Assembly (NCBI GenBank): GCA_003598085.1
Contig: QZKU01000045.1
Coordinates: forward strand, 21,792-85,791
DNA length: 64,000 nt
From: Candidatus Abyssobacteria bacterium SURF_5
GTDB taxonomy: Bacteria > Abyssobacteria > SURF-5
Direction: 5' to 3'
A program made the translations under genes and the position numbers. Shown here in pieces: positions 1 through 64,000 of the stretch (the first letter of the stretch is position 1; each line of letters starts with the position of its first letter). Under the pieces are notes generated by a model, which worked only from the letters and a program-made list of their open reading frames with translations, searched no databases and was not told the DNA's origin.

Positions 1-1505
1 CATTTTCGACTAGGCCATGCGGTCGAAGTAGTACTATAAGGAGATAGTCCTCCAGATGGTGCAATTGGCTTGTAGCCTTTATATGTAGGATCACTGATCC
101 ATATCTTTTCAGTAAACGCTCCAATAGTCAAGGCGTTCCATGCCTGCCCTGGATCATGGACCTCATTTGACAGATTCGCGTCGGAATAGTTTCGCCAATC
201 ATCGGAAGTGCTAACGTTTCCGGCGCTGATTAAGATAAGACGTCGAGTATCATCTTCGTATCCAGAGGCTATCTCGTCCAATTTGGCTGACCAAGAAGAT
301 GGCTTGCCCTGGTCACGGGTTTGCTCGGAGGTGACAGCAATACACCCGATGCGCTTTCGAGTTGGCGCTTGAATCTCTGCAAGACTTATCCCCTGGGCCG
401 TAAAATATCCCCATAACTCCTTGGCATTCCTGTCAGGCGGTGGTGGCAGTATTTTTGCCGACTCTATGCAATGGGTGATGTTCACGGGAACATCGTGATC
501 AAGAAGAAGCGACAAATCACCATACGCAGCAGTTCCCGCCATAAGAGTTCCATGACCATCATCATCATTTGTGCCCCAATGTCCACGAACAGCGTGAAGG
601 TCGTCGGGGTTGAGAACCGGCTGAATCAGCAAGTGCCCATTATTCACACCTGTATCAAGAATACAGACAGCCACATCTGAGTCTCTGTCAACAATTGTAC
701 GCGCCAACAGTCTTTGCACCAACACCAACTGATCGCGGTTATCCATCTGGACGTAAAAAGAAGCTATCTTCTTGGCCCCCCTAAATTCCGCAATGTCGTC
801 CGAGCATTCAACTAATTGTTTCAGTTGGCTGCGATTCGCCCGAATAAGCATAACTGTTCTCTCTGGAAACTTAAGAATACCTTCTTTCAATTCGCACTTC
901 ACACTTCTCAACAACGGCTCAAAATGAGAGACAACTTGATCTTGGTCGCTGCTCAGCCAGACCTCGACCCAATCGGGGGAATTACCCGGTATAAGAGATC
1001 GCTCCTCTGGACGCCAGAAAGATTCCAAGACGGCAAGGCGAATGTCGTCAATGCTATTCACCAGATTATAATTTTTTGGTCTCTTGCTGCGCTCGTTAAT
1101 CTCAGTCGCATATGCTCTAATTTTACTTAGGAAGTAGCGGCGCTTGTTATTTGGAACGTAGACCGTTGCCAGAGTCCGCTCCAGACCTTGCTCGTCTTGC
1201 TTTCGGACATTCTGGAGACGAATTCCAGACCGTAACACATCAAGGCTCTGGACAATCAAGTCGAAACCTGGTGTACTTTGAAATTCAATGTATGTACCTT
1301 GGCGTTCCACGTAAACGGCTGTTCGACGTTGACGTTGGTCAGCTTCAGCCCAAGTCTCATTGAGGCGCTCCTGCAGATGAGCGCTATGCTGTTCTCGGTT
1401 TCGTGGTGGAATCTTTGGAGAGCGGCCCCCTTTATTTGGGCTAGTAAATCCTTGTGTGTGGGTTGGCCCTGCCAAGAATATGTGCCTGTATCGCTCACCA
1501 GCCAT
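1..1505 (-). CDS. ietS: Subtilisin-like serine protease (S8), IetS-like, 3' end cut by window edge
   Basis: Partial gene: the frame is open from an ATG at 1505 to base 1, 501 codons with no stop. The catalytic Asp is D284 in an ILDTG motif, the His is H318 in GHGT, and the oxyanion Asn is N430 in SAGN. The nucleophile Ser (GTSxA) should lie just beyond the edge. About 270 residues precede the catalytic Asp, with no signal peptide or membrane segment, so the enzyme is probably cytoplasmic. The ATG lies 6 nt after the stop of the AAA ATPase gene, implying translational coupling. An AAA ATPase followed by a cytoplasmic subtilase is the IetAS arrangement, known from Agrobacterium plasmid incompatibility/stability and later reported as anti-phage. 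The protease is certain; the IetS assignment is inferred from gene pairing, order and size. Confidence 0.8.
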   Translation of the reverse strand, partial: MAGERYRHIFLAGPTHTQGFTSPNKGGRSPKIPPRNREQHSAHLQERLNETWAEADQRQRRTAVYVERQGTYIEFQSTPGFDLIVQSLDVLRSGIRLQNVRKQDEQGLERTLATVYVPNNKRRYFLSKIRAYATEINERSKRPKNYNLVNSIDDIRLAVLESFWRPEERSLIPGNSPDWVEVWLSSDQDQVVSHFEPLLRSVKCELKEGILKFPERTVMLIRANRSQLKQLVECSDDIAEFRGAKKIASFYVQMDNRDQLVLVQRLLARTIVDRDSDVAVCILDTGVNNGHLLIQPVLNPDDLHAVRGHWGTNDDDGHGTLMAGTAAYGDLSLLLDHDVPVNITHCIESAKILPPPPDRNAKELWGYFTAQGISLAEIQAPTRKRIGCIAVTSEQTRDQGKPSSWSAKLDEIASGYEDDTRRLILISAGNVSTSDDWRNYSDANLSNEVHDPGQAWNALTIGAFTEKIWISDPTYKGYKPIAPSGGLSPYSTTSTAWPSRK

Positions 1506-1511
1506 TTGGCA

Positions 1512-2480
1512 TTAACCTTTGTGTTTTCCGTGCGAGCTTTGTCGTTCCTTCAACATTTGTAGTAGCAAGGTTGCCTTCACCTTTCCCAAATCAGCAAGGA
1601 TAACTTCTTTAATGGCGTCTCGGCAGGCTTGGTCAATCTCTGCATGACTCAACCCTTCACTTTCGGCAAGCACGCTCTTCCACGCAAATCGTGAAGCCAA
1701 GAAACTTCCCAGTACGTTTTGCATCAAACGTCGCCGTTCGTTTTCTTTTGGCTGGTCATAGTAAAGAACGTCATCGAAACGTCGAAACAATGCTCGATCC
1801 AAGAGTTTTGGGCTATTCGTAGCGGTAATGATTAGGCTATCAGAAACATCCTGCTCGATGAATTGCAGAAATGAATTCAGAACACGGCGCATCTCTCCCA
1901 CATCATTTTCTAAAGTCCTCTCACCGCCAATCGCATCGAATTCATCGAATAAGTACACCCCAAGGTCCCTCTGAACCAAGTCAAAAATCTGGCGGAGCTT
2001 TGCACTTGTTTCTCCCATAAATTTAGTTACCAGTCGATCCACCTGAATTGTATGGAGCGGCATGCGAAGCTCGTGTGCCAATACGCGCGCAGACATTGTC
2101 TTTCCCGTTCCTGGCGGGCCAACAAGCATAATTTTCCGGCGAGGCATTAGACCGTGCTCTTTGAGTTTCTGCCTTTGCCTGTACTCGTGGATTATTCGTT
2201 TTATTCGCTTCTGTAAGGCAAGGGGTAAAACCAAGGTCGCCTGAGAAACGTCCGGTTCCCCCGACAGGACAAGTCCCCGCAAATCTTGCGGAAACTTTAA
2301 AAGTGTGAGCCTATTTTCGCTGCGCGCTTCATCAACCATTTTGCGGATATCATGAGCCAGCGCGCCATGTCCCTGCTGAGCCTCGTATGCTGCAACCTGA
2401 AGTGCAATAGTGTAAAAACGTTCCGGGTCCTCACTGAAATGACACCTTATCAATGACTTGATCTGTTCCGCAGTTGCCAT
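1512..2480 (-). CDS. ietA: AAA+ ATPase, IetA-like
   Basis: A 322-residue single-domain AAA+ protein. Walker A is GPPGTGKT (121-128), Walker B is VYLFDE (175-180), sensor 1 is TN (221-222) and the arginine fingers are R233/R234. An N-terminal helical region of about 115 residues precedes the ATPase core. There is no membrane segment. The start at 2480 has GGAGA five bases upstream. A sigma-70-like promoter lies at 2539-2567. It is the first gene of a two-gene operon with the subtilase. In IetAS systems the ATPase is thought to control or feed the protease; how it recognises targets is unknown. Many stand-alone AAA proteins look alike, so the protease partner is what gives this assignment its weight. 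Confidence 0.82.
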   Translation of the reverse strand: MATAEQIKSLIRCHFSEDPERFYTIALQVAAYEAQQGHGALAHDIRKMVDEARSENRLTLLKFPQDLRGLVLSGEPDVSQATLVLPLALQKRIKRIIHEYRQRQKLKEHGLMPRRKIMLVGPPGTGKTMSARVLAHELRMPLHTIQVDRLVTKFMGETSAKLRQIFDLVQRDLGVYLFDEFDAIGGERTLENDVGEMRRVLNSFLQFIEQDVSDSLIITATNSPKLLDRALFRRFDDVLYYDQPKENERRRLMQNVLGSFLASRFAWKSVLAESEGLSHAEIDQACRDAIKEVILADLGKVKATLLLQMLKERQSSHGKHKG

Positions 2481-2538
2481 AAGATTCTCCGAATTTCTTT
2501 TCGCTAGCTCATGCGCGACTGCAAATGTCTATGTTCAA

Positions 2539-2567
2539 AGTGTACTTGATTTGCTGAAGATTATCAA
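2539..2567 (-). promoter_or_regulatory. Sigma-70-like promoter for the AAA/subtilase operon
   Basis: On the minus strand, TTGATA (2562-2567), a 17-nt spacer and TACACT (2539-2544). It lies about 60 nt upstream of the ATPase start codon. The -35 matches at 5/6 and the -10 at 4/6. The pair therefore seems to have its own promoter, independent of the chromosome around it. Confidence 0.5.
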
Positions 2568-3041
2568 ATTATTAGAGGTACAGGCGAATGGAATCATTTC
2601 ATACGGCTCCTACACCCCACCTTCCTGATGCCTATGCATCATCCATTGTGAATTGGATCAGGTTCTGCTATCTTCTCCGCAGATGGACACGACGCCTTAT
2701 AGAAGACATCCGACCACCTCGATGCAACATAAGCGGCTGTGTCAGCAGCGGCTGTGTCAGCATCAGCCTTCACATCTTCCTCTGTCGGCTCCTGTGCCCA
2801 CAGGCGGACATTCTGCACCCTTGCCTCTCTCTTTGCCTCTAGGAAGTCCTCCTGATACTTCATTCGGCGGGAATGTTCCGCGATGCCGGTCTGAAGACGG
2901 CTGCACTGAAGCAAGGGGTTTATTCAGAGAGGCTTGGAAATGAAACAAGTACACTGACAAGCACACTCGTCCATTTTCCCACCAACCAAGAAAAATCTGC
3001 CGAGCTCACAAATAAAAATAGGGCAAAGAATAATAAAAAAG
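2568..3041. other. Gene-poor segment between the AAA/protease pair and tRNA-Arg
   Basis: No convincing gene. An open frame on the minus strand (ATG at 2860 to 2639, 73 residues) contains an in-frame short tandem repeat (Ala/Asp/Thr-rich, encoded by repeated GCTGACACAGCC-like units around 2735-2775) but has no ribosome binding site and no recognisable domain. It may be a remnant of an integrated element. An A/T-rich stretch follows up to the tRNA 3' end. This is where an integrase or attachment-site remnant would be expected; none was recognised. Confidence 0.4.
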
Positions 3042-3115
3042 AGCGCCCGACTGGACTCGAACCAGCGACACGCGGTTTAGGAAACCGCTGCTCTATCCTT
3101 CTGAGCTACGGGCGC
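3042..3115 (-). tRNA. tRNA-Arg (anticodon CCT)
   Basis: Full cloverleaf on the minus strand. The acceptor stem GCGCCCG pairs with CGGGCGC. The D-arm follows GTAGCTCAG, the T-arm contains GGTTCGAGTCC, and the 7-nt anticodon loop TTCCTAA gives CCT. No CCA is encoded. Its 3' end faces the accessory segment at 1-3041, the usual geometry for elements integrated at tRNA genes. Confidence 0.95.
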
Positions 3116-3195
3116 TTACATGTGCCGCCGAAGCGGCCGCTTTTTCCTTGAGAAAGCGCGAATCCATTGCATCCGCGCTTCCAAACTCTTCTCTA

Positions 3196-3224
3196 TTTAT
3201 ACAGGAAATCCGGGCGAAAGTAAA
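3196..3224 (-). promoter_or_regulatory. Probable promoter of tRNA-Arg
   Basis: Minus strand TTTACT (3219-3224), 17-nt spacer, TATAAA (3196-3201), about 80 nt upstream of the mature tRNA 5' end. The -10 is 5/6 and the -35 is 4/6. Between it and the tRNA lies a G+C-rich hairpin (about 3123-3142). Confidence 0.45.
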
Positions 3225-3435
3225 GCCCACACGAACATTTGTACGGGAAGAAAAGGAGCAGGATTATGAGGCGGCAATTGGAAGAAATATGATAAAGACA
3301 AGAAGGTGAGAGATGCCCGGTGAGAATTGTGAACCCTTGAATCTATCAATTCTTCAGTCCAAAATTCAAAAACATCCCGAATCCGATCCGGGATTGAAGA
3401 CCCTAATTCAGTTGTAGCCGTGCCGCAACGTTTAA

Positions 3436-3491
3436 GTCCGTGCCCGTCGGTGTGCGTCCGTGTTAGTCCATGTAGTCCATGCCAGTCCGTG
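3436..3491. repeat. Degenerate GTCCRTG heptamer array
   Basis: Four clear copies of GTCCGTG or GTCCATG, with degenerate ones between them, spaced by 2-5 bases, just downstream of apt. The rest of 3225-3503 shows no gene. It contains another short degenerate run (TCCAAAATTCAAAA, about 3357). The array looks like intergenic filler of a kind seen in some environmental genomes; no function is visible. Confidence 0.5.
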
Positions 3492-3503
3492 ATTCAACCA
3501 CCT

Positions 3504-4022
3504 TCAATACTGGATCAAGGTGAAAATATCATAGCCCTGCAATTTGTCGCGGCCGTGCAGGTCGGTCAACTCGATCAGAAAATCGACTGCAACCACCTTC
3601 GCCTTGAAATTGTTCACGAGATCGATCGTGGCCGCGGCCGTTCCGCCCGTCGCGAGAAGGTCGTCCACGATAATCACGTTCTCTCCCCGCTCGATCGCGT
3701 CCTTATGAACCTCGAGATGATCCACGCCATATTCGAGCTCGTACTTAGCGCTGTAGGTTTCGGCCGGCAGCTTCCCCTTCTTTCGAACCGGCACAAACCC
3801 CGCCCCGAGCAGATACGCCAGCGGCGCTCCAAGGATGAATCCGCGCGACTCCATGCCGACCACCTTGCCGATGTCTTTCCCTTTATGCCGGGCGGCAAGC
3901 GTATCAATCGCCTCGGCGAAGGCGGCCTTGTCTTTCAAGAGAGTGGTTATATCGCGAAACAGGATGCCCTTCTTCGGGAAATCGGGAATGCTGCGGATCG
4001 CCTCTCTCAGTCGTGCGTTCAT
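3504..4022 (-). CDS. apt: Adenine phosphoribosyltransferase
   Basis: Converts adenine and PRPP to AMP plus pyrophosphate (purine salvage, cytoplasm). The protein has 172 residues, the usual Apt length. It carries the PRPP-binding motif VDDLLATGGT and the N-terminal IPDFPKKGILFRD block typical of Apt. I chose ATG 4022 because it is preceded by GGGAGGA at good spacing and gives the standard N-terminus. An in-frame ATG at 4040, overlapping the stop of the sigma-factor gene as ATGA, would add six residues. It is last in the sppA - sigma factor - apt operon. Confidence 0.95.
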   Translation of the reverse strand: MNARLREAIRSIPDFPKKGILFRDITTLLKDKAAFAEAIDTLAARHKGKDIGKVVGMESRGFILGAPLAYLLGAGFVPVRKKGKLPAETYSAKYELEYGVDHLEVHKDAIERGENVIIVDDLLATGGTAAATIDLVNNFKAKVVAVDFLIELTDLHGRDKLQGYDIFTLIQY

Positions 4023-4036
4023 CGTTCCTCCCGTTC

Positions 4037-4933
4037 TCATAGCTCCTCGAAATCGATGTTGTTCGCTGCGATGTATTTCCTCAATTTCTTGATCGCCTTC
4101 GCCTCGATCTGCCGGATGCGCTCGCGGGTGAGGCTGAAGCGATCGCCCGTTTCCTTTAATGTATGCGGGTCGCCGTCGGTCAGGCCATACCGGAACTGCA
4201 GGATGTCCGCCTCGCGCTGCGTCAATTGATCCAGCATCTGCATCAGTTTCTGGTCCCGGAAAACCTTGGCGACGATATCGACCGGATCAATCGAGTGAGT
4301 ATCCTCAATCAATTCGCCCAACTCGATGCCTTCCTCCTCGCCGACTATCGTTTCGAGAGACGCGATCTTCTGCGAGTACCTGTGCAATTCCGCCACCACT
4401 TCCGGTGTCACCTCGAGCTCGATCGCTATCTCCTCGACCGTCGGCTTGCGCCCCCATTGCTTATACAGGCGCTGCGTCGCCTGCTTATATTTGATGACCT
4501 GCTCGGTCATGTACACCGGAATCCGAATCGTCCGCCCATAATTCGCGAGAAAGCGGGAGATCGCCTGCCGAATCCACCACGTGGCGTACGTGCTGAACTT
4601 GTATCCCTTGGAATAATCATATTTATCCACAGCTTTGATAAGACCAAGATTGCCTTCCTCGATCAGGTCCAGCAGCGGGAGCCCATAATGAAGATATTTG
4701 TTGGCAACGCTCACCACCAGCCGCAGGTTGGATGTGATAAGACGCTTCCGCGCCTCCTGATCCCCCTTCTCCATCCGCTTGGCCAGATCGATCTCCTCCT
4801 CGTATGAGAGGAGATTCTGCCGGGAGATCTCCTTGAGGTACGCGCTCAGATTCTCGTTGTAGTGCCGAAAACCTGAACCCTTTCGCTCGGGAGCGGACTC
4901 GGGAGCGTCGTCTTCGTATTCAATTTGATCCAT
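4037..4933 (-). CDS. RNA polymerase sigma-70 family factor, group 2-like (short)
   Basis: A 298-residue sigma factor with region 1.2 (SAYLKEISR), region 2 ([12 protein letters not shown] ... [11 protein letters not shown]), region 3 and region 4 with the helix-turn-helix ([18 protein letters not shown]). It lacks region 1.1 and the large non-conserved insert present in the full RpoD elsewhere in this window (21379-23133). It is therefore an alternative primary-like sigma (RpoS/SigB-type group 2), perhaps used in stationary phase or stress. Region 2.4 is close to RpoD, so its promoters should resemble -10 TATAAT. It sits between sppA and apt and is cotranscribed with them from the promoter at 5931-5959. 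Confidence 0.88.
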
Positions 4934-4942
4934 AACAACTTC

Positions 4943-5833
4943 TTAGCGGAAAAGGTACTGTACCGGAGGGCGCATCCCCTGCGATGCCGGAAGGTACAGT
5001 TGCAGCATGTTCTCGACAAATTCCCCGAATGGAAATCGTCTTTTGTGCTTCCGTATGATTTGAGGCTCGCCCTCGATGCCGGCGAGAGAGGCCGCCCGCA
5101 TGACCGCATCGTACTGCGTGCCCAACGCATCGACAAATCCGTATTCCAGGGCCTGCCGCCCGCTGAATACCCGGCCGTCCGCATACTGTCTCACCTGTTC
5201 AACCGGCATATTGCGCCCTTCGGCCACAGCCTCCACAAACTGGTCGTAGACATCCATCAGCATCTTCTGAATCAGATCCTCTTCTTCGGGAGTCATCGAC
5301 CTGAACACTGAGCCGGTGTCTTTGAATTGTCCCGTCTTTATGATGTCAAACTTTATGCCGATCTTTTCCATCAGCCCCTGAATATTCGGGAATTCGGCAA
5401 TCACCCCAATGCTGCCGGTGATCGTACCGGGATTCGCGTATATCTCATCGGCCGCGCATGCGATGTAATACCCGCCCGACGCCGCAACCGAGCCCATCGA
5501 TACAACTACTTTCTTCCCCTGAGCCTTCGCCCGCTTCAGTCCCTCGTAAATCTCCTGAGACGGCGCCACGGCTCCACCCGGACTGTTTACCCGCACAACA
5601 ATCGCTTTCGCGGCCGGATTCTCAATATATTCCTTCAGTTGTGTCAGCGTCTCTTCCCCGTCGAAGATCGGACCTTCCACCTCGAGCAGAGCCACGCTCT
5701 CGCCGGCTCCTCCAAATCGCCAAGCTCCGCCGTCGCCATACGAGACGAAAATCAGGATGGCCAGCAGCCCCATCCCGAAAATGAAACTCACGAGCACGCC
5801 GATCAGCACGCTCGTCCGACAGCCCTTATTCAT
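4943..5833 (-). CDS. sppA: Signal peptide peptidase SppA (S49 family)
   Basis: Membrane-bound serine protease that degrades cleaved signal peptides. It has 296 residues from ATG 5833, which has AGGAGA eight bases upstream; an upstream in-frame start would run into the promoter. One N-terminal membrane segment (about 8-32) is followed by the S49 domain. The nucleophile is Ser119 (AASGGYY) and the general-base Lys171 (FKDTGS), 52 residues apart as in Bacillus SppA. This is the short, single-domain form, unlike the duplicated E. coli protein. It is first in the operon with the sigma factor and apt. Confidence 0.93.
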   Translation of the reverse strand: MNKGCRTSVLIGVLVSFIFGMGLLAILIFVSYGDGGAWRFGGAGESVALLEVEGPIFDGEETLTQLKEYIENPAAKAIVVRVNSPGGAVAPSQEIYEGLKRAKAQGKKVVVSMGSVAASGGYYIACAADEIYANPGTITGSIGVIAEFPNIQGLMEKIGIKFDIIKTGQFKDTGSVFRSMTPEEEDLIQKMLMDVYDQFVEAVAEGRNMPVEQVRQYADGRVFSGRQALEYGFVDALGTQYDAVMRAASLAGIEGEPQIIRKHKRRFPFGEFVENMLQLYLPASQGMRPPVQYLFR

Positions 5834-5930
5834 GAACTTTCTCTCCTTGCGTAGTCCCCGATGAGTTTCCGTGAGAAACCGGGCCGAATGAGGTACCGCA
5901 GGTGAAAATACTCTTCCGACAACGAATGGT

Positions 5931-5959
5931 ATTATAACAACAGCGGAAACCCTTTGCAA
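5931..5959 (-). promoter_or_regulatory. Consensus promoter of the sppA-sigma-apt operon
   Basis: Minus strand TTGCAA (5954-5959), 17-nt spacer, perfect TATAAT (5931-5936). Predicted transcription start near 5924, about 90 nt before sppA. Confidence 0.65.
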
Positions 5960-5996
5960 ACCCTCTGTTGTTCCATCTCCGCATTTCCTCGAATCT

Positions 5997-8408
5997 TCAA
6001 AAAGCCGTTCTTCTACATGCGCTCACCCGCAAAGAATCGTTTAGTATCTCGATCACCACCGCCCCGTCCCGCTCCGTCGCGAGCACGCGCCCGCTATACG
6101 GAGCATATCGAATGATCCTTCTCTGTATGCTGTCGTTCACACGAAATGCCCTGCCCGAAATTATCGCCAGCTCCGGTTCCACCTGTTGCATGAAAGGCCT
6201 GCTGAAGCTGCTTGCGAGCCCGTGGTGAGGAACTTTTAAAATCGTGCTCCGCAGCGTCTTCCCGCAATTTTGCATGTCACGAAGAGACCCCTCTTCTGCA
6301 TCTCCCGCCAACAGAAAAGAAAAGTCGCCGCAGCTTATTCTCATGACAAGCGAAATCTCATTGGTCGAATAGCGCTTCTGAGAAACCGACTTCGAGGGGT
6401 TGAGAACCTCCGCCCGCGTCACCGAATCCACCTCGAACACATCGCCCGCAGCCGCATACTCTATACGTATGCCCCGCTCTCTCGCGCGCTCCACGATCTC
6501 CAGAAATGCCGGCGGCCACTGAGCGATATCAGGCAATAGCAACTTTCCCACTTTGAAATGCTCCAGAATGAAGCCGGCGCCGCCGTAATGATCCGCATCG
6601 GGATGTGTAAGCACAAGCGTATCGATTTTCCTGATATTCTTTCTCCAGAGGAACGGCGCGATCAACTGCTCGCCGCAATCAAGAGACGGCGTCGAAAAAC
6701 CGCAATCCACCAGCATCGTTTTCCTCTCGGGCGATTCGATGAAGCATGAATCCGCCTCGCCCACATCAAAAACCGTCATTCGGAAAACTCCGTCCGAAAG
6801 CAGCCTGCCGCTGGAGGCGCTCATTATCCCCACAGCGGCGCAACAGCCAAATACGACAAGCTTTCTCCTCCATCCGGTCCTCCACCACGCAATCAGGATG
6901 CCGAGCATCGTCAAAACCAACACCCAGTAAGGAGGCGACCCAATACGAGCGAAACTGAAAGGTAAGCCTGAAAAGAACCTTACAATCCCGAACATTATCT
7001 GTGATATGATTTCTGCGCCAAATCCGGGTACCGCGGCGGCTTGAATCGATATCGATCCGACTGCAAGCGTGGCGAACCCGAATGCCAGCAGAAAAGAAAG
7101 AAGCGGAACCACGAGCAGGTTTGCAAATGGGAACACAAGTGATACCTGGTTGAAATGATACGCCACAATCGGCGTGAGACCGATCCCAACAATAACCGAC
7201 GCATACAACGTGACAACGAGCTTGTGCAGAATCGGCGATAACGCCCAGGGAAACCGTTCCTGTAACGCCGGATAAAGCCTTCCGCTGAAGAGCGGCTCGG
7301 AAACGCACAGCAGGATGACAGCCGTGAAGGATAGTTGAGAACTGACATCATCGATCGATAGGGGATCCATAAGGAACAGAACAAAGGCCGCCGCCGCCAC
7401 CGCTGTGAGAAAATCGCCCTCCCGGTCCAGCAAATAGCCCGCAAGCACGAGCGTGAGCATGAGCGACGCCCGCATCACCGGCACACCCGCTCCCGTTATC
7501 AGTGCATATGACCAGACAATCAACAGCGCAAGCGCCGTCCGCCATTTTCGATCGAATCGAAGACTTGTCAGTCCCACCGACACAAGAAGATATACCAGTC
7601 CCACATGGAGTCCGGAAATCGCCAAAATATGAAATGTCCCGGTCTGCTTGAACCAATCCTTCATCTCGTCCGTCAAGAGATCACGATCCCCGAGCAGAAT
7701 CGCAGAAAGAAAAGCTGTCGTTTCCTTCGTCCAAACGGAATCCGAAAGTATGACCGACGCCTGCCGGCGCAGGAAATACCTCCAACCCGCGGGAGAAGAC
7801 AGATCAATCCGCTCAACCAGAGAAACCGCGTCCGGCCCTCTCGCTGACATTCTGGTATATATCCCGCGGCGATGCATGTAGCGCTCATAATCGAAAACCC
7901 CGGGATTCTTGAACCCCTTAAGCAATCTTAACTTGCCGAAAACCTCCACCTGATCGCCTTCTAATACTCCCTCCCCGCCTTCATACCAGTTCACCATCGT
8001 GCGACCATTAATCGAAACCCACGAGGGATTATCATCACACCTGCTCGCAGCATCCACATCAAGGAGAAGACTAGTCCGCTCGCCTTCTCCTCTTGAACGG
8101 CTGTATTCGACTATTCTCCCCTTCAACCGCATTGCTGCCGGTCGATCAAATCCGAATTGCAGGGCCAGCGGGTCAAGCGCCTGTACTTCAAATGATTTCT
8201 TTTGGTAAAGGGCCGCGCCTAAAAGAAAACAACATACAAGAACGAGGAATACCGCCGGTATGCGTTTTCCGCAAAGAATAAATATCAGTCCGCTAATCCA
8301 CAGGGCAAGAAAAACGAAAGGAAGGAACATGATCGGAAGCGGTAGGAGTGAGGCAAGACCGGCTCCGCCGATCAGGGATGCTGTCGTCCATACAAGAGGT
8401 CTTTGCAC
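5997..8408 (-). CDS. comEC: ComEC/Rec2 DNA-uptake channel protein
   Basis: Inner-membrane channel that takes single-stranded DNA into the cytoplasm during natural transformation. The protein has 803 residues and starts with GTG. Order: N-terminal membrane segments and DUF4131/OB-like region (1-200), competence domain with many membrane helices (about 220-520, including LAISGLHVGL), then a C-terminal metallo-beta-lactamase-type domain (FDVGEADSCF; HPDADHYGG metal motif) that may degrade the non-transported strand. It lies 10 nt after a response-regulator gene, so the two are probably cotranscribed. No other competence or type IV pilus genes are in the window. Confidence 0.93.
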   Translation of the reverse strand: MQRPLVWTTASLIGGAGLASLLPLPIMFLPFVFLALWISGLIFILCGKRIPAVFLVLVCCFLLGAALYQKKSFEVQALDPLALQFGFDRPAAMRLKGRIVEYSRSRGEGERTSLLLDVDAASRCDDNPSWVSINGRTMVNWYEGGEGVLEGDQVEVFGKLRLLKGFKNPGVFDYERYMHRRGIYTRMSARGPDAVSLVERIDLSSPAGWRYFLRRQASVILSDSVWTKETTAFLSAILLGDRDLLTDEMKDWFKQTGTFHILAISGLHVGLVYLLVSVGLTSLRFDRKWRTALALLIVWSYALITGAGVPVMRASLMLTLVLAGYLLDREGDFLTAVAAAAFVLFLMDPLSIDDVSSQLSFTAVILLCVSEPLFSGRLYPALQERFPWALSPILHKLVVTLYASVIVGIGLTPIVAYHFNQVSLVFPFANLLVVPLLSFLLAFGFATLAVGSISIQAAAVPGFGAEIISQIMFGIVRFFSGLPFSFARIGSPPYWVLVLTMLGILIAWWRTGWRRKLVVFGCCAAVGIMSASSGRLLSDGVFRMTVFDVGEADSCFIESPERKTMLVDCGFSTPSLDCGEQLIAPFLWRKNIRKIDTLVLTHPDADHYGGAGFILEHFKVGKLLLPDIAQWPPAFLEIVERARERGIRIEYAAAGDVFEVDSVTRAEVLNPSKSVSQKRYSTNEISLVMRISCGDFSFLLAGDAEEGSLRDMQNCGKTLRSTILKVPHHGLASSFSRPFMQQVEPELAIISGRAFRVNDSIQRRIIRYAPYSGRVLATERDGAVVIEILNDSLRVSACRRTAF

Positions 8409-8418
8409 GGGGCCGAAA

Positions 8419-8790
8419 TCAGGCGCCCAGGTATCGATCCACCAGCGCCTTCACGTCGTCCATACTCAGTGGCTTTATGAGATAATCAGTCGCTCCTGCT
8501 GCCATTGCCTTCTGTATATGCTTGTCGGAACCGACAGCCGAAACAAAGATGACCGGCGTCAATGAAGTTTCCCCGCGCGAGCGCAACGACTTGCAGATCT
8601 CATATCCATCCATATCCGGCAACATGACATCAAGCAGTATCAAATCCGGCTTATGGTCCTTCGCCCTCGCAAGCGCCACTTTCCCCGTCAACGCGGTAAA
8701 TACTTCCAACCCCAGTTTCGCCAGGGTCACCTGAAGGAATTCCCGGAAAGAAGCCTGATCCTCGACCACCAGCACTTTCTTCTGCGGCAT
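8419..8790 (-). CDS. Single-domain response regulator (CheY-like)
   Basis: A receiver domain only, 123 residues, with phosphoacceptor D54 (LLDVMLPDMDG), acidic pocket E10/D11, conserved Ser in FVSA and Lys in IKPLS. No output domain, so it acts by protein contact or within a phosphorelay. Start ATG 8790 is chosen for the GGAGG seven bases upstream; the frame stays open to 8886, but that extension would cover the promoter. A 10-nt gap to comEC suggests an operon. The nearest kinases in the window (14361, 49996) are not adjacent, so its partner is unknown. Confidence 0.9.
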   Translation of the reverse strand: MPQKKVLVVEDQASFREFLQVTLAKLGLEVFTALTGKVALARAKDHKPDLILLDVMLPDMDGYEICKSLRSRGETSLTPVIFVSAVGSDKHIQKAMAAGATDYLIKPLSMDDVKALVDRYLGA

Positions 8791-8857
8791 ATCAAACCTC
8801 CACCCAACGCCCTCATGGCTAAGCGCGTCGGGCATATGCTTCGTAGACGGCACTAGA

Positions 8858-8886
8858 TTTGTATCACATGGCCGCCCTATTTTCAA
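8858..8886 (-). promoter_or_regulatory. Promoter of the response regulator-comEC operon
   Basis: Minus strand TTGAAA (8881-8886), 17-nt spacer, TACAAA (8858-8863). Predicted start about 60 nt before the regulator ATG. The rest of the gap (8887-9119) shows no gene. Confidence 0.5.
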
Positions 8887-9119
8887 GAAAAAAGCCCTTA
8901 TTGAAAAAACCCACTATACAAACGCATGAACTTCTTTTGGTCGTTTTATTACAAATCTGTCATTGTCGCTCCGGCAGAAATTTTCCTCGACACCACGCTC
9001 TACTCGCTTCTTCAGCATTTGAATTTCTAACCCTTCAAAACCTCTTTCTCTGTCGTGATCTGCAAAATATTGTATTCTAAGCTCTATCGTTCCAAGGCCT
9101 TATGAATCATTCGACCTGT

Positions 9120-9152
9120 AATCCAAAATCCAAAATCTAAAATCCAAAATCT
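9120..9152. repeat. AATCCAAA-type direct repeat array
   Basis: Four near-identical copies of AAATCCAAAATC / AAATCTAAAATC in tandem, immediately after the permease stop codon. The same unit recurs at about 21250-21291 and, degenerately, near 3357. Confidence 0.7.
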
Positions 9153-9154
9153 CG

Positions 9155-10027
9155 CTACATCTTCATTCGCGGGTCCAGATAATCCCTCAGCGAGTCCCCG
9201 AGCAGGTTCATCGCCATGATAGTAAGAGCAAGCGCGATGCCAGGGAAAACGCTGATCCAGGGAGCCACGTGCAAAAAATTCCGGCCATTACTGATCATCG
9301 CGCCCCACGACGCTGCCGGAGGTTGAACGCCCAGGCCCAGAAAGCTTAAAGCGGCCTCTCCAAGCATGAACCCGCCCAGCCGGAGGCTTACGGCAACGAT
9401 CAACAGCGGGATGCAGTTGGGCAGCGCGTGCCCCAGGATCAAACGAGGCCCGGAACATCCCGTCGCCAGCGCCGCTACATAAAATTCACTCTGTTTAATG
9501 GATAAGAAAATGCTTCGGCTCAATCGCGCAAACGTGGGCCAGCCTACGAGCGAGAGAGCAACGAACACCGAAACCATTCCGGGGGGAATAATGACGCTTA
9601 TTGCGATCGCAAGCAGAAGGCTCGGAAAGGCAAGCGCAATATCAATTATACTTACCGCGAAAGAATCTACCGGCCCTCCCGCAAATCCCGCAATCAGCCC
9701 GATGACCGATCCCAGCAACAGCGAAATGATTGCTGCTGCGACGGCGATTCCGAGGGAAATACGGGCGCCCGTGAGCGTGCGCGCCAGGATGTCGCGCCCC
9801 TGATTGTCCGTCCCGAGCGGATGTGACATCGAGGGCGACTGCAGCGCTTCATCCAGATCTATATCGTTCGGTTGATATCTCCAGACAAGCGGCCCGATTA
9901 TCGCCGCCGTCACAATAACAACCAAAAGAATTCCCGCAATCGCGGCAAATTTGTCGCGCCGGAAAAACGCGCGAACAGATCTGATAAGTGACGATCTCTC
10001 TGAAGGCATTATCAGGACGTTCTGCAC
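9155..10027 (-). CDS. Peptide/nickel-type ABC transporter permease (DppC/OppC family)
   Basis: Inner-membrane permease of a dipeptide/oligopeptide importer, about 290 residues. N-terminal OppC-type segment, first membrane helix (AGILLVVIVTAAIIGPLVW), the HPLGTDNQGRDILAR motif that marks DppC proteins, then five more helices with the cytoplasmic EAA loop and C-terminal YLDPRMKM. I prefer GTG 10027, with AAGGGG upstream; ATG 10009 has no clear ribosome binding site. It follows the fused binding-protein/permease gene after 49 nt and is the last gene of the operon. No ATPase gene (DppD/DppF) follows. Confidence 0.9.
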   Translation of the reverse strand: MQNVLIMPSERSSLIRSVRAFFRRDKFAAIAGILLVVIVTAAIIGPLVWRYQPNDIDLDEALQSPSMSHPLGTDNQGRDILARTLTGARISLGIAVAAAIISLLLGSVIGLIAGFAGGPVDSFAVSIIDIALAFPSLLLAIAISVIIPPGMVSVFVALSLVGWPTFARLSRSIFLSIKQSEFYVAALATGCSGPRLILGHALPNCIPLLIVAVSLRLGGFMLGEAALSFLGLGVQPPAASWGAMISNGRNFLHVAPWISVFPGIALALTIMAMNLLGDSLRDYLDPRMKM

Positions 10028-10076
10028 GTCTGTTGCCCCTTTCTGAAAGATTGTATTATTCCATCCAAAACTTTCG

Positions 10077-12692
10077 TCATTTTTCCTTCTGCAGCTCAAT
10101 CCGCGGATCGATTGCCGCATAGAGCAAATCGACCAGTAAATTTACGGCGACAAAAACAGCGGCTCCGAAAAGCACCGTTCCCAGAATTACCGGATAATCG
10201 TGCTTCAGAATACCCGTCATCGCATACCGTCCAATGCCATCCCACCCGAAAATTGTTTCCGTCAGAACCGATCCGTTCAGGTAGCTGCCCATATCGATCC
10301 CTATCAGAGTCGTGATCGGAATGAGCGCATTGCGCAACGCATGCTTAATTGCCGCCGTCAACGGAGTTAATCCTTTCGCCCTGGCCGTCGTTATGAACGG
10401 CTGAGAGAGAATCTCCAGCATGCTCGAGCGCGTCACTCTGGCAATAAAGGCCGCCGAATTTGTTCCAAGCGCAATTGCGGGCAACACAAGATACGCAAGC
10501 TCTCCCCGGCCCATACCCGACGGCGGCAACCAGTTCAACGTGTACGCGAATACGAATACCAGTAACAGCGCGAGCCAGAAAACAGGCGTCGAAATCCCCG
10601 CTACCGAGATCATCCCCAATAATTTGTCGGTCACGGTATTGTGCTTGAGAGCCGAAACGACCCCAAGTGTCACGCCGAACAGGATCGAGATCGTTATGGC
10701 CGCGCCCGCCAGCCGCAGCGTATTCGGAAATTTTTCCATGAGACTCCTGGCGACCGGCCTCTTCGTGTAATACGAGCGGCCCAGTTCGCCCTTGCAGATG
10801 AGTCTGAGGTAATTTGCAAACTGCGCCGCCAGCGGATCATCCAGCCGCAGCTCGCGCCTCAACTGCTCGATCGTCTGCGGATCGGCCCGCTCGCCCACCA
10901 GCGCAAGCGCGGGATCGCCCGGCGCCATTTTTAAAATCATGAATACAATCAGCGCCACACCGATCAAAGTCGGTACCGCAATCAGCAGTCTCCGCGCGGC
11001 GTAGGGGAGCAGCGATGGCCTCACCAGGGGATATCCGATTCCAAAAGCAAAAATACCGGCGATTGGCGCCAGAAAAAGGAGCCCCGCCAGACCGGGTCGG
11101 CCATTATTGTCCTCGGCGCCCGCCACCTCTACCCCGGTTCCTTTGTCCGCATGAGGAATAGCTGCCGGCTCGAAACCCTTCACCCACGGCTGCGCCAGAA
11201 AATGATCCGTCCGGTGCCACAGAAAAACCCACGGCGCCTCGTCGATCACTACAGTCTCGGCCTGCGCATATAGCGCCGCGCGCTTCCGCTCGTCCGGCTC
11301 ACGCTGGGCTCTCTCTATGAGCGAATCAAAAACCGGATTGCGGTAAAATGAGCGGTTTCCCGAAGCGCCCCAGTTGGAGGAATGAAATACCGGATACAGA
11401 AAATTCTCCGCATCCGGATAATCTGCATACCACGAGAGCAGAAACATGTCCGCAAGGCCGTCGTTCACCGCCTGCTTGTATGCCGTCCATTCCAATTGAA
11501 CGATCTCAACGTCAACCCCTGCTCTCCTCAAGTAATACTGAATCGCCTCCGCGACCTCCAGCGTGCGCTGATCGGCGCTCTGATACAGTTTCAGTGGGCG
11601 CTGAGGCCGCCTCTCCGATGATAACTCGGCGCGCGCAGTGACCGGATCATATTTGAGCGCACTATCCCTGTGGCTGTGCCCGGGCAACTCCGGCGGAATC
11701 GGGCCCCCCGCCACCTGTGCGCGCCCCTGGAGGATAACCTCGACAATTTTTTGCCGGTCGATCGCCTGTGAGAGCGCCCGGCGAAACGACGCATCGTTCA
11801 TCGGCGGCTTCTGGCAGTTAAAGCCGAGATAGTACGTGTTCAGCCCGCCGCGCACCTTCATCTGTTTCTGACGGGCGCGATCGGCCGATATTCGCGCGTA
11901 TTCGGCCGCCGGGATCTCAAGAATATCCAGATTGCCCGCCTCGAATTCGGCCACTCGCGTGAAATCTTCCGGAATAACCCTGTATTCCATTTCATCCACG
12001 CGCGCGTGTTCGGCGTAGTAAGCATCATTGCGCGCGAGCGTCAAGCGCTCGTCGTGACGCCACTCCTTCAGAATGAACGGGCCCGTGCCTGCCGCATGAT
12101 CCGAAAAATCGTTCCCCCATCGCTCGACCTCTTCACGCGGCACAACATATGCATTTGGCATTGCCAGAAATTGGAGGAATACGGCAAGCGGACGGTCGAG
12201 TTCGATCCGAATGGTATAATCGTCGACCACCTGCAGGCCGGATACTTCGCCGGCATCGCCTTCCATGAATGTGCGCGCGCCCCGTATCGGATCGAACAAC
12301 CATTTCCTCCTCGATCCCGAGTCCGGCGACAACACGCGCTCGAATGAATACTTGACGTCGTGTGCGGTAAGACGGCGTCCATTATGAAAGAAGATGTCGC
12401 GGCGGAGCGTAAAGATATATGTTGTCCCTGCGTCGGAAATATCCCACCCCGAGGCGATATCCGGCGCCACGCTCATGCGCTCGTCAAACCTAACCAGCCC
12501 ATTGTAAAGCTTTGCCGCAACCGATCCGCCAGTCACATCGACGATCATGGCCGGATCGAGACTGGTCGGGTCCTGCGGAAGCGCCATCGCCAGGCGCCTC
12601 ACATTCTTGTCCTGCTCTTTGGAACATGAAGCGGAGATGAAAACAACCAAGAAGAGAAGAAGGAGGAAGGCTGTCGCACAATTTTTTTTCAT
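10077..12692 (-). CDS. Fused peptide-binding lipoprotein and DppB-type permease
   Basis: An 871-residue fusion of two normally separate subunits of a peptide ABC importer. Residues 1-23 are a lipoprotein signal (lipobox SASC, Cys23). About 35-525 is an SBP_bac_5 solute-binding domain (MALPQDPTSLDPA start; WHRTDHF near its end). A membrane helix at about 534-557 follows, then a DppB-type permease (about 563-871; ARAKGLTPL EAA loop near 766-790; ends AIDPRIEL). The linker helix takes the chain from outside to inside, so the permease N-terminus is correctly cytoplasmic and the topology works. The continuous frame across 10.9-11.2 kb argues against an assembly error. ATG 12692 overlaps the stop of the upstream hydrolase as ATGA. 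The substrate is unknown. Confidence 0.9.
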   Translation of the reverse strand: MKKNCATAFLLLLFLVVFISASCSKEQDKNVRRLAMALPQDPTSLDPAMIVDVTGGSVAAKLYNGLVRFDERMSVAPDIASGWDISDAGTTYIFTLRRDIFFHNGRRLTAHDVKYSFERVLSPDSGSRRKWLFDPIRGARTFMEGDAGEVSGLQVVDDYTIRIELDRPLAVFLQFLAMPNAYVVPREEVERWGNDFSDHAAGTGPFILKEWRHDERLTLARNDAYYAEHARVDEMEYRVIPEDFTRVAEFEAGNLDILEIPAAEYARISADRARQKQMKVRGGLNTYYLGFNCQKPPMNDASFRRALSQAIDRQKIVEVILQGRAQVAGGPIPPELPGHSHRDSALKYDPVTARAELSSERRPQRPLKLYQSADQRTLEVAEAIQYYLRRAGVDVEIVQLEWTAYKQAVNDGLADMFLLSWYADYPDAENFLYPVFHSSNWGASGNRSFYRNPVFDSLIERAQREPDERKRAALYAQAETVVIDEAPWVFLWHRTDHFLAQPWVKGFEPAAIPHADKGTGVEVAGAEDNNGRPGLAGLLFLAPIAGIFAFGIGYPLVRPSLLPYAARRLLIAVPTLIGVALIVFMILKMAPGDPALALVGERADPQTIEQLRRELRLDDPLAAQFANYLRLICKGELGRSYYTKRPVARSLMEKFPNTLRLAGAAITISILFGVTLGVVSALKHNTVTDKLLGMISVAGISTPVFWLALLLVFVFAYTLNWLPPSGMGRGELAYLVLPAIALGTNSAAFIARVTRSSMLEILSQPFITTARAKGLTPLTAAIKHALRNALIPITTLIGIDMGSYLNGSVLTETIFGWDGIGRYAMTGILKHDYPVILGTVLFGAAVFVAVNLLVDLLYAAIDPRIELQKEK

Positions 12693-13426
12693 ATGCGAGA
12701 GGCGGAGAAGCGCTCGCAAGCTTCTGTAAACGCGGAAAAAATGTTCCGCCGATTCTGATCGGCTGCTTTCTCCGGATGCCATTGAAGCCCGAGAATGAAA
12801 TGGTCGTTCTGTGACTCGATTGCCTCAATTACGCCGTCCTCACATTCGGCTGAGAGGGTGAGGCCTGCCCCAACATTACGAACCGCCTGATGATGGCTCG
12901 AATTCACTTCAACGCTCTCCCTTCCCATGATCGACAGTAATCGACTGCCCCGCTTTATTTGCACCCGGTGCCGATACACGAGGTTGCCCGGCTTGTGAAT
13001 GCGCGATCCCGGCAGTTGATGGGCGATATCATAAAAAAGTGTGCCGCCGAAATGAAGATTGATGAACTGCATCCCGTAGCAGATTCCCAAGAGCGGCATG
13101 CGCCGCTCGAGCGCCCCCATGAGCAGCGCGCGATCCTGTGCCATCCGCTTCTCAGGAGCAAGGACCAACTCAACCTCCGCTGCTTCATTTGGAACGTTGG
13201 TGGGGAGATCCTCTCCGCCGGTCAATAACAGGCCGTCGATCCTCTTGAAGATATCTTCATACAAATTCGACTGCAGGTAGGAGATTATGCAGGGAACCGC
13301 GCCGGCCTCGGCGACGGCTTCAGCATATGAGATTTCCAGAAACTGATACGTTCGGTCCGGATTGATCCTTGCCCCGACATCGATGCACGTCGAAATGCCA
13401 ATCAGCGGTTTCACCGTCTTCTTCAT
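12689..13426 (-). CDS. Gamma-glutamyl-gamma-aminobutyrate hydrolase-like class I amidotransferase (peptidase C26)
   Basis: A 245-residue PuuD-like hydrolase. Nucleophile Cys in GICYGMQ, catalytic His/Glu in QWHPE, oxyanion region LLLTGGEDL. The family cleaves gamma-glutamyl amide bonds. It lies 13 nt downstream of truA and overlaps the transporter fusion by 4 nt, so it is probably expressed with it. I infer that it processes an imported gamma-glutamyl compound or peptide; the substrate is not known. Confidence 0.88.
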   Translation of the reverse strand: MKKTVKPLIGISTCIDVGARINPDRTYQFLEISYAEAVAEAGAVPCIISYLQSNLYEDIFKRIDGLLLTGGEDLPTNVPNEAAEVELVLAPEKRMAQDRALLMGALERRMPLLGICYGMQFINLHFGGTLFYDIAHQLPGSRIHKPGNLVYRHRVQIKRGSRLLSIMGRESVEVNSSHHQAVRNVGAGLTLSAECEDGVIEAIESQNDHFILGLQWHPEKAADQNRRNIFSAFTEACERFSASRI

Positions 13427-13439
13427 TTGCCGTTACCAA

Positions 13440-14198
13440 CTAATACTTGACCGAGACCAAACATAATCCTTGGGCGGGAGCGGTTGGACCGGCTAAGCCG
13501 CGGTCCCTCGCCTCCAGTATTGCCGCCATACTCTGCGCCGGCAGTTTGCCGCGGCCGGCTTCGACCAGCGTCCCAATAATATTGCGCGCCATCTTATAAA
13601 GAAAACCGTTCGCCGTGATATCGAAATGAAAAAGACCTTCATTCCCAACGCACGAATTCAAAATCCCGCCTTCACCAAACGAAATCCCGTGTATCGTCCG
13701 CACATGTCCTTTTTCTCCGCCGCCGGCCGCAACAAAAGAGGAAAAATCATGTTCACCCACCAAATAGTTCGCGGCCGCTTGCATCGCCTCTAAATCGAGT
13801 GGCTCATGAATGTGCCATGCATACCGCCTCTGGAACGGACTGAGATAAGCCCCCAAAGCAAAAGCATAACGATAAGTTTTCTCCCGCGCGTATCGCGGAG
13901 CGAATCCGGCTTCGACTTCTCTTGCATCCGTCAGTCGGATATCAGGCGGCAGAATCCCATTCAGTGACCGCCGAAGCTTCTCCATCGGAATCTCTGATTC
14001 CGTTGTAAAAGCGGCTACCTGCCCGAGCGCATGCACGCCGGAATCGGTCCGGCTCGCACCTGATACCCGGATTCGTTCCCTGAGTATCATCGAGAGCGCT
14101 CTCTCGACAAGCTCCTGAACTGTGACGGCATTCTCCTGTATCTGCCAGCCCGCGTATTCCGAACCGTCGTACTGGAGGTCGAGCCTGATCGTATGCAT
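13440..14198 (-). CDS. truA: tRNA pseudouridine(38-40) synthase
   Basis: Makes pseudouridine at positions 38-40 in the tRNA anticodon arm. 252 residues, normal length. It has the catalytic Asp motif (SGASRTDSGVHA), the N-terminal LDLQYDGSEYAGWQ and the conserved FLYKMARNIIG. First gene of a likely operon with the C26 hydrolase and the peptide transporter. Confidence 0.96.
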   Translation of the reverse strand: MHTIRLDLQYDGSEYAGWQIQENAVTVQELVERALSMILRERIRVSGASRTDSGVHALGQVAAFTTESEIPMEKLRRSLNGILPPDIRLTDAREVEAGFAPRYAREKTYRYAFALGAYLSPFQRRYAWHIHEPLDLEAMQAAANYLVGEHDFSSFVAAGGGEKGHVRTIHGISFGEGGILNSCVGNEGLFHFDITANGFLYKMARNIIGTLVEAGRGKLPAQSMAAILEARDRGLAGPTAPAQGLCLVSVKY

Positions 14199-14264
14199 GT
14201 ATTCGCGGCGAAACGGCGGCTTCTAACTGGTACTGCGGGAAACATTTCATCTGTATCTCGTTTC

Positions 14265-14294
14265 ACTATACAGCGCCGAAAGCAGAAAAATCAA
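14265..14294 (-). promoter_or_regulatory. Promoter upstream of truA
   Basis: Minus strand TTGATT (14289-14294), 18-nt spacer, TATAGT (14265-14270). About 65 nt before truA. Confidence 0.45.
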
Positions 14295-14360
14295 GATAAG
14301 CGGACGCACCTGAGAATCAGTAAATGGCCGGGAGAGACCTGGGATGAGCGCCAGCTGGAT

Positions 14361-17207
14361 TTAATCAGTCGCCGCTTGCGCAGGCAGGAAAATGTCTACT
14401 ATGGTACCTTTATTCTTTTCGCTCGTGAATTGCAGCCTCCCGTTATGCGCTTCAATAATTTTTCTGCAAATGGTAATCCCGAGACCGGTCCCGTGAGTTT
14501 TCGTCGTGAAGAAAGGCTCATCAATCCGTTCCAAAGTCTCACTGTCAATTCCGCAACCCGTATCCGCAATAGACAGATTCAGGTACGGCAAGCCCTCGAC
14601 CGAGCAGAAGCGTGAGGAGATGATCAGGTCGCCGCCGCCAGGCATGGCTTCCACCGCATTATTTATGAGATTTACCAGCACTCGCGAGATCTTCTCCAAA
14701 TCAAGCTGTATCTTCTTTTCCGATTCCTCGAGCCGCTTGGCTACATTTACGTGCGCAAGGCGCTCATGGAGCAGGCTCAGGGTGTGCTCGACTGTTTCCT
14801 CCACCGACCACCCAGAATACATCAGGTTCACCGGCTTCGAATAATCCAGCAGTTCCCGCACGATCGCATCCAGGATCCGGACCCCCTTGGAGATCTCCTC
14901 CAGAATCTCTGCTTTTTCGTGGTCGTTCTTCAGCTCCTTTCGAAGCGCGTCGGTTCCCATGTAGATATTCTGGAGCGGATTCCGTATCTCGTGCGCCACG
15001 ACCGAAACCATCTGACCGAGCGACGCCAGCGTTTTTGCCTGCTGGAGTTCCGCCACCTTCTTTTTTACGGTCGCCTCAAGTCCCGCCGATAACCAGCGGT
15101 AACGGGCCTCCGACCGCTGCACTGCGAGTAGATATTTGCTGTTGCGCAATGCGACCGCCGCATGACCCGCAAACGCACCGGCAAGCTGCACGTCTTCCTC
15201 TGAAAATCCATTGTGCTTGTTATATAAAGTCAACAGGCCGACCGCACACTCGTCAAGCAGGATCGGAACGATCAGAACCTCTTGCGCCTTTAACGAGAGA
15301 GGCGATAATTCAATGTCGGCGCCCGCATTATTCTTGCATATCGGTTTTGCCGTAGTGTATGCCGTCATGCGTGTCCCGCCCGGATCAAGCCGGCTCTTCT
15401 TTTTTCCGCCGCCGCTGCTGTGCGCGCCGTCGCCATCGACTATTATCAGCTCCTCGCAATCAGCGTTCTCCTCGTCTCTTAAAGTTATGCTCCCCGCCGA
15501 AGCACCGATCACTCTTCTGCATGAAGCAATGATTGCCGCCGCCGTTTTCGAAAAATCCTGATACTCCTGTACCGCCTTCGAGCTCTCCAATAGCGCCGAC
15601 GCCTCCGCAACCTTCCGCCGCGATAAGTCGAGAGCCTGCCTCACCGTCTCGTTCATCTGTATGCGCACAATCGCCGTCCCGATATGGATGACAGCTTGTG
15701 TCAATACCCTCAGCGTCTTTTCCTGAACGGTCTTCTGATCTCGAGCGGCCACTTGAATAAGCCCAACGAGGCGGCGCTCAATCCGAACAGGCACGGACGC
15801 AATCATCTGAAAACCGAGACTCTGACATTGCGGAATCACGTCGCCTCCGCTCTTCGTCGATACATGGGGCGACGTCTGATTGCCGCCAAGATTAAAGATG
15901 CCCGTTGAACCTTCCGCCGCTATCCGGCAAAGACACCATTCATCCGCGGTTGAAAGCGGACACACGTTCTCGAAGAACCCCTTGTTGAATCCAATCTGCA
16001 CTTGCTTGGAAATCGTTTTGCCGGGTTCAAAAACCCGGATGCCGACCGCGTCGCAGCCCGTGAACGCATGGATTATCCGCACAAAGTCCTTCAGCAGAGG
16101 CTCCATTTGGGTATGTTCATTGGCCACCTGAAGAAAAAGATTCGTCAGGTGCAGGATTTCCTCCGCCTGCTTCCGGTCTGTTATATCCAGAGCCGTAGAG
16201 TGAAAACCGATCGGCTCACCCCGGTTCTTCAACAAAGTGACGCTGCTTTCAAGCGTTCTTCGTTCCCCGGCCTTTGTAATGACATCGTACTCGAAACTGC
16301 TGACTCCTTCGCCCGTCCGAAAAACCCTGTTGTACTCGCCAAATACTCTTTCCACGGCATCGGGGGCGACGTGCTCCCGATAGCTTTTTCCCACGACTTC
16401 TTCGGGTGACTGTAACCCGAGAACGTTCAGCGCAGCGGTGTTTATCGAAGTGTAATTCCCCCGCAAATCCATCGAAAAAATTCCCATGAGCGAATTTCCG
16501 AAGTGGGCTCGATACTTCTCCTCGTTCTGAAGAAGCGCTTCCTCGGCTTCCCTCTGCTTCGTTATGTCCTGTATCATCCAGTGGATTCGGCGGTTCCCAT
16601 CTTCATCCAGCGAGGAGGCGGCATGTAATGCGGCGGGAAGCAAAACTTCTCTCTTCGGCTGCAGGCGCACCTCCCAGCCCGACACCCCCTGATCCTGTCT
16701 CAAATGCTGAAGCGCCGTGTAGAAATCGAGCCTATTCTCCTTCGAAAGAGAACTGAGCAGTGGTCTTCCGATCAGCTGTTGCTCCGAAATGTCCAGAAGC
16801 GAGAGCGCAGCCTTGTTGCACTCGAGCACCATACCGGAATTGTCTGTGATAAGATACCCGCTGGGAGCGAAATCAAAAAAATCCTTGTAGCGCCTGCGCT
16901 CGCCCTCGATTGTGCTGAGCACGCCCTGGAGTATCTCGTTCTGCTCCTTCAACTCCTCTCCGGCAAGCGCCAATCCCTCCTGCGCCGATAGCAGGGCTTG
17001 ATGCTCTGAAGGAAAATTGGCCACAGGGTTCGCAAGGCGCGCCTCGAATTCCTGCATCCGCTTTTTCAACTCATTGAATTCGTCCGTCATTTTCTTCAGG
17101 TGACGTCGATACCGGTCTATCGCCAGGTCGGACTTCCTCTTTTGTGCGAATAGAAAGTCCTTGTCTTTGGCAGGTTTCGTATGAGATATGTCGGTCTCTT
17201 TTCGCAT
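14361..17207 (-). CDS. Hybrid-input PAS/GAF sensor histidine kinase
   Basis: A soluble 948-residue kinase with no membrane segment. Order: coiled coil (20-105), PAS 1 (about 105-220), PAS 2 (225-345), GAF 1 (about 355-515), GAF 2 (about 545-690), HisKA dimerisation domain with phosphoacceptor His739 (VVAHEIRNPLQN), then HATPase_c with N-box Asn849, G1 box DTGCGID and GTGLG. It has no receiver domain and no adjacent response regulator. The kinase core closely resembles that of the gene at 49996-51657 (shared LASLGQMVSVVAHE-type helix). A consensus promoter lies at 17400-17428 with a leader of about 185 nt. The signal sensed is unknown. Confidence 0.93.
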   Translation of the reverse strand: MRKETDISHTKPAKDKDFLFAQKRKSDLAIDRYRRHLKKMTDEFNELKKRMQEFEARLANPVANFPSEHQALLSAQEGLALAGEELKEQNEILQGVLSTIEGERRRYKDFFDFAPSGYLITDNSGMVLECNKAALSLLDISEQQLIGRPLLSSLSKENRLDFYTALQHLRQDQGVSGWEVRLQPKREVLLPAALHAASSLDEDGNRRIHWMIQDITKQREAEEALLQNEEKYRAHFGNSLMGIFSMDLRGNYTSINTAALNVLGLQSPEEVVGKSYREHVAPDAVERVFGEYNRVFRTGEGVSSFEYDVITKAGERRTLESSVTLLKNRGEPIGFHSTALDITDRKQAEEILHLTNLFLQVANEHTQMEPLLKDFVRIIHAFTGCDAVGIRVFEPGKTISKQVQIGFNKGFFENVCPLSTADEWCLCRIAAEGSTGIFNLGGNQTSPHVSTKSGGDVIPQCQSLGFQMIASVPVRIERRLVGLIQVAARDQKTVQEKTLRVLTQAVIHIGTAIVRIQMNETVRQALDLSRRKVAEASALLESSKAVQEYQDFSKTAAAIIASCRRVIGASAGSITLRDEENADCEELIIVDGDGAHSSGGGKKKSRLDPGGTRMTAYTTAKPICKNNAGADIELSPLSLKAQEVLIVPILLDECAVGLLTLYNKHNGFSEEDVQLAGAFAGHAAVALRNSKYLLAVQRSEARYRWLSAGLEATVKKKVAELQQAKTLASLGQMVSVVAHEIRNPLQNIYMGTDALRKELKNDHEKAEILEEISKGVRILDAIVRELLDYSKPVNLMYSGWSVEETVEHTLSLLHERLAHVNVAKRLEESEKKIQLDLEKISRVLVNLINNAVEAMPGGGDLIISSRFCSVEGLPYLNLSIADTGCGIDSETLERIDEPFFTTKTHGTGLGITICRKIIEAHNGRLQFTSEKNKGTIVDIFLPAQAATD

Positions 17208-17735
17208 TGTTCGCCTCTGCTCTCGCCTGTATAAAAGAGGGACCCGACTTGAATCATGAGAGGCAACAGCGGGAATTCTCTGACGTGAAACTTTAAAAAG
17301 AATAGACTGCAGTTACGGGTTTTCTTGATCTACCGCAAAGGGTGTGGGTCTTAGCGAAAAACTCCCGTCTCTCTCATCAGATGCTTCAGCCTTGGGGAGA
17401 TTGTACAAGAGGAAAATATTATTGTCAAGCAAAAAAATAATCCTCACCATGCCCCCTTTTTCGGCGCGATAAAATAGCACTTTGCTTTTTATTTTCCGCG
17501 TTTTCCGCTGTCTAATGACGCTTTTTTTGCGATAGGTTTTGCCAGCATTGCCGGGGGACTATTTTCTTTGCTTTTTCCGTTCCTGATAGCTTTGCCCGCA
17601 CCATTTCCTCCTCGCTTTCGATGCGGTTTGGTCCGGGAACCCCCTGAAGTGTTGACAATCCAGCGAACTCTCGGATAGTCTAGGTGAACTCGCAGGAGCC
17701 TTTGCCGCTTGTCATCAATACACATGAGGAATGAA
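17208..17735. other. Intergenic region with divergent promoters and a long kinase leader
   Basis: Holds the kinase promoter (17400-17428) and, on the plus strand, a TTGACA at 17652 with a weak -10 (TAGTCT, 18 nt later) that could serve the aldo/keto reductase. The transcribed leader at 17208-17393 contains CTGATGAG but lacks the other hammerhead core elements. No known riboswitch was recognised. A 104-residue open frame on the minus strand (17489-17803) overlaps the reductase and lacks a ribosome binding site. Confidence 0.45.
17400..17428 (-). promoter_or_regulatory. Consensus promoter of the PAS/GAF kinase gene
   Basis: Minus strand TTGACA (17423-17428), 17-nt spacer, TACAAT (17400-17405): 6/6 and 5/6 matches. 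Predicted transcription start near 17393. Confidence 0.65.
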
Positions 17736-18686
17736 ATGAAACGAGTACTGCTTGGAAACAGCGGAATCGAGGTAACGGAGCTCTGCTTCGGAACGTTGAC
17801 CATGAGCTGCCTTCAAACAGATATGCCTTCCGCCGAGGGCGGCAGAATTATCGCTCATGCACTGGAACTCGGCGTTGATTTCATCGATACCGCGCAGGCA
17901 TATCGCACCTACGAACATGTCGCCGCGGCCATCAAGCGGAGAAAGAACAAACCAGTCATCGCAACAAAATCACATGCCCGCACATACGAGGAAATGAATA
18001 AGGCTGTCGAGCAGGCCCTTGAAATCATGGGACTCGACCGCCTGGACATTTTTCTGTTCCACCTGACTCGCTCCGAGGAGGACTATCTCGACCGCCGCGG
18101 CGCCATCGACTGCTTGCTCGAATACAAACAAAAAGGACTGATCCGCGCGCTCGGACTTTCCACACACACGCTCGAGGGGCTGAAACCAGCCTTCAATCAC
18201 ACCGAGATCGAGATCGTCCTCGCATGCATCAACAGCAAGGGCCTCGGGATTAATGACGCCTCTCTCGATCAGTTCCTGCCCGCCCTCCGCAAATTGCATG
18301 CGCAGGGCAAGGGGGTCTATGCAATGAAGCCGCTCGGAGGCGGCCATCTCTTCCATGACGTCGCCCCCTCGCTCAACTTCGTGCGGCGGCTCGACACGGT
18401 TGACGTTCTCGCTGTCGGCATGAAAAGTGTCGCGGAAGTAGAAATGAACGTGTGCATCTTTAACGACCAACCCGTGCCCGCGCAGGTCCAGGAGCGAGCA
18501 AAACAGGTGTCGAAGCAATTGAAAATTTACACCCACATCTGCCAGGGGTGCGGCAGTTGCGTCGCGCACTGCGATCAGGGTGCGCTTTCTCTTCAGGACG
18601 AGAAAGTCGTTGTTGACCAGAGTAAGTGCATTCTCTGCGGGTACTGCGCCGAGGAGTGCCCGGTTTTTTGTATTCGAGTTATCTGA
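17736..18686 (+). CDS. Aldo/keto reductase with C-terminal 2x[4Fe-4S] ferredoxin domain
   Basis: About 316 residues. The N-terminal aldo/keto reductase barrel shows the catalytic tetrad: Asp and Tyr in DTAQAYRTYE, Lys in ATKSHA, His in LFHLTR. The C-terminal 55 residues hold two [4Fe-4S] motifs (CQGCGSCVAHC and CILCGYCAEEC). The fused ferredoxin suggests electron transfer to or from a ferredoxin or flavin partner rather than plain NADPH chemistry. ATG 17736 is preceded by GAGGA at 5 nt; in-frame starts at 17709 and 17724 are less likely. It is followed after 36 nt by a Zn-dependent dehydrogenase and then a sugar symporter, suggesting a small carbohydrate or polyol catabolic unit. Confidence 0.9.
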   Translation: MKRVLLGNSGIEVTELCFGTLTMSCLQTDMPSAEGGRIIAHALELGVDFIDTAQAYRTYEHVAAAIKRRKNKPVIATKSHARTYEEMNKAVEQALEIMGLDRLDIFLFHLTRSEEDYLDRRGAIDCLLEYKQKGLIRALGLSTHTLEGLKPAFNHTEIEIVLACINSKGLGINDASLDQFLPALRKLHAQGKGVYAMKPLGGGHLFHDVAPSLNFVRRLDTVDVLAVGMKSVAEVEMNVCIFNDQPVPAQVQERAKQVSKQLKIYTHICQGCGSCVAHCDQGALSLQDEKVVVDQSKCILCGYCAEECPVFCIRVI

Positions 18687-18722
18687 TCGGGTCCGCGGGA
18701 GAATTCACGCAAGGAGTTTTTC

Positions 18723-19721
18723 ATGAAAATCGCCGCTTACATCGATAAAGGCATCATGGAGATCAAGGAGATTCCTGTCCCAAAACCGAACGACGACGAG
18801 CTTCTCGTGAAAGTTTCTTATTGCGGCATCTGCGGCTCGGACATTCATCAGGTGCAGTATGGCATGGAAGAGCCCGGCGACCTCATGATGGGACACGAAA
18901 TCACCGGAATCATTGCAGAAGTCGGCAGGAACGTCCAGGGATGGAACGAGGGCGACCGCGCAATAGTCTCGCGCGTCTGGCGATGCGGCGCCTGCTGGTA
19001 TTGTCATAATCATCTCCCCCAGCTCTGTCCAAACAAGCACGCTACCAGCAACGGCGGCTACGCAGAATATCTCACGTGTACTCCCGAGCACCTGTTCCCG
19101 ATTCCGAACGAGGTCTCCCTCGAAGCGGCCTCCCTGTGGAATCCGATGACCAACTCGATCCACGGCGTGCAGCTTTCACGCCTGAAAATGGCTGACTTCG
19201 CGATTGTGCTGGGCGCCGGCCCCATCGGCCTTTTCACCATTGCGGCCGCCAGACGCGCAGGAGCGTTTCCCGTCATTGCCGCCGAAATCCAGCCGAAACG
19301 AGCCGAGGCCGCTCGAAAACTGGGCGCGCATGCGGTCCTGAACCCGCTCGAGGACAACCTCCTTCAAGCATGCCAGCACGTGCAGGAATACGGGGCCGAC
19401 CTCGTTTACGATTGCGCCGGCGGCGCCGAAACACTACAGGAAGCGATTCAACTTGTCCGCTGCGGAGGCCAGGTCATCCTGCTCGGTATCCACATGGAAT
19501 TCTTCTCCTTTAGCTCGATTCTGTGGGTGATGAAAGAGGTCGACGTGCAGGCCGCTTTCGGCACGACCAACCAAATCCCGATCGTTATCGAGATGTTGCG
19601 GGACGGCGCTGTTAATGCAAACGATGTTGTAAGTAATATCATCTCTCTCGACGACTTGCCCGTAATGATGAAAAAGCTGTTCGGACAAAACGATGAGATT
19701 AAAGTCCTCGTGCAACCATGA
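18723..19721 (+). CDS. Zinc-dependent alcohol/polyol dehydrogenase (MDR family)
   Basis: A 332-residue medium-chain dehydrogenase. Catalytic zinc ligands C37 (GICGSDIH), H58/E59 (GHE). Structural zinc Cys88, 91, 94 and 102. The NAD(P)-binding Rossmann motif is GAGPIG. It resembles sorbitol/threonine/glucose dehydrogenase-like proteins, but the substrate cannot be told. ATG 18723 has AAGGAG upstream. It is the middle gene of the reductase - dehydrogenase - transporter group. Confidence 0.92.
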   Translation: MKIAAYIDKGIMEIKEIPVPKPNDDELLVKVSYCGICGSDIHQVQYGMEEPGDLMMGHEITGIIAEVGRNVQGWNEGDRAIVSRVWRCGACWYCHNHLPQLCPNKHATSNGGYAEYLTCTPEHLFPIPNEVSLEAASLWNPMTNSIHGVQLSRLKMADFAIVLGAGPIGLFTIAAARRAGAFPVIAAEIQPKRAEAARKLGAHAVLNPLEDNLLQACQHVQEYGADLVYDCAGGAETLQEAIQLVRCGGQVILLGIHMEFFSFSSILWVMKEVDVQAAFGTTNQIPIVIEMLRDGAVNANDVVSNIISLDDLPVMMKKLFGQNDEIKVLVQP

Positions 19722-19802
19722 TTTTTTGCAGTAACCAGCATCCGAAACAAACCACCGGAAAAGTTTTCTCTCCTCCTACAACGGCCTCTTATTTTCAGAA
19801 TA

Positions 19803-21206
19803 ATGGCGGAAATACAGTCCGGTAAAATTCATGTCGCCGCACCTTCATTGGAAGCACGCGAGAAACTACGCCTCAGCACTCATGTCTGCTACGGCGTTTC
19901 CCAGTTCGGCCTCAACTGTATCGGCACCGCCTTCGGAATCAATGCCCTTTTCTTTTACACCACTGTCCTCAGGTTCGATAGCGTCCTCTTCGGAATTATC
20001 ATGCTCATCGGACAGGCCTGGGACGCAATCAGCGACCCCCTCATGGGACACCTCTCCGATAATACGAACTGGAAACGCGGCAGGCGGCGCCCCTTTATCA
20101 TTCTCGGCGCCGTCCCGTTCAGCGTCGCCTTCTTTCTCGTATTCTCACCGCCTGCCTTGAGCAGTCAAAACGTGATCTTCATCTACCTGCTCGCGGCCGT
20201 GCTCCTGATGTTCACCGCCAGAACCGTATTCGAAACCCCCTATAATGCGCTTGCACCGGAACTGACGCCGGATTATGACGAACGCACGAAACTCTCGGGG
20301 TTCAGACAATTCTTCGGTACCATCGGCGACGCGCAGGGGGCAATCCTTCCTCTCCTGCTTGTAAGCCTCTTCCACGAACACCGAAAGCCGGCTCACTTTG
20401 TCTACGGGCTTTTCGCCGCCCTGATCACGATCATTCTCGCAGAAATTACCCGCCGGGGAACGTTTGAAAAGCCGAGCCGCATCCACCGCTCGCAGGTAAG
20501 CGTGGTCGATTCATTTATCGCCATGTCTCGAAACCGGCCATACCTCATCTTCATCTTCTCGAGTACCGTCGCCCAGATGAGCAACAACATCGTGACGTAC
20601 CTCGTGCTCTTCGTAACCAAATACTGGTTCCTCAACGAGGCGCTCGCCACACGATTCTTCGCCTTCTTTTTCATCGGCTGTGTTCTGGCGGTCCCGCTAT
20701 GGGTCAAGCTGTCGAATCTGCTCGGCAAGAAATGGACCTACATCCTCGATCTCACCGGCTACGGCGTCCTTCTCTCAGGCATCCTCTTCCTGTCGAAGGA
20801 CGCTCATCTCGCCGCCACAGTGGTGATGTTCTTCGCCGGTATGTTCAACGTCGGCCTCTGGATTCTTTCGGGCACCATTGCGCCCGATATCATCGAGTGG
20901 GATGAATACCACACCGGCAAACGGCGGGAAGGCGTCTACGCCGGCGTGTGGACCTTTATGTACAAGGCGGGAATCGGACTTGCCCTCATGATCGTCGGAT
21001 TCGCCTTGAAACTCATCGATTTCAACGCCGACCTGCCGGCTCAGTCCGCCTCCACACTCTTTAAATTGAGAATCCTCTTCGGGCCGATCCCCGCACTCTT
21101 CCTCATCGCCGGCGCTCTCGTCTTCCTCCTGTACCCCATTACCAAGTCAAAGCATCAGGAAATTCGCCGGCTGATCCTGCAACGCCGGCAGAACGAGCAA
21201 CCGTGA
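19803..21206 (+). CDS. Sugar:cation symporter, GPH (glycoside-pentoside-hexuronide) family
   Basis: A 467-residue, 12-helix transporter. It has the GPH-type N-terminal signature around SDPLMGHLSDNT, followed by RRRPFIILG, and a later motif with DIIEWDEYHTGKRREG. It probably moves a sugar, glycoside or uronate with Na+ or H+. It lies 81 nt after the Zn-dehydrogenase on the same strand; transport plus two oxidoreductases suggests uptake and oxidation of one compound. It converges on rpoD. Confidence 0.9.
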   Translation: MAEIQSGKIHVAAPSLEAREKLRLSTHVCYGVSQFGLNCIGTAFGINALFFYTTVLRFDSVLFGIIMLIGQAWDAISDPLMGHLSDNTNWKRGRRRPFIILGAVPFSVAFFLVFSPPALSSQNVIFIYLLAAVLLMFTARTVFETPYNALAPELTPDYDERTKLSGFRQFFGTIGDAQGAILPLLLVSLFHEHRKPAHFVYGLFAALITIILAEITRRGTFEKPSRIHRSQVSVVDSFIAMSRNRPYLIFIFSSTVAQMSNNIVTYLVLFVTKYWFLNEALATRFFAFFFIGCVLAVPLWVKLSNLLGKKWTYILDLTGYGVLLSGILFLSKDAHLAATVVMFFAGMFNVGLWILSGTIAPDIIEWDEYHTGKRREGVYAGVWTFMYKAGIGLALMIVGFALKLIDFNADLPAQSASTLFKLRILFGPIPALFLIAGALVFLLYPITKSKHQEIRRLILQRRQNEQP

Positions 21207-21249
21207 GCCTGCTTCTCCGTGTTTCCATAATTGATTCGGTTCTTCAATC

Positions 21250-21291
21250 AAAAATCCAATCCCGCCTGGGCGGGACTAAAATCCAAAATCG
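21250..21291. repeat. AAAATCCAA repeat with G+C palindrome
   Basis: Two copies of an AAAATCCAA unit flank a CCCGCCTGGGCGGG palindrome between the convergent transporter and rpoD genes. Same unit as at 9120-9152. Confidence 0.55.
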
Positions 21292-21325
21292 GCTGCGGCT
21301 CCGCCGCCTCGTTTCTTCTCCCCAT

Positions 21326-21361
21326 AAAAAAAGCCGGACCACGCACCATGCGTGGCCCGGC
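21326..21361 (-). terminator. Intrinsic terminator of rpoD
   Basis: On the minus strand a GCCGG-CCACGCA stem (12 pairs with one C:A mismatch, 3-nt loop) is followed by seven T. It lies just after the rpoD stop codon. Confidence 0.85.
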
Positions 21362-21378
21362 GCCTGTTGCCTCTCCTC

Positions 21379-23133
21379 TTACTGCTCCTGAACGGTCCAG
21401 TCAAGGAAGCTCTTCAGCTTCCGGCTGCGGGTGGGATGCCGCAGCTTGCGGATGGCCTTGGCCTCGATCTGGCGGACACGTTCACGCGTCACGTTGAAAA
21501 CGCTGCCGACTTCCTCCAGCGTTCTCGGGTAGCCGTCGCCGAGTCCGAAGCGCAACCGAAGCACCTTCTCCTCGCGCTCGGTCAGCGTCTTGAGGACTTC
21601 CTCGAGTTTCTCCTGGAAAACGGTGAAGGCGGCCGTGTTGATCGGCGACTCGATTGATCTGTCCTCGATGAAATCGCCGAATGTGCTGTCGCCTTCTTCG
21701 CCGATCGGCGTCTCAAGTGATATCGCCTCCTGGGCGATCTTCAGTATCCCGCGAACCTTCTCGACGTCCATGTGCATCGCTTCGGAGATTTCCTCGGGAG
21801 TCGGTTCCCTCCCGTACTCCTGCACCAATCTCCTCGAGGTGCGAATCACCTTGTTGATCGTCTCGATCATGTGCACCGGAATGCGAATCGTGCGCGCCTG
21901 GTCCGCAATAGCGCGCGTTATCGCTTGCCGAATCCACCATGTTGCATACGTCGAAAACTTGTAACCGCGGCGGTATTCAAACTTGTCAACGGCCTTCATC
22001 AGACCGATGTTGCCTTCCTGGATCAGGTCGAGAAACGACATCCCGCGATTGGTATACTTCTTGGCAATGCTGACCACCAATCGCAGGTTGGCCTCCACCA
22101 GGTCCATCTTCGCGCGATAAATGCCGGCTTCGTTATTCTCGATCCGCGAGATGAGCCCGAAGATACCCTGCTTGCTCAAACGCGTATCGTGATAAATCGT
22201 GTTCAATCTCCGCTGCGCGTTCTGCAGTTTCCGCTCCAACTCCACAAATCGGGCCAGCGGCACCGGAATCCGTTTCGCCAACCGCTTCGAATCGATCTGG
22301 CGCGATCGCAGTTTCCTGCCAAGCGCCTCGATCCTGGAGGCATCCATCTTCAATTCGTCTTCGATCGACTTGATTTCGTTCTCGGCCGATTTTATCTTAT
22401 GGCGCAGATTCTTGATCCTCGTCGCGATCCTGCTCGCTTCTTTAACCTTTATATCGATCTCGCGCAGCGTCGCAATCTGCTTCGTCCGGATGGAATTGAT
22501 CTCGCTTCGGATTTTCTTCTTCGTGCTGTCGGCAATGCGAGGGCGCTGCAGAGCGCGCTCGAGCCGTCCTATCTGAGCTTCGCTCTTGTTCAGAAAATCG
22601 ATTATCTTGGGGACCCGCTCTTCGAGTTGCTTCAGTTTTCGCTCATCGTCCTCGCGGCTGATGCTCTCGATCGAAGCTTTTCCCCTGACTATCTTCTGCA
22701 GGATCGGAAGGATTTCTCTGACCGCGAACGGAGTGCGAATAACCGTCTCACGCAACGCATTTTCCGCTTGCTCTATATTCTGAGCTATCCGGATTTCCTC
22801 TTCCTTGCTCAGCAGCGGAACGCGCCCCATCTCCCGCAGGTACATGCGCACCGGGTCATCCGCCCGGTCGACGCGCGAGGGAGCAAACTCCTTCTCTTCT
22901 TCTTCCTCCTCAAGCGCTTCCTCCCCCTCTTCAATTCTCAATGTGTCTACGACATCGATGTCATGATCACCGAGAGTGAGGAGAATATCATCGATCTCGC
23001 CTGCGGAAACAACATCGTCAGGAAGCATGTCGTTGATCTCTTCGAAAGTCAGTTGTCCCTGCTTCCTTCCTTTTTCGATCAAGTCCTGAACGACGTCATG
23101 TTCGTTCAGCTTTTTTTCCAGCTCTTTTTCCAC
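21379..23133 (-). CDS. rpoD: Primary RNA polymerase sigma factor RpoD
   Basis: Housekeeping sigma factor, 584 residues. It has an acidic region 1.1 (1-90), region 1.2 ([16 protein letters not shown]), a long basic, helix-rich non-conserved insert (about 125-330), region 2 ([15 protein letters not shown]), region 3 and region 4 with [18 protein letters not shown]. The insert is predicted mostly helical, as in proteobacterial RpoD. It starts with GTG 23133, preceded by AAAGGGTGAT. It follows dnaG by 104 nt, and NIF3-like - dnaG - rpoD form one operon. A second, shorter sigma is encoded at 4037-4933. Confidence 0.96.
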
Positions 23134-23237
23134 ATTATCACCCTTTGCGCAGCTAAATTTTCGCGGTGGTTTTCGGGACCCAGAGGTGTGTTGCCGTTTC
23201 CATCAAAAAATTTTGGGTTTACCTCCTTTTTCGAGTC

Positions 23238-25199
23238 CTAAAACGGTACCTCCCAATTTGGTCTCCCTTCTTGTCCCCCTTGCTTCTGTACCTCTAAAAG
23301 TTGCTTCCATGCCCGCATCGCGGCATAATCTCCCGTCTTTTCAGCCCGAGCCAATTCTCTCGGACCTATTTCGAACACGAGCGAAGCGAGTTCCTCCTGC
23401 TTCCGCCCCTCAACGAAAACCGAGATGCCGGCAAGTTCTTTTCTTGCTTGCTCCAACTCTCTCCGCGCCGCCACCTTCTGCGCTACCAACCGCCGAAATC
23501 GCTCCGTATCGCCGGCGCGCTCAGCCTCCGCTATCTCAGCCGTAAGCGTGCTCAGCATTCTCTCGCTCTGCCGGTTCTTGAATATCGCCAGCCACCACTC
23601 AACCGGATATATCAGCTCCGGACCTGCCTTTTCAAAACTCAATCGGGACAATAACTTCTGCGCTTCTTCATTCTGGACCGCGTCGAGCAGCTTGCTCTCG
23701 AGAAGAGCGACCTCTTTTACCTCCAAACCGACTGTCAACAATTCCCTGAGCGCCTCGTTCTCGATCATCGATAAATCCAGATTATCCTTTAATATCTCCC
23801 GGCATTCCGGCCGCTCGGTCAGCGCCTTAATCAGCCACAAGCATTGCTGCTCTTCGTGCCGCAACCGCTTCTCGTACTGTCTGGCCTCTATTTCTATTCT
23901 GTCTGTAAAATTGCTTTTTTGCGAGGCTTTGAGCAGCGTGTCCGGCTGAAGACCAAGTTTTCCCGCAAGTAACCTCAGGTACTCCTCTTTCTTGATCGGA
24001 TCCGGCATCCTGCCAACCAGCGAAGCGAGAACGTTTGCGGTCCTTACCTTCGTCTCCAGATTCCAGCCGCTGTGGCCGTGAGCACTGTCAATATGATGAT
24101 CAATGAAATTCTTCGCATCCTTTGAATGGTGCACGAAGGCCTCAGACCCGTGCTCCAGCAGAAACTCGTCCGGATCTTTTGCCGAAGGAAGCGTTAAAAC
24201 GCGCACGTCGAGGTCCTCGCCCAAAAGCACCTCGATTCCGCGCCCCGTCGCCGCCTCTCCCGCCACGTCCGAATCGAAGACGAGCACCACCTCCGATGCA
24301 TACCTGCGAAGAAGCCGCGCCTGCGCCTGCGTAAACGCGGTCCCCAATGACGCCACTACATTCTCGAATCCATTGACAGCCAATCTGATTGCATCTACGT
24401 AACCTTCGACGACGAAAACCGAATTCTTATTCGAGATCGGCCGCTTCGCCTGGTGCAGATTGTACAGGGTCTCGCCCTTCCTGTATATCGGCGTCTCCGG
24501 CGAATTTATGTACTTCGGCTGGTTCTCCTCGAGCGAGCGTCCTCCAAAAGCTATCGCTTTCCCCATGATATCGAGAATCGGGAACATCACCCGGTTCCGA
24601 AATGCGTCATACACCCGGCCCTCGACGCTCTTCTTTGACAATCCTCCCTGGATCAATACGTCATGGGAAAACCCTTTTTTTGACGCTTCGGTGGTAAAAG
24701 CGTCCCACCCGGCCGGCGCAAAACCCAGAGAAAATCGCTGGGCAGGCTCGCCAAGCAGGCGCCGACGCTCGAGGTAAACACGCGCATGCTCGGCATCGGG
24801 CGATCTGTGCAGCTGCCGGCTGTAATACCCGCGCGCGAATTCGTACAGGTCGAACAACTGCTCCCGAAGACGTTGTTGCTCCGGAACAAAATGCGATTCC
24901 TTTATCTCGATTCCCACGCGCCCGGCAAGATGTTTGACGGCCTCCGCGAAGCTGAAACCCTCCTGCCGCATGAGAAAACCGAATACGTTGCCGCCGGCCC
25001 CGCACCCGAAGCAATAAAACATCTGCTTCTGCGCGCTTACGGTGAAGGATGGCGTCTTTTCCGTGTGAAACGGGCAACATGCCTTGTAATTGGCCCCCGC
25101 TTTCTTCAGCGCCATGTACTCGGAGATAACCTGCACGATATCTGTCTGAGATCGGACGTGCTCAACTGTCTCCGGGGGAATCCTGTAAGATGATGCCAT
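23238..25199 (-). CDS. dnaG: DNA primase
   Basis: Synthesises RNA primers at the replication fork. About 653 residues from ATG 25199. CHC2 zinc-binding domain with Cys42, His45, Cys63, Cys66 (CCPFH...FYCFGCG), the RNA polymerase core with TOPRIM (VVEGYVDAI; VFDSDVAGE), and a C-terminal DnaB-interacting helical region. An in-frame GTG at 25229 is possible but would add a poorly conserved stretch. Central gene of the dnaG-rpoD macromolecular-synthesis operon. Confidence 0.95.
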   Translation of the reverse strand: MASSYRIPPETVEHVRSQTDIVQVISEYMALKKAGANYKACCPFHTEKTPSFTVSAQKQMFYCFGCGAGGNVFGFLMRQEGFSFAEAVKHLAGRVGIEIKESHFVPEQQRLREQLFDLYEFARGYYSRQLHRSPDAEHARVYLERRRLLGEPAQRFSLGFAPAGWDAFTTEASKKGFSHDVLIQGGLSKKSVEGRVYDAFRNRVMFPILDIMGKAIAFGGRSLEENQPKYINSPETPIYRKGETLYNLHQAKRPISNKNSVFVVEGYVDAIRLAVNGFENVVASLGTAFTQAQARLLRRYASEVVLVFDSDVAGEAATGRGIEVLLGEDLDVRVLTLPSAKDPDEFLLEHGSEAFVHHSKDAKNFIDHHIDSAHGHSGWNLETKVRTANVLASLVGRMPDPIKKEEYLRLLAGKLGLQPDTLLKASQKSNFTDRIEIEARQYEKRLRHEEQQCLWLIKALTERPECREILKDNLDLSMIENEALRELLTVGLEVKEVALLESKLLDAVQNEEAQKLLSRLSFEKAGPELIYPVEWWLAIFKNRQSERMLSTLTAEIAEAERAGDTERFRRLVAQKVAARRELEQARKELAGISVFVEGRKQEELASLVFEIGPRELARAEKTGDYAAMRAWKQLLEVQKQGGQEGRPNWEVPF

Positions 25200-25272
25200 T
25201 TTCTTAATCGAACCGTGCGCGCCAGCCACCCTGAAGGCTCAATCCTTCATCCCTGAGCCTCTGAATCCGGCC

Positions 25273-26262
25273 TTATCTTCCTTTTTTCACTCTCGAAACC
25301 CTGCTGAAACCCGAGCAGGTCAATATCTCCACTGGACCGTGCCGCCGGTTAAGCTCGTCAAGAAACAGGTTCATCCCAAGCGCGTCGCTCGACATATGAC
25401 CGGCAATTATCACATTCACGTGATGCTTCTTCGCCTCTTTCAGATGATCCTCTCCTATATGCATCCCGACGACCGTGCCGACTCCGGCCTGAACAAGCTT
25501 CTCAAAGGCTTCTTTTGAGCCCCCCGTTCCGCCCGTCATATCCACAAACGTCTTGCCCGCCCTGTTCGTAGGCGAACCGGCAACTATCCTTGGACCCGCA
25601 TTCTGCTTTGCGCTGTTCTGGTATTCCGGAATCTCAAGCAGAAGATCAATTATATCTGAAAGAAAAACCGGCTTGTGCCGGTCAAACTTTTTTTGTAGAA
25701 ACTGGTTTACCCCATTGTCGGCCGGGGTGTGGACGCACACAAATGAAAGATCAAGCAGTCGCGCAGCGTCCACTGCACGGGTGTGATTTACTGGAAGAAC
25801 TCTTCGCTCGACCTCCTTAATGCGCTCCTCTAGTATCCCCTCCGCAACATTTATCGGTACCCCAAACTTGTTCAGGATATCCGCCTGCATCTCCATGACC
25901 TCATAAAAATTGGCCATCGCCCTGCCTTCCGGGTGATGGGCCACTATGAGATCAATCGGCTTGCCGTTCGCTCGCATCCGATCTGCCAGCAGAACTTCCG
26001 ATATCTCTATATCGATCCCGACAAAAAGAGACTTTATCCGCTGATTGGCGCTCCCATGAAGAATTCGAGTGTCCGCGTAGGGGTTTGAGAATTTCTCTCT
26101 ATCGAAAAAATCTTTCTGCTTCTGAGTTAGTTTTTCGAAGTTTTTCCGCTGCTTCTGGAGGAGAGCATCGAGAGCCTTTCTTCCCCTGGGATCATTCCGT
26201 ATCCCCCAGTCTATCGCAAGCTTATAGAATTCACCCAGAGTGAGAAAGCCTTTGTCTTGCAC
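25273..26262 (-). CDS. NIF3-like metal-binding protein
   Basis: About 329 residues of the NIF3/YbgI/DUF34 family, which binds two metal ions and is of uncertain function. Metal-ligand motifs: VAHHPEGRA, VHTPADNGV and, near the C-terminus, GMHIGEDH. The N-terminal 90 residues are an added helical region. The frame is open from GTG 26277, but a near-perfect promoter has its -10 box at 26268-26273, inside that extension. The predicted transcription start coincides with GTG 26262, which I take as the start of a leaderless message. It is the first gene before dnaG and rpoD. Confidence 0.82.
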   Translation of the reverse strand: MQDKGFLTLGEFYKLAIDWGIRNDPRGRKALDALLQKQRKNFEKLTQKQKDFFDREKFSNPYADTRILHGSANQRIKSLFVGIDIEISEVLLADRMRANGKPIDLIVAHHPEGRAMANFYEVMEMQADILNKFGVPINVAEGILEERIKEVERRVLPVNHTRAVDAARLLDLSFVCVHTPADNGVNQFLQKKFDRHKPVFLSDIIDLLLEIPEYQNSAKQNAGPRIVAGSPTNRAGKTFVDMTGGTGGSKEAFEKLVQAGVGTVVGMHIGEDHLKEAKKHHVNVIIAGHMSSDALGMNLFLDELNRRHGPVEILTCSGFSRVSRVKKGR

Positions 26263-26267
26263 ACGGA

Positions 26268-26296
26268 ATTGTACCACATGATGGGTTTTTTGTCAA
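26268..26296 (-). promoter_or_regulatory. Consensus promoter of the NIF3-dnaG-rpoD operon
   Basis: Minus strand TTGACA (26291-26296), 17-nt spacer, TACAAT (26268-26273). Predicted start at about 26261-26262, at a GTG codon in the NIF3-like frame. Confidence 0.7.
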
Positions 26297-26326
26297 ACAG
26301 ACCGGCCGGTATGTTTTGCCGCTTTT

Positions 26327-26671
26327 TTAGGCAAATGTCGAGCTCAGGGCGCGACCCCCTAACACATGCGCATGAAGATGAAACACCGCTTGACCAGCGT
26401 CTCTGTTACAGTTTATTACTACCCGGTATCCTGAGGCTGCTACGTTCTCGGCTCGCGCCACAAGCCGGCACGCCTGTAGGAGAGCGCCGATCTCGGCCGG
26501 ATCGGTCGCAGAAATGTCATTCAGCGTCGGTATATGCTTCCTCGGAATAACAACCACATGGACCGGCGCCTGCGGCTCGATATCTCGAAAGGCAAAATAT
26601 GCAGCATCCTCATAAACTTTCTTGGATGGTATCTCGCCATCCGCTATCTTGCAGAAGATGCAGTCGGACAT
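26327..26671 (-). CDS. HIT family nucleotide hydrolase (HinT-like)
   Basis: 114 residues with the histidine triad HLHAHVLGG near the C-terminus and the N-terminal DCIFCKIADGEIPSKKVYED block of HinT. It probably hydrolyses adenosine phosphoramidates. ATG 26671 with GAGGAG upstream, 13 nt after mtaB. Last gene of the heat-shock/RNA-modification cluster. Confidence 0.93.
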   Translation of the reverse strand: MSDCIFCKIADGEIPSKKVYEDAAYFAFRDIEPQAPVHVVVIPRKHIPTLNDISATDPAEIGALLQACRLVARAENVAASGYRVVINCNRDAGQAVFHLHAHVLGGRALSSTFA

Positions 26672-26684
26672 TCTCAGTCTCCTC

Positions 26685-27980
26685 TCATGGCTGCTGTACC
26701 GCCGTCCCCAAGGCCACGCCGCTCACTTCGTCAATTTCCTCGATCTGAACCGGCAAAATCTCGTTGATATAGTCGCCGCCTGCCTCCAACCTCACCCGCA
26801 TATAGTTGGGGGTCAGGCCCCGGCAGAATCCGCCGCGCCGGTCATACGCCTCAATCAGCACCGGCAGCGTCTTCCCCATGAATCGGCGTTTATAGCGAGC
26901 GGCAGTATCATTTCCCACCCGGATCAGACGGCGGGCGCGCTCGCTCGTCACGTTCGAAGGGACCTGCGGCCGAAATGAGGCAGCGCTCGTGCCGGGCCGA
27001 TTCGAATACCTGAACACGTGGATCTTCACAAATCCGACCCTTTCCACAGCTTCACACGTCTGCCGGAAATCCTCTTCGCTCTCGCCCGGAAAACCAACAA
27101 TAATATCTGTTGTCAAGCCGATATCGGGAAGTTTCTCCTTGATCCGGCTGATTCTCTCCGCATAAAACCCGGCTGCGTACCTGCGATTCATCTTCTGTAG
27201 TATCCTGTCACTACCGCTTTGCAGGGGCAGGTGGAGGTGGCGGCACAGCTTTTTCGAGCCGGCCATAAACTCAATCAGCTCATCCGTAACTTCATTGATC
27301 TCAATCGAGCTCAGTCTGATACGGTCTATCCTGCATTTCACCTCGATCTGCGACAGGAGAGCAACCAATGGGATTGGCTCTCGCATCGCGCCTGCTTCAC
27401 CGGCTTGCCGCCCATAAAACCCGAGGTGGATGCCGCTGAGAACGACCTCCCTGTATCCTTGCCCCGAAAGCTCGTTTATCGTCGCCAGAACCTCTTCCGG
27501 CTCTCGGCTCCATAATGTAGGGCGCACGAATGGGATGATACAGTACGAGCAAAAGCACGTGCAGCCGTCCTGTATCTTCAAAAATGCTCGCGTATGCTCC
27601 GCAAAAAAGGACTGGCGCACTTCCCGAAGGATTCCGCCATTGATCAAGTTGCGCCCGCGCAAAAATTCAGCCAGCGCGCCCGGACTATCGGGAGAAAATA
27701 CAAAATCCGCGCTCGGCGGCGCATTTGAGGATCGGACCCGATTGACAAAACAGCCGGTCAGGCCAATGAGCGCGCCCGGATTCTCCCGCCGAATCTTGCG
27801 CAGAGCCTTTCGGAATTTTGCGTCCGCGCCGCCAGTAACCGTGCAGCTGTTGACGATGACCAGATCACACTGCTCCGTCTCGGATTCCGCCAATCCCCAC
27901 GAAACCAGTGTCTCGCGAAGAACCTGTGAATCGCATTGATTCACTTTACAGCCGAATGTGAGGATGCGAAAGGAAGACAC
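26685..27980 (-). CDS. mtaB: tRNA t6A37 methylthiotransferase
   Basis: Radical-SAM enzyme that converts t6A to ms2t6A at position 37 of tRNAs. 431 residues: N-terminal UPF0004 domain with its cluster cysteines (FGCKVNQCD...), radical-SAM core with CTCFCSYC (CxxxCxxC), and a C-terminal TRAM domain. Starts with GTG directly after the rsmE stop. MtaB fits better than MiaB or RimO because of the FGCKVNQ N-terminus. Confidence 0.93.
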   Translation of the reverse strand: MSSFRILTFGCKVNQCDSQVLRETLVSWGLAESETEQCDLVIVNSCTVTGGADAKFRKALRKIRRENPGALIGLTGCFVNRVRSSNAPPSADFVFSPDSPGALAEFLRGRNLINGGILREVRQSFFAEHTRAFLKIQDGCTCFCSYCIIPFVRPTLWSREPEEVLATINELSGQGYREVVLSGIHLGFYGRQAGEAGAMREPIPLVALLSQIEVKCRIDRIRLSSIEINEVTDELIEFMAGSKKLCRHLHLPLQSGSDRILQKMNRRYAAGFYAERISRIKEKLPDIGLTTDIIVGFPGESEEDFRQTCEAVERVGFVKIHVFRYSNRPGTSAASFRPQVPSNVTSERARRLIRVGNDTAARYKRRFMGKTLPVLIEAYDRRGGFCRGLTPNYMRVRLEAGGDYINEILPVQIEEIDEVSGVALGTAVQQP

Positions 27981-28724
27981 CTACAGTTCCCCTAATTCAT
28001 AAAGCACAAGCGCCGCGGCAACAATGGCGGCGGTTTCGGTCCGCAGTATATTCTGGCCCAAAGAAAATTCCCGCGCCCCATTTCGCGCCAGCAGAGCCAA
28101 CTCGTCTTCGGAGAATCCGCCCTCGGGTCCTATAAAGACGCTTATCGGGGCCGCCGCGGGCGCCGCCGACAAAACGTTTTGAAGACGCTTATCCTTCACG
28201 TTTTCGCTGGCCGCCAGGCAGATACTCCCCTCACTCAAGTCCGTTAGCGCTTCTTTGATATTCTTAGCCGCCCTTATCCAGGGAATACATCGGCGCCCGC
28301 ACTGCTTTGCGGCGGCCTCTGCAATCGATTCCAGCCGCTGCAGACGCCTCTGCAGGCGCTCATACGCGTCCGTGTACGGAGAACGCGCCATCGAAACAAA
28401 CGTGATTCCGCCCACTCCCAGTTCGGTCAGCTTTTGCACGATCAGGTCTGATTTCGGGAGGCGGGGGATACCTTGCACAACGCTTACGCGCGCTTGCTCG
28501 GGAATGCACGGGGGCATCTCATCCAGGGCGACCAGGACTGCCTTGGCGGAAACTTTTCTTATGGTGCCGGAATAGAGTTGCTGCGTCTCGTCAACCAGTT
28601 TGATCCGGCTTCCCTTTTTCAGACGAAGCACCTGGGAGATGTGCCGTGCATCCTGTCCCTCGATGGTCACCATGCGGCTCTTATCGATCCGGGACTGCTT
28701 GATGAAAAACTGATGGGTCGTCAT
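27981..28724 (-). CDS. rsmE: 16S rRNA (uracil1498-N3)-methyltransferase
   Basis: SPOUT methyltransferase, 247 residues, with SAM-binding knot motifs FIGPEGGFS and LGQNILRTETA. It has an N-terminal PUA-like domain. It abuts mtaB and follows dnaJ after 26 nt, a common bacterial order (dnaJ-rsmE-mtaB). Confidence 0.95.
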   Translation of the reverse strand: MTTHQFFIKQSRIDKSRMVTIEGQDARHISQVLRLKKGSRIKLVDETQQLYSGTIRKVSAKAVLVALDEMPPCIPEQARVSVVQGIPRLPKSDLIVQKLTELGVGGITFVSMARSPYTDAYERLQRRLQRLESIAEAAAKQCGRRCIPWIRAAKNIKEALTDLSEGSICLAASENVKDKRLQNVLSAAPAAAPISVFIGPEGGFSEDELALLARNGAREFSLGQNILRTETAAIVAAALVLYELGEL

Positions 28725-28750
28725 CAGGCTGCACGCATCCCTGCGGGTTA

Positions 28751-29854
28751 TCAGGTGCCGAAGACTTCCTTGAATTTGTCAAGGAATTTCTTAGTGAGAG
28801 GCTGAGTTTCTTCGCCGCTGATTTTGGCGAATTCCTCGAGGAGTTCTCGCTGGCGATCGTTCAGCTTTGTCGGAGTCTCGATAACCGCCCTGACAAAAAG
28901 GTCGCCCCGCCCATGACTGCGAAGGCCGGGCATCCCTTTGCCCTTTACTCGAAAAATGTGGTGGGATTGCGTGCCTTTCGGAATCTTCAGTGAAATCTTG
29001 CCGTCCAGAGTGGGTACCCGAATCTCGGCTCCGAGGGCGGCCTGAGGAAAGGAAACGGGAACTTCACAAATCAAATTATCGCCTTCACGCTTGAAAAAGT
29101 CATGTTCGCGCACATTTATCATGAGATAAAGGTCGCCATTGGGACCGCCTCTTGCGCCGGCCTCTCCTTCTCCGCGATACCGGATGCGGGAACCGTTATC
29201 GACTCCCGCCGGAACCGTTATCCGCAGCTTCCGCGTGGTCCGAATGCGGCCTTCTCCCTTGCACTTTCTACACGGATTCTCGAGGACCGCCCCCGCGCCC
29301 ATACACCTGTGGCATGTGCGCGTTATGCTGAAAAATCCCTGCGTCTGCCTGACGCGGCCCGCGCCCCTGCACACCGGACAAACCGCTTGGCCGCTCCCAG
29401 GCTCGGCGCCCGTGCCCCCGCAGATGTCGCAATTGTCCAGGCGGGGAATCGATATCTCGCGCTCGAATCCTTCAAAGGCCTCTTCCAGCGTGAGGTCCAG
29501 GTTATATACAATGTCGTCTCCCTTTTGAACCCGACTGCGGCGGGTATCGGTACGAGCGCCGAAGAAGTCCTCGAAAATGTCGCCGAAGATATCGCCGAAC
29601 GACCCAAAACCAAAATCGTTCATTCCTGCCCCAACGCCGGCATGTCCGAATTGGTCATAGTTCGCCCGTTTCTCCGGGTCAGTCAGAACGGCATACGCTT
29701 CCGCAATCTCCTTGAATTTCTCCTCGGACTCCTTATCTCCCTGCGTTCGGTCAGGATGATGCTTCATCGCCAGCCTGCGATATGCTTTGCGAATATCATC
29801 CTCGGTCGCTCCCCGCGGGATGCCGAGCACCTCGTAATAATCCCGTTTTCCCAT
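28751..29854 (-). CDS. dnaJ: Chaperone DnaJ
   Basis: Co-chaperone that stimulates DnaK ATPase. 367 residues: J domain with HPD, a Gly/Phe-rich region (about 75-105), a zinc domain with four CxxCxGxG-type repeats ([32 protein letters not shown]) and two C-terminal substrate-binding domains. ATG 29854 gives the standard [11 protein letters not shown] start; an upstream in-frame start at 29890 is unlikely. In the hrcA-grpE-dnaK-dnaJ operon. Confidence 0.96.
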
Positions 29855-29917
29855 AGCTCTTGAGCTTAAGCAAGAGGACCATCTTTGCAAGACGGCCCTC
29901 TCAGTGCAATGCTGTTC

Positions 29918-31822
29918 TTATTTGTTTTCTTCTTCCCCGGAAACCTCGTAATCAGCATCTGTCGCGTCTTCGGAAGGGCCTTCCTGATTCGCTTCTCCCG
30001 CCTGCGCTCCCGCCTGGGCCTGGCCCGCCTGCTGGTAAAGGCGCTCGGCAAATTGATGAGAGACCCGCGTCAGCTCTTCGATCGCCCTCTCGATCGCGGC
30101 GGTATCTTCTCCGGCCATCGCCTGCCGCACCTTCTCGATCGCTTCGTTCGTCTGCTTCCGCTCGTCATCCGTCACGCGGTCAGCCAGGTCCTTCATCGTC
30201 TTCTCGGTGGAATAAATGAGCGAGTCGGCATGGTTGCGCACCTCGGCAAGCTTCCGCTTCCGCTTGTCCTCTTCTTGATGGGCATCCGCCTCCTGTACCA
30301 ATCGATCTATCTCCTGCTCCGAAAGTCCGCCGGACGCCTCAATGCGTATCTTCTGCTCTTTCCCGGTGCCCAGGTCCTTCGCCGAAACATGCACGATGCC
30401 GTTAGCGTCGATATCGAACGTTACCTCTATCTGCGGAACGCCGCGCGGGGCCGGCGGTATCCCGACCAGGTCGAACCGGCCCAATGTCCGGTTGTTCGCC
30501 GCCATCTCGCGCTCGCCCTGCAGTACATGAATGCTCACAGCGGTCTGCCCATCGGCCGCGGTGGAAAATATCTGGCTTTTCCTCGTGGGAATCGTGGTGT
30601 TCTTCTGAATCAGCTTCGTGCAGATGCCTCCGAGTGTCTCGATCCCCAGCGACAGCGGCGTTACGTCGAGCAGCAATACGTCCTTCACCTCGCCGGACAG
30701 CACCCCCGCCTGTATCGCAGCGCCGATCGCAACCACTTCGTCTGGGTTGACCCCTTTGTGCGGCTCTTTGCCGAACAGGTTTCTCACCAGGTTCTGAACG
30801 GCAGGCATGCGCGTCTGCCCGCCCACGAGGATCACCTCATCGATATCTTCAGCCTGCAGCTTCGCATCTTTGAGCGCTGTCAGGCACGGCCTCTTTGTGC
30901 GCTCGATCAGATCGTCTACAAGCTGTTCGAGTTTCGATCGTGTCAGCGTCGTACTCAGGTGCTTCGGACCCGCGGCATCGGCCGTTATGAAGGGAAGATT
31001 GATTTCCGTCGTTTGCGACGTGGATAATTCGCATTTTGCCTTTTCCGCCGCCTCTTTCAGGCGCTGCAGGGCCATCCGATCACTGCGCAGGTCGATGCCT
31101 TGTTCTCTCTTGAATTCATCCGCGAGCCAGTCGATAACGCGCTGATCAAAGTCGTCACCGCCGAGATGGGTATCGCCATTGGTGGATTTTACCTCAAAGA
31201 CGCCCTCACCCAGTTCAAGAATGGAGATATCAAAAGTTCCCCCGCCAAGATCGTACACCGCGATCTTTTCATCCTTCTTCTTGTCAAGTCCATATGCAAG
31301 GGAGGCCGCTGTTGGCTCATTGATGATGCGCAAGACCTCGAGACCCGCGATTCTGCCCGCGTCCTTTGTCGCCTGACGCTGTGAATCATTGAAATAGGCC
31401 GGCACCGTTATGACCGCTTGCGAAATTTTCTCTCCCGTATAATCTTCAGCGGTTTCCCTCATCTTTTGAAGAATCACCGCCGATATCTCCGGCGGCGTAA
31501 AGGACCTGCCGCCCGCTTCCACCACCACATTGTCGCCTTCACCGCTGCGTACTTTATACGGGACCAGCTTTTCCTCAGCGAGGACCTCATTGTGCCTGCG
31601 TCCCATGAAACGCTTGATGGAGAAGATCGTGTTCTCCGGATTCGTGATCGCCTGCCGCTTCGCAACCGTACCCACCAGGCGCTCCCCGGTCTTCGCGAAA
31701 GCGACAACCGAAGGCGTTGTGCGTCCTCCCTCAGCATTCGGAATGACCGTCGGCTCGCCCCCTTCCATAATGGCGACACATGAATTCGTGGTACCCAGGT
31801 CAATGCCTATGACTTTTGCCAT
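29918..31822 (-). CDS. dnaK: Chaperone DnaK (Hsp70)
   Basis: 634-residue Hsp70. N-terminal ATPase domain ([14 protein letters not shown]), linker with [13 protein letters not shown], substrate-binding domain and an acidic C-terminus ending EEENK. It lies 116 nt after grpE, preceded by GTGGAGG. Controlled by HrcA through the CIRCE element upstream of hrcA. Confidence 0.97.
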
Positions 31823-31938
31823 TGATTATAATGCCTCCACGTTCTCTGGTGTTTTTGTGCTGATTTGCTGTTTCGAAGTCCGCAAAACACACCCATCCCG
31901 CGCTTTGGCAGCGGGGAATGACTTCATAAGGGCAAGCC

Positions 31939-32556
31939 CTAAGAATCGCCCACCTGTTCATGCGTGCCCACTGTCACCTGTGCCGGCCGAAGTACCTTGT
32001 CGTGCAGATAATACCCTTTACGGATTTCATCCACCACGACTCCTTCGGGGGCATCGGGCGCGTGAACACGAATAAGAGCGTCATGTTTGTTGGGATCAAA
32101 CGGCGCACCGACGCTCTCCACAGGCTTCACTCCCAACCTTCCCAAAGTCTCGCGCAATTGAGCCAGAACCAGTTCGATACCCTCGCGAAGCTGGAAATTC
32201 GAATCGCCATGCTTTCTTGCTGAATCGACGGCGCGTTCCAGGTTATCGACAACGGGAAGAATTTCGCGGAGAACATTCTCCGCCCCATATTTGATCAGGC
32301 TGGCCTGCTCCTTTTGAATCCGCTTGCGATAATTGTCGAAGTCCGCCTGCGTGCGCAATAGACGATCGTAATATTCTTCCTTTTCCTGAGCGATTTTCGC
32401 GACTTCCTCCGGAGTCATCCCCATCGTCTCGACCTTTGCCGGTTCAGAAGACTGCAACTCCTCGGGCGCACCTTCGGCCCCAACTGCCGGCTCTTCTTCT
32501 TGTTCTCTCTCGATATGGGCCCCCTGATCTTCGGGAAAGGTATCCTTATTTTTCAT
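31939..32556 (-). CDS. grpE: Nucleotide exchange factor GrpE
   Basis: 205 residues: acidic N-terminus (1-60), long coiled coil (about 65-130) and the C-terminal beta domain with GVVVDEIRKGYYLHDKVLRPAQVTV-type ending. Drives ADP/ATP exchange on DnaK. It begins six bases after the hrcA stop and has GGAGG at about 11 nt. Confidence 0.96.
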   Translation of the reverse strand: MKNKDTFPEDQGAHIEREQEEEPAVGAEGAPEELQSSEPAKVETMGMTPEEVAKIAQEKEEYYDRLLRTQADFDNYRKRIQKEQASLIKYGAENVLREILPVVDNLERAVDSARKHGDSNFQLREGIELVLAQLRETLGRLGVKPVESVGAPFDPNKHDALIRVHAPDAPEGVVVDEIRKGYYLHDKVLRPAQVTVGTHEQVGDS

Positions 32557-32562
32557 CTATTA

Positions 32563-33624
32563 TCAGCCTCCACTCAAAACCGTCAAAATGTGGCCGAGCT
32601 TGTCGGCGACAACGGCCACGAGCGAGGACGCCCGCGCATAATGCATTCGGGTCGGCCCGATCACTCCAATTGCGCCCATCGTTCGTCCCCCAATGTGATA
32701 GGGCGACGCAATAACGCTGCAACTCGTGATACCGTCGACCGGATTCTCTCTCCCGATGCGGATATACACTCCAGGTGTCATCTCCCCGCACAAAAACGTC
32801 TCGAAAAGCTCGTTCAATTGCTTCTTTTCGTCCAGCACCTTTAATAATGGCCTCAGGCGCTCGACATCCTGAAATTCCGGCTGCGAAAAAATGTTCTCCA
32901 TTCCGACCAGAAATACCTCCCTCGGTGTCTCGTCGAAAAAAAGGCCCGCCATCACTTCAATCGCCAGTTGGCTGAGCAGATAATCCTCGCTCGCGCTACT
33001 GAGCTTGTGGTACGACTCCAGATGCGAGCGCGCGCCTGCAAACGATAAAGAACAAAACTCACGGTTGAGATAAGCCGAAAGCTTCTCGATTTCTTCGTCA
33101 GCCAATCTGGCGGGTCGCGAAAAAACCCTCTTTCGCACCTCGCCGAGATTGGTCACCAAAATCGTCAATATCTTTTCCGAGGTCAAAGAGACAATCTCTA
33201 CATGCCTTATCGTCTCCGTCTCCACCTTCGGGGTCTGGACCACTGCCGTGTACTGCGTGAGGAACGAAAGAAGGCGGCACGCCAATCCCATTAGCTCCTC
33301 AAGCCCGACAACTCCGGGCCCTAAAGATTCCTCAATGCGCAAAAGCTCGTCAAGTGCCAACTCGTAAATGTCCATCAGGTCATCTACATAAACCCGATAA
33401 CCCACATCCGTCGGAACTCGCCCCGCCGAGGTATGCGGCTGGCGGACGTAACCTTGCTCCTCAAGGTCCGCCATCACGTTCCGGATGGACGCCGGACTCA
33501 GCTTGAATCCCATCTTTTTCGCCACCGTGCGCGACCCGACAGCAGAAGCTGTCATAATATGCGTGGTTACAACAGCTTGTAAAACATCCTTCTGCCGATC
33601 GTTCAGGGACGCATCCTGCTTCAT
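32563..33624 (-). CDS. hrcA: Heat-inducible transcription repressor HrcA
   Basis: 353-residue repressor with an N-terminal winged helix (about 1-75; MTASAVGSRTVAKK) and a C-terminal GAF-like dimerisation/GroE-sensing domain. It binds the CIRCE element at 33644-33670 just upstream and so represses its own operon; GroEL is the usual thermometer. First gene of hrcA-grpE-dnaK-dnaJ. Confidence 0.96.
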   Translation of the reverse strand: MKQDASLNDRQKDVLQAVVTTHIMTASAVGSRTVAKKMGFKLSPASIRNVMADLEEQGYVRQPHTSAGRVPTDVGYRVYVDDLMDIYELALDELLRIEESLGPGVVGLEELMGLACRLLSFLTQYTAVVQTPKVETETIRHVEIVSLTSEKILTILVTNLGEVRKRVFSRPARLADEEIEKLSAYLNREFCSLSFAGARSHLESYHKLSSASEDYLLSQLAIEVMAGLFFDETPREVFLVGMENIFSQPEFQDVERLRPLLKVLDEKKQLNELFETFLCGEMTPGVYIRIGRENPVDGITSCSVIASPYHIGGRTMGAIGVIGPTRMHYARASSLVAVVADKLGHILTVLSGG

Positions 33625-33643
33625 TTCTTTTACGCTCTCATGT

Positions 33644-33670
33644 TTGGCACTCGATTGTAAAGAGTGCTAA
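33644..33670 (-). promoter_or_regulatory. CIRCE operator
   Basis: On the minus strand TTAGCACTC, 9-nt spacer, GAGTGCCAA: 9-bp inverted repeat with one change from the canonical GAGTGCTAA. It lies 20 nt before hrcA and just downstream of the promoter, so bound HrcA would block transcription. Confidence 0.93.
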
Positions 33671-33682
33671 TCCACAACGAAG

Positions 33683-33710
33683 TTTATCAAAATTCTCCCG
33701 CCGTTGTCAA
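33683..33710 (-). promoter_or_regulatory. Promoter of the hrcA operon
   Basis: Minus strand TTGACA (33705-33710), 16-nt spacer, GATAAA (33683-33688). Predicted start near 33676, right before CIRCE. This is a sigma-70-type promoter, not sigma-32. Confidence 0.6.
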
Positions 33711-33922
33711 GTTCGCCCTTTACCCTAATCAGCATACAATATTGTTATCCGCTCCGCATAAAAGGTTCCTTCTCGTTGATTACAGCATCGACATAATCTC
33801 GTTCTATCACTTTATCTCACAAAGATTTACAAATTGAACTGGCGCCAGCTTGAAAAAGGGCACAGATCTTGCTCATCCTTCCGGGACGGCTGGAATTGGA
33901 ACTTGCGGCAAAGGAAGATAAC

Positions 33923-34717
33923 ATGCATATTATTTTAGTATTTCAAAAACTTGCGTATTTCTGCTCGACATTCTATGCGGGCAAACCCGCTGATGCGGCA
34001 AAGAAAAGAAGGCGAACCACGCGCGATTTTATCGAAAACACAGCGTCCGACCAAAGAAGACTCTGGATCATGTACATATGCGCCGGCCTCTTTATCGTGG
34101 GCACGGCCGCTTTTTCGATATCCTCCATCCTTGGCACCCGGGAAATGAAGGGATTGGATGCCGATCAACCATCCGTTTCTGCCCCGGCCGAACCGACTCC
34201 TGAAGAGACAAACCAGAAGAAAAGCGCCCTCTCTGTTCCGAAAACACATATTCAGAAAATGACCAGTGCGTGGACGGGGGCCGAAGCGGAAGCGGCAATA
34301 GAACCGGCGCCCTTCACGACCTCAACCACCAATATGAAGTCAAGGCTGATAACGCGGCCAGAGATAACACCGCTGACTGGCGAGATCGAAGCCTTGCTCA
34401 TGATGTTTCAAGGCGCATGTGAAAACGAGGATAAAGAGGCGCTTGTGGCTCTGATCGACGACCAGGATCAGGATTTTCATTCCCGCTATATCCGGACCGC
34501 CGAAAGGTTGTTCCGTCGGTTTAATGGAATAGACGTCTCTTTCTCGGATATCGAGGTTACCCCATTGAACGAAGACGAGATCCTCGTCAATTTGCACGTC
34601 CGCGTTGAGGGCGAATTCTCCATCACCGGCAAGTGGATGGTTCTCAAAAATTCAGACCAGAGCTTTACCCTGCGAAAACCGAATGGGTCGAACTGGAGGC
34701 TGTGCTCTATAAATTAG
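33923..34717 (+). CDS. Uncharacterised single-pass membrane protein
   Basis: 264 residues from ATG 33923 (AAGGAAG about 6 nt upstream). About 50 cytoplasmic residues including a basic patch (KKRRR), one membrane helix (about 50-72), a Pro/Ala/Thr-rich linker (about 80-155), then a C-terminal globular domain of about 105 residues that looks NTF2/SnoaL-like (alternating strands ending NGSNWRLCSIN). No family was recognised. It diverges from hrcA and stands alone. Confidence 0.7.
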   Translation: MHIILVFQKLAYFCSTFYAGKPADAAKKRRRTTRDFIENTASDQRRLWIMYICAGLFIVGTAAFSISSILGTREMKGLDADQPSVSAPAEPTPEETNQKKSALSVPKTHIQKMTSAWTGAEAEAAIEPAPFTTSTTNMKSRLITRPEITPLTGEIEALLMMFQGACENEDKEALVALIDDQDQDFHSRYIRTAERLFRRFNGIDVSFSDIEVTPLNEDEILVNLHVRVEGEFSITGKWMVLKNSDQSFTLRKPNGSNWRLCSIN

Positions 34718-34882
34718 TTCCTGCCACCGACCTGCACCAAGCCTTCCACATCATTTCTTCATTCCACATAAATCTTCTTGGCATTACCGCGCCGTTTGGG
34801 GAGCCGCCGCCGGAAAGCCGTCTTCAATTTTCCCGGTTGTTAAACTTTGAATGATTCGGCTCGAGTCTTAAGGAAGGATGAC

Positions 34883-35698
34883 TTAATTGCAGGCGCCGGC
34901 TCTTTCAGAAGTCTCGTCGGCAACGCGATAATATGAATCTTCAAACAATCTTCTCCCGCCTTCATTGAAGATTCTGAACTTGACGAGCCGCATTTTCTGC
35001 AGCCGGAATTTCAACGAGGTGATCACGCAGCCAAACCCGTACTTGATGCTGCGTGAAAAGTTGATGCTGGAGGCCTCCGGAAAATATTTGGTCGGACAGG
35101 AAATCTCTCCGATCTTGAATTTCCAGAAGATAACCTGCGCAAGCATCTCATTATCGAAAAGGAAATCGTCCGAATTCTCCAGGAGCGGGAGCGATTCGAG
35201 CACCTTCCTCGAAAAGGCGCGATAGCCGGTATGGTACTCGGAAAGCTTGAAAAAAAGCATTAGATTCTCAAACAGCGTGAGACAGCGATTGAAAATATAT
35301 TTGTAAGGCGGCATCCCACCCTTGAGTGCCCCGACCCCGAGAATACGGGAGGCTATTACCACGTCGTATTCTTGCGCGGCTATGAGAGAAGCCATAGCGG
35401 TTATTAGCTTCGGCGAGTACTGGTAATCCGGATGAAGCATCACGACGATGTCGGCTCCCGTCTTGAGCGCCTCGCGGTAGCAGGTCTTCTGGTTACGGCC
35501 ATAGCCGAAATTGCGCTCGTGAATAAATGTCTTTATCCCAAGCTGCCGCGAAAGTTCGATCGTCTCGTCGTGACTGCCGTCATCGACCAGCAGGATCTCA
35601 TCGACGATCTGCTTCGGAACCTCGTCGTATGTCTTCTTCAATGTCTTTGCCGCATTGTAGGCGGGCATTACAACAACGATCTTGTGCCCCTCGAGCAT
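34883..35698 (-). CDS. Family 2 glycosyltransferase
   Basis: 271 residues, GT-A fold with [23 protein letters not shown] and the acceptor-site DPxYQYSP (HPDYQYSP). Similar to polyprenyl-phosphate mannosyl/glucosyltransferases (DPM1-like), though no C-terminal membrane helices are present. Last of a run of four genes including gshA and a sugar isomerase. Confidence 0.85.
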
Positions 35699-35852
35699 GA
35701 CAAAAATCTTTCTCTCACCATGCCTTTTTTCAATTTAGTTCATGCTATCAAAAAAAGAGGAAAATAGCAATCCAAACGGGCATGCGGCAAGCCCTTGCGG
35801 CGCCGGTATTGGCGGCTCCGGCAGGCACTCGTTCGTGTTTCCGCCTTGCTTC

Positions 35853-36683
35853 TCAGCGGAAGGCTGACAGCAGGTCGCCCTTCATCAGGTAGTCCAGACT
35901 CGTCCCGAATTTGTCGGACGTCATCTCGAGGGTGAGGCGGGGGAAAATGCGTCGCTCCGATAACTTCCTGAAGACTTCGGAAAAACGTATGTGTCCTGCT
36001 CCTAAAGCCAGGTGCTCGTCGTCTTCTCCAAGATTGTCGTTCAAGTGCATCTCGATGATATCGCTTCCCAGGGATTCCAGCCACTGATCGAGTGTAACCG
36101 AGCTGTAAACGTTGAAATGGCCGATGTCGAAGCAGAATTTGATCGCATTGGAGGCGAGCCCGCCTTTCAATGTGACCATAAATTTCGGGGTGGGAAGGAA
36201 CATGTTCTCAAGTTGGATCGTGATCTGCAGCTGCTCGGCAAGATCCACGATAGGGGCCCACGTGCGCACACTGCTTTCGAGCCATTTATCCAGTGCGCTC
36301 TCGGGCAGCAGCGGATTGATTCCCAGATGGAGCACGAGATTCTTTGCACCGAGCGCCTGGCAAATCGCCAGCGTCTTGAAAAAGCAGTGCTGCGTGTAAT
36401 CCCGGATTACTACGTCCAGACTGCCCGGGTTCAGGTCGTGCACCGGACCGTGCACCGAAACATCTATACCGGCCTCGCGCAGTTGGCGCCCGATTACAGT
36501 AACCTTATCCTTCGGCCAGCTGCAGATCCAGTTCGTATCATACAGCATCACTTCCACCCCGAGTCCACGCGCCTGAAGGAACGGTATCCGGCGGAGCACC
36601 ATTCGCAGAGGAAGGGCCACGGCGACTTTCAGCATGCTCTCCTTCCAAATATCCGGAAGCTTCTTTTCTTTCCTTTCCCGCAT
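35853..36683 (-). CDS. Sugar phosphate isomerase/epimerase family protein (TIM barrel)
   Basis: 276-residue xylose-isomerase-like TIM barrel (AP_endonuc_2 family). Metal/active-site motifs: LVLHLGINP, LENMFLPTP, FDIGHFNVY and EMHLNDN. Good ribosome binding site (GGAGGAG) at about 7 nt. It lies 28 nt downstream of gshA. Substrate unknown; an endonuclease role is less likely because the family is mostly sugar isomerases. Confidence 0.8.
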   Translation of the reverse strand: MRERKEKKLPDIWKESMLKVAVALPLRMVLRRIPFLQARGLGVEVMLYDTNWICSWPKDKVTVIGRQLREAGIDVSVHGPVHDLNPGSLDVVIRDYTQHCFFKTLAICQALGAKNLVLHLGINPLLPESALDKWLESSVRTWAPIVDLAEQLQITIQLENMFLPTPKFMVTLKGGLASNAIKFCFDIGHFNVYSSVTLDQWLESLGSDIIEMHLNDNLGEDDEHLALGAGHIRFSEVFRKLSERRIFPRLTLEMTSDKFGTSLDYLMKGDLLSAFR

Positions 36684-36711
36684 ACACCGCTCCTCCTTCA
36701 GGAGGAAAGCC

Positions 36712-37983
36712 CTAGTTTTCTTTGTCCTGCAGCACCTCGGGGCATAACTCCAGGCTCTTCATCTCGTGCCCCATCGCCAGACATGAAATCCGCGCAATCG
36801 TGTAATAGAGGTCAAAAGAACAGTGCCCGCGATAACAAGCCAGTGCCTCGTCGAATTCATCCGCTTCCCTCAGGCACAATTTGGCGAACTTCGTGCCGGG
36901 TGAATTCAGGTTGTCGATCTCCGATTTGCTCTCGCTGTAACGGAAAAACCCCCCCAGCACCTGATCGCCGATCATATGAACCACCGGTTCCCCCGGCTGG
37001 CCGATGAAATAGTCGGAAGTGGGAATGCCCTCTTGAATAATGACTGAGCGGATATCGGCGCCGCTCTTCCCTCTCGACATCTTCTTGCGCTGGTTTCGGT
37101 TCAGGCTGAGCACCTGTTCCCCGGAAGCCACCGTGATAATACCCATGCCGTAAGTGCCCGCATTATCCTTTATAAAGATCACCGGCTCCCGATCAATTTC
37201 ATATTCCCGGTATTTCGCAACCACGGCTTCCCTGACGTGGTCCACCTTCTTCGCCACACGGTCCAATCCTTCACCTGTCTTGAAAAGAATATTGCTCTCG
37301 AATTCCGTCACCGGCGACAACAGCCATGGATCCACTGAAAGGATATCCGCAAATTCCTGAACCAGCGACATGTAGAATTGGGTGTGCTCCCATTTCGAGC
37401 GAATAAACCAGCCCATCTCCGCAGGAGGACTCACTGGCTGATCCAGATCGACCAGTTCCTGCGGTTTCCCATCCGAAAAATCGTTGTTAATAAGGATGAG
37501 CTCCGGGATGAATCCCTCCGATACCAGCGCGTTTGCCTCCCTGAATAGCCGGTGAATGTGGATCTTCTGACCCTCAACAGTCTCCAACTCAGTGACGGGA
37601 GGGGAAAATCGCGGGTCGGCCGTTGCGATAATGGCTTGAAATCCGGATTGCTCCACCAAAAACTTCAGCGAGTGAAGATTCTGTAAATAAAACTTGTTGC
37701 GAGTGTGACTCTCCGGATAAATCGCCACTCGTTCTATGTCCCCAAAATTCTGCTTGACATATTCCCGAAAAAGAGTTGCCCCCTTTTCGAGGAACGATCT
37801 ACACAAATTGTTGAAACCGGCGGGGAAAATATTGGCATCGATAGCGGATATCTTGAAACCGGCATCGCGCAGATCAACGGAACTGTAGATGGGAAAACAT
37901 ACTTTCTCGGCGTGCCGCTTTATCCAGACCTCCACAGAGGATCTTTTTTCCTTGAGTTTCTGTTCTATTCCTGATACATCCAC
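36712..37983 (-). CDS. gshA: Glutamate-cysteine ligase, T. ferrooxidans type
   Basis: First enzyme of glutathione synthesis: L-glutamate + L-cysteine + ATP to gamma-glutamylcysteine. 423 residues of the group seen first in Acidithiobacillus ferrooxidans, recognised by the N-terminal FPIYSSVDLRDAGFKISAIDANIFPAGFNN-type region (first 20: FPIYSSVDLRDAGFKISAID) and IFIKDNAGTYGMGI. Starts with GTG 37983; AAGGGAG 7 nt upstream. No gshB is nearby, so glutathione synthesis would need a second gene elsewhere, or the cell uses gamma-glutamylcysteine itself. Confidence 0.85.
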   Translation of the reverse strand: MDVSGIEQKLKEKRSSVEVWIKRHAEKVCFPIYSSVDLRDAGFKISAIDANIFPAGFNNLCRSFLEKGATLFREYVKQNFGDIERVAIYPESHTRNKFYLQNLHSLKFLVEQSGFQAIIATADPRFSPPVTELETVEGQKIHIHRLFREANALVSEGFIPELILINNDFSDGKPQELVDLDQPVSPPAEMGWFIRSKWEHTQFYMSLVQEFADILSVDPWLLSPVTEFESNILFKTGEGLDRVAKKVDHVREAVVAKYREYEIDREPVIFIKDNAGTYGMGIITVASGEQVLSLNRNQRKKMSRGKSGADIRSVIIQEGIPTSDYFIGQPGEPVVHMIGDQVLGGFFRYSESKSEIDNLNSPGTKFAKLCLREADEFDEALACYRGHCSFDLYYTIARISCLAMGHEMKSLELCPEVLQDKEN

Positions 37984-38017
37984 ACATTTTCTCCCTTACC
38001 AACCTTTGGGCAGTCAT

Positions 38018-38548
38018 TCAGAAAGACGACAAGCCGATATTGACAAGTTCCGCATGGAAAAGTTCCGGCTCAAGAGCATCCGGAAAATCTGCAACTCGCG
38101 CCGAAAATCTCCTCGTCGAGAATGGGTCGAGCGGCCTTGCCTCAAAACCATCCAACCGGCTATCGACGATCAACGGAATCTCCATGCAGGCTTCCCTGCC
38201 CTCGCGTGTCTTGAAATGGCATTTCAAGTCCGCTGTCTCAACAGCCGACGGGCCGGAATTTCTGACAACTCCGGTAATCTCCAGCTCCGCAATTCCCGCC
38301 GCATTCGTCAAAAACCTATCGTTTAACCGCTCGATCGTAAGAAATGTCTGACCGCCTCTTTTATCTCCGGCGGCAGCGCTCCATTGCGGGGCTCTCGCCG
38401 GGACGGATTGCCGAACGGCGTGAGCCATTAAAAAAAGAACGACCGCCAACGCGCCCGTGGCGGCGACCACTCCTATCACAAACCCGTTCTGCGTTGTCCT
38501 GAGGCCCTCTTGTTCCTGCCTCTCCTGTCCTGATTCCGTCTCCTGCAT
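38018..38548 (-). CDS. Uncharacterised membrane-anchored protein
   Basis: 176 residues with one N-terminal membrane helix (about 22-44, VIGVVAATGALAVVLFLMAHA) and a periplasmic beta-rich domain with an ITGVVRNSGPSAVETADLKC stretch typical of FxLYD/DUF3426-like folds. It lies 34 nt before gshA on the same strand, so it is likely cotranscribed. Function unknown. Confidence 0.7.
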   Translation of the reverse strand: MQETESGQERQEQEGLRTTQNGFVIGVVAATGALAVVLFLMAHAVRQSVPARAPQWSAAAGDKRGGQTFLTIERLNDRFLTNAAGIAELEITGVVRNSGPSAVETADLKCHFKTREGREACMEIPLIVDSRLDGFEARPLDPFSTRRFSARVADFPDALEPELFHAELVNIGLSSF

Positions 38549-38777
38549 ATCGCTGGCCCGGCTGGTTCGTCGTTCCTGGTTCTTCCGACAATCTTAACAC
38601 AAAGCCCAAAATACCGTCAATTAAACTTCGCCGCCACGCCCGGCGAGGTGACATGATCCCGCATTAAAGGCCGGCGCTTTATAAAAACCTCAAGTTCGGC
38701 TGAATAAGCGCCTTCCTCCTCCGTCTAATGCGTGAGAGCGGAGAATCCCGGTAAACCAAAAGAGGGAGGAGATTCAA

Positions 38778-39155
38778 ATGAAGAAACTGATTCTGGTTGT
38801 GACGCTGGCGCTCCTCATGATCGGTATGACAACCGCTTCAGCGCCTGCAAAAGACGAATTTGAAAGCGGCTTCAAAACAGAACTCGGAGCGATTGCAGCA
38901 CGATCCGCTGTCGGAGTAGGTGTCGGAGTATTCAATGGGATTTTCGGCGGGGGAGTTGCCTATAACGGTGTCTACGCCACGCCGGTTCCCGTCTATCGTC
39001 CCTATTACCAGGAAAGGATAGTCTACGCACCGCCGCCTCCACCTCCGCCCGTCTATTATCGGGTTGAACGACGCCACTATGTACCCTACGGCCCCCCAGG
39101 GCCGCCTCCGCGGCGGGTAGTGCATCATCACGAACACCACCACTACTACCATTGA
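38778..39155 (+). CDS. Secreted Pro/Tyr-rich protein with His-rich tail
   Basis: 125 residues. Signal peptide (about 1-24, cleavage near SAPA-KDE). Then a Gly/Val-rich hydrophobic stretch (about 45-62), Pro/Tyr runs (PPPPPPPVYY, PYGPPGPPPRR), and a C-terminus of nine His in the last 12 residues. Strong GGAGGAG ribosome binding site. A short inverted repeat (38673-38679/38706-38712, GGCGCTT...AAGCGCC) lies upstream. The tail looks metal-binding; the rest resembles surface/outer-membrane-associated repetitive proteins. Function unknown. Confidence 0.75.
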   Translation: MKKLILVVTLALLMIGMTTASAPAKDEFESGFKTELGAIAARSAVGVGVGVFNGIFGGGVAYNGVYATPVPVYRPYYQERIVYAPPPPPPPVYYRVERRHYVPYGPPGPPPRRVVHHHEHHHYYH

Positions 39156-39182
39156 ACAATCCGGCAGCTTCGTATCCAGGAT

Positions 39183-39211
39183 GCCGGAGCCCTCTTCCCG
39201 AGGGCTCCGGC
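39183..39211 (+). terminator. Stem-loop after the His-rich secreted protein gene
   Basis: 12-bp perfect stem GCCGGAGCCCTC with a 5-nt loop, starting 28 nt after the stop codon. There is no long T run (TGCTTCCTTGC follows), so termination may be partial or the hairpin may protect the mRNA. Confidence 0.6.
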
Positions 39212-39378
39212 TGCTTCCTTGCTCCTCTGCAAGAGAATTTCGACTATGTTTGTCGGAACAGCCTCCACTTGCGATGTCTTTCCCTTAAGATGACCGGAAT
39301 TTTGATCATCTTTCCCCCCTAACCACCTGGTCAGGATGCACCCCCATATTCCTCTATGCTTATCACAATCATTCCGTC

Positions 39379-39406
39379 GTGGGGGCGACTCGGCGAGTCG
39401 CCCGCC
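39379..39406. repeat. REP-like GGGGCG palindrome
   Basis: GTGGGGGCGACTCGGCGAGTCGCCC: arms GGGCGACTC/GAGTCGCCC. Same family as the three copies at 63658-63803. The rest of 39212-39622 shows no gene; several short frames there lack start signals. Confidence 0.6.
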
Positions 39407-39622
39407 GCAAACCAACTCCAGCGTGCCCAAAACAAGATCGCTCGCGCAAGGACGCAGAATCTGTTATGATGGAATCTGAGATAAGTTGCAGAATCCCTCG
39501 GAATAGCCGCCGCTTTAGACTGCCAGCAAAAATGATGTGCCCGGAACTAAAAGAGAATAGGGGAGGAAAAGGGTTTGGTTAGTCTGACTGCGTCCTTTCC
39601 AGGTCATTGAGGAGAAGAACGA

Positions 39623-40489
39623 GTGAAAACCCTGCTTATCGGAGCCGACGGACAACTCGGCAGTGACTTGAAGAAAGTCTATCCGCCGGATGAGCTGATT
39701 CCGCTTAACCGGCCTGATCTCGATATCTGCGATTATGCGGCCGTCGATGACATCCTGGCCGAGCACCAGCCCCATATCGTCATTAACACAGCCGCATACC
39801 ATCGCGTAGATGAATGTGAGCAATATCCCGACCGCGCTCTGCAGGTCAACGCGCTGGCCATCCGCAATCTTTCCCTTGCCTGCAGCAAAGTCGGCGCCGT
39901 CCTCGTCCATTTCAGCACCGACTATGTCTTCGATGGCGAGTCCGACCGGCCCTACACCGAGCAGGACGCGCCTCGCCCGCTGAGCGCCTATGCCATCTCA
40001 AAAGTCGCGGGCGAATTTTTCATTCGTTCGCTATTCGACAAATATTTCCTTATTCGCGTGTGCGGGCTTTTCGGCATTGCGGGCAGTAGGGGAAAGGGAA
40101 CGAACTTTATTGAAACCATGCTCAAACTGGCGCGTGAGGGCAAGAAGATAAAAGTGGTCGACGACCAAGTGCTGACGCCGACGTATACGCGCGCGCTCGC
40201 CCCTCGCATCAAGGCCCTCATTGAAACCGGGCGCTTCGGTCTCTATCATATGACGTGCGAAGGACGGTGCTCATGGTATGAATTCGCTCGCGCCGTCTTC
40301 GATCTTGCCGGCGTCAACGCCGACCTCGCGCCCACTGCTTCGGATCAGTACTATACTCCCGCCAGGCGGCCGCGCTTCTCCGTCCTCGAAAATGAGAAAC
40401 TCAAGCGATTGCCTTCCATCCCGCCGATGCCCCATTGGAAAGATGCGCTCGCCGACTACCTCGAAGAGCGAAAGCACACCCGCCGCTGA
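39623..40489 (+). CDS. rfbD: dTDP-4-dehydrorhamnose reductase (RmlD-like)
   Basis: 288-residue extended SDR with Rossmann GADGQLGSDL, catalytic Tyr/Lys in YAISKVAGE and substrate-binding RVCGLFG. It makes dTDP-L-rhamnose from the 4-keto sugar. Starts with GTG 39623, with GAGGAG upstream. The other rhamnose genes (rmlABC) are not in the window, so a related NDP-sugar reductase is also possible. Confidence 0.85.
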   Translation: MKTLLIGADGQLGSDLKKVYPPDELIPLNRPDLDICDYAAVDDILAEHQPHIVINTAAYHRVDECEQYPDRALQVNALAIRNLSLACSKVGAVLVHFSTDYVFDGESDRPYTEQDAPRPLSAYAISKVAGEFFIRSLFDKYFLIRVCGLFGIAGSRGKGTNFIETMLKLAREGKKIKVVDDQVLTPTYTRALAPRIKALIETGRFGLYHMTCEGRCSWYEFARAVFDLAGVNADLAPTASDQYYTPARRPRFSVLENEKLKRLPSIPPMPHWKDALADYLEERKHTRR

Positions 40490-40651
40490 TCGCGTTGAAA
40501 CAGCCGTTGGCGGCAATAACCGAATGGTTTGTCACCCGCGAAACCTGCCCTCCGCTTTTCGACGGAGCGGGAATTCATCTTCAGACTTTTGCTGCCCGTA
40601 ACCCTTGCCTGTCCGGGTTCGAATATGTAAAGGACTATCAGGCGCCGCTTT

Positions 40652-41200
40652 CTAGGGGCGTTCCCTGTAGTGACTGATAAATTGCTCGTAGGCTGGCAGC
40701 GCCCGGTTGAGCCCATCCTCAGTCTTCGAGCTAACCGTGAAAATCAAAAAAAAGTCTCCCTCTTCCCCATATGACACGCGCTCCCAGTTCCCGCTGTTCC
40801 CCGGAATGAACGCAAATGATCTCAGATCCTGTCCGTCTCCTGTCGTTTGCGAAGCAACTCGTGTAATAATGATAGACGGATCCGTCGAAAGAAATTTCTC
40901 CTTATCGTTCTCTATCAGCATCTCCATGGATGCGATATCGGGAATTCTCGGTTTGTAAAGAGCGTTTGCGTATATAACCGCCTCCGCATTAACAAAACTG
41001 TAACCGTTCGGGGCCTGTGCATTTACCTTATACGTCAAGCAGGAGTCTCGGTCCTGGTGCCACCCGTTCACAGCCGGTAATTTCGGCCACCAGAAGAGAC
41101 ACATGCCCTCGTCGCATGGCACAGCCACCTTTTCTATTTCAGCAAACGCCGGCGTTGACAGAACCAATAAGGCAAGAACTAAACTGGTAAGCGTTCTCAT
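40652..41200 (-). CDS. Exported protein of unknown function
   Basis: 182 residues from ATG 41200, preceded by AAAGGGG. Signal peptide (about 1-20, TPAFA cleavage) and a soluble domain with a Cys pair (CDEGMCLFWWPKLP). No membrane helix or family recognised. Probably periplasmic. Confidence 0.75.
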   Translation of the reverse strand: MRTLTSLVLALLVLSTPAFAEIEKVAVPCDEGMCLFWWPKLPAVNGWHQDRDSCLTYKVNAQAPNGYSFVNAEAVIYANALYKPRIPDIASMEMLIENDKEKFLSTDPSIIITRVASQTTGDGQDLRSFAFIPGNSGNWERVSYGEEGDFFLIFTVSSKTEDGLNRALPAYEQFISHYRERP

Positions 41201-41459
41201 CTTTTTCCCCTTTGCGATCTGGATAATTGACTGCACCTGCACATCATACCGCCTCCCGGCACGAAAAGAGCAAAGAATATGCCATTTGCACGTCTGCTCA
41301 CCGCTTAACATCTATTTGTCCCAGTTCGCCTCCCCCAACGCCGGGGGATGAAATCTCCAGAAATTACTTGTACACGACCCTGTTTTCCAGTATAATATGT
41401 ATAGTTATCCTCTTGTAGGCACCGGATTCCCACACTGAGTTCCCGATTAGGAACCTTCC

Positions 41460-42992
41460 ATGCATGTTTTTCTCGCGTATATCCGCGACGACAATTTTTA
41501 TCACCTGCTCCCTGAAAAAATCAGGCGCCGCACGCCGGATAATGGTCGCGTTAAAGTCATGGCTTTCCCGCCGCTTGGAATACAAACGCTTGCTCCCGTT
41601 TTGCGGAGGCATGGACACCGTGTCCAGATGTTCGATTCCTGCCACCCGCAGATGAAAGCGGCTGATATCGCGCAGGCGGCCAGAAAAAATCGGCCGGACC
41701 TGATTGCACTATCCAGTCTCTCTACCACCACGTATCCGGCTGTCAAGGCGACGGCGAATCGACTAAAGATCGAAGCACCCGACATTCCCATTATCCTCGG
41801 CGGTGTCTTCCCATCAATGAATCCTGTCCACATATTACGGGATTGCCCGGATATCGATTGCATCGGAGTAGGCGAGGGGGAGGAGCTTCTGCCGGAATAT
41901 TTGGACCATCTTGCTGACCCCGGCGCGGTCGCCGGCCTCGTATGGCGAAAGAACGGGGACATTATCCAAAATGATCGCCGCCCGCTTATACAGGATCTGG
42001 ACCGTTTCCCGTATCCGGACCGCTCGAGTCTGCCCATCGATTATGTCGAATCCTTGCCAATGGATGTGCCTGCAGTCCTTTCACTCGACAGGTTCTGCAC
42101 GATGCAAACCTCGCGCGGCTGCCCCTACAACTGCAGCTACTGTAATATCTCCGTCCTCTTCGGCGGAAAATGGCGCCACCGGTCAGCGGAACACGTGCTG
42201 GGAGAAATGCAGGAACTCAGTGATCAGGGCTATCGTTCCATCTACTTTACCGATGACCATTTCCTCCTGAACCGCAAACGAATCAATGCGATCTGCACCG
42301 GCATCATCAATCGCAACCTCAAGTTTCATTGGGGTTGCGAAGGGCGCGTCGATTCCGTCGCGATCGATCAATTCCCCATCATGAAGAAAGCCGGCTGCTT
42401 CGCGCTCAGCTTCGGAATCGAGTCCGGCACGCAGAAGGTGCTTGATCTACTCAATAAGAAGCAGTCTCTCGATGAGATAGAGCATGCAGTCAAGCAGGCG
42501 AAACGCAGTGGCATCTCGAGAATCCACGGCTTTTTCCTGATTGGTTCGCCCAACGAGACCGAGCCGGACGTAATGGCAAGTTTCCGCTTCGCGGCTAAGC
42601 TGCAGATCGACACCTTCAATTTTAATCGTCTATGCGTCTATCGGGGGACACCCCTATGGAAAGAATACGTCGGGCGTGGAATTATCGATGACGATGCGGA
42701 TTGGTCCAAGTGGTTCAAGTGTTCCGATATTGACCCCACTGTTCTCCCGAGCGAGGCGCTCAACAGTATGCGCATGAAAGGCTACTTATACCTCTTCGTT
42801 CGCCGTATATTTTGCCGGCCGATCCAGACAATGAAACTGGTGCGCGCCTTCAGTCGAAATATGGAATGGTCCGATATCTTCCGCTTGCTCGCCAGCCCTT
42901 TCAAAAAGAGAACCATGTTTCATAAGCCCGACCTCCCGGAAAAAATGATTGCGCTCGGAATTGACCAGCCGATACGAGAACATCTGAATTGA
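41460..42992 (+). CDS. B12-binding domain/radical SAM protein
   Basis: 510 residues. The N-terminal cobalamin-binding Rossmann domain (about 1-150) has the class-B layout (FDSCHPQ, LSSLSTTTYPAV, GGVFPSMNP, GVGEGEELL). The radical SAM core has CPYNCSYCN (CxxxCxxC, about residue 222). A C-terminal helical region follows. Class-B B12/SAM enzymes methylate unactivated carbons or rearrange lipids, tetrapyrroles or antibiotics. No pathway genes flank it; rhamnose and glycosyl/TPR genes nearby hint at an envelope product. Substrate unknown. Confidence 0.88.
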   Translation: MHVFLAYIRDDNFYHLLPEKIRRRTPDNGRVKVMAFPPLGIQTLAPVLRRHGHRVQMFDSCHPQMKAADIAQAARKNRPDLIALSSLSTTTYPAVKATANRLKIEAPDIPIILGGVFPSMNPVHILRDCPDIDCIGVGEGEELLPEYLDHLADPGAVAGLVWRKNGDIIQNDRRPLIQDLDRFPYPDRSSLPIDYVESLPMDVPAVLSLDRFCTMQTSRGCPYNCSYCNISVLFGGKWRHRSAEHVLGEMQELSDQGYRSIYFTDDHFLLNRKRINAICTGIINRNLKFHWGCEGRVDSVAIDQFPIMKKAGCFALSFGIESGTQKVLDLLNKKQSLDEIEHAVKQAKRSGISRIHGFFLIGSPNETEPDVMASFRFAAKLQIDTFNFNRLCVYRGTPLWKEYVGRGIIDDDADWSKWFKCSDIDPTVLPSEALNSMRMKGYLYLFVRRIFCRPIQTMKLVRAFSRNMEWSDIFRLLASPFKKRTMFHKPDLPEKMIALGIDQPIREHLN

Positions 42993-43102
42993 GAGAAGTC
43001 TCTCATTCCGCCGGTCGCCTGACGTGTTGCGCCTCAGCCGCACCGCATTTCCCTCCGGCAGGTATGCTATAATAGCTTGACAGCGAGTGGTCGCTGATAT
43101 CG

Positions 43103-45259
43103 ATGCTTTTCCCTTTGTTTATGAAGGCGCGGAAGTACCAATCTAAAAACCATTTCAAACAGGCGCTACCCTTCATCATCCTGGCGGTCCTCGTCATTAC
43201 CGCTTACGCCGGAATGCTGAGGGCCGGGTTTGTCTATGATGATCACACACAGCTTGAAGAAAACGTCGCACTTCGCAACCTGAAGAATATCCCCACCTTC
43301 TTCACCGATCCAGCCCGAACCTCGGGCTCAATGATTTTCGAGGAGATTTATCGCCCCCTGCGAGCGACTGTCTTCGCAATCGGATATCAGGTGTGGGGAC
43401 TGAATCCCGCCGGGTTTCATGCCGTAAACATCTTTCTCCATTTACTGAACACGTTGCTGATCTTAGTACTTCTGCGGAGACTGATTCAATCGGAATCGGC
43501 TGCGTTCGCGGCCGCGCTGCTCTTTGCGGCGCATCCGGCGCTCACCGAAAATGTGTGCTGGGTGTGCAGCAGCTCCGACCTGCTGTGCATGTTGTTCTTC
43601 CTGATCGGCCTCGTCGCTTTCTTTCGATTTCGTGAAGAAGCGGGAACAAAGCGAAAGGTGTTTTACGCGCTCGCCCTGGTCGGCCTGCTACTTGCTCTTC
43701 TCGCCAAGGAGATGGGGGTGACCTTCGCGGCCGCCGTAGTCGTGATCGATCTGTGGCGCGAGGGGTGGCGTAAGCAGACTTTGCGCCGCTGGATCGAGTA
43801 CGCTCCCCTGTGGCTGATTACGCTTTGTTACCTCGTATTCCGCGCTACCGTCATGAGTCAATTCGCCCAAAGAGAAGCCTGGGGCGCAACACCATGGGCG
43901 ACCGCAGGCATTATGGCGCGCGGAATAAAATACTACATCCGGCTGCTCCTGTATCCATTTGATCTCACCATCATTCCCGGGGTCAGAATCGACATCCCAC
44001 TGACAAGTGTCGAGACGCTTTTCTCAATCGCGCTCGTCGCAGGCCTCCTGGTCTTCGCCATTTCCTTTCGGCGCCGATTCCCCGTCGCCACGCTCGGCAT
44101 TATCCTCTTCTTCGTCCTGCTGCTGCCGGTCTCGAACATCATCCCGATCAAGGCGGTCGTCGGCGACAGGTTCATTTACATTCCCGCCCTCGGCTTTGTC
44201 ATAGTAGCTGGCGCTTTTTTTGGAAGACTGGAATCCATCTGCGGCGGATCGAGGGGACGCGCGGCCCTGGCGGCTGCGGGTTTGATCATTGTAGTATTCC
44301 TTCTCTCCCTCAACACGATCGTGAGGACTGTCGATTGGCGCGATGATTTCTCCTTGTATAAAGCCGCAGTTGATGTCAATCCGCGGCATCCGCGTCCCAG
44401 AGAAATGCTTGCCAAGGCGTACTTCATGCAAGGAGATTTTGAGGCGGCGCGAGAGAACAGCTTGGAAGCGCTCCGGGCGAATCCTTATACCGTTGATGCC
44501 CATACTCTGCTCGGAACTGTTTACCTCCAGCAGGGACTGCTGCGGCCGGCGGAACAGGAATTCAAGATCGCGCTCGAGCTGGAACCCGCCGCCGGCGACG
44601 CCAGGACAAACCTTGGAATCGTTTATAAGGAGCAGGGCAGACTTGACGAGGCGCTGGCGCAATTCGAGCTCGCGCGCCGGCACAGCCCAATGGTTTCCGA
44701 GATACTCAATAACATCGGCAGTGTTCTGCTGACGAAAAAAGATACCGCCGCCGCTACGGAATATCTCTACAAGGCCCTTGAGGTAAAACCGGATAACTGG
44801 GAAGCCGCCTGCAACCTCACCTTTGCCCTCATCTCATTGCAAAAATATGCCGATGCCGTTCAGGTGGCCCGTGCATCGCTCGCCTATTACCCGGACGAAC
44901 CCGAACTGCTGGCGCTTCTCGGACGGGCCTACTCCGCCCAAGGCGACCTTCAACGCGCCGCCCAAGCGTTTGCCCTCGCTCTCAGCAGAAATCCGGCCGA
45001 TGCCCAAACCGCGCTATTCCTCGCAGAACTGTACATGAAGTCGAAGCACTATGATCGCGCCGCCGATATCTATTGCCGCATGTCGGACCGATTTCCCACA
45101 GATGTCCGATTTCATGTCCTCTCGGCTTCAGCCCTGGAACGAGCCGGACGCCTCGAAGCGGCCCTCGAGCGGTTGGAAAAGGCCGCCGCCCTCGCTCCCG
45201 GCGACCAGGCCCTTCAGCAAAAACTCGCTGCATTGAGACAGCAAGCCCGACACCAATAA
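43103..45259 (+). CDS. Multi-pass membrane protein with C-terminal TPR repeats (TMTC-like)
   Basis: 718 residues. The first about 410 hold 9-11 membrane helices with a GT-C-type periplasmic motif after helix 1 (FVYDDHTQLEEN). The remaining about 300 are at least seven TPR repeats (for example AYFMQGDFEAARENSLEAL, VYKEQGRLDEALAQFELA). The family resembles eukaryotic TMTC O-mannosyltransferases. A protein or polysaccharide glycosyltransferase or lipid-sugar polymerase is plausible but not shown. It ends convergently with the cupredoxin gene. Confidence 0.82.
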   Translation: MLFPLFMKARKYQSKNHFKQALPFIILAVLVITAYAGMLRAGFVYDDHTQLEENVALRNLKNIPTFFTDPARTSGSMIFEEIYRPLRATVFAIGYQVWGLNPAGFHAVNIFLHLLNTLLILVLLRRLIQSESAAFAAALLFAAHPALTENVCWVCSSSDLLCMLFFLIGLVAFFRFREEAGTKRKVFYALALVGLLLALLAKEMGVTFAAAVVVIDLWREGWRKQTLRRWIEYAPLWLITLCYLVFRATVMSQFAQREAWGATPWATAGIMARGIKYYIRLLLYPFDLTIIPGVRIDIPLTSVETLFSIALVAGLLVFAISFRRRFPVATLGIILFFVLLLPVSNIIPIKAVVGDRFIYIPALGFVIVAGAFFGRLESICGGSRGRAALAAAGLIIVVFLLSLNTIVRTVDWRDDFSLYKAAVDVNPRHPRPREMLAKAYFMQGDFEAARENSLEALRANPYTVDAHTLLGTVYLQQGLLRPAEQEFKIALELEPAAGDARTNLGIVYKEQGRLDEALAQFELARRHSPMVSEILNNIGSVLLTKKDTAAATEYLYKALEVKPDNWEAACNLTFALISLQKYADAVQVARASLAYYPDEPELLALLGRAYSAQGDLQRAAQAFALALSRNPADAQTALFLAELYMKSKHYDRAADIYCRMSDRFPTDVRFHVLSASALERAGRLEAALERLEKAAALAPGDQALQQKLAALRQQARHQ

Positions 45260-45283
45260 TTATTGTCAATTTCTCCGACGATG

Positions 45284-45352
45284 GCGATGGGGACTGTCCC
45301 AGAATTACGGGCCGTGTCTTTTAGGCCGTAGATTCGGGGCTGTCCCCATCGC
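45284..45352. repeat. Large imperfect palindrome between convergent genes
   Basis: Outer arms GCGATGGGGAC / GTCCCCATCGC (11 bp) and an inner GGCC pairing around 45310-45330. It resembles GGGGACTGTCCCC-type REP elements. It may end transcription from both sides. Confidence 0.6.
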
Positions 45353-45384
45353 AACGAAGCGCGCAAACCAACCGCTGGAAAATC

Positions 45385-46794
45385 TCACTGTCCTGCTTTT
45401 TGGACCGTAATCTCTCCGATCATGCCGTTGGCTTCGTGTGGAATGCAGAAATAGCGGTAGGCGCCGGGTACGGTGAACGTGTAGGAGAATGATTCCTTCG
45501 GTCGAATGTTGCCGGAATTGAATGGCCGGGCGCCCTCGGGCAGTTGCACGTGAGACTTGTCAATGGCCAGAGACGCGTCGGCCGTGACTGTATGCGTCAA
45601 GCGCGACCTGTTCACCCACTGAATCGTCTGGCCCGACTGTATTGTCACGGGCGAAGGCGCGTACCGTAATCGGTCATCCATTTCAACAACGACCGCCGGC
45701 TTGCCCGCAGCGCTCTGTAACGACATTCCGCCGTCCCGCATCAGCGAGACCGAACGAACCGGCAGGCGCTGCGCATCAAGCTCCAGGGTGTCGAACATCA
45801 CGTGCCAGAATGACAGTTCTTCGCCATCGGGAAGCAAGAAACCCGTTTGAACCGGCTTTTCCTCAAATTTGCCGTCGCGAATGACCACCGGCGGCGCCAG
45901 CACGCGCATGTGAAGGCGCGTCGGGGTCACCTCGTCGTCAAAAGCCAGACGTCCATCGGCGGTGCGTACATGTTCAGTCAGCATTCCGTGTACGAGAATC
46001 CCGCTGTCGGTTACCTCGCCGTTCTTCAGCGTCTCGCCGATTCCCCAAAACGCAAGATATGCGAACTCAGTCGGCATCAGAGGCGTTCCAATGCCGCTCG
46101 ATCCGTTCACAATATGATTCGTTACCACGCCGCCGAATACCGGATACTCCACGCCGTGCGGCAATACGTTGCTCGTTCGGATCGTATACGTATTCCCGGC
46201 GCTGTCCTTTAAATTCGCCTCAAACCGAACAAAATCCTGTGTTGCAGCGGCGTCGGTGGCCGTTACATCCATTGCTTCAACTGTAAGCGTCCCCTCCGGC
46301 AACACCAGATATTTGTCGCCGAACGGCGAAAGCGCCCCCAATTTTGTGTACTCTTCCCCCCTCCCCAAAAATTTTCCCTCGGTTTCACGCATCTGGAAAG
46401 GAACGCCGGTAATAATCGGAGTGCCCGCAAACGCGCGAGGAAAATGCCTCGTCCCAAATACCTGCGGGTCAAGTCTCCTATAGTCCGGCAGCGCCAAAAG
46501 AACATCGCCGCCGTTCTGGTTCACACTTACCTGGATGGGCCCCCCAAGAAGAGCAAACGGCTGTCCAAGCCCGCCGTGGGACTCGAGATAACCGAGATAC
46601 GGCGCCATCGATACCAGTTCCTCTTGCAGCAATTCCTTCTCTTCGACCGCACCGCACGGACCAACCGCGCGCTCAGACACTGGACAGGGCCGATCTGCCG
46701 GACACACCGCCGGCGACCGCGGCGCCGTCTGACACCCTAACCCGATAAACACCAAAATCATTAAACTACCTACTACACACGCTGCCGGCCTCAT
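45385..46794 (-). CDS. Lipoprotein with C-terminal cupredoxin (type 1 copper) domain
   Basis: 469 residues from ATG 46794 (GGAGG six nt upstream). Lipoprotein signal with Cys21 (GLGC), a Cys-rich stretch (CPADRPCPVSE), a 300-residue beta-rich domain of unknown type, and a C-terminal cupredoxin (about 375-469) with ligands His (THTVTA), Cys and His (FCIPHEANGM) and Met. The copper site suggests electron transfer or copper handling on the outside of the membrane. The domain before it could be a redox or binding partner. Confidence 0.85.
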   Translation of the reverse strand: MRPAACVVGSLMILVFIGLGCQTAPRSPAVCPADRPCPVSERAVGPCGAVEEKELLQEELVSMAPYLGYLESHGGLGQPFALLGGPIQVSVNQNGGDVLLALPDYRRLDPQVFGTRHFPRAFAGTPIITGVPFQMRETEGKFLGRGEEYTKLGALSPFGDKYLVLPEGTLTVEAMDVTATDAAATQDFVRFEANLKDSAGNTYTIRTSNVLPHGVEYPVFGGVVTNHIVNGSSGIGTPLMPTEFAYLAFWGIGETLKNGEVTDSGILVHGMLTEHVRTADGRLAFDDEVTPTRLHMRVLAPPVVIRDGKFEEKPVQTGFLLPDGEELSFWHVMFDTLELDAQRLPVRSVSLMRDGGMSLQSAAGKPAVVVEMDDRLRYAPSPVTIQSGQTIQWVNRSRLTHTVTADASLAIDKSHVQLPEGARPFNSGNIRPKESFSYTFTVPGAYRYFCIPHEANGMIGEITVQKAGQ

Positions 46795-47008
46795 GGGATA
46801 CCTCCACCCTTGAACGCAAAAGATCAGGTTTTTCTTAATGGTAACATTCAGGCGAAAGAGACGCAATTGCCGGAGATAGGGAAGAGGTGGAAGAAAAGAA
46901 TCGACCGATATCGCACGATAGCGATCGGGCGACGGCAAAAGGAATGAACTGTTGTCCTCCTGGAAAAGGAAACAGCCTCACAAAACCGAACGTTTCGTGA
47001 GGCTCCGG

Positions 47009-47081
47009 TCGGGGCGACTGGATTTGAACCAGCGACCTCATGGTCCCGAACCATGCGCGCTGCCATCTGCGCTACGCCCCG
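47009..47081 (-). tRNA. tRNA-Pro (anticodon CGG)
   Basis: Cloverleaf on the minus strand: acceptor CGGGGCG/CGCCCCG, D-arm TAGCGCAG, T-arm GGTTCAAATCC, anticodon loop TTCGGGA. No encoded CCA. Discriminator A as expected for Pro. Confidence 0.95.
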
Positions 47082-47108
47082 TAATTGTCACTTTCCGCCG
47101 CGTGTGCT

Positions 47109-47138
47109 ATTATAACAATTAACACGTTGGTTCGTCAA
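47109..47138 (-). promoter_or_regulatory. Promoter of tRNA-Pro
   Basis: Minus strand TTGACG (47133-47138), 18-nt spacer, perfect TATAAT (47109-47114), about 30 nt upstream of the tRNA. Confidence 0.7.
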
Positions 47139-47194
47139 TTTGCCGAACCTGCGTTCGCCGGGATTCACCCGGAATTTCACTGCGGAAGAGGCCA

Positions 47195-47890
47195 ATGAAA
47201 ACCTGCGCCGTCATCCCCTGTTATAACGTGGGCAATCTGTGCGTCCCCGTAATCGAGCAGACTGAACAGTTTGTTGATGCGGTTATTGTGGTCGATGACG
47301 GGTCGACGGACGACACCTTTGACCACCTGGCCACAACCCGCGCTGTAACACTGAAACATGAACAGAACGCCGGCAAAGGAGCCGCCTTATTGACCGCTTT
47401 CAGATACCTCCTGGACAACGCTGAATGTGCTGATCTCGATCTGATTGTTACTATTGACGGCGACGGTCAACACGATCCAAAGGAAATCGAACGTCTTCTG
47501 CAAAAATGCGCCGGCAATCCTAATTGTGTCGTCGTCGGAACCCGCGAAGTCAACCGCCGCGACATCATGCTTCGTCGCCGGCTCGGAAATGTGCTCAGCC
47601 GCTACTTCATTTCGAAAGCCTGCGGCCAGAACATCCCCGATTCGCAATCCGGCTTCAGGGTCTTCTCCCGGTACGTGCTCGAACGGATCATGCCAAAACT
47701 CACACCCGGCAGGTACGAGATGGAAACCGCCTTCTTGATCCATGCGGCAAGAGCCGGTTTTGAAATCGTCCCGGTTGATATCAGCACCATTTATACCCAG
47801 GATTCTAATCGCGTATCTTCGTTCGATCCCTACCTCGATACATATCTGGTCTTCAAAGTCATAGCAAAAAGCATTCTGTTCAGGAGATAA
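47195..47890 (+). CDS. Family 2 glycosyltransferase (polyprenyl-phosphate type)
   Basis: 231 residues, GT-A fold: AVIPCYNVGN, VVDDGSTDDT, catalytic DGDGQHDP. Shorter than most DPM1-like enzymes and without membrane helices. It lies 27 nt before a heptosyltransferase-like gene, so both probably act on cell-surface sugars. Confidence 0.88.
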   Translation: MKTCAVIPCYNVGNLCVPVIEQTEQFVDAVIVVDDGSTDDTFDHLATTRAVTLKHEQNAGKGAALLTAFRYLLDNAECADLDLIVTIDGDGQHDPKEIERLLQKCAGNPNCVVVGTREVNRRDIMLRRRLGNVLSRYFISKACGQNIPDSQSGFRVFSRYVLERIMPKLTPGRYEMETAFLIHAARAGFEIVPVDISTIYTQDSNRVSSFDPYLDTYLVFKVIAKSILFRR

Positions 47891-47917
47891 CCCGCAACCG
47901 CTCAGGCTTTCCATATT

Positions 47918-49045
47918 ATGAAAACACACAAACCGAAACTCTCCCCCAAACGTATCCTGATTATCAGGCTGAGTTCAATCGGAGATGTCGCTCGAACACT
48001 GCCCGCCCTGACATCGCTCCGACGCGAATTTCCGCACGCGCATATCGCCTGGGCTGTAGAAGACAAATCGAGCGGCCTCTTGGAAGGACACCCTCACCTC
48101 GACGAAGTCATCACGTTCGAAAGAATCAAGATCGAGCGCCTCCTCAAAAGTCCACTTGCATTCCCGCGGGCGCTCTTCGAACTCGGCAAGTTCGTCTCGC
48201 GTATTTACAACCGCGATTTCGACCTCGTTTTTGATTTCCACGGCATCCTGAAAAGCGGCCTCATCGCCGCCTGCTCGCGGGCGCCGGTGCGCGTCGGCTT
48301 TTCACGCAGTTTTGTGAAGGAATTCAGTTACCTGTTCACCAACAGAAAAGTCTCTCCCTCAGACTTTTTTTTGCCGCGAGTGGATAGAAACCTGCAACTG
48401 ATCAAGCCCTTCATTAATGGCAACAACCCGGCGGATAAGCCGCTGCTGGGACTGACTACTCGACATTGCGAGAAGGCACGGGCTTTTGCAAATGAAAAAT
48501 TCAAGAATCATCATGCGCTTGTGGCGGTGCATCCCGGCACGAGCCGCCTGCTGAAGCACTGGTTTCCGCGCCGATTCGCAGAGGTCTGCGACATGTTGGC
48601 CGAATCTCTCCATGCAAATGTTCTGCTGACATGGGGGCCGGGAGAGCGAGAACTGGTCGAAGAAATTCGCGCCCTCACGCGAAGTGCTCCCGAGATAGCC
48701 CCACAAACTCAAAGTCTGCTCGAGCTGGCCGCCCTCCTCCAAATGTGCTCCCTCATGATAACCGTCGATTGCGGCCCCATGCATATCGCCTCGCTTCTGG
48801 GCGTGCCGGTAGTAGCTCTCTTTGGCCCGACCGACACCCGCATCAACGGGCCTTATTGGCATCCGTACCATATTATCACCGGCAACATCTCATGCCGTCC
48901 TTGCGACGAAAATTGCGAAAGCGCAAAATGTATGGAGGCGATTGCGCCGGGAGAAGTGTTCCGAGCGGCGGTGGATTTGCTGGCTAAGACCGCCGATGCG
49001 GCCGAATGCCCAGAAGGCGGAAAACTCGCGTATCCCTCTCCTTAA
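47918..49045 (+). CDS. Lipopolysaccharide heptosyltransferase family protein (GT9)
   Basis: 375 residues with the GT9 layout: RILIIRLSSIGDV, DFHGILKSGL, VHPGTSRLLKHWFP and the ADP-heptose site DCGPMHIASLLGVPVVALFGPTD. Likely adds heptose (or another sugar) to the LPS core. It suggests a Gram-negative envelope. A Cys-rich stretch near the C-terminus (CRPCDENCESAKC) is common in this family. Confidence 0.9.
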   Translation: MKTHKPKLSPKRILIIRLSSIGDVARTLPALTSLRREFPHAHIAWAVEDKSSGLLEGHPHLDEVITFERIKIERLLKSPLAFPRALFELGKFVSRIYNRDFDLVFDFHGILKSGLIAACSRAPVRVGFSRSFVKEFSYLFTNRKVSPSDFFLPRVDRNLQLIKPFINGNNPADKPLLGLTTRHCEKARAFANEKFKNHHALVAVHPGTSRLLKHWFPRRFAEVCDMLAESLHANVLLTWGPGERELVEEIRALTRSAPEIAPQTQSLLELAALLQMCSLMITVDCGPMHIASLLGVPVVALFGPTDTRINGPYWHPYHIITGNISCRPCDENCESAKCMEAIAPGEVFRAAVDLLAKTADAAECPEGGKLAYPSP

Positions 49046-49158
49046 GAAAAGAATATTAGCCGCATCTCGCCTTAAAGTCCTGGAACGAGAACGCATCTGA
49101 CACTCCCGCGGCGCACCACGCTCGCGATTCTCGCTCCCGGCTTGCTAAAGGATTCTCT

Positions 49159-49914
49159 ATGCCTCGATGGCTGCGTCTGACTTTGGGAAGCATCTGCATC
49201 CTCCTCGGAATCGTCGGTTCATTCCTGCCGATCCTGCAGGGATGGCTCTTCTTCCTGCTTGGCATCTTTCTTCTCTCCCGCGACGTCCCCCTGTTTGCCC
49301 GGATCGCGCATTGGCTGAGAGCACGCTTTCCCAGAACATCCAGACTAGCCGATCGTTTGCATATCAGACTTCATCGGAAAGGGGTCCGGCATGTAATTAA
49401 AGAAGAAGTCGCGAATATGACGAACCGCCAGTTAAAAACCTATTTGAGCAGGCGGAAACAGATCGGCGGCCTCATCGGATGGCTGTTGCTTTGTTTCGCC
49501 GTTGCATGGATCGGGTCGCTCGCGGAGCCGGGACAGTGGTATGCAGAGTTGCGGAAACCCAAATTCAACCCGCCTGACTGGGTGTTCCCCGTCGTCTGGA
49601 CTATTCTCTACGCGCTGATGGCAATTGCCGCATGGCTGGTCTGGAGGAGGACCGGCTTCCGCGGCAAGAGAATTCCGCTGGTCCTGTTTTTCACTCAACT
49701 TGCGCTCAACGGCCTGTGGCCGTGGCTGTTCTTTGGATTCCAGGCGACGGGCTGGGCGCTCCTCGAAATCGTGATCCTTTGGGCCTTCCTTCTGCTTACA
49801 CTGGTGTCATTCTGGATAGAAAACCCGACCGCAGGCGTGCTCCTCTCTCCCTATCTCGCCTGGGTCTCCTATGCCGCCCTCCTCAACTTCGTTTTGTGGC
49901 GCATTAATGCATAA
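49159..49914 (+). CDS. PGPGW/DUF454-like membrane domain fused to TspO/MBR
   Basis: 251 residues. Residues 1-100 are a small membrane domain of the PGPGW (or DUF454) kind: two helices, LQGWLFFLLGIFLLSRD, and a basic tail. Residues 105-251 are a TspO tryptophan-rich sensory protein with the family signature KPKFNPPDWVFPVVWTILY and five helices. TspO binds tetrapyrroles/cholesterol-like ligands. The fusion partner has no known function. The frame is continuous. Confidence 0.82.
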   Translation: MPRWLRLTLGSICILLGIVGSFLPILQGWLFFLLGIFLLSRDVPLFARIAHWLRARFPRTSRLADRLHIRLHRKGVRHVIKEEVANMTNRQLKTYLSRRKQIGGLIGWLLLCFAVAWIGSLAEPGQWYAELRKPKFNPPDWVFPVVWTILYALMAIAAWLVWRRTGFRGKRIPLVLFFTQLALNGLWPWLFFGFQATGWALLEIVILWAFLLLTLVSFWIENPTAGVLLSPYLAWVSYAALLNFVLWRINA

Positions 49915-49995
49915 AAATTTTACGTCTATCACTCACCCCCAGCGCCAAATCGTCCCTCGGCTCTCATAAAGGATTCGCTTCGCATGCGAAAAATA

Positions 49996-51657
49996 TCATA
50001 CGGGCAGGACTATCTCGACCGCGGTTCCCTCATTCACCTTGCTTCTTATCAACATGCTGCCTTCATGAGCTTCGATGATCTTCTTGCAGATCGGCAGGCC
50101 CAGACCCGTACCTCTGATCTTTGTAGTGAAGAAAGCCTCCTGCACCTTCGGTAAATTGTCTTCCGCAATTCCGCAGCCGGTATCAATGATCGAGAACCTC
50201 ACAACATCGCGCCCGTTCTCCCGTCCGAAACGGGAACGTATGCAAAGACTCCCTCCATCCGGCATTGCGTCAATCGAATTCGATATCAGATTCGTCAGAG
50301 CCGCGGTCACTTTGATGCCGTCTACTGAAATCTCGCGCCCTTGATCATCCAGTTCAAGGACCACGTCTATCTTCTGCAACTTGCGGGAAAGCGCTCCCAG
50401 CGCCTCTTCGACCAGCGCCCCCACCGGCCGCGATGAGCGCCTCAATTCCATCGGCCTCGCATATTCCAGAAGCTCAGTGATGATACTGCTGAGCAGATCA
50501 ACTCCCTGATCCATGTCGGCCAGGACCTCTTTGCGTTCATCCTCTGCCATTTCCAGATGCAGTACGTCCATCCCCGTCCTGATGCTTTGAAGCGGATTGC
50601 GTACTTCGTGAGCCACCACCGAAACCATCTGCCCAATTGCAGCCAGACTTTGAGCCTGCCGCAGTTCGGCAACTTTTTGCTCAACCGCCATTTGCAGCCG
50701 CTCACACAAAAAGCGGTACCGCGTCTCCGATTCACGCAGCGCCTGCTCGATCCTCTTTCGATCCAGCGCATTGGCGAAAATCTCGCCGACGATCTTCAGC
50801 AGGGCGATATCGTCCTCGTCCCAAGTCTTTTCCTGCCGCACCGAATCAAAGCCGATGAACCCGATCAAGACACCTCGTAATAGCAGCGGCACGCATGCCA
50901 GCGACTGAATTTCTTCCAACTCCCACTCCGCCCTCTCAATCGCGGCCTCCGGCGGAAGCTCCCTTACCTGCGCCGTAAAAACTCTGCCGTCTTTTATCTG
51001 CGAAAAGAACCACGAGAAATCCTCTACCGGCAATCCCTTGAGCCGCTGAGCCTGCGGCTCGATACCCTCGGCGCACCACTCATGGGTGTTCTCCATTTTC
51101 CCGCCATCATTGTAAAACTGGAAAATGTAACTTCGATCGACCGACGCAAATTCCCCAATCTGACGCAGCGCGTCAACCGCTGTCCCGTCTATCTCGTCGA
51201 CCGGCATATTAATGAACCGCATCGATATCGATGTGATCAGACGGGTGAACTCGATTCTGCGCCTCACAGCCTCTTCCACTTTTTTGCGCCCGTCGATTTT
51301 GCGCACGAGAGCCAGCATGCGCTGTTTGCCCTCGATCATGGCGTGCTTGAGGCTGACTTCAACCCAAAACAGCCGCCCGCTCCTGTCTTTTGAACGCCAT
51401 TCGAATACTTGCGGCTGCCCCCTGGCCGCTCTTTGTATCAGGCAACGAGCCTCTTCCAGCGTGTACGGCTTCTCTCCCGAACCCAGATCCTCAACGGTCA
51501 GCCGGCGGATCTCATCCTTCGCATACCCGAACATCTCGCACGCCTTCTCGTTGGCATCAAGTATTTCACCAGTATCAATATCATGCACGAAAATTGCGTC
51601 ATTTGCGGCATTGAAAATCGCTTGATAGCTCGAATCCGAGCGGTCATCCTTTTTCAT
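49996..51657 (-). CDS. PAS/GAF sensor histidine kinase
   Basis: 553 residues from ATG 51657 (frame open to 51708). PAS (about 10-130), GAF (about 145-325), HisKA with His350 (VVAHEVRNPLQS), HATPase_c with DTGCGI and GTGLG. Soluble, no receiver. Its kinase core is very like that of the 948-residue kinase at 14361. Target unknown. Confidence 0.92.
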   Translation of the reverse strand: MKKDDRSDSSYQAIFNAANDAIFVHDIDTGEILDANEKACEMFGYAKDEIRRLTVEDLGSGEKPYTLEEARCLIQRAARGQPQVFEWRSKDRSGRLFWVEVSLKHAMIEGKQRMLALVRKIDGRKKVEEAVRRRIEFTRLITSISMRFINMPVDEIDGTAVDALRQIGEFASVDRSYIFQFYNDGGKMENTHEWCAEGIEPQAQRLKGLPVEDFSWFFSQIKDGRVFTAQVRELPPEAAIERAEWELEEIQSLACVPLLLRGVLIGFIGFDSVRQEKTWDEDDIALLKIVGEIFANALDRKRIEQALRESETRYRFLCERLQMAVEQKVAELRQAQSLAAIGQMVSVVAHEVRNPLQSIRTGMDVLHLEMAEDERKEVLADMDQGVDLLSSIITELLEYARPMELRRSSRPVGALVEEALGALSRKLQKIDVVLELDDQGREISVDGIKVTAALTNLISNSIDAMPDGGSLCIRSRFGRENGRDVVRFSIIDTGCGIAEDNLPKVQEAFFTTKIRGTGLGLPICKKIIEAHEGSMLIRSKVNEGTAVEIVLPV

Positions 51658-51846
51658 CTGTACCACCCAACCTGTCCAACTGCTCGCACCGGCCTTGCGC
51701 CGGAGCATCAGCGTTTAGTCGGTAAATTTCCCCAACTCAAACATAACAGCTACTGAAGGAAAACGATATCATTGCTCTATCGGGTCCGATCCCTTTTCAT
51801 CGCGCATTTGATGAAGATCAATGTGCTCAAGCACCCCCTTGATCGT

Positions 51847-51875
51847 TTGACATATTTCCGCCTGCGGTTTATACT
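51847..51875 (+). promoter_or_regulatory. Near-perfect sigma-70 promoter
   Basis: TTGACA (51847-51852), 17-nt spacer, TATACT (51870-51875). Predicted start near 51882, about 30 nt before the GTG of the small gene at 51913. Confidence 0.75.
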
Positions 51876-51912
51876 GATGCTGGAACAACCCACTGGACGG
51901 AGGTGAAGTTCG

Positions 51913-52137
51913 GTGACCGGGAAGATAGACCACAATAATCCGCAAAGGATTTTTAAAGAGCAAGACGATCTTATCGTCTCGCGCGAGAGCAAACCCATCG
52001 GTCCGGATAAGTTGATCTCGATCAGACGGTCCGAGTTGACCAGCATTGCTCCCGACGATATCAATTGGGACCACATTTATGCCGGTCCGAGCCGCGCTCC
52101 CCACAACATAAAACGCGAAACGGACGATTCGAAATAG
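51913..52137 (+). CDS. Small uncharacterised protein
   Basis: 74 residues, GTG start with GGAGG nine bases upstream and a strong promoter (51847-51875). Hydrophilic, Asp/Lys/Arg/Ile-rich, no membrane segment, no Cys. The middle (residues 18-60) has a regular charged/hydrophobic pattern that suggests a folded domain. It ends 103 nt before a strong terminator, so it is probably a single-gene unit. No family recognised; it could be a small regulator. An antisense frame of 111 residues (51769-52104) lacks these signals. Confidence 0.6.
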   Translation: MTGKIDHNNPQRIFKEQDDLIVSRESKPIGPDKLISIRRSELTSIAPDDINWDHIYAGPSRAPHNIKRETDDSK

Positions 52138-52240
52138 AAAACCCTGATCTGGCGACCGAAAAATCCCGGATTAACTTGTCTCGCAGTAAAGCGGGCCCCC
52201 TATATTTTCCGCGTCGCGAATCGGCGACGCCTGGAAAGCC

Positions 52241-52280
52241 CGGCCCATTATCGGAGTGACGGTAATGGGCCGTTCCTTTT
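52241..52280 (+). terminator. Intrinsic terminator after the small gene
   Basis: Stem CGGCCCATTA/TAATGGGCCG (10 bp), 12-nt loop, followed by TTCCTTTT. It sits between the small gene and the MFS gene. Confidence 0.75.
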
Positions 52281-52310
52281 ATCCGTGCGAGAAAGGCCGC
52301 ACACACGCAC

Positions 52311-53537
52311 ATGAACAGACACGAACGATGGCTCGTTTTCCTCATCGGAAGCTGCCACACAATGGTCCACTTCTACGAACAGATATTCCCGGCGCTCCTG
52401 CTGACGATGGTGCTATACTTCCAGATAGATATCGCCACCGCCGGCTGGATGCAGACGCTGCTCGCCATGGCCTTCGGACTGGGCGCCCTGCCCGCAGGAT
52501 ACATCGCGGATCGAATCGGTTCAAAACGCATCATCATGGTGTACCTCATCGGGGCCGGCCTCTCGTGCATCCTCATTGCACTGGCGCAGTCAGTCATCGC
52601 GCTGGCTGCCGGACTCGCGGCCATGGGCGCCTTCATCAGCCTCTACCATCCGGCCGGAACCACGCTCATCACCACGCAGGTAAAAGAAGTCGGCCGCTCC
52701 CTCGGCTACCACGGGATGGGCGGCGGCTTCGGGCTCGCCACCGCGCCCGCGCTTGCCACTCTTCTGGCCTCGCTGCACGCGGGGCAGGGCTGGCGAATCT
52801 CCTTTGTCGTCTTCGGTGTCCTCGGACTGCTCGTTGCGGCCGGCGTGCAAACCCTGAAGGTGACGGAGATCGAGCGCCCTCAAAACTCCACGCGCCGTTT
52901 TTTCCCTGAAAAAATCGCGAAAAATTCCATCAAGCCCCTCGTTCTGTTCCTGTTCGTGGCCGTGATGGTAGGCTTTTGCTATCGCGGCGTCACCACATAC
53001 CTGCCCGCTTATTACTCGCAGCGCCTCGACAGCGGCATCTTCGCGGGCGCCAATGTACTCAAAGGCGGCGCCTTCGCAACCATTACCCTCCTCGTGGGGG
53101 TTGCTGGACAATACTTCGGAGGCCACCTTTCCGGTAAATTCAGGCTCGAGTATCTCTTCGCATTCCTGATGCTGATAACTGTCCCCTTCCTGCTCCTGAT
53201 GAGCGCGCTCTCAAATCTCTCTCTCGTGCTCATCACCATGCTGTTCGCCTTCTTTCACTTCAGCAGCCAACCCGTCGGAAACACCTTGATCGCTCAATAT
53301 ACCGACCCGCGCGGTCGTGGCATCGGGTATGGACTCTATTTCTCAACTTCGTTCGGTATCGGCTCACTCGCCTCCGGTTTCTCCGGCATGATCGCCAAAC
53401 ACTTCGGGCTGAACCACGTTTTCACCGTTCTCGCCGCCGTCATCCTTATCGGCTTCTTCATTATGATGTATCTCGCCAGAACCAAAGCCATGGCTGCGCC
53501 CGTTTCCCTTGACGTCGAAACCGAACGAATGCTATAA
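52311..53537 (+). CDS. MFS transporter
   Basis: 408 residues, 12 membrane helices, with the N-terminal HTMVHFYEQIFPALL stretch seen in fosmidomycin-resistance-like (Fsr) and related efflux MFS proteins. Motif A-like DRIGSKR after helix 2. It precedes an ArsR regulator gene by 54 nt, so it may be under that control. Substrate unknown. Confidence 0.88.
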   Translation: MNRHERWLVFLIGSCHTMVHFYEQIFPALLLTMVLYFQIDIATAGWMQTLLAMAFGLGALPAGYIADRIGSKRIIMVYLIGAGLSCILIALAQSVIALAAGLAAMGAFISLYHPAGTTLITTQVKEVGRSLGYHGMGGGFGLATAPALATLLASLHAGQGWRISFVVFGVLGLLVAAGVQTLKVTEIERPQNSTRRFFPEKIAKNSIKPLVLFLFVAVMVGFCYRGVTTYLPAYYSQRLDSGIFAGANVLKGGAFATITLLVGVAGQYFGGHLSGKFRLEYLFAFLMLITVPFLLLMSALSNLSLVLITMLFAFFHFSSQPVGNTLIAQYTDPRGRGIGYGLYFSTSFGIGSLASGFSGMIAKHFGLNHVFTVLAAVILIGFFIMMYLARTKAMAAPVSLDVETERML

Positions 53538-53591
53538 TTTGACGTCGATCTAATCGTCGCGCCGCTCCAAAAACACAAGGAACCTCAACAC

Positions 53592-53924
53592 GTGGAAAAC
53601 GAAGCAGAATCTCAACTTAAAGAGGCTGCACGACTTTTCGGCATCTTTTCCGAGCCGGCCAGACTCAAAATACTCCGCCTGCTGCGCGACGGCGCTCGCT
53701 GTGGAAGAGATCTGGCAAAAGATTTGAAACTGACTCCCGCCACCACATGCCATCATCTTGAACGGCTCAAGCTCGCAAACCTTCTGTCCGAAAAGCGTTC
53801 CGGCAAACATATCTATTACAGCATCGTCGACAGCGAGCTGGCGCAAGCCCTTGAGCGGTCAATTGAGGCTCTGCACGGACACGCCGGGCCGGATGAAAAA
53901 GCCGGTGTCCAAGGAGATAGTTGA
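53592..53924 (+). CDS. ArsR family transcriptional regulator
   Basis: 110-residue winged-helix protein. The recognition helix lies near TPATTCHHLERLKLANLL and the wing near KRSGKHIYYSI. The ELCVC metal motif of ArsR is absent (CGRDLAKDL instead), so metal sensing is uncertain. GTG start with AAGGAA nine bases upstream. It may regulate the MFS gene just before it. Confidence 0.9.
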   Translation: MENEAESQLKEAARLFGIFSEPARLKILRLLRDGARCGRDLAKDLKLTPATTCHHLERLKLANLLSEKRSGKHIYYSIVDSELAQALERSIEALHGHAGPDEKAGVQGDS

Positions 53925-53933
53925 ACTTCAGGT

Positions 53934-54725
53934 ATGATGAACATCGAAGAGTCACATTTCTACTGTGAAACATTGGAGCACGAGCAGCTTCATGGAGCCG
54001 CCGATATCGCTTTTTTCTCCGACGTGGCGCTGACTTCAGGCGGGCCGATCCTTGAGCTTGGATGCGGAATCGGCCGGATATCGATCCCATTGGCGATGAG
54101 CGGTGTCGATGTGGTCGGACTGGACATATCGCTTGGGCTGCTGGAATCTTTTCGCAGAAAAATCGATAGTTGTCCCTCCGATATCCGGCAGAGAATCAGA
54201 TTGCTTCGCGCCGACATGAGGAGGTTCGCGCTCAGAGAACGCTTTCGCTGCATCATATGTTCTTCAAACACCCTGCTCCTGAGTGGCTCAGACGATGATC
54301 TCGCAGAAACAATCGCATGCGCGGCAACTCACCTGCTCGATAACGGAATAGCAGTGTTCGATGTCGATTCGATCGATGATGATATGGAAGCGGCTCTGCA
54401 AGAATATTCCATCGCCGCTGTGCCGGATGCTGTTTTCACTGCGCCCGACGGACGCATTCTGCAGCGAACGCACAGGTTGAAACTCGTTCCCTCTCAATGC
54501 GGCGCGGTTCGGGTGGCGGTGTCCTACGAATACTTCACCGCTGACGGGCGAAAATATGCGGAGCGATCTGAAAAACTCGCGTTCATTCGCCCGGACAAAC
54601 TGCTCTCGCTCGTGAAGAACAGTGGACTGAATATCATCGAAACGTACGGCTGGTACGACCGCCGGCCTTTCAATCGAAATGAGCGCAAACTATTGATCGT
54701 GGCCGGAAAACGGGAGCATCAATGA
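53934..54725 (+). CDS. Class I SAM-dependent methyltransferase
   Basis: 263 residues, Rossmann-like fold with SAM motif ILELGCGIGR and VVGLDIS. Overlaps the HAD gene by 4 nt (ATGA). ArsR-methyltransferase-HAD look cotranscribed. Substrate unknown. Confidence 0.87.
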   Translation: MMNIEESHFYCETLEHEQLHGAADIAFFSDVALTSGGPILELGCGIGRISIPLAMSGVDVVGLDISLGLLESFRRKIDSCPSDIRQRIRLLRADMRRFALRERFRCIICSSNTLLLSGSDDDLAETIACAATHLLDNGIAVFDVDSIDDDMEAALQEYSIAAVPDAVFTAPDGRILQRTHRLKLVPSQCGAVRVAVSYEYFTADGRKYAERSEKLAFIRPDKLLSLVKNSGLNIIETYGWYDRRPFNRNERKLLIVAGKREHQ

Positions 54726-55417
54726 GCGGACTGTATAAAGTTCTGTATTTCGATGTGGATAATACCCTGGTCGATTATGATGCCGATGCATGCCATGCAT
54801 TCGGCAAGGCATCCGACCACGCAATCACAAAGCATCCGCATCTCGCCGACAAATTGACTGCCGAAGTCTTCAAGCGCGCCCGCGAGAGCACCTACATCCA
54901 GTACGGCGACATCGGCCTCCCATTGCGGGATTGGTACCGTGAGTGCATGCGCTTTGCGCTCGAGGCCCTCGAGGTATACGATTTCGAGCTCGCGGATCAG
55001 ATGGGACAGCTGTACGGCCTGTTCAGGAACACCATGCTGAGGGTGTACGAAGATGTGCTCGACGTGATCCCGCGCCTCGCATCGCGCTATAAGCTCGGCC
55101 TCATCTCGAACGGCTCAACCCGAATCGATAAACTGCAGATCGCGCAGTATTTCGCCTACTCCGTTTATGCCCGCGAGATCGGCTATGAGAAGCCCGCCCC
55201 CGAAATCTTTCTTGCGGCCGCCAAAAGAAGCGGTTGCAGCAACGGCGAAATCCTCGTGATCGGCGACGGGCAGTACACCGATATCCTCGGCGCCAGAAAC
55301 GCAAAGTTCAAAATGGTGTGGATTAACCGCCTCCGAGCGGAACTGATGCGCGGAATCCCGCGGCCCGATTACGAGATACATGATATGCGGGAACTCCTTA
55401 CTATAGCTCCTATTTGA
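54722..55417 (+). CDS. HAD-superfamily phosphatase, YjjG/nucleotidase-like
   Basis: 231 residues. HAD motif I FDVDNT, motif II SNGS, motif III Lys in YEKPAPEIF, motif IV GDGQYTD. Cap domain of the YjjG type. Probable 5'-nucleotidase or phosphoglycolate-like phosphatase. It precedes dapF by 20 nt. Confidence 0.88.
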   Translation: MSGLYKVLYFDVDNTLVDYDADACHAFGKASDHAITKHPHLADKLTAEVFKRARESTYIQYGDIGLPLRDWYRECMRFALEALEVYDFELADQMGQLYGLFRNTMLRVYEDVLDVIPRLASRYKLGLISNGSTRIDKLQIAQYFAYSVYAREIGYEKPAPEIFLAAAKRSGCSNGEILVIGDGQYTDILGARNAKFKMVWINRLRAELMRGIPRPDYEIHDMRELLTIAPI

Positions 55418-55437
55418 TGCCATCGGAGGAATCGCAA

Positions 55438-56271
55438 ATGAAATTCACCAAGATGCACGGTCTCGGCAATGACTTCATTGTGGTCAATGGCTTTTCCGAA
55501 AAAGTCGAAAACGACCGCCTTACTGTCGAAATGTGCGACCGGCGCACCGGCGTCGGAGCAGATGGATTGATCGTCGTCATGCCCTCAGATAAGGCCGATT
55601 TCCGCATGCATTACGTCAATTCCGACGGCAGCCTCGCCGAAATGTGCGGTAACGGTATCCGCTGCCTTTCAAAATACGCCTATGAGCATGGGCTCACACG
55701 CAAAACCGAATTCGTCGTCGAAACGCTCGGGGGGCTGAACCGGCAGATATTATCGGTCGAGGACGGCAAAGTGGTCGCCGTCACCGTCGATATGGGCGCT
55801 CCTAAATTCAAACGCAGCGAGATCCCCATGATTGGCGATGAAACTGAAGTCATTAATGAGCCGATCAGCGTGAATGGAAAAAACTTTAAAATCACCGCCC
55901 TGTCCACCACAAATCCGCATGCCGTCTTGTTTGTCAAGAACGTCGAGAAGGCGCCGGTCGCAAGGACGGGTCCGCTCATCGAGCGCAGCCCCCTGTTCCC
56001 AAACCGGACAAATGTCGAATTCGTCCAGATCATCGACAGGAAAAATATCCGTATGAGAATCTGGGAACGCGGCTGCGGAGAAACGCTCGCTTCCGGAAGC
56101 GGCTCTTCGGCTTCGGCCGTCGCTTCGATCCGCAATGGATTTACGGACCGCGATGTGACGGTGCACGTGCGCCTCGGCCGGCTCCACATCAGGTGGCCCG
56201 AAGGCGGCAATATCACGATGACCGGTCCGGCGACTGAAGTCTTCTCGGGTGAGTGGCCCGAAGACCGGTAA
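55438..56271 (+). CDS. dapF: Diaminopimelate epimerase with Cys-to-Ser change
   Basis: Interconverts LL- and meso-diaminopimelate for lysine and peptidoglycan. 277 residues from ATG 55438 (GGAGG eight bases upstream), normal size. The first catalytic Cys is present as C70 (EMCGNGIRC). The second, normally in ACGTG/ACGSG, is Ser219 (TCC codon, LASGSG); a Cys, C213, is at a different position in the same loop. DapF and the related proline-racemase family use a Cys pair, so this enzyme may be a variant or have changed function. Linked to ddl. Confidence 0.9.
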   Translation: MKFTKMHGLGNDFIVVNGFSEKVENDRLTVEMCDRRTGVGADGLIVVMPSDKADFRMHYVNSDGSLAEMCGNGIRCLSKYAYEHGLTRKTEFVVETLGGLNRQILSVEDGKVVAVTVDMGAPKFKRSEIPMIGDETEVINEPISVNGKNFKITALSTTNPHAVLFVKNVEKAPVARTGPLIERSPLFPNRTNVEFVQIIDRKNIRMRIWERGCGETLASGSGSSASAVASIRNGFTDRDVTVHVRLGRLHIRWPEGGNITMTGPATEVFSGEWPEDR

Positions 56272-56304
56272 ATGTGGCCTAGTCAAAACGAAAGGAACAG
56301 TCGG

Positions 56305-57408
56305 GTGGGTGACAGAAAAATCAATGTGGCTGTCGTAATGGGCGGGCGAACCGCGGAACACGATGTCTCAATCCAGTCCGGTACGATGGTCATCCGGAAT
56401 CTGAATCTCTCTCGCTACAACGTGAAACCGATCACCATTACCCGGGACGGCGCCTGGCTCATCCCGCAGGGATACCTCTCCGACGGCATGCCGGTGGCCG
56501 AACTCTTGCCAGAATACCTGAAGCACGATTCGACCGGAAACGAACTCGTCCCGCTGGAAACCGGCTCCGCACTCAGCAGAACCGCATCTGAAAAGGTTGA
56601 CGTCGTTTTCCTGGCGATGCACGGTCCCTACGGCGAGGACGGCACGATCCAGGGTCTGCTCGAAGTGCTCGATTTGCCGTATACCGGCTCGAACGTGGAG
56701 GCAAGCGCCATCTCCATGAACAAAATCCGCTGCAAGGAAATCTACATCCATCACCGGATTCCCACGCCGCGCTACCTCGTGTTCGATGAGCAAGACTGGC
56801 CAAAGAAAAGAATGAGACTCCTCGAGAAGGTCGAGCGACGCCTCGGATTCCCGTGCGTCACCAAGCCGCCGCGCCTCGGCTCGAGCGTCGGCATAAAAAT
56901 CGCCTCCGACAGGAACAGCTTTATCGAAGCAGTCGATCTCGTCCTCAAATACGATAACGAGGTGCTGATCGAACAATTTATCGCCGGTCGCGAGATTACA
57001 AGCCCCATTCTGGGGAACAGGCCGGGCAAGAAACCCACGGCCCTCCCGCTGGTCGAGATCGTACCGAAAAGCTCGACGTATTTTGATTACGAAGCCAAAT
57101 ATGCTCCGGGCGGATCCGATGAGATCACTCCCGCGCGTATAGACGAAAAACTCACGAAAAAAGCCCAACAGCTCGGGATCAAGGCGCACCGCGCGCTCGG
57201 ATGCGGAGGACTGTCGCGGACCGACATGATCCTGAACGGTCAATCGCTGTACGTTCTCGAAACCAATACGATCCCCGGGCTCACTGAAGCTTCACTCTTC
57301 CCCAAGGCGGCGCGGGCGGCCGGCATGTCTCTCTCGCAACTGTGCGATCATCTCATCGATATCGCCCTGATCACCTATAAAACCAAGAAGATTTGTACCG
57401 ACCGATAG
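56305..57408 (+). CDS. ddl: D-alanine-D-alanine ligase
   Basis: ATP-grasp enzyme joining two D-Ala for peptidoglycan. About 367 residues from GTG 56305 (GAAAGGAA seven bases upstream), matching the usual VAVVMGGRTAEHDVS start. An in-frame ATG at 56272, directly after the dapF stop, would add 11. Motifs: GPYGEDGTIQGLL, KPPRLGSSVGI, LETNTIPGLTEASLFP. Linked to dapF. Confidence 0.94.
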   Translation: MGDRKINVAVVMGGRTAEHDVSIQSGTMVIRNLNLSRYNVKPITITRDGAWLIPQGYLSDGMPVAELLPEYLKHDSTGNELVPLETGSALSRTASEKVDVVFLAMHGPYGEDGTIQGLLEVLDLPYTGSNVEASAISMNKIRCKEIYIHHRIPTPRYLVFDEQDWPKKRMRLLEKVERRLGFPCVTKPPRLGSSVGIKIASDRNSFIEAVDLVLKYDNEVLIEQFIAGREITSPILGNRPGKKPTALPLVEIVPKSSTYFDYEAKYAPGGSDEITPARIDEKLTKKAQQLGIKAHRALGCGGLSRTDMILNGQSLYVLETNTIPGLTEASLFPKAARAAGMSLSQLCDHLIDIALITYKTKKICTDR

Positions 57409-57409
57409 C

Positions 57410-58231
57410 ATGCTAGAAGCAAGAACACCCCTGAAACGAGTCATTTCCGCCAGCAGGCGAATCGATATGGTCGCCGGATTCCCGGATCAACTGGCGGCCT
57501 TGCTTGAGGAAAAATGCCCGCCCGAAGAGACGCACACCGTCGTTCTCTGGACGAAAAACCCGTCAAACCTGCTGGAGCATGACGTCCTTCGCCGCACGCT
57601 CGGTCGCTACGCTCTCTACCTCCATTTCACCATCACCGGCCTCGGCTCGACCTTGCTCGAGCCGAATGTTCCCCCCGCTCGTCAAATGCTCGGTCTGCTC
57701 GGGCCGCTGGTCGATTTCATCGGAAGCCCGCAACGCATCCGAATCAGGTTTGATCCAATAGTGCATCTGCAGGCGGACGACGGGCGCACGTACTGCAATC
57801 TCGATAAGTTCGAGGAAATCGCTGCCGCTGCAGCCGAGCTCGGTATCCTCACCTTTTCCATCAGTTGGATGTGCGCGTATAGGAAAATGGTCTCGCGCCT
57901 CCGCCGCAATGGGTTATCTGAAATGCCCCTATCTCGGGAGGAGCGCGACCAGGAATATCGCCATCTTCTGAACCTTTCCAGCCGGTACAACATCAAACTG
58001 AATTGCTGCAGCGTGCCGGGGCTGCCGGTATCTCGCTGCATCGATGGAGAGTTGCTGGCTGAGTTGCACCCGGAGCGGCTTCCGTGTTCAACCGCAAAGG
58101 CCAAGGATCAACGAGCCGATTGCGGCTGCACCGAAAGCTTCGACATCGGCTGGTACCATCACTGTCCCCACGGCTGCATCTATTGCTATGCCAATCCCGC
58201 CAAAGTGCCGGAACACGCGAATGAGCATTAA
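57410..58231 (+). CDS. DUF1848 family protein
   Basis: 273 residues. N-terminal region ISASRRIDMVAGFP, a TIM-barrel-like core, and a C-terminal Cys-rich motif CPHGCIYCYA (CxxxCxxC-like) that resembles radical-SAM/splB metal sites. The domain is uncharacterised. The last 11 nt overlap the start of the glcD-like gene, and it begins 1 nt after ddl, so it is in the same operon. Confidence 0.85.
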   Translation: MLEARTPLKRVISASRRIDMVAGFPDQLAALLEEKCPPEETHTVVLWTKNPSNLLEHDVLRRTLGRYALYLHFTITGLGSTLLEPNVPPARQMLGLLGPLVDFIGSPQRIRIRFDPIVHLQADDGRTYCNLDKFEEIAAAAAELGILTFSISWMCAYRKMVSRLRRNGLSEMPLSREERDQEYRHLLNLSSRYNIKLNCCSVPGLPVSRCIDGELLAELHPERLPCSTAKAKDQRADCGCTESFDIGWYHHCPHGCIYCYANPAKVPEHANEH

Positions 58232-59600
58232 TTCACGAACAATTAAGGAACTTCGATCCATCGTTGGGGAAGCAAATCTCTTCGACTCGGTCGAAAAGCG
58301 CATCGTCTACGCTTCCGATGCGTCCCGCCAAACGGGCGCGCTGCCCGATCTGATTGCACGCCCCGCCACTGCCGAGCAGGTTTCTCGGATTCTCGCCCTC
58401 GCGAATGAACAGAGAATTCCCGTTTACGCGAGAGGGGCGGGCTCGGGCTTGAGCGGGGGAGCGGTTGCCGTTCGCGGCGGCCTCGTCCTCGATTTCGAAT
58501 TGATGAACCGCATTTTGCGGATCGATCCCGATAACATGACAGCTACGGTCGAGCCGGGAGTGGTTGTCCGAGATGTGCAGAAGCAAGTCGAGGCCCAGCG
58601 CCTGTTTTATCCGCCCGATCCCGCCAGCAGCGACTTCTGCACCATCGGCGGAAACGTCGCTGAAAATTCCGGCGGGCTGCGCGGAGCAAAATACGGGTCA
58701 ACTCGAAACTACGTTCTGGCGCTGGAAGTGGTGTTGGCGAACGGAGATGTTCTTCGCGTCGGCTCGGGCGCGCCTAAGAGCGTCACCGGCTACGATCTGC
58801 TCGGGCTCTTCGTCGGGTCCGAAGGCACGCTTTGCCTCTTCACCGAAACCCTGCTCCGGCTCGTCCCTCTGCCGGAATCTGTTGATACCGTGCTGGCTCA
58901 ATTTCAAAACGCCGATCAGGCGATCGCGGCCGTCTGCGAAATGTTTGCCTCCGGAATTGTCCCGCGAGCGGCTGAGCTGATGGATGAAAAAGCCGTCGAG
59001 TGCGCCGGCAAGTACAACAAAAACCAGGCCTTGCCCGCTGAAGGAATCGTGTGCCTCTTCGAGGTCGACGGCCCGCGCGAGATCACTCAGCTCGATGCCG
59101 ACCGCGTGACTGCCATCTGCAAGAAAAACGGCGCGATCATTGCGAGACGGGCGGCTTCCGAAAGCGAACGCGACCAGTTCTGGGCCCTGCGGAAGGCGAT
59201 TTCGCCCGCCCTCTACCAATTCGGCCGCATAAAATTGAATGAGGATATTTGCGTGCCGCGGTCGCGACTGCCGGAAATGGTAAGAATGATCGAGGAGATC
59301 GGCCTCAAACATTCGCTCCTCATCGTCAATTTCGGACACATCGGCGACGGCAGTCTGCACGTGAACGTAATGCTCGAGCGGGACGATCAGGAACTGATGA
59401 AGAAGGCCGAGCTTGCCGTCTCCGAAATCTTCGCCGCCGCCGTCTCGCTCGGCGGAACTCTCTCGGCCGAACACGGCATCGGCCTCACAAAGATGCGATA
59501 TCTCGGGCTCGAGGTGGGGGAGAACGAATACAAAGTCATGGCCGCCATCAAGAAAATCCTCGACCCGAATAACATCCTGAACCCCGGAAAATTCATCTAG
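58221..59600 (+). CDS. glcD: FAD-linked oxidase, GlcD-like (glycolate/D-lactate dehydrogenase)
   Basis: 459 residues from ATG 58221. FAD-binding type 4 domain (PVYARGAGSGLSGGAV; GGNVAENSGG) and C-terminal catalytic domain (SAEHGIGLTKMRYLG). It oxidises glycolate or D-lactate. The adjacent gene encodes the Fe-S subunit. GlcE is absent here, so a D-lactate dehydrogenase-type pair is equally likely. Confidence 0.9.
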   Translation: MSINSRTIKELRSIVGEANLFDSVEKRIVYASDASRQTGALPDLIARPATAEQVSRILALANEQRIPVYARGAGSGLSGGAVAVRGGLVLDFELMNRILRIDPDNMTATVEPGVVVRDVQKQVEAQRLFYPPDPASSDFCTIGGNVAENSGGLRGAKYGSTRNYVLALEVVLANGDVLRVGSGAPKSVTGYDLLGLFVGSEGTLCLFTETLLRLVPLPESVDTVLAQFQNADQAIAAVCEMFASGIVPRAAELMDEKAVECAGKYNKNQALPAEGIVCLFEVDGPREITQLDADRVTAICKKNGAIIARRAASESERDQFWALRKAISPALYQFGRIKLNEDICVPRSRLPEMVRMIEEIGLKHSLLIVNFGHIGDGSLHVNVMLERDDQELMKKAELAVSEIFAAAVSLGGTLSAEHGIGLTKMRYLGLEVGENEYKVMAAIKKILDPNNILNPGKFI

Positions 59601-59607
59601 ATCGCCA

Positions 59608-60843
59608 GTGACTGCAGAATTCCCTGACATAGCCCTTCAGCAATTGGAGAAATGCGCCCGCTGCGGCAAGTGCCGCTCCGTCTGCCCCGTCTTTGACGTC
59701 GTAAAGGACGAGGCATTTGTCGCCCGCGGACGGATTCTCCTGGCGGATGCGCTTCGCAAAAACCAAATATCCGCCTCGAATGAGATCGCCGCGATCATGG
59801 CGGCATGCCTGATGTGCCGCCGCTGCTCCGGCATTTGCCCTTCCGGCGTCGAATTTACCGAGGTGCTGAAGGCGGCGCGCTCGCAGATAGCCAAAGAAGT
59901 CGGCCTCCCTGCCGGAGCATCCTTCTTCTTCCGTCACGTGCTTCCGTACAGGCGCCGGTTCAATTCAGTGATCAGGATCGCAGCTCTTGGACAAAGGCTT
60001 GCGCCCGCCCGGCGAAAAGGAAATCTGCGTCATCTCCCTCTCTTGTTCAAAGGAGGCAAATGGCTGCCGCCGCTCGCTAAGATATCCGCCCTTGAAGCTT
60101 ATTCCAAACCGGCGAGAGTCGAAAACGCCCGCCTGCGCGTCGGCATTTTCGTCGGATGTCTCATCAATTACGTGTATCCGGATTTTATCGATGCAACTAT
60201 TCAGCTTCTCCGGCGCGCACAGATTCAAACCATCATTCCGGAGCAACAGCTCTGTTGCGGAACTCCCGCGGTCGCGCTCGGCGACGTCGAGGCCGCCCGC
60301 ATGCTCGCCCGGCGGAACCAGGAGCATTTCCGGGAAGCCGGCTGCGATTATGTCATTACTCTCTGCGCCTCATGCGGAACCATGTTGAAACGCGAATATC
60401 CGCAGCTCCTTGATTCTTCGGAGAACCCTTTTGGAGTTCCCATGCTCGATCTTTCTGAATTCCTCGTTCGGCACGTCAAGTTGGATTATGGGCGACTGCA
60501 GGATTCCGTAACATACCACGACCCCTGCCACCTCCGATGGGGGCAGGGAGTCATCGCGGAGCCGCGGAAACTGCTCTCAGACGTATGCCATTTTCAGGAA
60601 ACGCCCGGCGAAATGTACTGCTGTGCTCTGGGCGGCGCCTTCTCCCTGACCTTCCCCGATTTCTCCGAAGCCATAGCCCAGAAAAAGCTGCAATCCCTTG
60701 ACGCCCTAAGCGTCAGGGAAGTCGTAAGCGCCTGCCCGGGATGCATCTTGCAATTGAACGACCTGTTCGCGCGATCCGGAAGCGATAAAAAAGCCGTTCA
60801 CCTCATCCAGATTCTCGCGCGCTCGATCAAGACTTTGACGTAA
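59608..60843 (+). CDS. glcF: Fe-S subunit of glycolate/D-lactate dehydrogenase (GlcF/HdrD-like)
   Basis: 411 residues. Two N-terminal 4Fe-4S motifs (CARCGKCRSVC and CLMCRRCSGIC), then two CCG domains (CGTPAVALG; CCALGGAF; and further Cys pairs) typical of heterodisulfide-reductase-type electron carriers. GTG start 59608, 7 nt after glcD. It passes electrons from the FAD subunit to a quinone or ferredoxin-like acceptor. Confidence 0.9.
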   Translation: MTAEFPDIALQQLEKCARCGKCRSVCPVFDVVKDEAFVARGRILLADALRKNQISASNEIAAIMAACLMCRRCSGICPSGVEFTEVLKAARSQIAKEVGLPAGASFFFRHVLPYRRRFNSVIRIAALGQRLAPARRKGNLRHLPLLFKGGKWLPPLAKISALEAYSKPARVENARLRVGIFVGCLINYVYPDFIDATIQLLRRAQIQTIIPEQQLCCGTPAVALGDVEAARMLARRNQEHFREAGCDYVITLCASCGTMLKREYPQLLDSSENPFGVPMLDLSEFLVRHVKLDYGRLQDSVTYHDPCHLRWGQGVIAEPRKLLSDVCHFQETPGEMYCCALGGAFSLTFPDFSEAIAQKKLQSLDALSVREVVSACPGCILQLNDLFARSGSDKKAVHLIQILARSIKTLT

Positions 60844-61031
60844 TTATCACTGCATTCAACATCTTTAGATTTCCAAAATCTCCCTCAGCCATTGTTGCTT
60901 AATCCGCCAACGGGATGCTTCAAGCGCCGGAAATCCTTGTCAAATTGGAAGTTTTGCCCGATGCTGGAAAAGCTTTCAACTCTCCTAATTGCACAATTTC
61001 CCCATATTCTTTAGTTGCAGTGAAATTTTAC
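60844..61031. other. Intergenic region before csp
   Basis: No gene seen. A/T-rich, no clear terminator for glcF before the csp promoter. Confidence 0.4.
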
Positions 61032-61060
61032 TTGACAAAGTGAAATCTATGTGATATATT
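61032..61060 (+). promoter_or_regulatory. Consensus promoter of the cold-shock gene
   Basis: TTGACA (61032-61037), 17-nt spacer, TATATT (61055-61060). Predicted start near 61067, giving a 5' leader of about 140 nt. Confidence 0.75.
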
Positions 61061-61123
61061 CCTACAAATTCTCAGATCAGTTAATTAATGTTCCCGGTTT
61101 TGTATGCGATGTGTGAGAGAATG

Positions 61124-61160
61124 CGCAGAATTATGAAAGCATAGTTCTGCGTTTTTTTTT
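61124..61160 (+). terminator. Intrinsic terminator inside the csp leader (possible attenuator)
   Basis: 12-bp stem CGCAGAATTATG/CATAGTTCTGCG (one G-U), AAAG loop, followed by nine T. It lies between the csp promoter and the ATG at 61207. Either it ends a short RNA from this promoter or it gates csp expression. Cold-shock proteins are known to melt such hairpins. Confidence 0.85.
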
Positions 61161-61206
61161 GGCGTTTGTACGCGCCGAAGGGTAAATGCGAGGAGGTAAC
61201 AGGTAG

Positions 61207-61413
61207 ATGGCACCCGTGGGCTTGGTAAAGTGGTTCGACAACAAAAAAGGGTTCGGGTTCATTAAACGCGAGGAAGGCGACGACGTCTTTGTCCACTACA
61301 CCGCGATTAAAGGCGCGGGTTTTAAAACCCTCCAGCAGGACGAAAAGGTAACGTTCGATATTATCGAAGGCCCCAAGGGTCTGCAAGCCTCAAACGTCTT
61401 GAAAGCCGAATAA
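61207..61413 (+). CDS. Cold-shock domain protein
   Basis: 68-residue CspA family, single OB fold. RNP1 KGFGFI and RNP2 [11 protein letters not shown] chaperone that binds single-stranded nucleic acid. GGAGG ten bases before the ATG. A long leader with a terminator precedes it. Confidence 0.95.
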
Positions 61414-61547
61414 AACCCTGCCCTGGTAGAACCCACGGCCATTGAGGGAGTAGGAGAACCTCCAGTTCCTGAAGGTAAAGGAGTGCCTTCCGGTTTCCTT
61501 TAGCGGATGGAGACGCTGGCCTTCTTCACGCCGGTCGCAATTGGTGT

Positions 61548-61569
61548 GGACCGCCTGAAGGCGTAGTCC
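61548..61569. other. Nested hairpin in the csp-phosphoesterase gap
   Basis: GGAC-CGCC-TGAA-GGCG-TA-GTCC. Also GAAGG/CCTTC pairs around 61473-61493. No known RNA class recognised; the 61414-61673 gap has no gene. Confidence 0.35.
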
Positions 61570-61673
61570 CTGAACTTACTTGCAGATGCCCCAGAAGCGT
61601 CTTGCGCACCAATAAAAATCGGGTTTCTCCCAAGAATACCTTCATCGGCTTCCCGCTATTACCCGACGCCAAT

Positions 61674-62147
61674 TTACAACCTTATTATCTCAGCCTGAGG
61701 CATCTTGTGCGGATGCAGCTCCAAAAGAGCCACCGACGCAGACAATCCCAGCATCGCCCGGGCCGACCCCGGATTCAAGCTGAGCATCGTGTCGATCCAC
61801 CTGTTTTCAACTCGGTGCGTGTGCCCCCAGATGAAAACATCGGGACGCTTCGGCCCGCATCGGGCCTCGAACAACTTCGGACTGCGCAATAGCATCCCGC
61901 CATTGTGAGTCATGAAAATGTCCACTCCCGCCAACACTACGCGCTGATCCTGCGGGTAGCGCGCGGCAATCTCCGGCGAGTCCATGTTTCCGCAAACGGC
62001 AATGACGGGAGCGATCGCGCTCAGCTCGATAATGATGTCCATCGAGACGATGTCGCCGGCATGCATTATTTGATCGACACCCGCAAAGACGTCGAAAATT
62101 TTTGGGCTGAGGTGATTATGAGTATCGGACAACACTCCGATTCGCAT
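61674..62147 (-). CDS. Metallophosphoesterase (YfcE/MJ0936-like)
   Basis: 157 residues with the two-metal motifs SDTHNH, HAGD, GNMD, THNG and GHTH. A small, soluble phosphodiesterase; substrate unknown. It lies 12 nt downstream of glyS and is probably cotranscribed. Confidence 0.9.
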   Translation of the reverse strand: MRIGVLSDTHNHLSPKIFDVFAGVDQIMHAGDIVSMDIIIELSAIAPVIAVCGNMDSPEIAARYPQDQRVVLAGVDIFMTHNGGMLLRSPKLFEARCGPKRPDVFIWGHTHRVENRWIDTMLSLNPGSARAMLGLSASVALLELHPHKMPQAEIIRL

Positions 62148-62159
62148 CGATTTGGTTTC

Positions 62160-63482
62160 TTACAAGGCGATTCTCTTCAGCAACTCTTGTTTGATTTCCG
62201 AAATCTTATGCCGCTCCTGCACCATCGAATCGCGCTCCCGCAACGTTACCGTCTCGTCCTCAAGCGTCTGAGAGTCAACCGTGATGCCGAACGGCGTCCC
62301 CGCCTCGTCCTGCCTCCTGTAGCGCCGCCCGATCGATCCGCCTGCATCAAAGAATATCTTGAGATGAGGACGCAGTTCGTCCGCAATTTTCTTCGCCAGT
62401 TCCGGCATGCCGTCCCGGTTCACCAGAGGCAGGATCGCCGCTTTGACCGGCGCGATCTTCGGCGATAACCGGAGAACCGTCCGCTCTTCTTTCGTGCCCG
62501 GATTCTCGACCTCATAAGCGTCCACCAGACACGTAAGCAGCGTCCGGTCGACCCCGGCCGACGTCTCAATAATGTACGGGATATATCGCTGGTTCAGCTC
62601 CTGGTCAAAGTACGTCAGGTCCTTGCCCGAATATTCCTGGTGGCGCGAAAGGTCGAAATCGCCGCGGTTGTGAATCCCCTCGAGCTCTTTCCAGCCGAAC
62701 GGGAATTCATACTCAATGTCGAAGGCCTTGCGCGCGTAATGCGCCAGCTCATGCGGCGCATGCTGGTGAAAACGCAGCTTCTCTTTCCGTATGCCGAGAT
62801 CGTAATACCACTGGATGCGCCGCCCCTGCCAGTAGTCAAACCACTGATCGTCGGCGCCCGGCCGAACAAAATATTGCATCTCCATTTGCTCGAACTCGCG
62901 CATCCGGAAAACGAAGTTGCCCGGCGTGATCTCGTTGCGGAAGGCCTTGCCGATCTGCGCGATGCCGAACGGTATCTTCTGGCGCGACGGCCCCATCACA
63001 TTCAGGAAATTGACATATATCCCCTGCGCCGTTTCCGGCCGAAGATACACCACCGCCGCCTCTTCCTCCACCGGTCCGATAAACGTCTTGAACATCAGAT
63101 TGAACTGGCGCGCTTCCGTCAGCTCGCCGCCGCAGTCCGGACACCTTTCCCCAACCTCATCGGCGCGAAACCGGTGTTTGCACTGCTTGCAGTCAACCAG
63201 TGGATCGGTGAAGCCGGCGACGTGGCCCGATGCCTCCCACACGCGCGGATGCATGATGATGCTTGCATCCAGCCCTTCGATGTCGTCGCGATCCTGCGTC
63301 ATCACCTTCCACCAGTAGCGCTTGATGTTGTTCTTCAACTCAACGCCCAGCGGACCGTAATCCCAGCAACTGTTGATGCCGCCGTAAATCAGGCTGCTCT
63401 GAAAGATGAAGCCACGCCTCTTGCAGAGCGATACCAGTTCCTCCATCTTCTTTTCGGCTTCATTCAGCACTTTTTTCGCCAT
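62160..63482 (-). CDS. glyS: Glycyl-tRNA synthetase (dimeric, eukaryote/archaeal type)
   Basis: Class II synthetase, about 440 residues from ATG 63482. Motif 2 region (RNEITPGNFVFRMREFEQMEM: 20 shown at most, FRNEITPGNFVFRMREFEQM), a zinc-like Cys stretch (CKQCKHRFRADEVGERCPDCG) and a C-terminal anticodon-binding domain. This is the alpha2 type, not the alpha2beta2 type of most Proteobacteria. An in-frame ATG at 63515 is less likely. Confidence 0.94.
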   Translation of the reverse strand: MAKKVLNEAEKKMEELVSLCKRRGFIFQSSLIYGGINSCWDYGPLGVELKNNIKRYWWKVMTQDRDDIEGLDASIIMHPRVWEASGHVAGFTDPLVDCKQCKHRFRADEVGERCPDCGGELTEARQFNLMFKTFIGPVEEEAAVVYLRPETAQGIYVNFLNVMGPSRQKIPFGIAQIGKAFRNEITPGNFVFRMREFEQMEMQYFVRPGADDQWFDYWQGRRIQWYYDLGIRKEKLRFHQHAPHELAHYARKAFDIEYEFPFGWKELEGIHNRGDFDLSRHQEYSGKDLTYFDQELNQRYIPYIIETSAGVDRTLLTCLVDAYEVENPGTKEERTVLRLSPKIAPVKAAILPLVNRDGMPELAKKIADELRPHLKIFFDAGGSIGRRYRRQDEAGTPFGITVDSQTLEDETVTLRERDSMVQERHKISEIKQELLKRIAL

Positions 63483-63657
63483 CGATAATTTTTCCTGCCT
63501 TCCTGCCGAAAACATACCAAAAAACCCTTCTCGCCGGGTCGTCCCCGACCCGAACGAAAAGGGGGAACCACACTCAGTTACACCCTGGCCGATCTCCCGG
63601 CCGGTCTCTCGTAAACCATTATATTCCTTATGATTCTGTCATGTCAATAACCAACCC

Positions 63658-63803
63658 GTAGGGGCGGCCCCATGTGGCCGCCCGCGCCCCTGCCTTCCCA
63701 ACCAGCCCGTCAATGCCGCTGTAGGGGCGGGTTTCAAACCCGCCCGCGCCTCGCGCGCAATTCATTCCCACCGTAGGGGCGACCCGGTGGGTCGCCCGCG
63801 CCT
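63658..63803. repeat. Three REP-like GTAGGGGCG palindromes
   Basis: Copies at 63658-63687, 63721-63750 and 63773-63803, each GTAGGGGCG plus a variable hairpin and CGCCCGCGCC. A fourth, diverged copy is at 39379-39406. The remainder of 63483-64000 shows no gene. Confidence 0.75.
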
Positions 63804-64000
63804 GTCTATGTCCGCCCGCCCTGCCGCATTGCCGTCAGGAATCCAGGATGCGCGGCTTTACCCGCGTCATACTGACCTTCGTCTTTCGTCATTCCTGCGC
63901 ACGCAGAGATTTTATTGAAACAGTTTATTTTACATTTTCATCTCTTCATTTGAATCGAAAGTCGAGTTTGAAGTCATAAAGCCAAGGGATGTGCGGGTTG

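What the first reader, a model, noticed from the sequence alone, without database searches (positions are those of the whole stretch)
1..2567. IetAS-like AAA ATPase plus subtilase pair
An AAA+ ATPase is followed 6 nt later by a cytoplasmic S8 protease whose Asp, His and Asn are visible, under its own promoter. The pairing, order and sizes match IetAS. The biological role of such pairs is still poorly understood. Inference: a defence or element-competition module.
Basis: partly seen in the sequence, partly recalled or inferred. Interest (0 to 1): 0.7.

Follow-up and report, generated by a model that had tools for sequence, protein, structure and literature searches.

The report
Protease toxin–ATPase pair on tRNA island
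This is an ordinary but complete member of a known two-gene family, a protein-cutting toxin (IetS) with its partner ATPase (IetA), carried with other likely defence genes on a 7.8-kb mobile-looking island that sits in an arginine tRNA gene.

Summary
An AAA+ ATPase (322 aa, window 1512-2480, minus strand) is followed after 6 nt by an S8 protease cut by the window edge. Both proteins align over nearly full length with the founding IetA and IetS of plasmid pTiC58 (48% and 39% identity), so this is a real IetAS-type pair. Across 125 relatives the catalytic D/H/N/S are invariant, and across 123 the ATPase Walker motifs, Arg fingers and aromatic pore loop are kept. The two genes stay adjacent and co-diverge (r=0.91). 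Best-supported mechanism, from published tests of relatives: IetS is a toxic intracellular protease held in check by IetA, stabilising mobile elements and/or acting as abortive-infection-like defence; trigger and targets are unknown. The "own promoter" is no better than chance. New member of a known kind; modest interest.

The parts
1512..2480 (-). ietA-like gene: 322-aa AAA+ ATPase; N-terminal three-helix region (about 4-56), AAA module with Walker A GPPGTGKT 121-128, pore loop K-F-M-G 153-156, Walker B DE 179-180, Arg fingers R233/R234
1..1505 (-). 5' 501 codons of the ietS-like gene; the complete gene runs 1023 nt beyond window start (L003:10768-13296, 842 aa); triad D284/H318/S550 and oxyanion N430
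2539..2567 (-). promoter-like hexamers upstream of ietA; not above chance
2947..2967 (.). AAGTACACTGACAAGCACACT, terminal (arm-type-like) repeat of the island; its only other copies in the 5.1-Mb genome are at the island's other end (L003 7217-7249)
3032..3085 (-). 54-bp direct repeat (att-like), perfect copy of L003 7051-7104 (4687-4740 bases left of window base 1); together they bound the 7.77-kb island
3041..3115 (-). intact tRNA-Arg (CCT) at the island's right edge, the insertion target

Best explanation
This is an IetAS-type module. SHOWN here: complete AAA+ ATPase and S8 protease genes in an operon-like arrangement, full-length homology to pTiC58 IetA/IetS, all catalytic and AAA+ residues intact, obligate pairing and co-divergence across relatives, and carriage on a tRNA-bounded island. 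SHOWN by others for relatives: the protease is toxic alone and the ATPase neutralises it (SGI1 SgiAT; mycoplasma 0132/0133). INFERRED for this copy: IetS is a cytoplasmic protease toxin. IetA forms an AAA+ ring, binds IetS and, using its aromatic pore loop and ATP hydrolysis, holds it inactive. When the element is lost, or when a phage or rival element disturbs IetA or is sensed by the complex, IetS is released, cleaves cellular or phage proteins and stops growth, so the island is kept or the infection is aborted. Which trigger and which targets apply is unknown. The two N-terminal alpha/beta regions of IetS, the second with the strand-helix order of a subtilisin propeptide, are the most likely place for this control.
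For: PADLOC IetA 1.4e-72, IetS 2e-26. 48%/39% to pTiC58 IetA/IetS over nearly full length. Triad D/H/S plus Asn 125/125; Walker A, pore loop (F/Y)-M-G, Glu of Walker B and both Arg fingers 123/123 or nearly. IetA found directly upstream of IetS in all loci with enough upstream sequence (130 parsed, median gap 6 nt; L138 also carries IetA). Distance matrices correlate r=0.91, 0 of 1000 permutations reach it. Toxicity and neutralisation of SgiT/SgiA in E. coli: PMC5006074; of the mycoplasma pair: PMC6755753, PMC8562856. IetAS linked to phage resistance in P. aeruginosa carrying it on Pf phage, mechanism stated as unknown: PMC11878078. Model of IetS (pLDDT 90.5) has a subtilisin core (KP-43, Z 25.5); model of IetA (pLDDT 88.9) matches PAN/Rpt unfoldases.
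Against: No activity, toxicity or defence was measured for this copy. SGI1's pair gave no post-segregational killing from its own promoter. A ring that threads IetS is inferred from the pore loop only. The propeptide-like reading rests on predicted secondary structure; no sequence match to subtilisin propeptides was found. The mirror-tree correlation does not separate co-evolution from shared descent.
Confidence: 0.72

Rival explanations
1. ClpXP-like machine: IetA recognises and unfolds phage or plasmid proteins and feeds them to IetS, so the pair is a direct degrader rather than a toxin held by an antitoxin.
For: IetA is closest in fold to PAN/Rpt unfoldases and keeps the aromatic pore loop in 123/123.
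Against: Relatives' proteases are toxic without the ATPase, so the protease does not need the unfoldase to act. Subtilisins are open monomers, not closed chambers (general knowledge).
Confidence: 0.18
2. Purely a stability (addiction) module of the island, with no role against phages.
For: Founding role on pTiC58 and SGI1; carried here on a tRNA-bounded island and by relatives on 463 plasmid records.
Against: Neighbours include a TIR gene and an Abi-alpha-like gene, flanks of relatives often hold type I R-M genes, and phage resistance is reported with IetAS on Pf phage.
Confidence: 0.3
3. Housekeeping or secreted subtilase that happens to lie next to an AAA gene.
For: Genome has four other S8 genes.
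Against: Pairing is obligate across phyla, no secretion signal, family hits are IetA/IetS.
Confidence: 0.01

Closest known systems
IetA/IetS of Ti plasmid pTiC58 (NZ_KY000040, 97873-101373)
   Same: Order ATPase then protease, gap of a few nt, sizes 328/836 against 322/842 aa, full-length similarity 48%/39%, same catalytic and AAA+ residues
   Different: On a conjugative plasmid; here on a chromosomal tRNA island without integrase. Sequence clusters with pairs from Thermodesulfobacteriota, Hydrogenedentota and Aminicenantes rather than with pTiC58
SgiAT of Salmonella Genomic Island 1
   Same: AAA-ATPase antitoxin plus subtilisin-like toxin carried by an integrative island; SgiA 50% and SgiT 36% to IetA/IetS, about the same distance as here (PMC5006074)
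   Different: SGI1 is a much larger multidrug-resistance integrative mobilizable element; its sequence was not compared directly here
Anti-phage IetAS as curated by NCBI (NF042959 / NF042956)
   Same: Detected at 3.8e-62 and 5e-18
   Different: Below the equivalog cut-offs (210.6 of 510; 64.7 of 900 bits); pTiC58 itself is lower still (198.8; no IetS hit at 1e-15)
[quoted passage not shown]
   Same: Same two-gene toxin-antitoxin logic (PMC6755753, PMC8562856)
   Different: 353/757 aa; sequence not compared here

Membership tests
IetAS (PADLOC definition: IetA + IetS genes) | IetA homologue | tested here: met
   PDLC02196 1.4e-72 over residues 2-316; next non-IetA family TRIP13 3e-13
IetAS (PADLOC definition: IetA + IetS genes) | IetS homologue adjacent | tested here: met
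   PDLC02198 2e-26 for the complete protein, 6 nt downstream
IetAS | Full-length relation to the founding pTiC58 pair | tested here: met
   48% over 325 and 39% over 853 aligned positions
IetAS | Intact S8 triad and AAA+ catalytic residues | tested here: met
NCBIfam equivalogs IteA/IteS (anti-phage) | Score over the curated cut-off | tested here: not met
   210.6 of 510 and 64.7 of 900 bits. Calibration: pTiC58 IetA gives 198.8 and its IetS no hit at 1e-15, so the model is narrower than the family
IetAS | Protease toxic, ATPase neutralises | not testable with these tools
   known for relatives only (PMC5006074, PMC6755753)
IetAS | Phage defence | not testable with these tools
   no phage assay possible; only reported for relatives (PMC11878078)
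Integrative genomic island at a tRNA gene | Direct repeats of the tRNA 3' part at both ends | tested here: met
   54/54 identical, only two copies in 5.1 Mb
Integrative genomic island at a tRNA gene | Own integrase | tested here: not met
   No tyrosine-integrase hit on contig C45 and none among the island ORFs by Pfam; serine recombinases were not searched for beyond Pfam on the listed ORFs
Subtilisin I9-type propeptide in IetS 178-243 | Sequence match to I9 or a solved propeptide | tested here: inconclusive
   strand-helix-strand-strand-helix-strand order in the model, top Foldseek hit is a pro-subtilase, but no sequence match

The most novel reading that the evidence does not exclude
The pair is cargo of an integrase-less mobile element: a 7.77-kb multi-defence island (IetAS, TIR, Abi-alpha-like, family-less gene) that keeps att-like ends and element-specific terminal repeats and is moved by an integrase supplied in trans, such as the tyrosine integrase found beside the same tRNA-Arg(CCT) in a sister genus. 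IetAS then acts both as its anchor and as a defence against rivals for that site.
Probability: 0.3. Interest if true: 0.45.

Novelty: new member of a known kind. Interest (0 to 1): 0.3.

Why it matters
IetAS is a widespread module whose trigger and protease targets are unknown. This copy adds a complete, divergent pair with all functional residues. The survey shows which features never vary (S8 triad, aromatic pore loop, Arg fingers, operon order), and these are the mutations to make first. The island context suggests such modules travel on very small elements that lack their own integrase.

Tried and rejected
Promoter upstream of ietA: not above chance. Propeptide (I9) identity of IetS 176-262 by profile search against PDB and Pfam: no match, kept only as an inference. 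Helper integrase in the same genome: no match to the sister-genus integrase (an empty result without a positive control); three tyrosine recombinases exist elsewhere, one of them a fragment at a contig edge. Empty site in relatives: G001 and G002 keep sppA-rpoD-apt-tRNA-Arg(CCT), but the far flank is on another contig or not found, so no clean empty site could be read. No direct repeat bounding the G002 element was found in its first 8 kb. PDB sequence search with IetS: no hit. VIA/Foldseek lists for IetS are filled by the catalytic domain, so the N-terminal domains remain untested as folds. Original pTiC58 paper not held. TIR protein in viral contigs: nothing. Complex prediction of IetA with IetS was not possible with the tools.

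Full report
What is there. The minus strand of window 1-2480 carries two genes in ATPase-protease order with 6 nt between them. The window is G000:C45:21792-85791. Fetching the contig to the left gave the whole protease gene, L003:10768-13296, 842 aa, no internal stop. Pfam gives AAA (7.8e-29) and Peptidase_S8 (3.3e-59).

Family. PADLOC's best models are IetA (1.4e-72) and IetS (2e-26). The pTiC58 record was fetched and compared directly: 48% identity for IetA and 39% for IetS over nearly full length; a Klebsiella plasmid pair gives 48%/38%, an Alteromonas plasmid pair 61%/48%. pTiC58 and the Klebsiella pair are 50%/39% to each other, so the window pair lies within the same spread. NCBI's anti-phage equivalog cut-offs are not reached, but pTiC58 itself scores lower than this pair.

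Survey. Among 125 full-length IetS sequences D284, H318, N430 and S550 are invariant. Among 123 IetA sequences G121, G124, G126, K127, E180, D182, R233 and R234 are invariant, and position 154 is always F or Y, followed by M/L/F and an invariant G: an aromatic pore loop. In 130 loci IetA lies directly upstream (median gap 6 nt); the remaining loci end too close upstream or are fragments, except L138, where IetA is also present. Identity matrices of the two proteins correlate at 0.91, best of 1000 permutations 0.17. The tree places the window IetS with sequences from Thermodesulfobacteriota, Hydrogenedentota, Aminicenantes and a gammaproteobacterial MAG. The two same-family genomes lack it, so horizontal spread is the simplest reading.

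Structure. IetS model (pLDDT 90.5): N-terminal alpha/beta region 64-160, a second one at 178-243 with order beta-alpha-beta-beta-alpha-beta, subtilisin core 276-620, beta-rich C-terminal region 626-811. VIA aligns core plus C-terminal part with KP-43 (1wmd, Z 25.5, rmsd 2.9, 378 aligned); Foldseek's top hit is pro-Tk-SP with propeptide. That the 178-243 region is a built-in propeptide is inference; sequence searches did not support it. IetA model (pLDDT 88.9): three helices (4-56), then an AAA module most like PAN/Rpt unfoldases.

Surroundings. Upstream of ietA is tRNA-Arg(CCT). A perfect 54-bp repeat of the 3' part of this tRNA occurs exactly twice in the 5.1-Mb genome, at L003 14823-14876 and 7051-7104. 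The 7.7 kb between them has GC 0.483, outside the 0.523-0.568 range of equal-length stretches in the rest of the window. Just inside each end lie AAGYACACT repeats at 12-nt period (three units left, the third as ATGCACACT, and two right); the 21-mer pattern, even with two mismatches, occurs nowhere else in the genome. This is the anatomy of an integrated element with att core and arm-type sites. Its genes are a 379-aa protein without a family, a 370-aa protein with a CAP12/Pycsar-type TIR domain (2.4e-18), a 231-aa protein with a weak Abi_alpha match (0.03, below cut-off), and IetS and IetA on the other strand. No integrase is among them. In a sister genus a tyrosine integrase lies beside the same tRNA.

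How it works. For relatives it is shown that the protease kills and the ATPase protects: SgiT lowers transformation 100- to 1000-fold and acts in under 30 min, SgiA counteracts it (PMC5006074); in the minimal mycoplasma, deletion of the ATPase alone is lethal and deletion of both is not (PMC6755753). For P. aeruginosa Pf phage carrying IetAS a link with phage resistance is reported, mechanism unknown (PMC11878078). The same logic is the best explanation here. That IetA works by ATP-driven remodelling of IetS is inferred from its invariant pore loop and Arg fingers; trigger and targets are open.

Verdict. The finding is real and correctly named. It is a new member of a known kind, intact, on a small tRNA island. 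The island is the more informative part.

Noticed in passing
L003 7051-14876 (window base 3085 leftwards to 4740 bases before base 1): 7.77-kb island bounded by perfect 54-bp repeats of tRNA-Arg(CCT), low GC, with AAGYACACT terminal repeats and no integrase.
   Followed up: yes
L003:8724-9836 (+) and 9876-10571 (+): TIR-domain protein (CAP12/Pycsar type) followed by a weak Abi_alpha-like protein, convergent with ietS; the TIR protein has 42-52% relatives on a few rhizobial and Klebsiella plasmids. A possible two-gene defence module.
   Followed up: partly
L003:7362-8501 (+): 379-aa protein without any family match and absent from 59 relatives; its C-terminal RHSVAHG resembles a HEPN RxxxxH motif (by eye only).
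   Followed up: no
L014:4001-4993 and 5664-7361 (Piscinibacter plasmid): IetA-like ATPase (46%) with no IetS nearby; the next gene is a PLD-domain protein. Possibly an IetA with another effector, or an orphan.
   Followed up: partly
L017:12523-13224 (G022): AbiV-type HEPN protein 14 nt downstream of the closest IetS relative.
   Followed up: no
L151:6203-7462 (G002): Tyrosine integrase adjacent to tRNA-Arg(CCT) with a Prim-Pol gene nearby: another element using the same site in a sister genus.
   Followed up: partly
flanks of L019-L098: Of 122 ORFs flanking IetAS in other genomes, 12 match type I R-M specificity subunits and 7 phage integrases.
   Followed up: partly
L009, L011, L026, L057, L072, L093, L100, L118: IetS reading regions with one in-frame stop in my parse; some may be decayed copies or upstream extension artefacts.
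   Followed up: no
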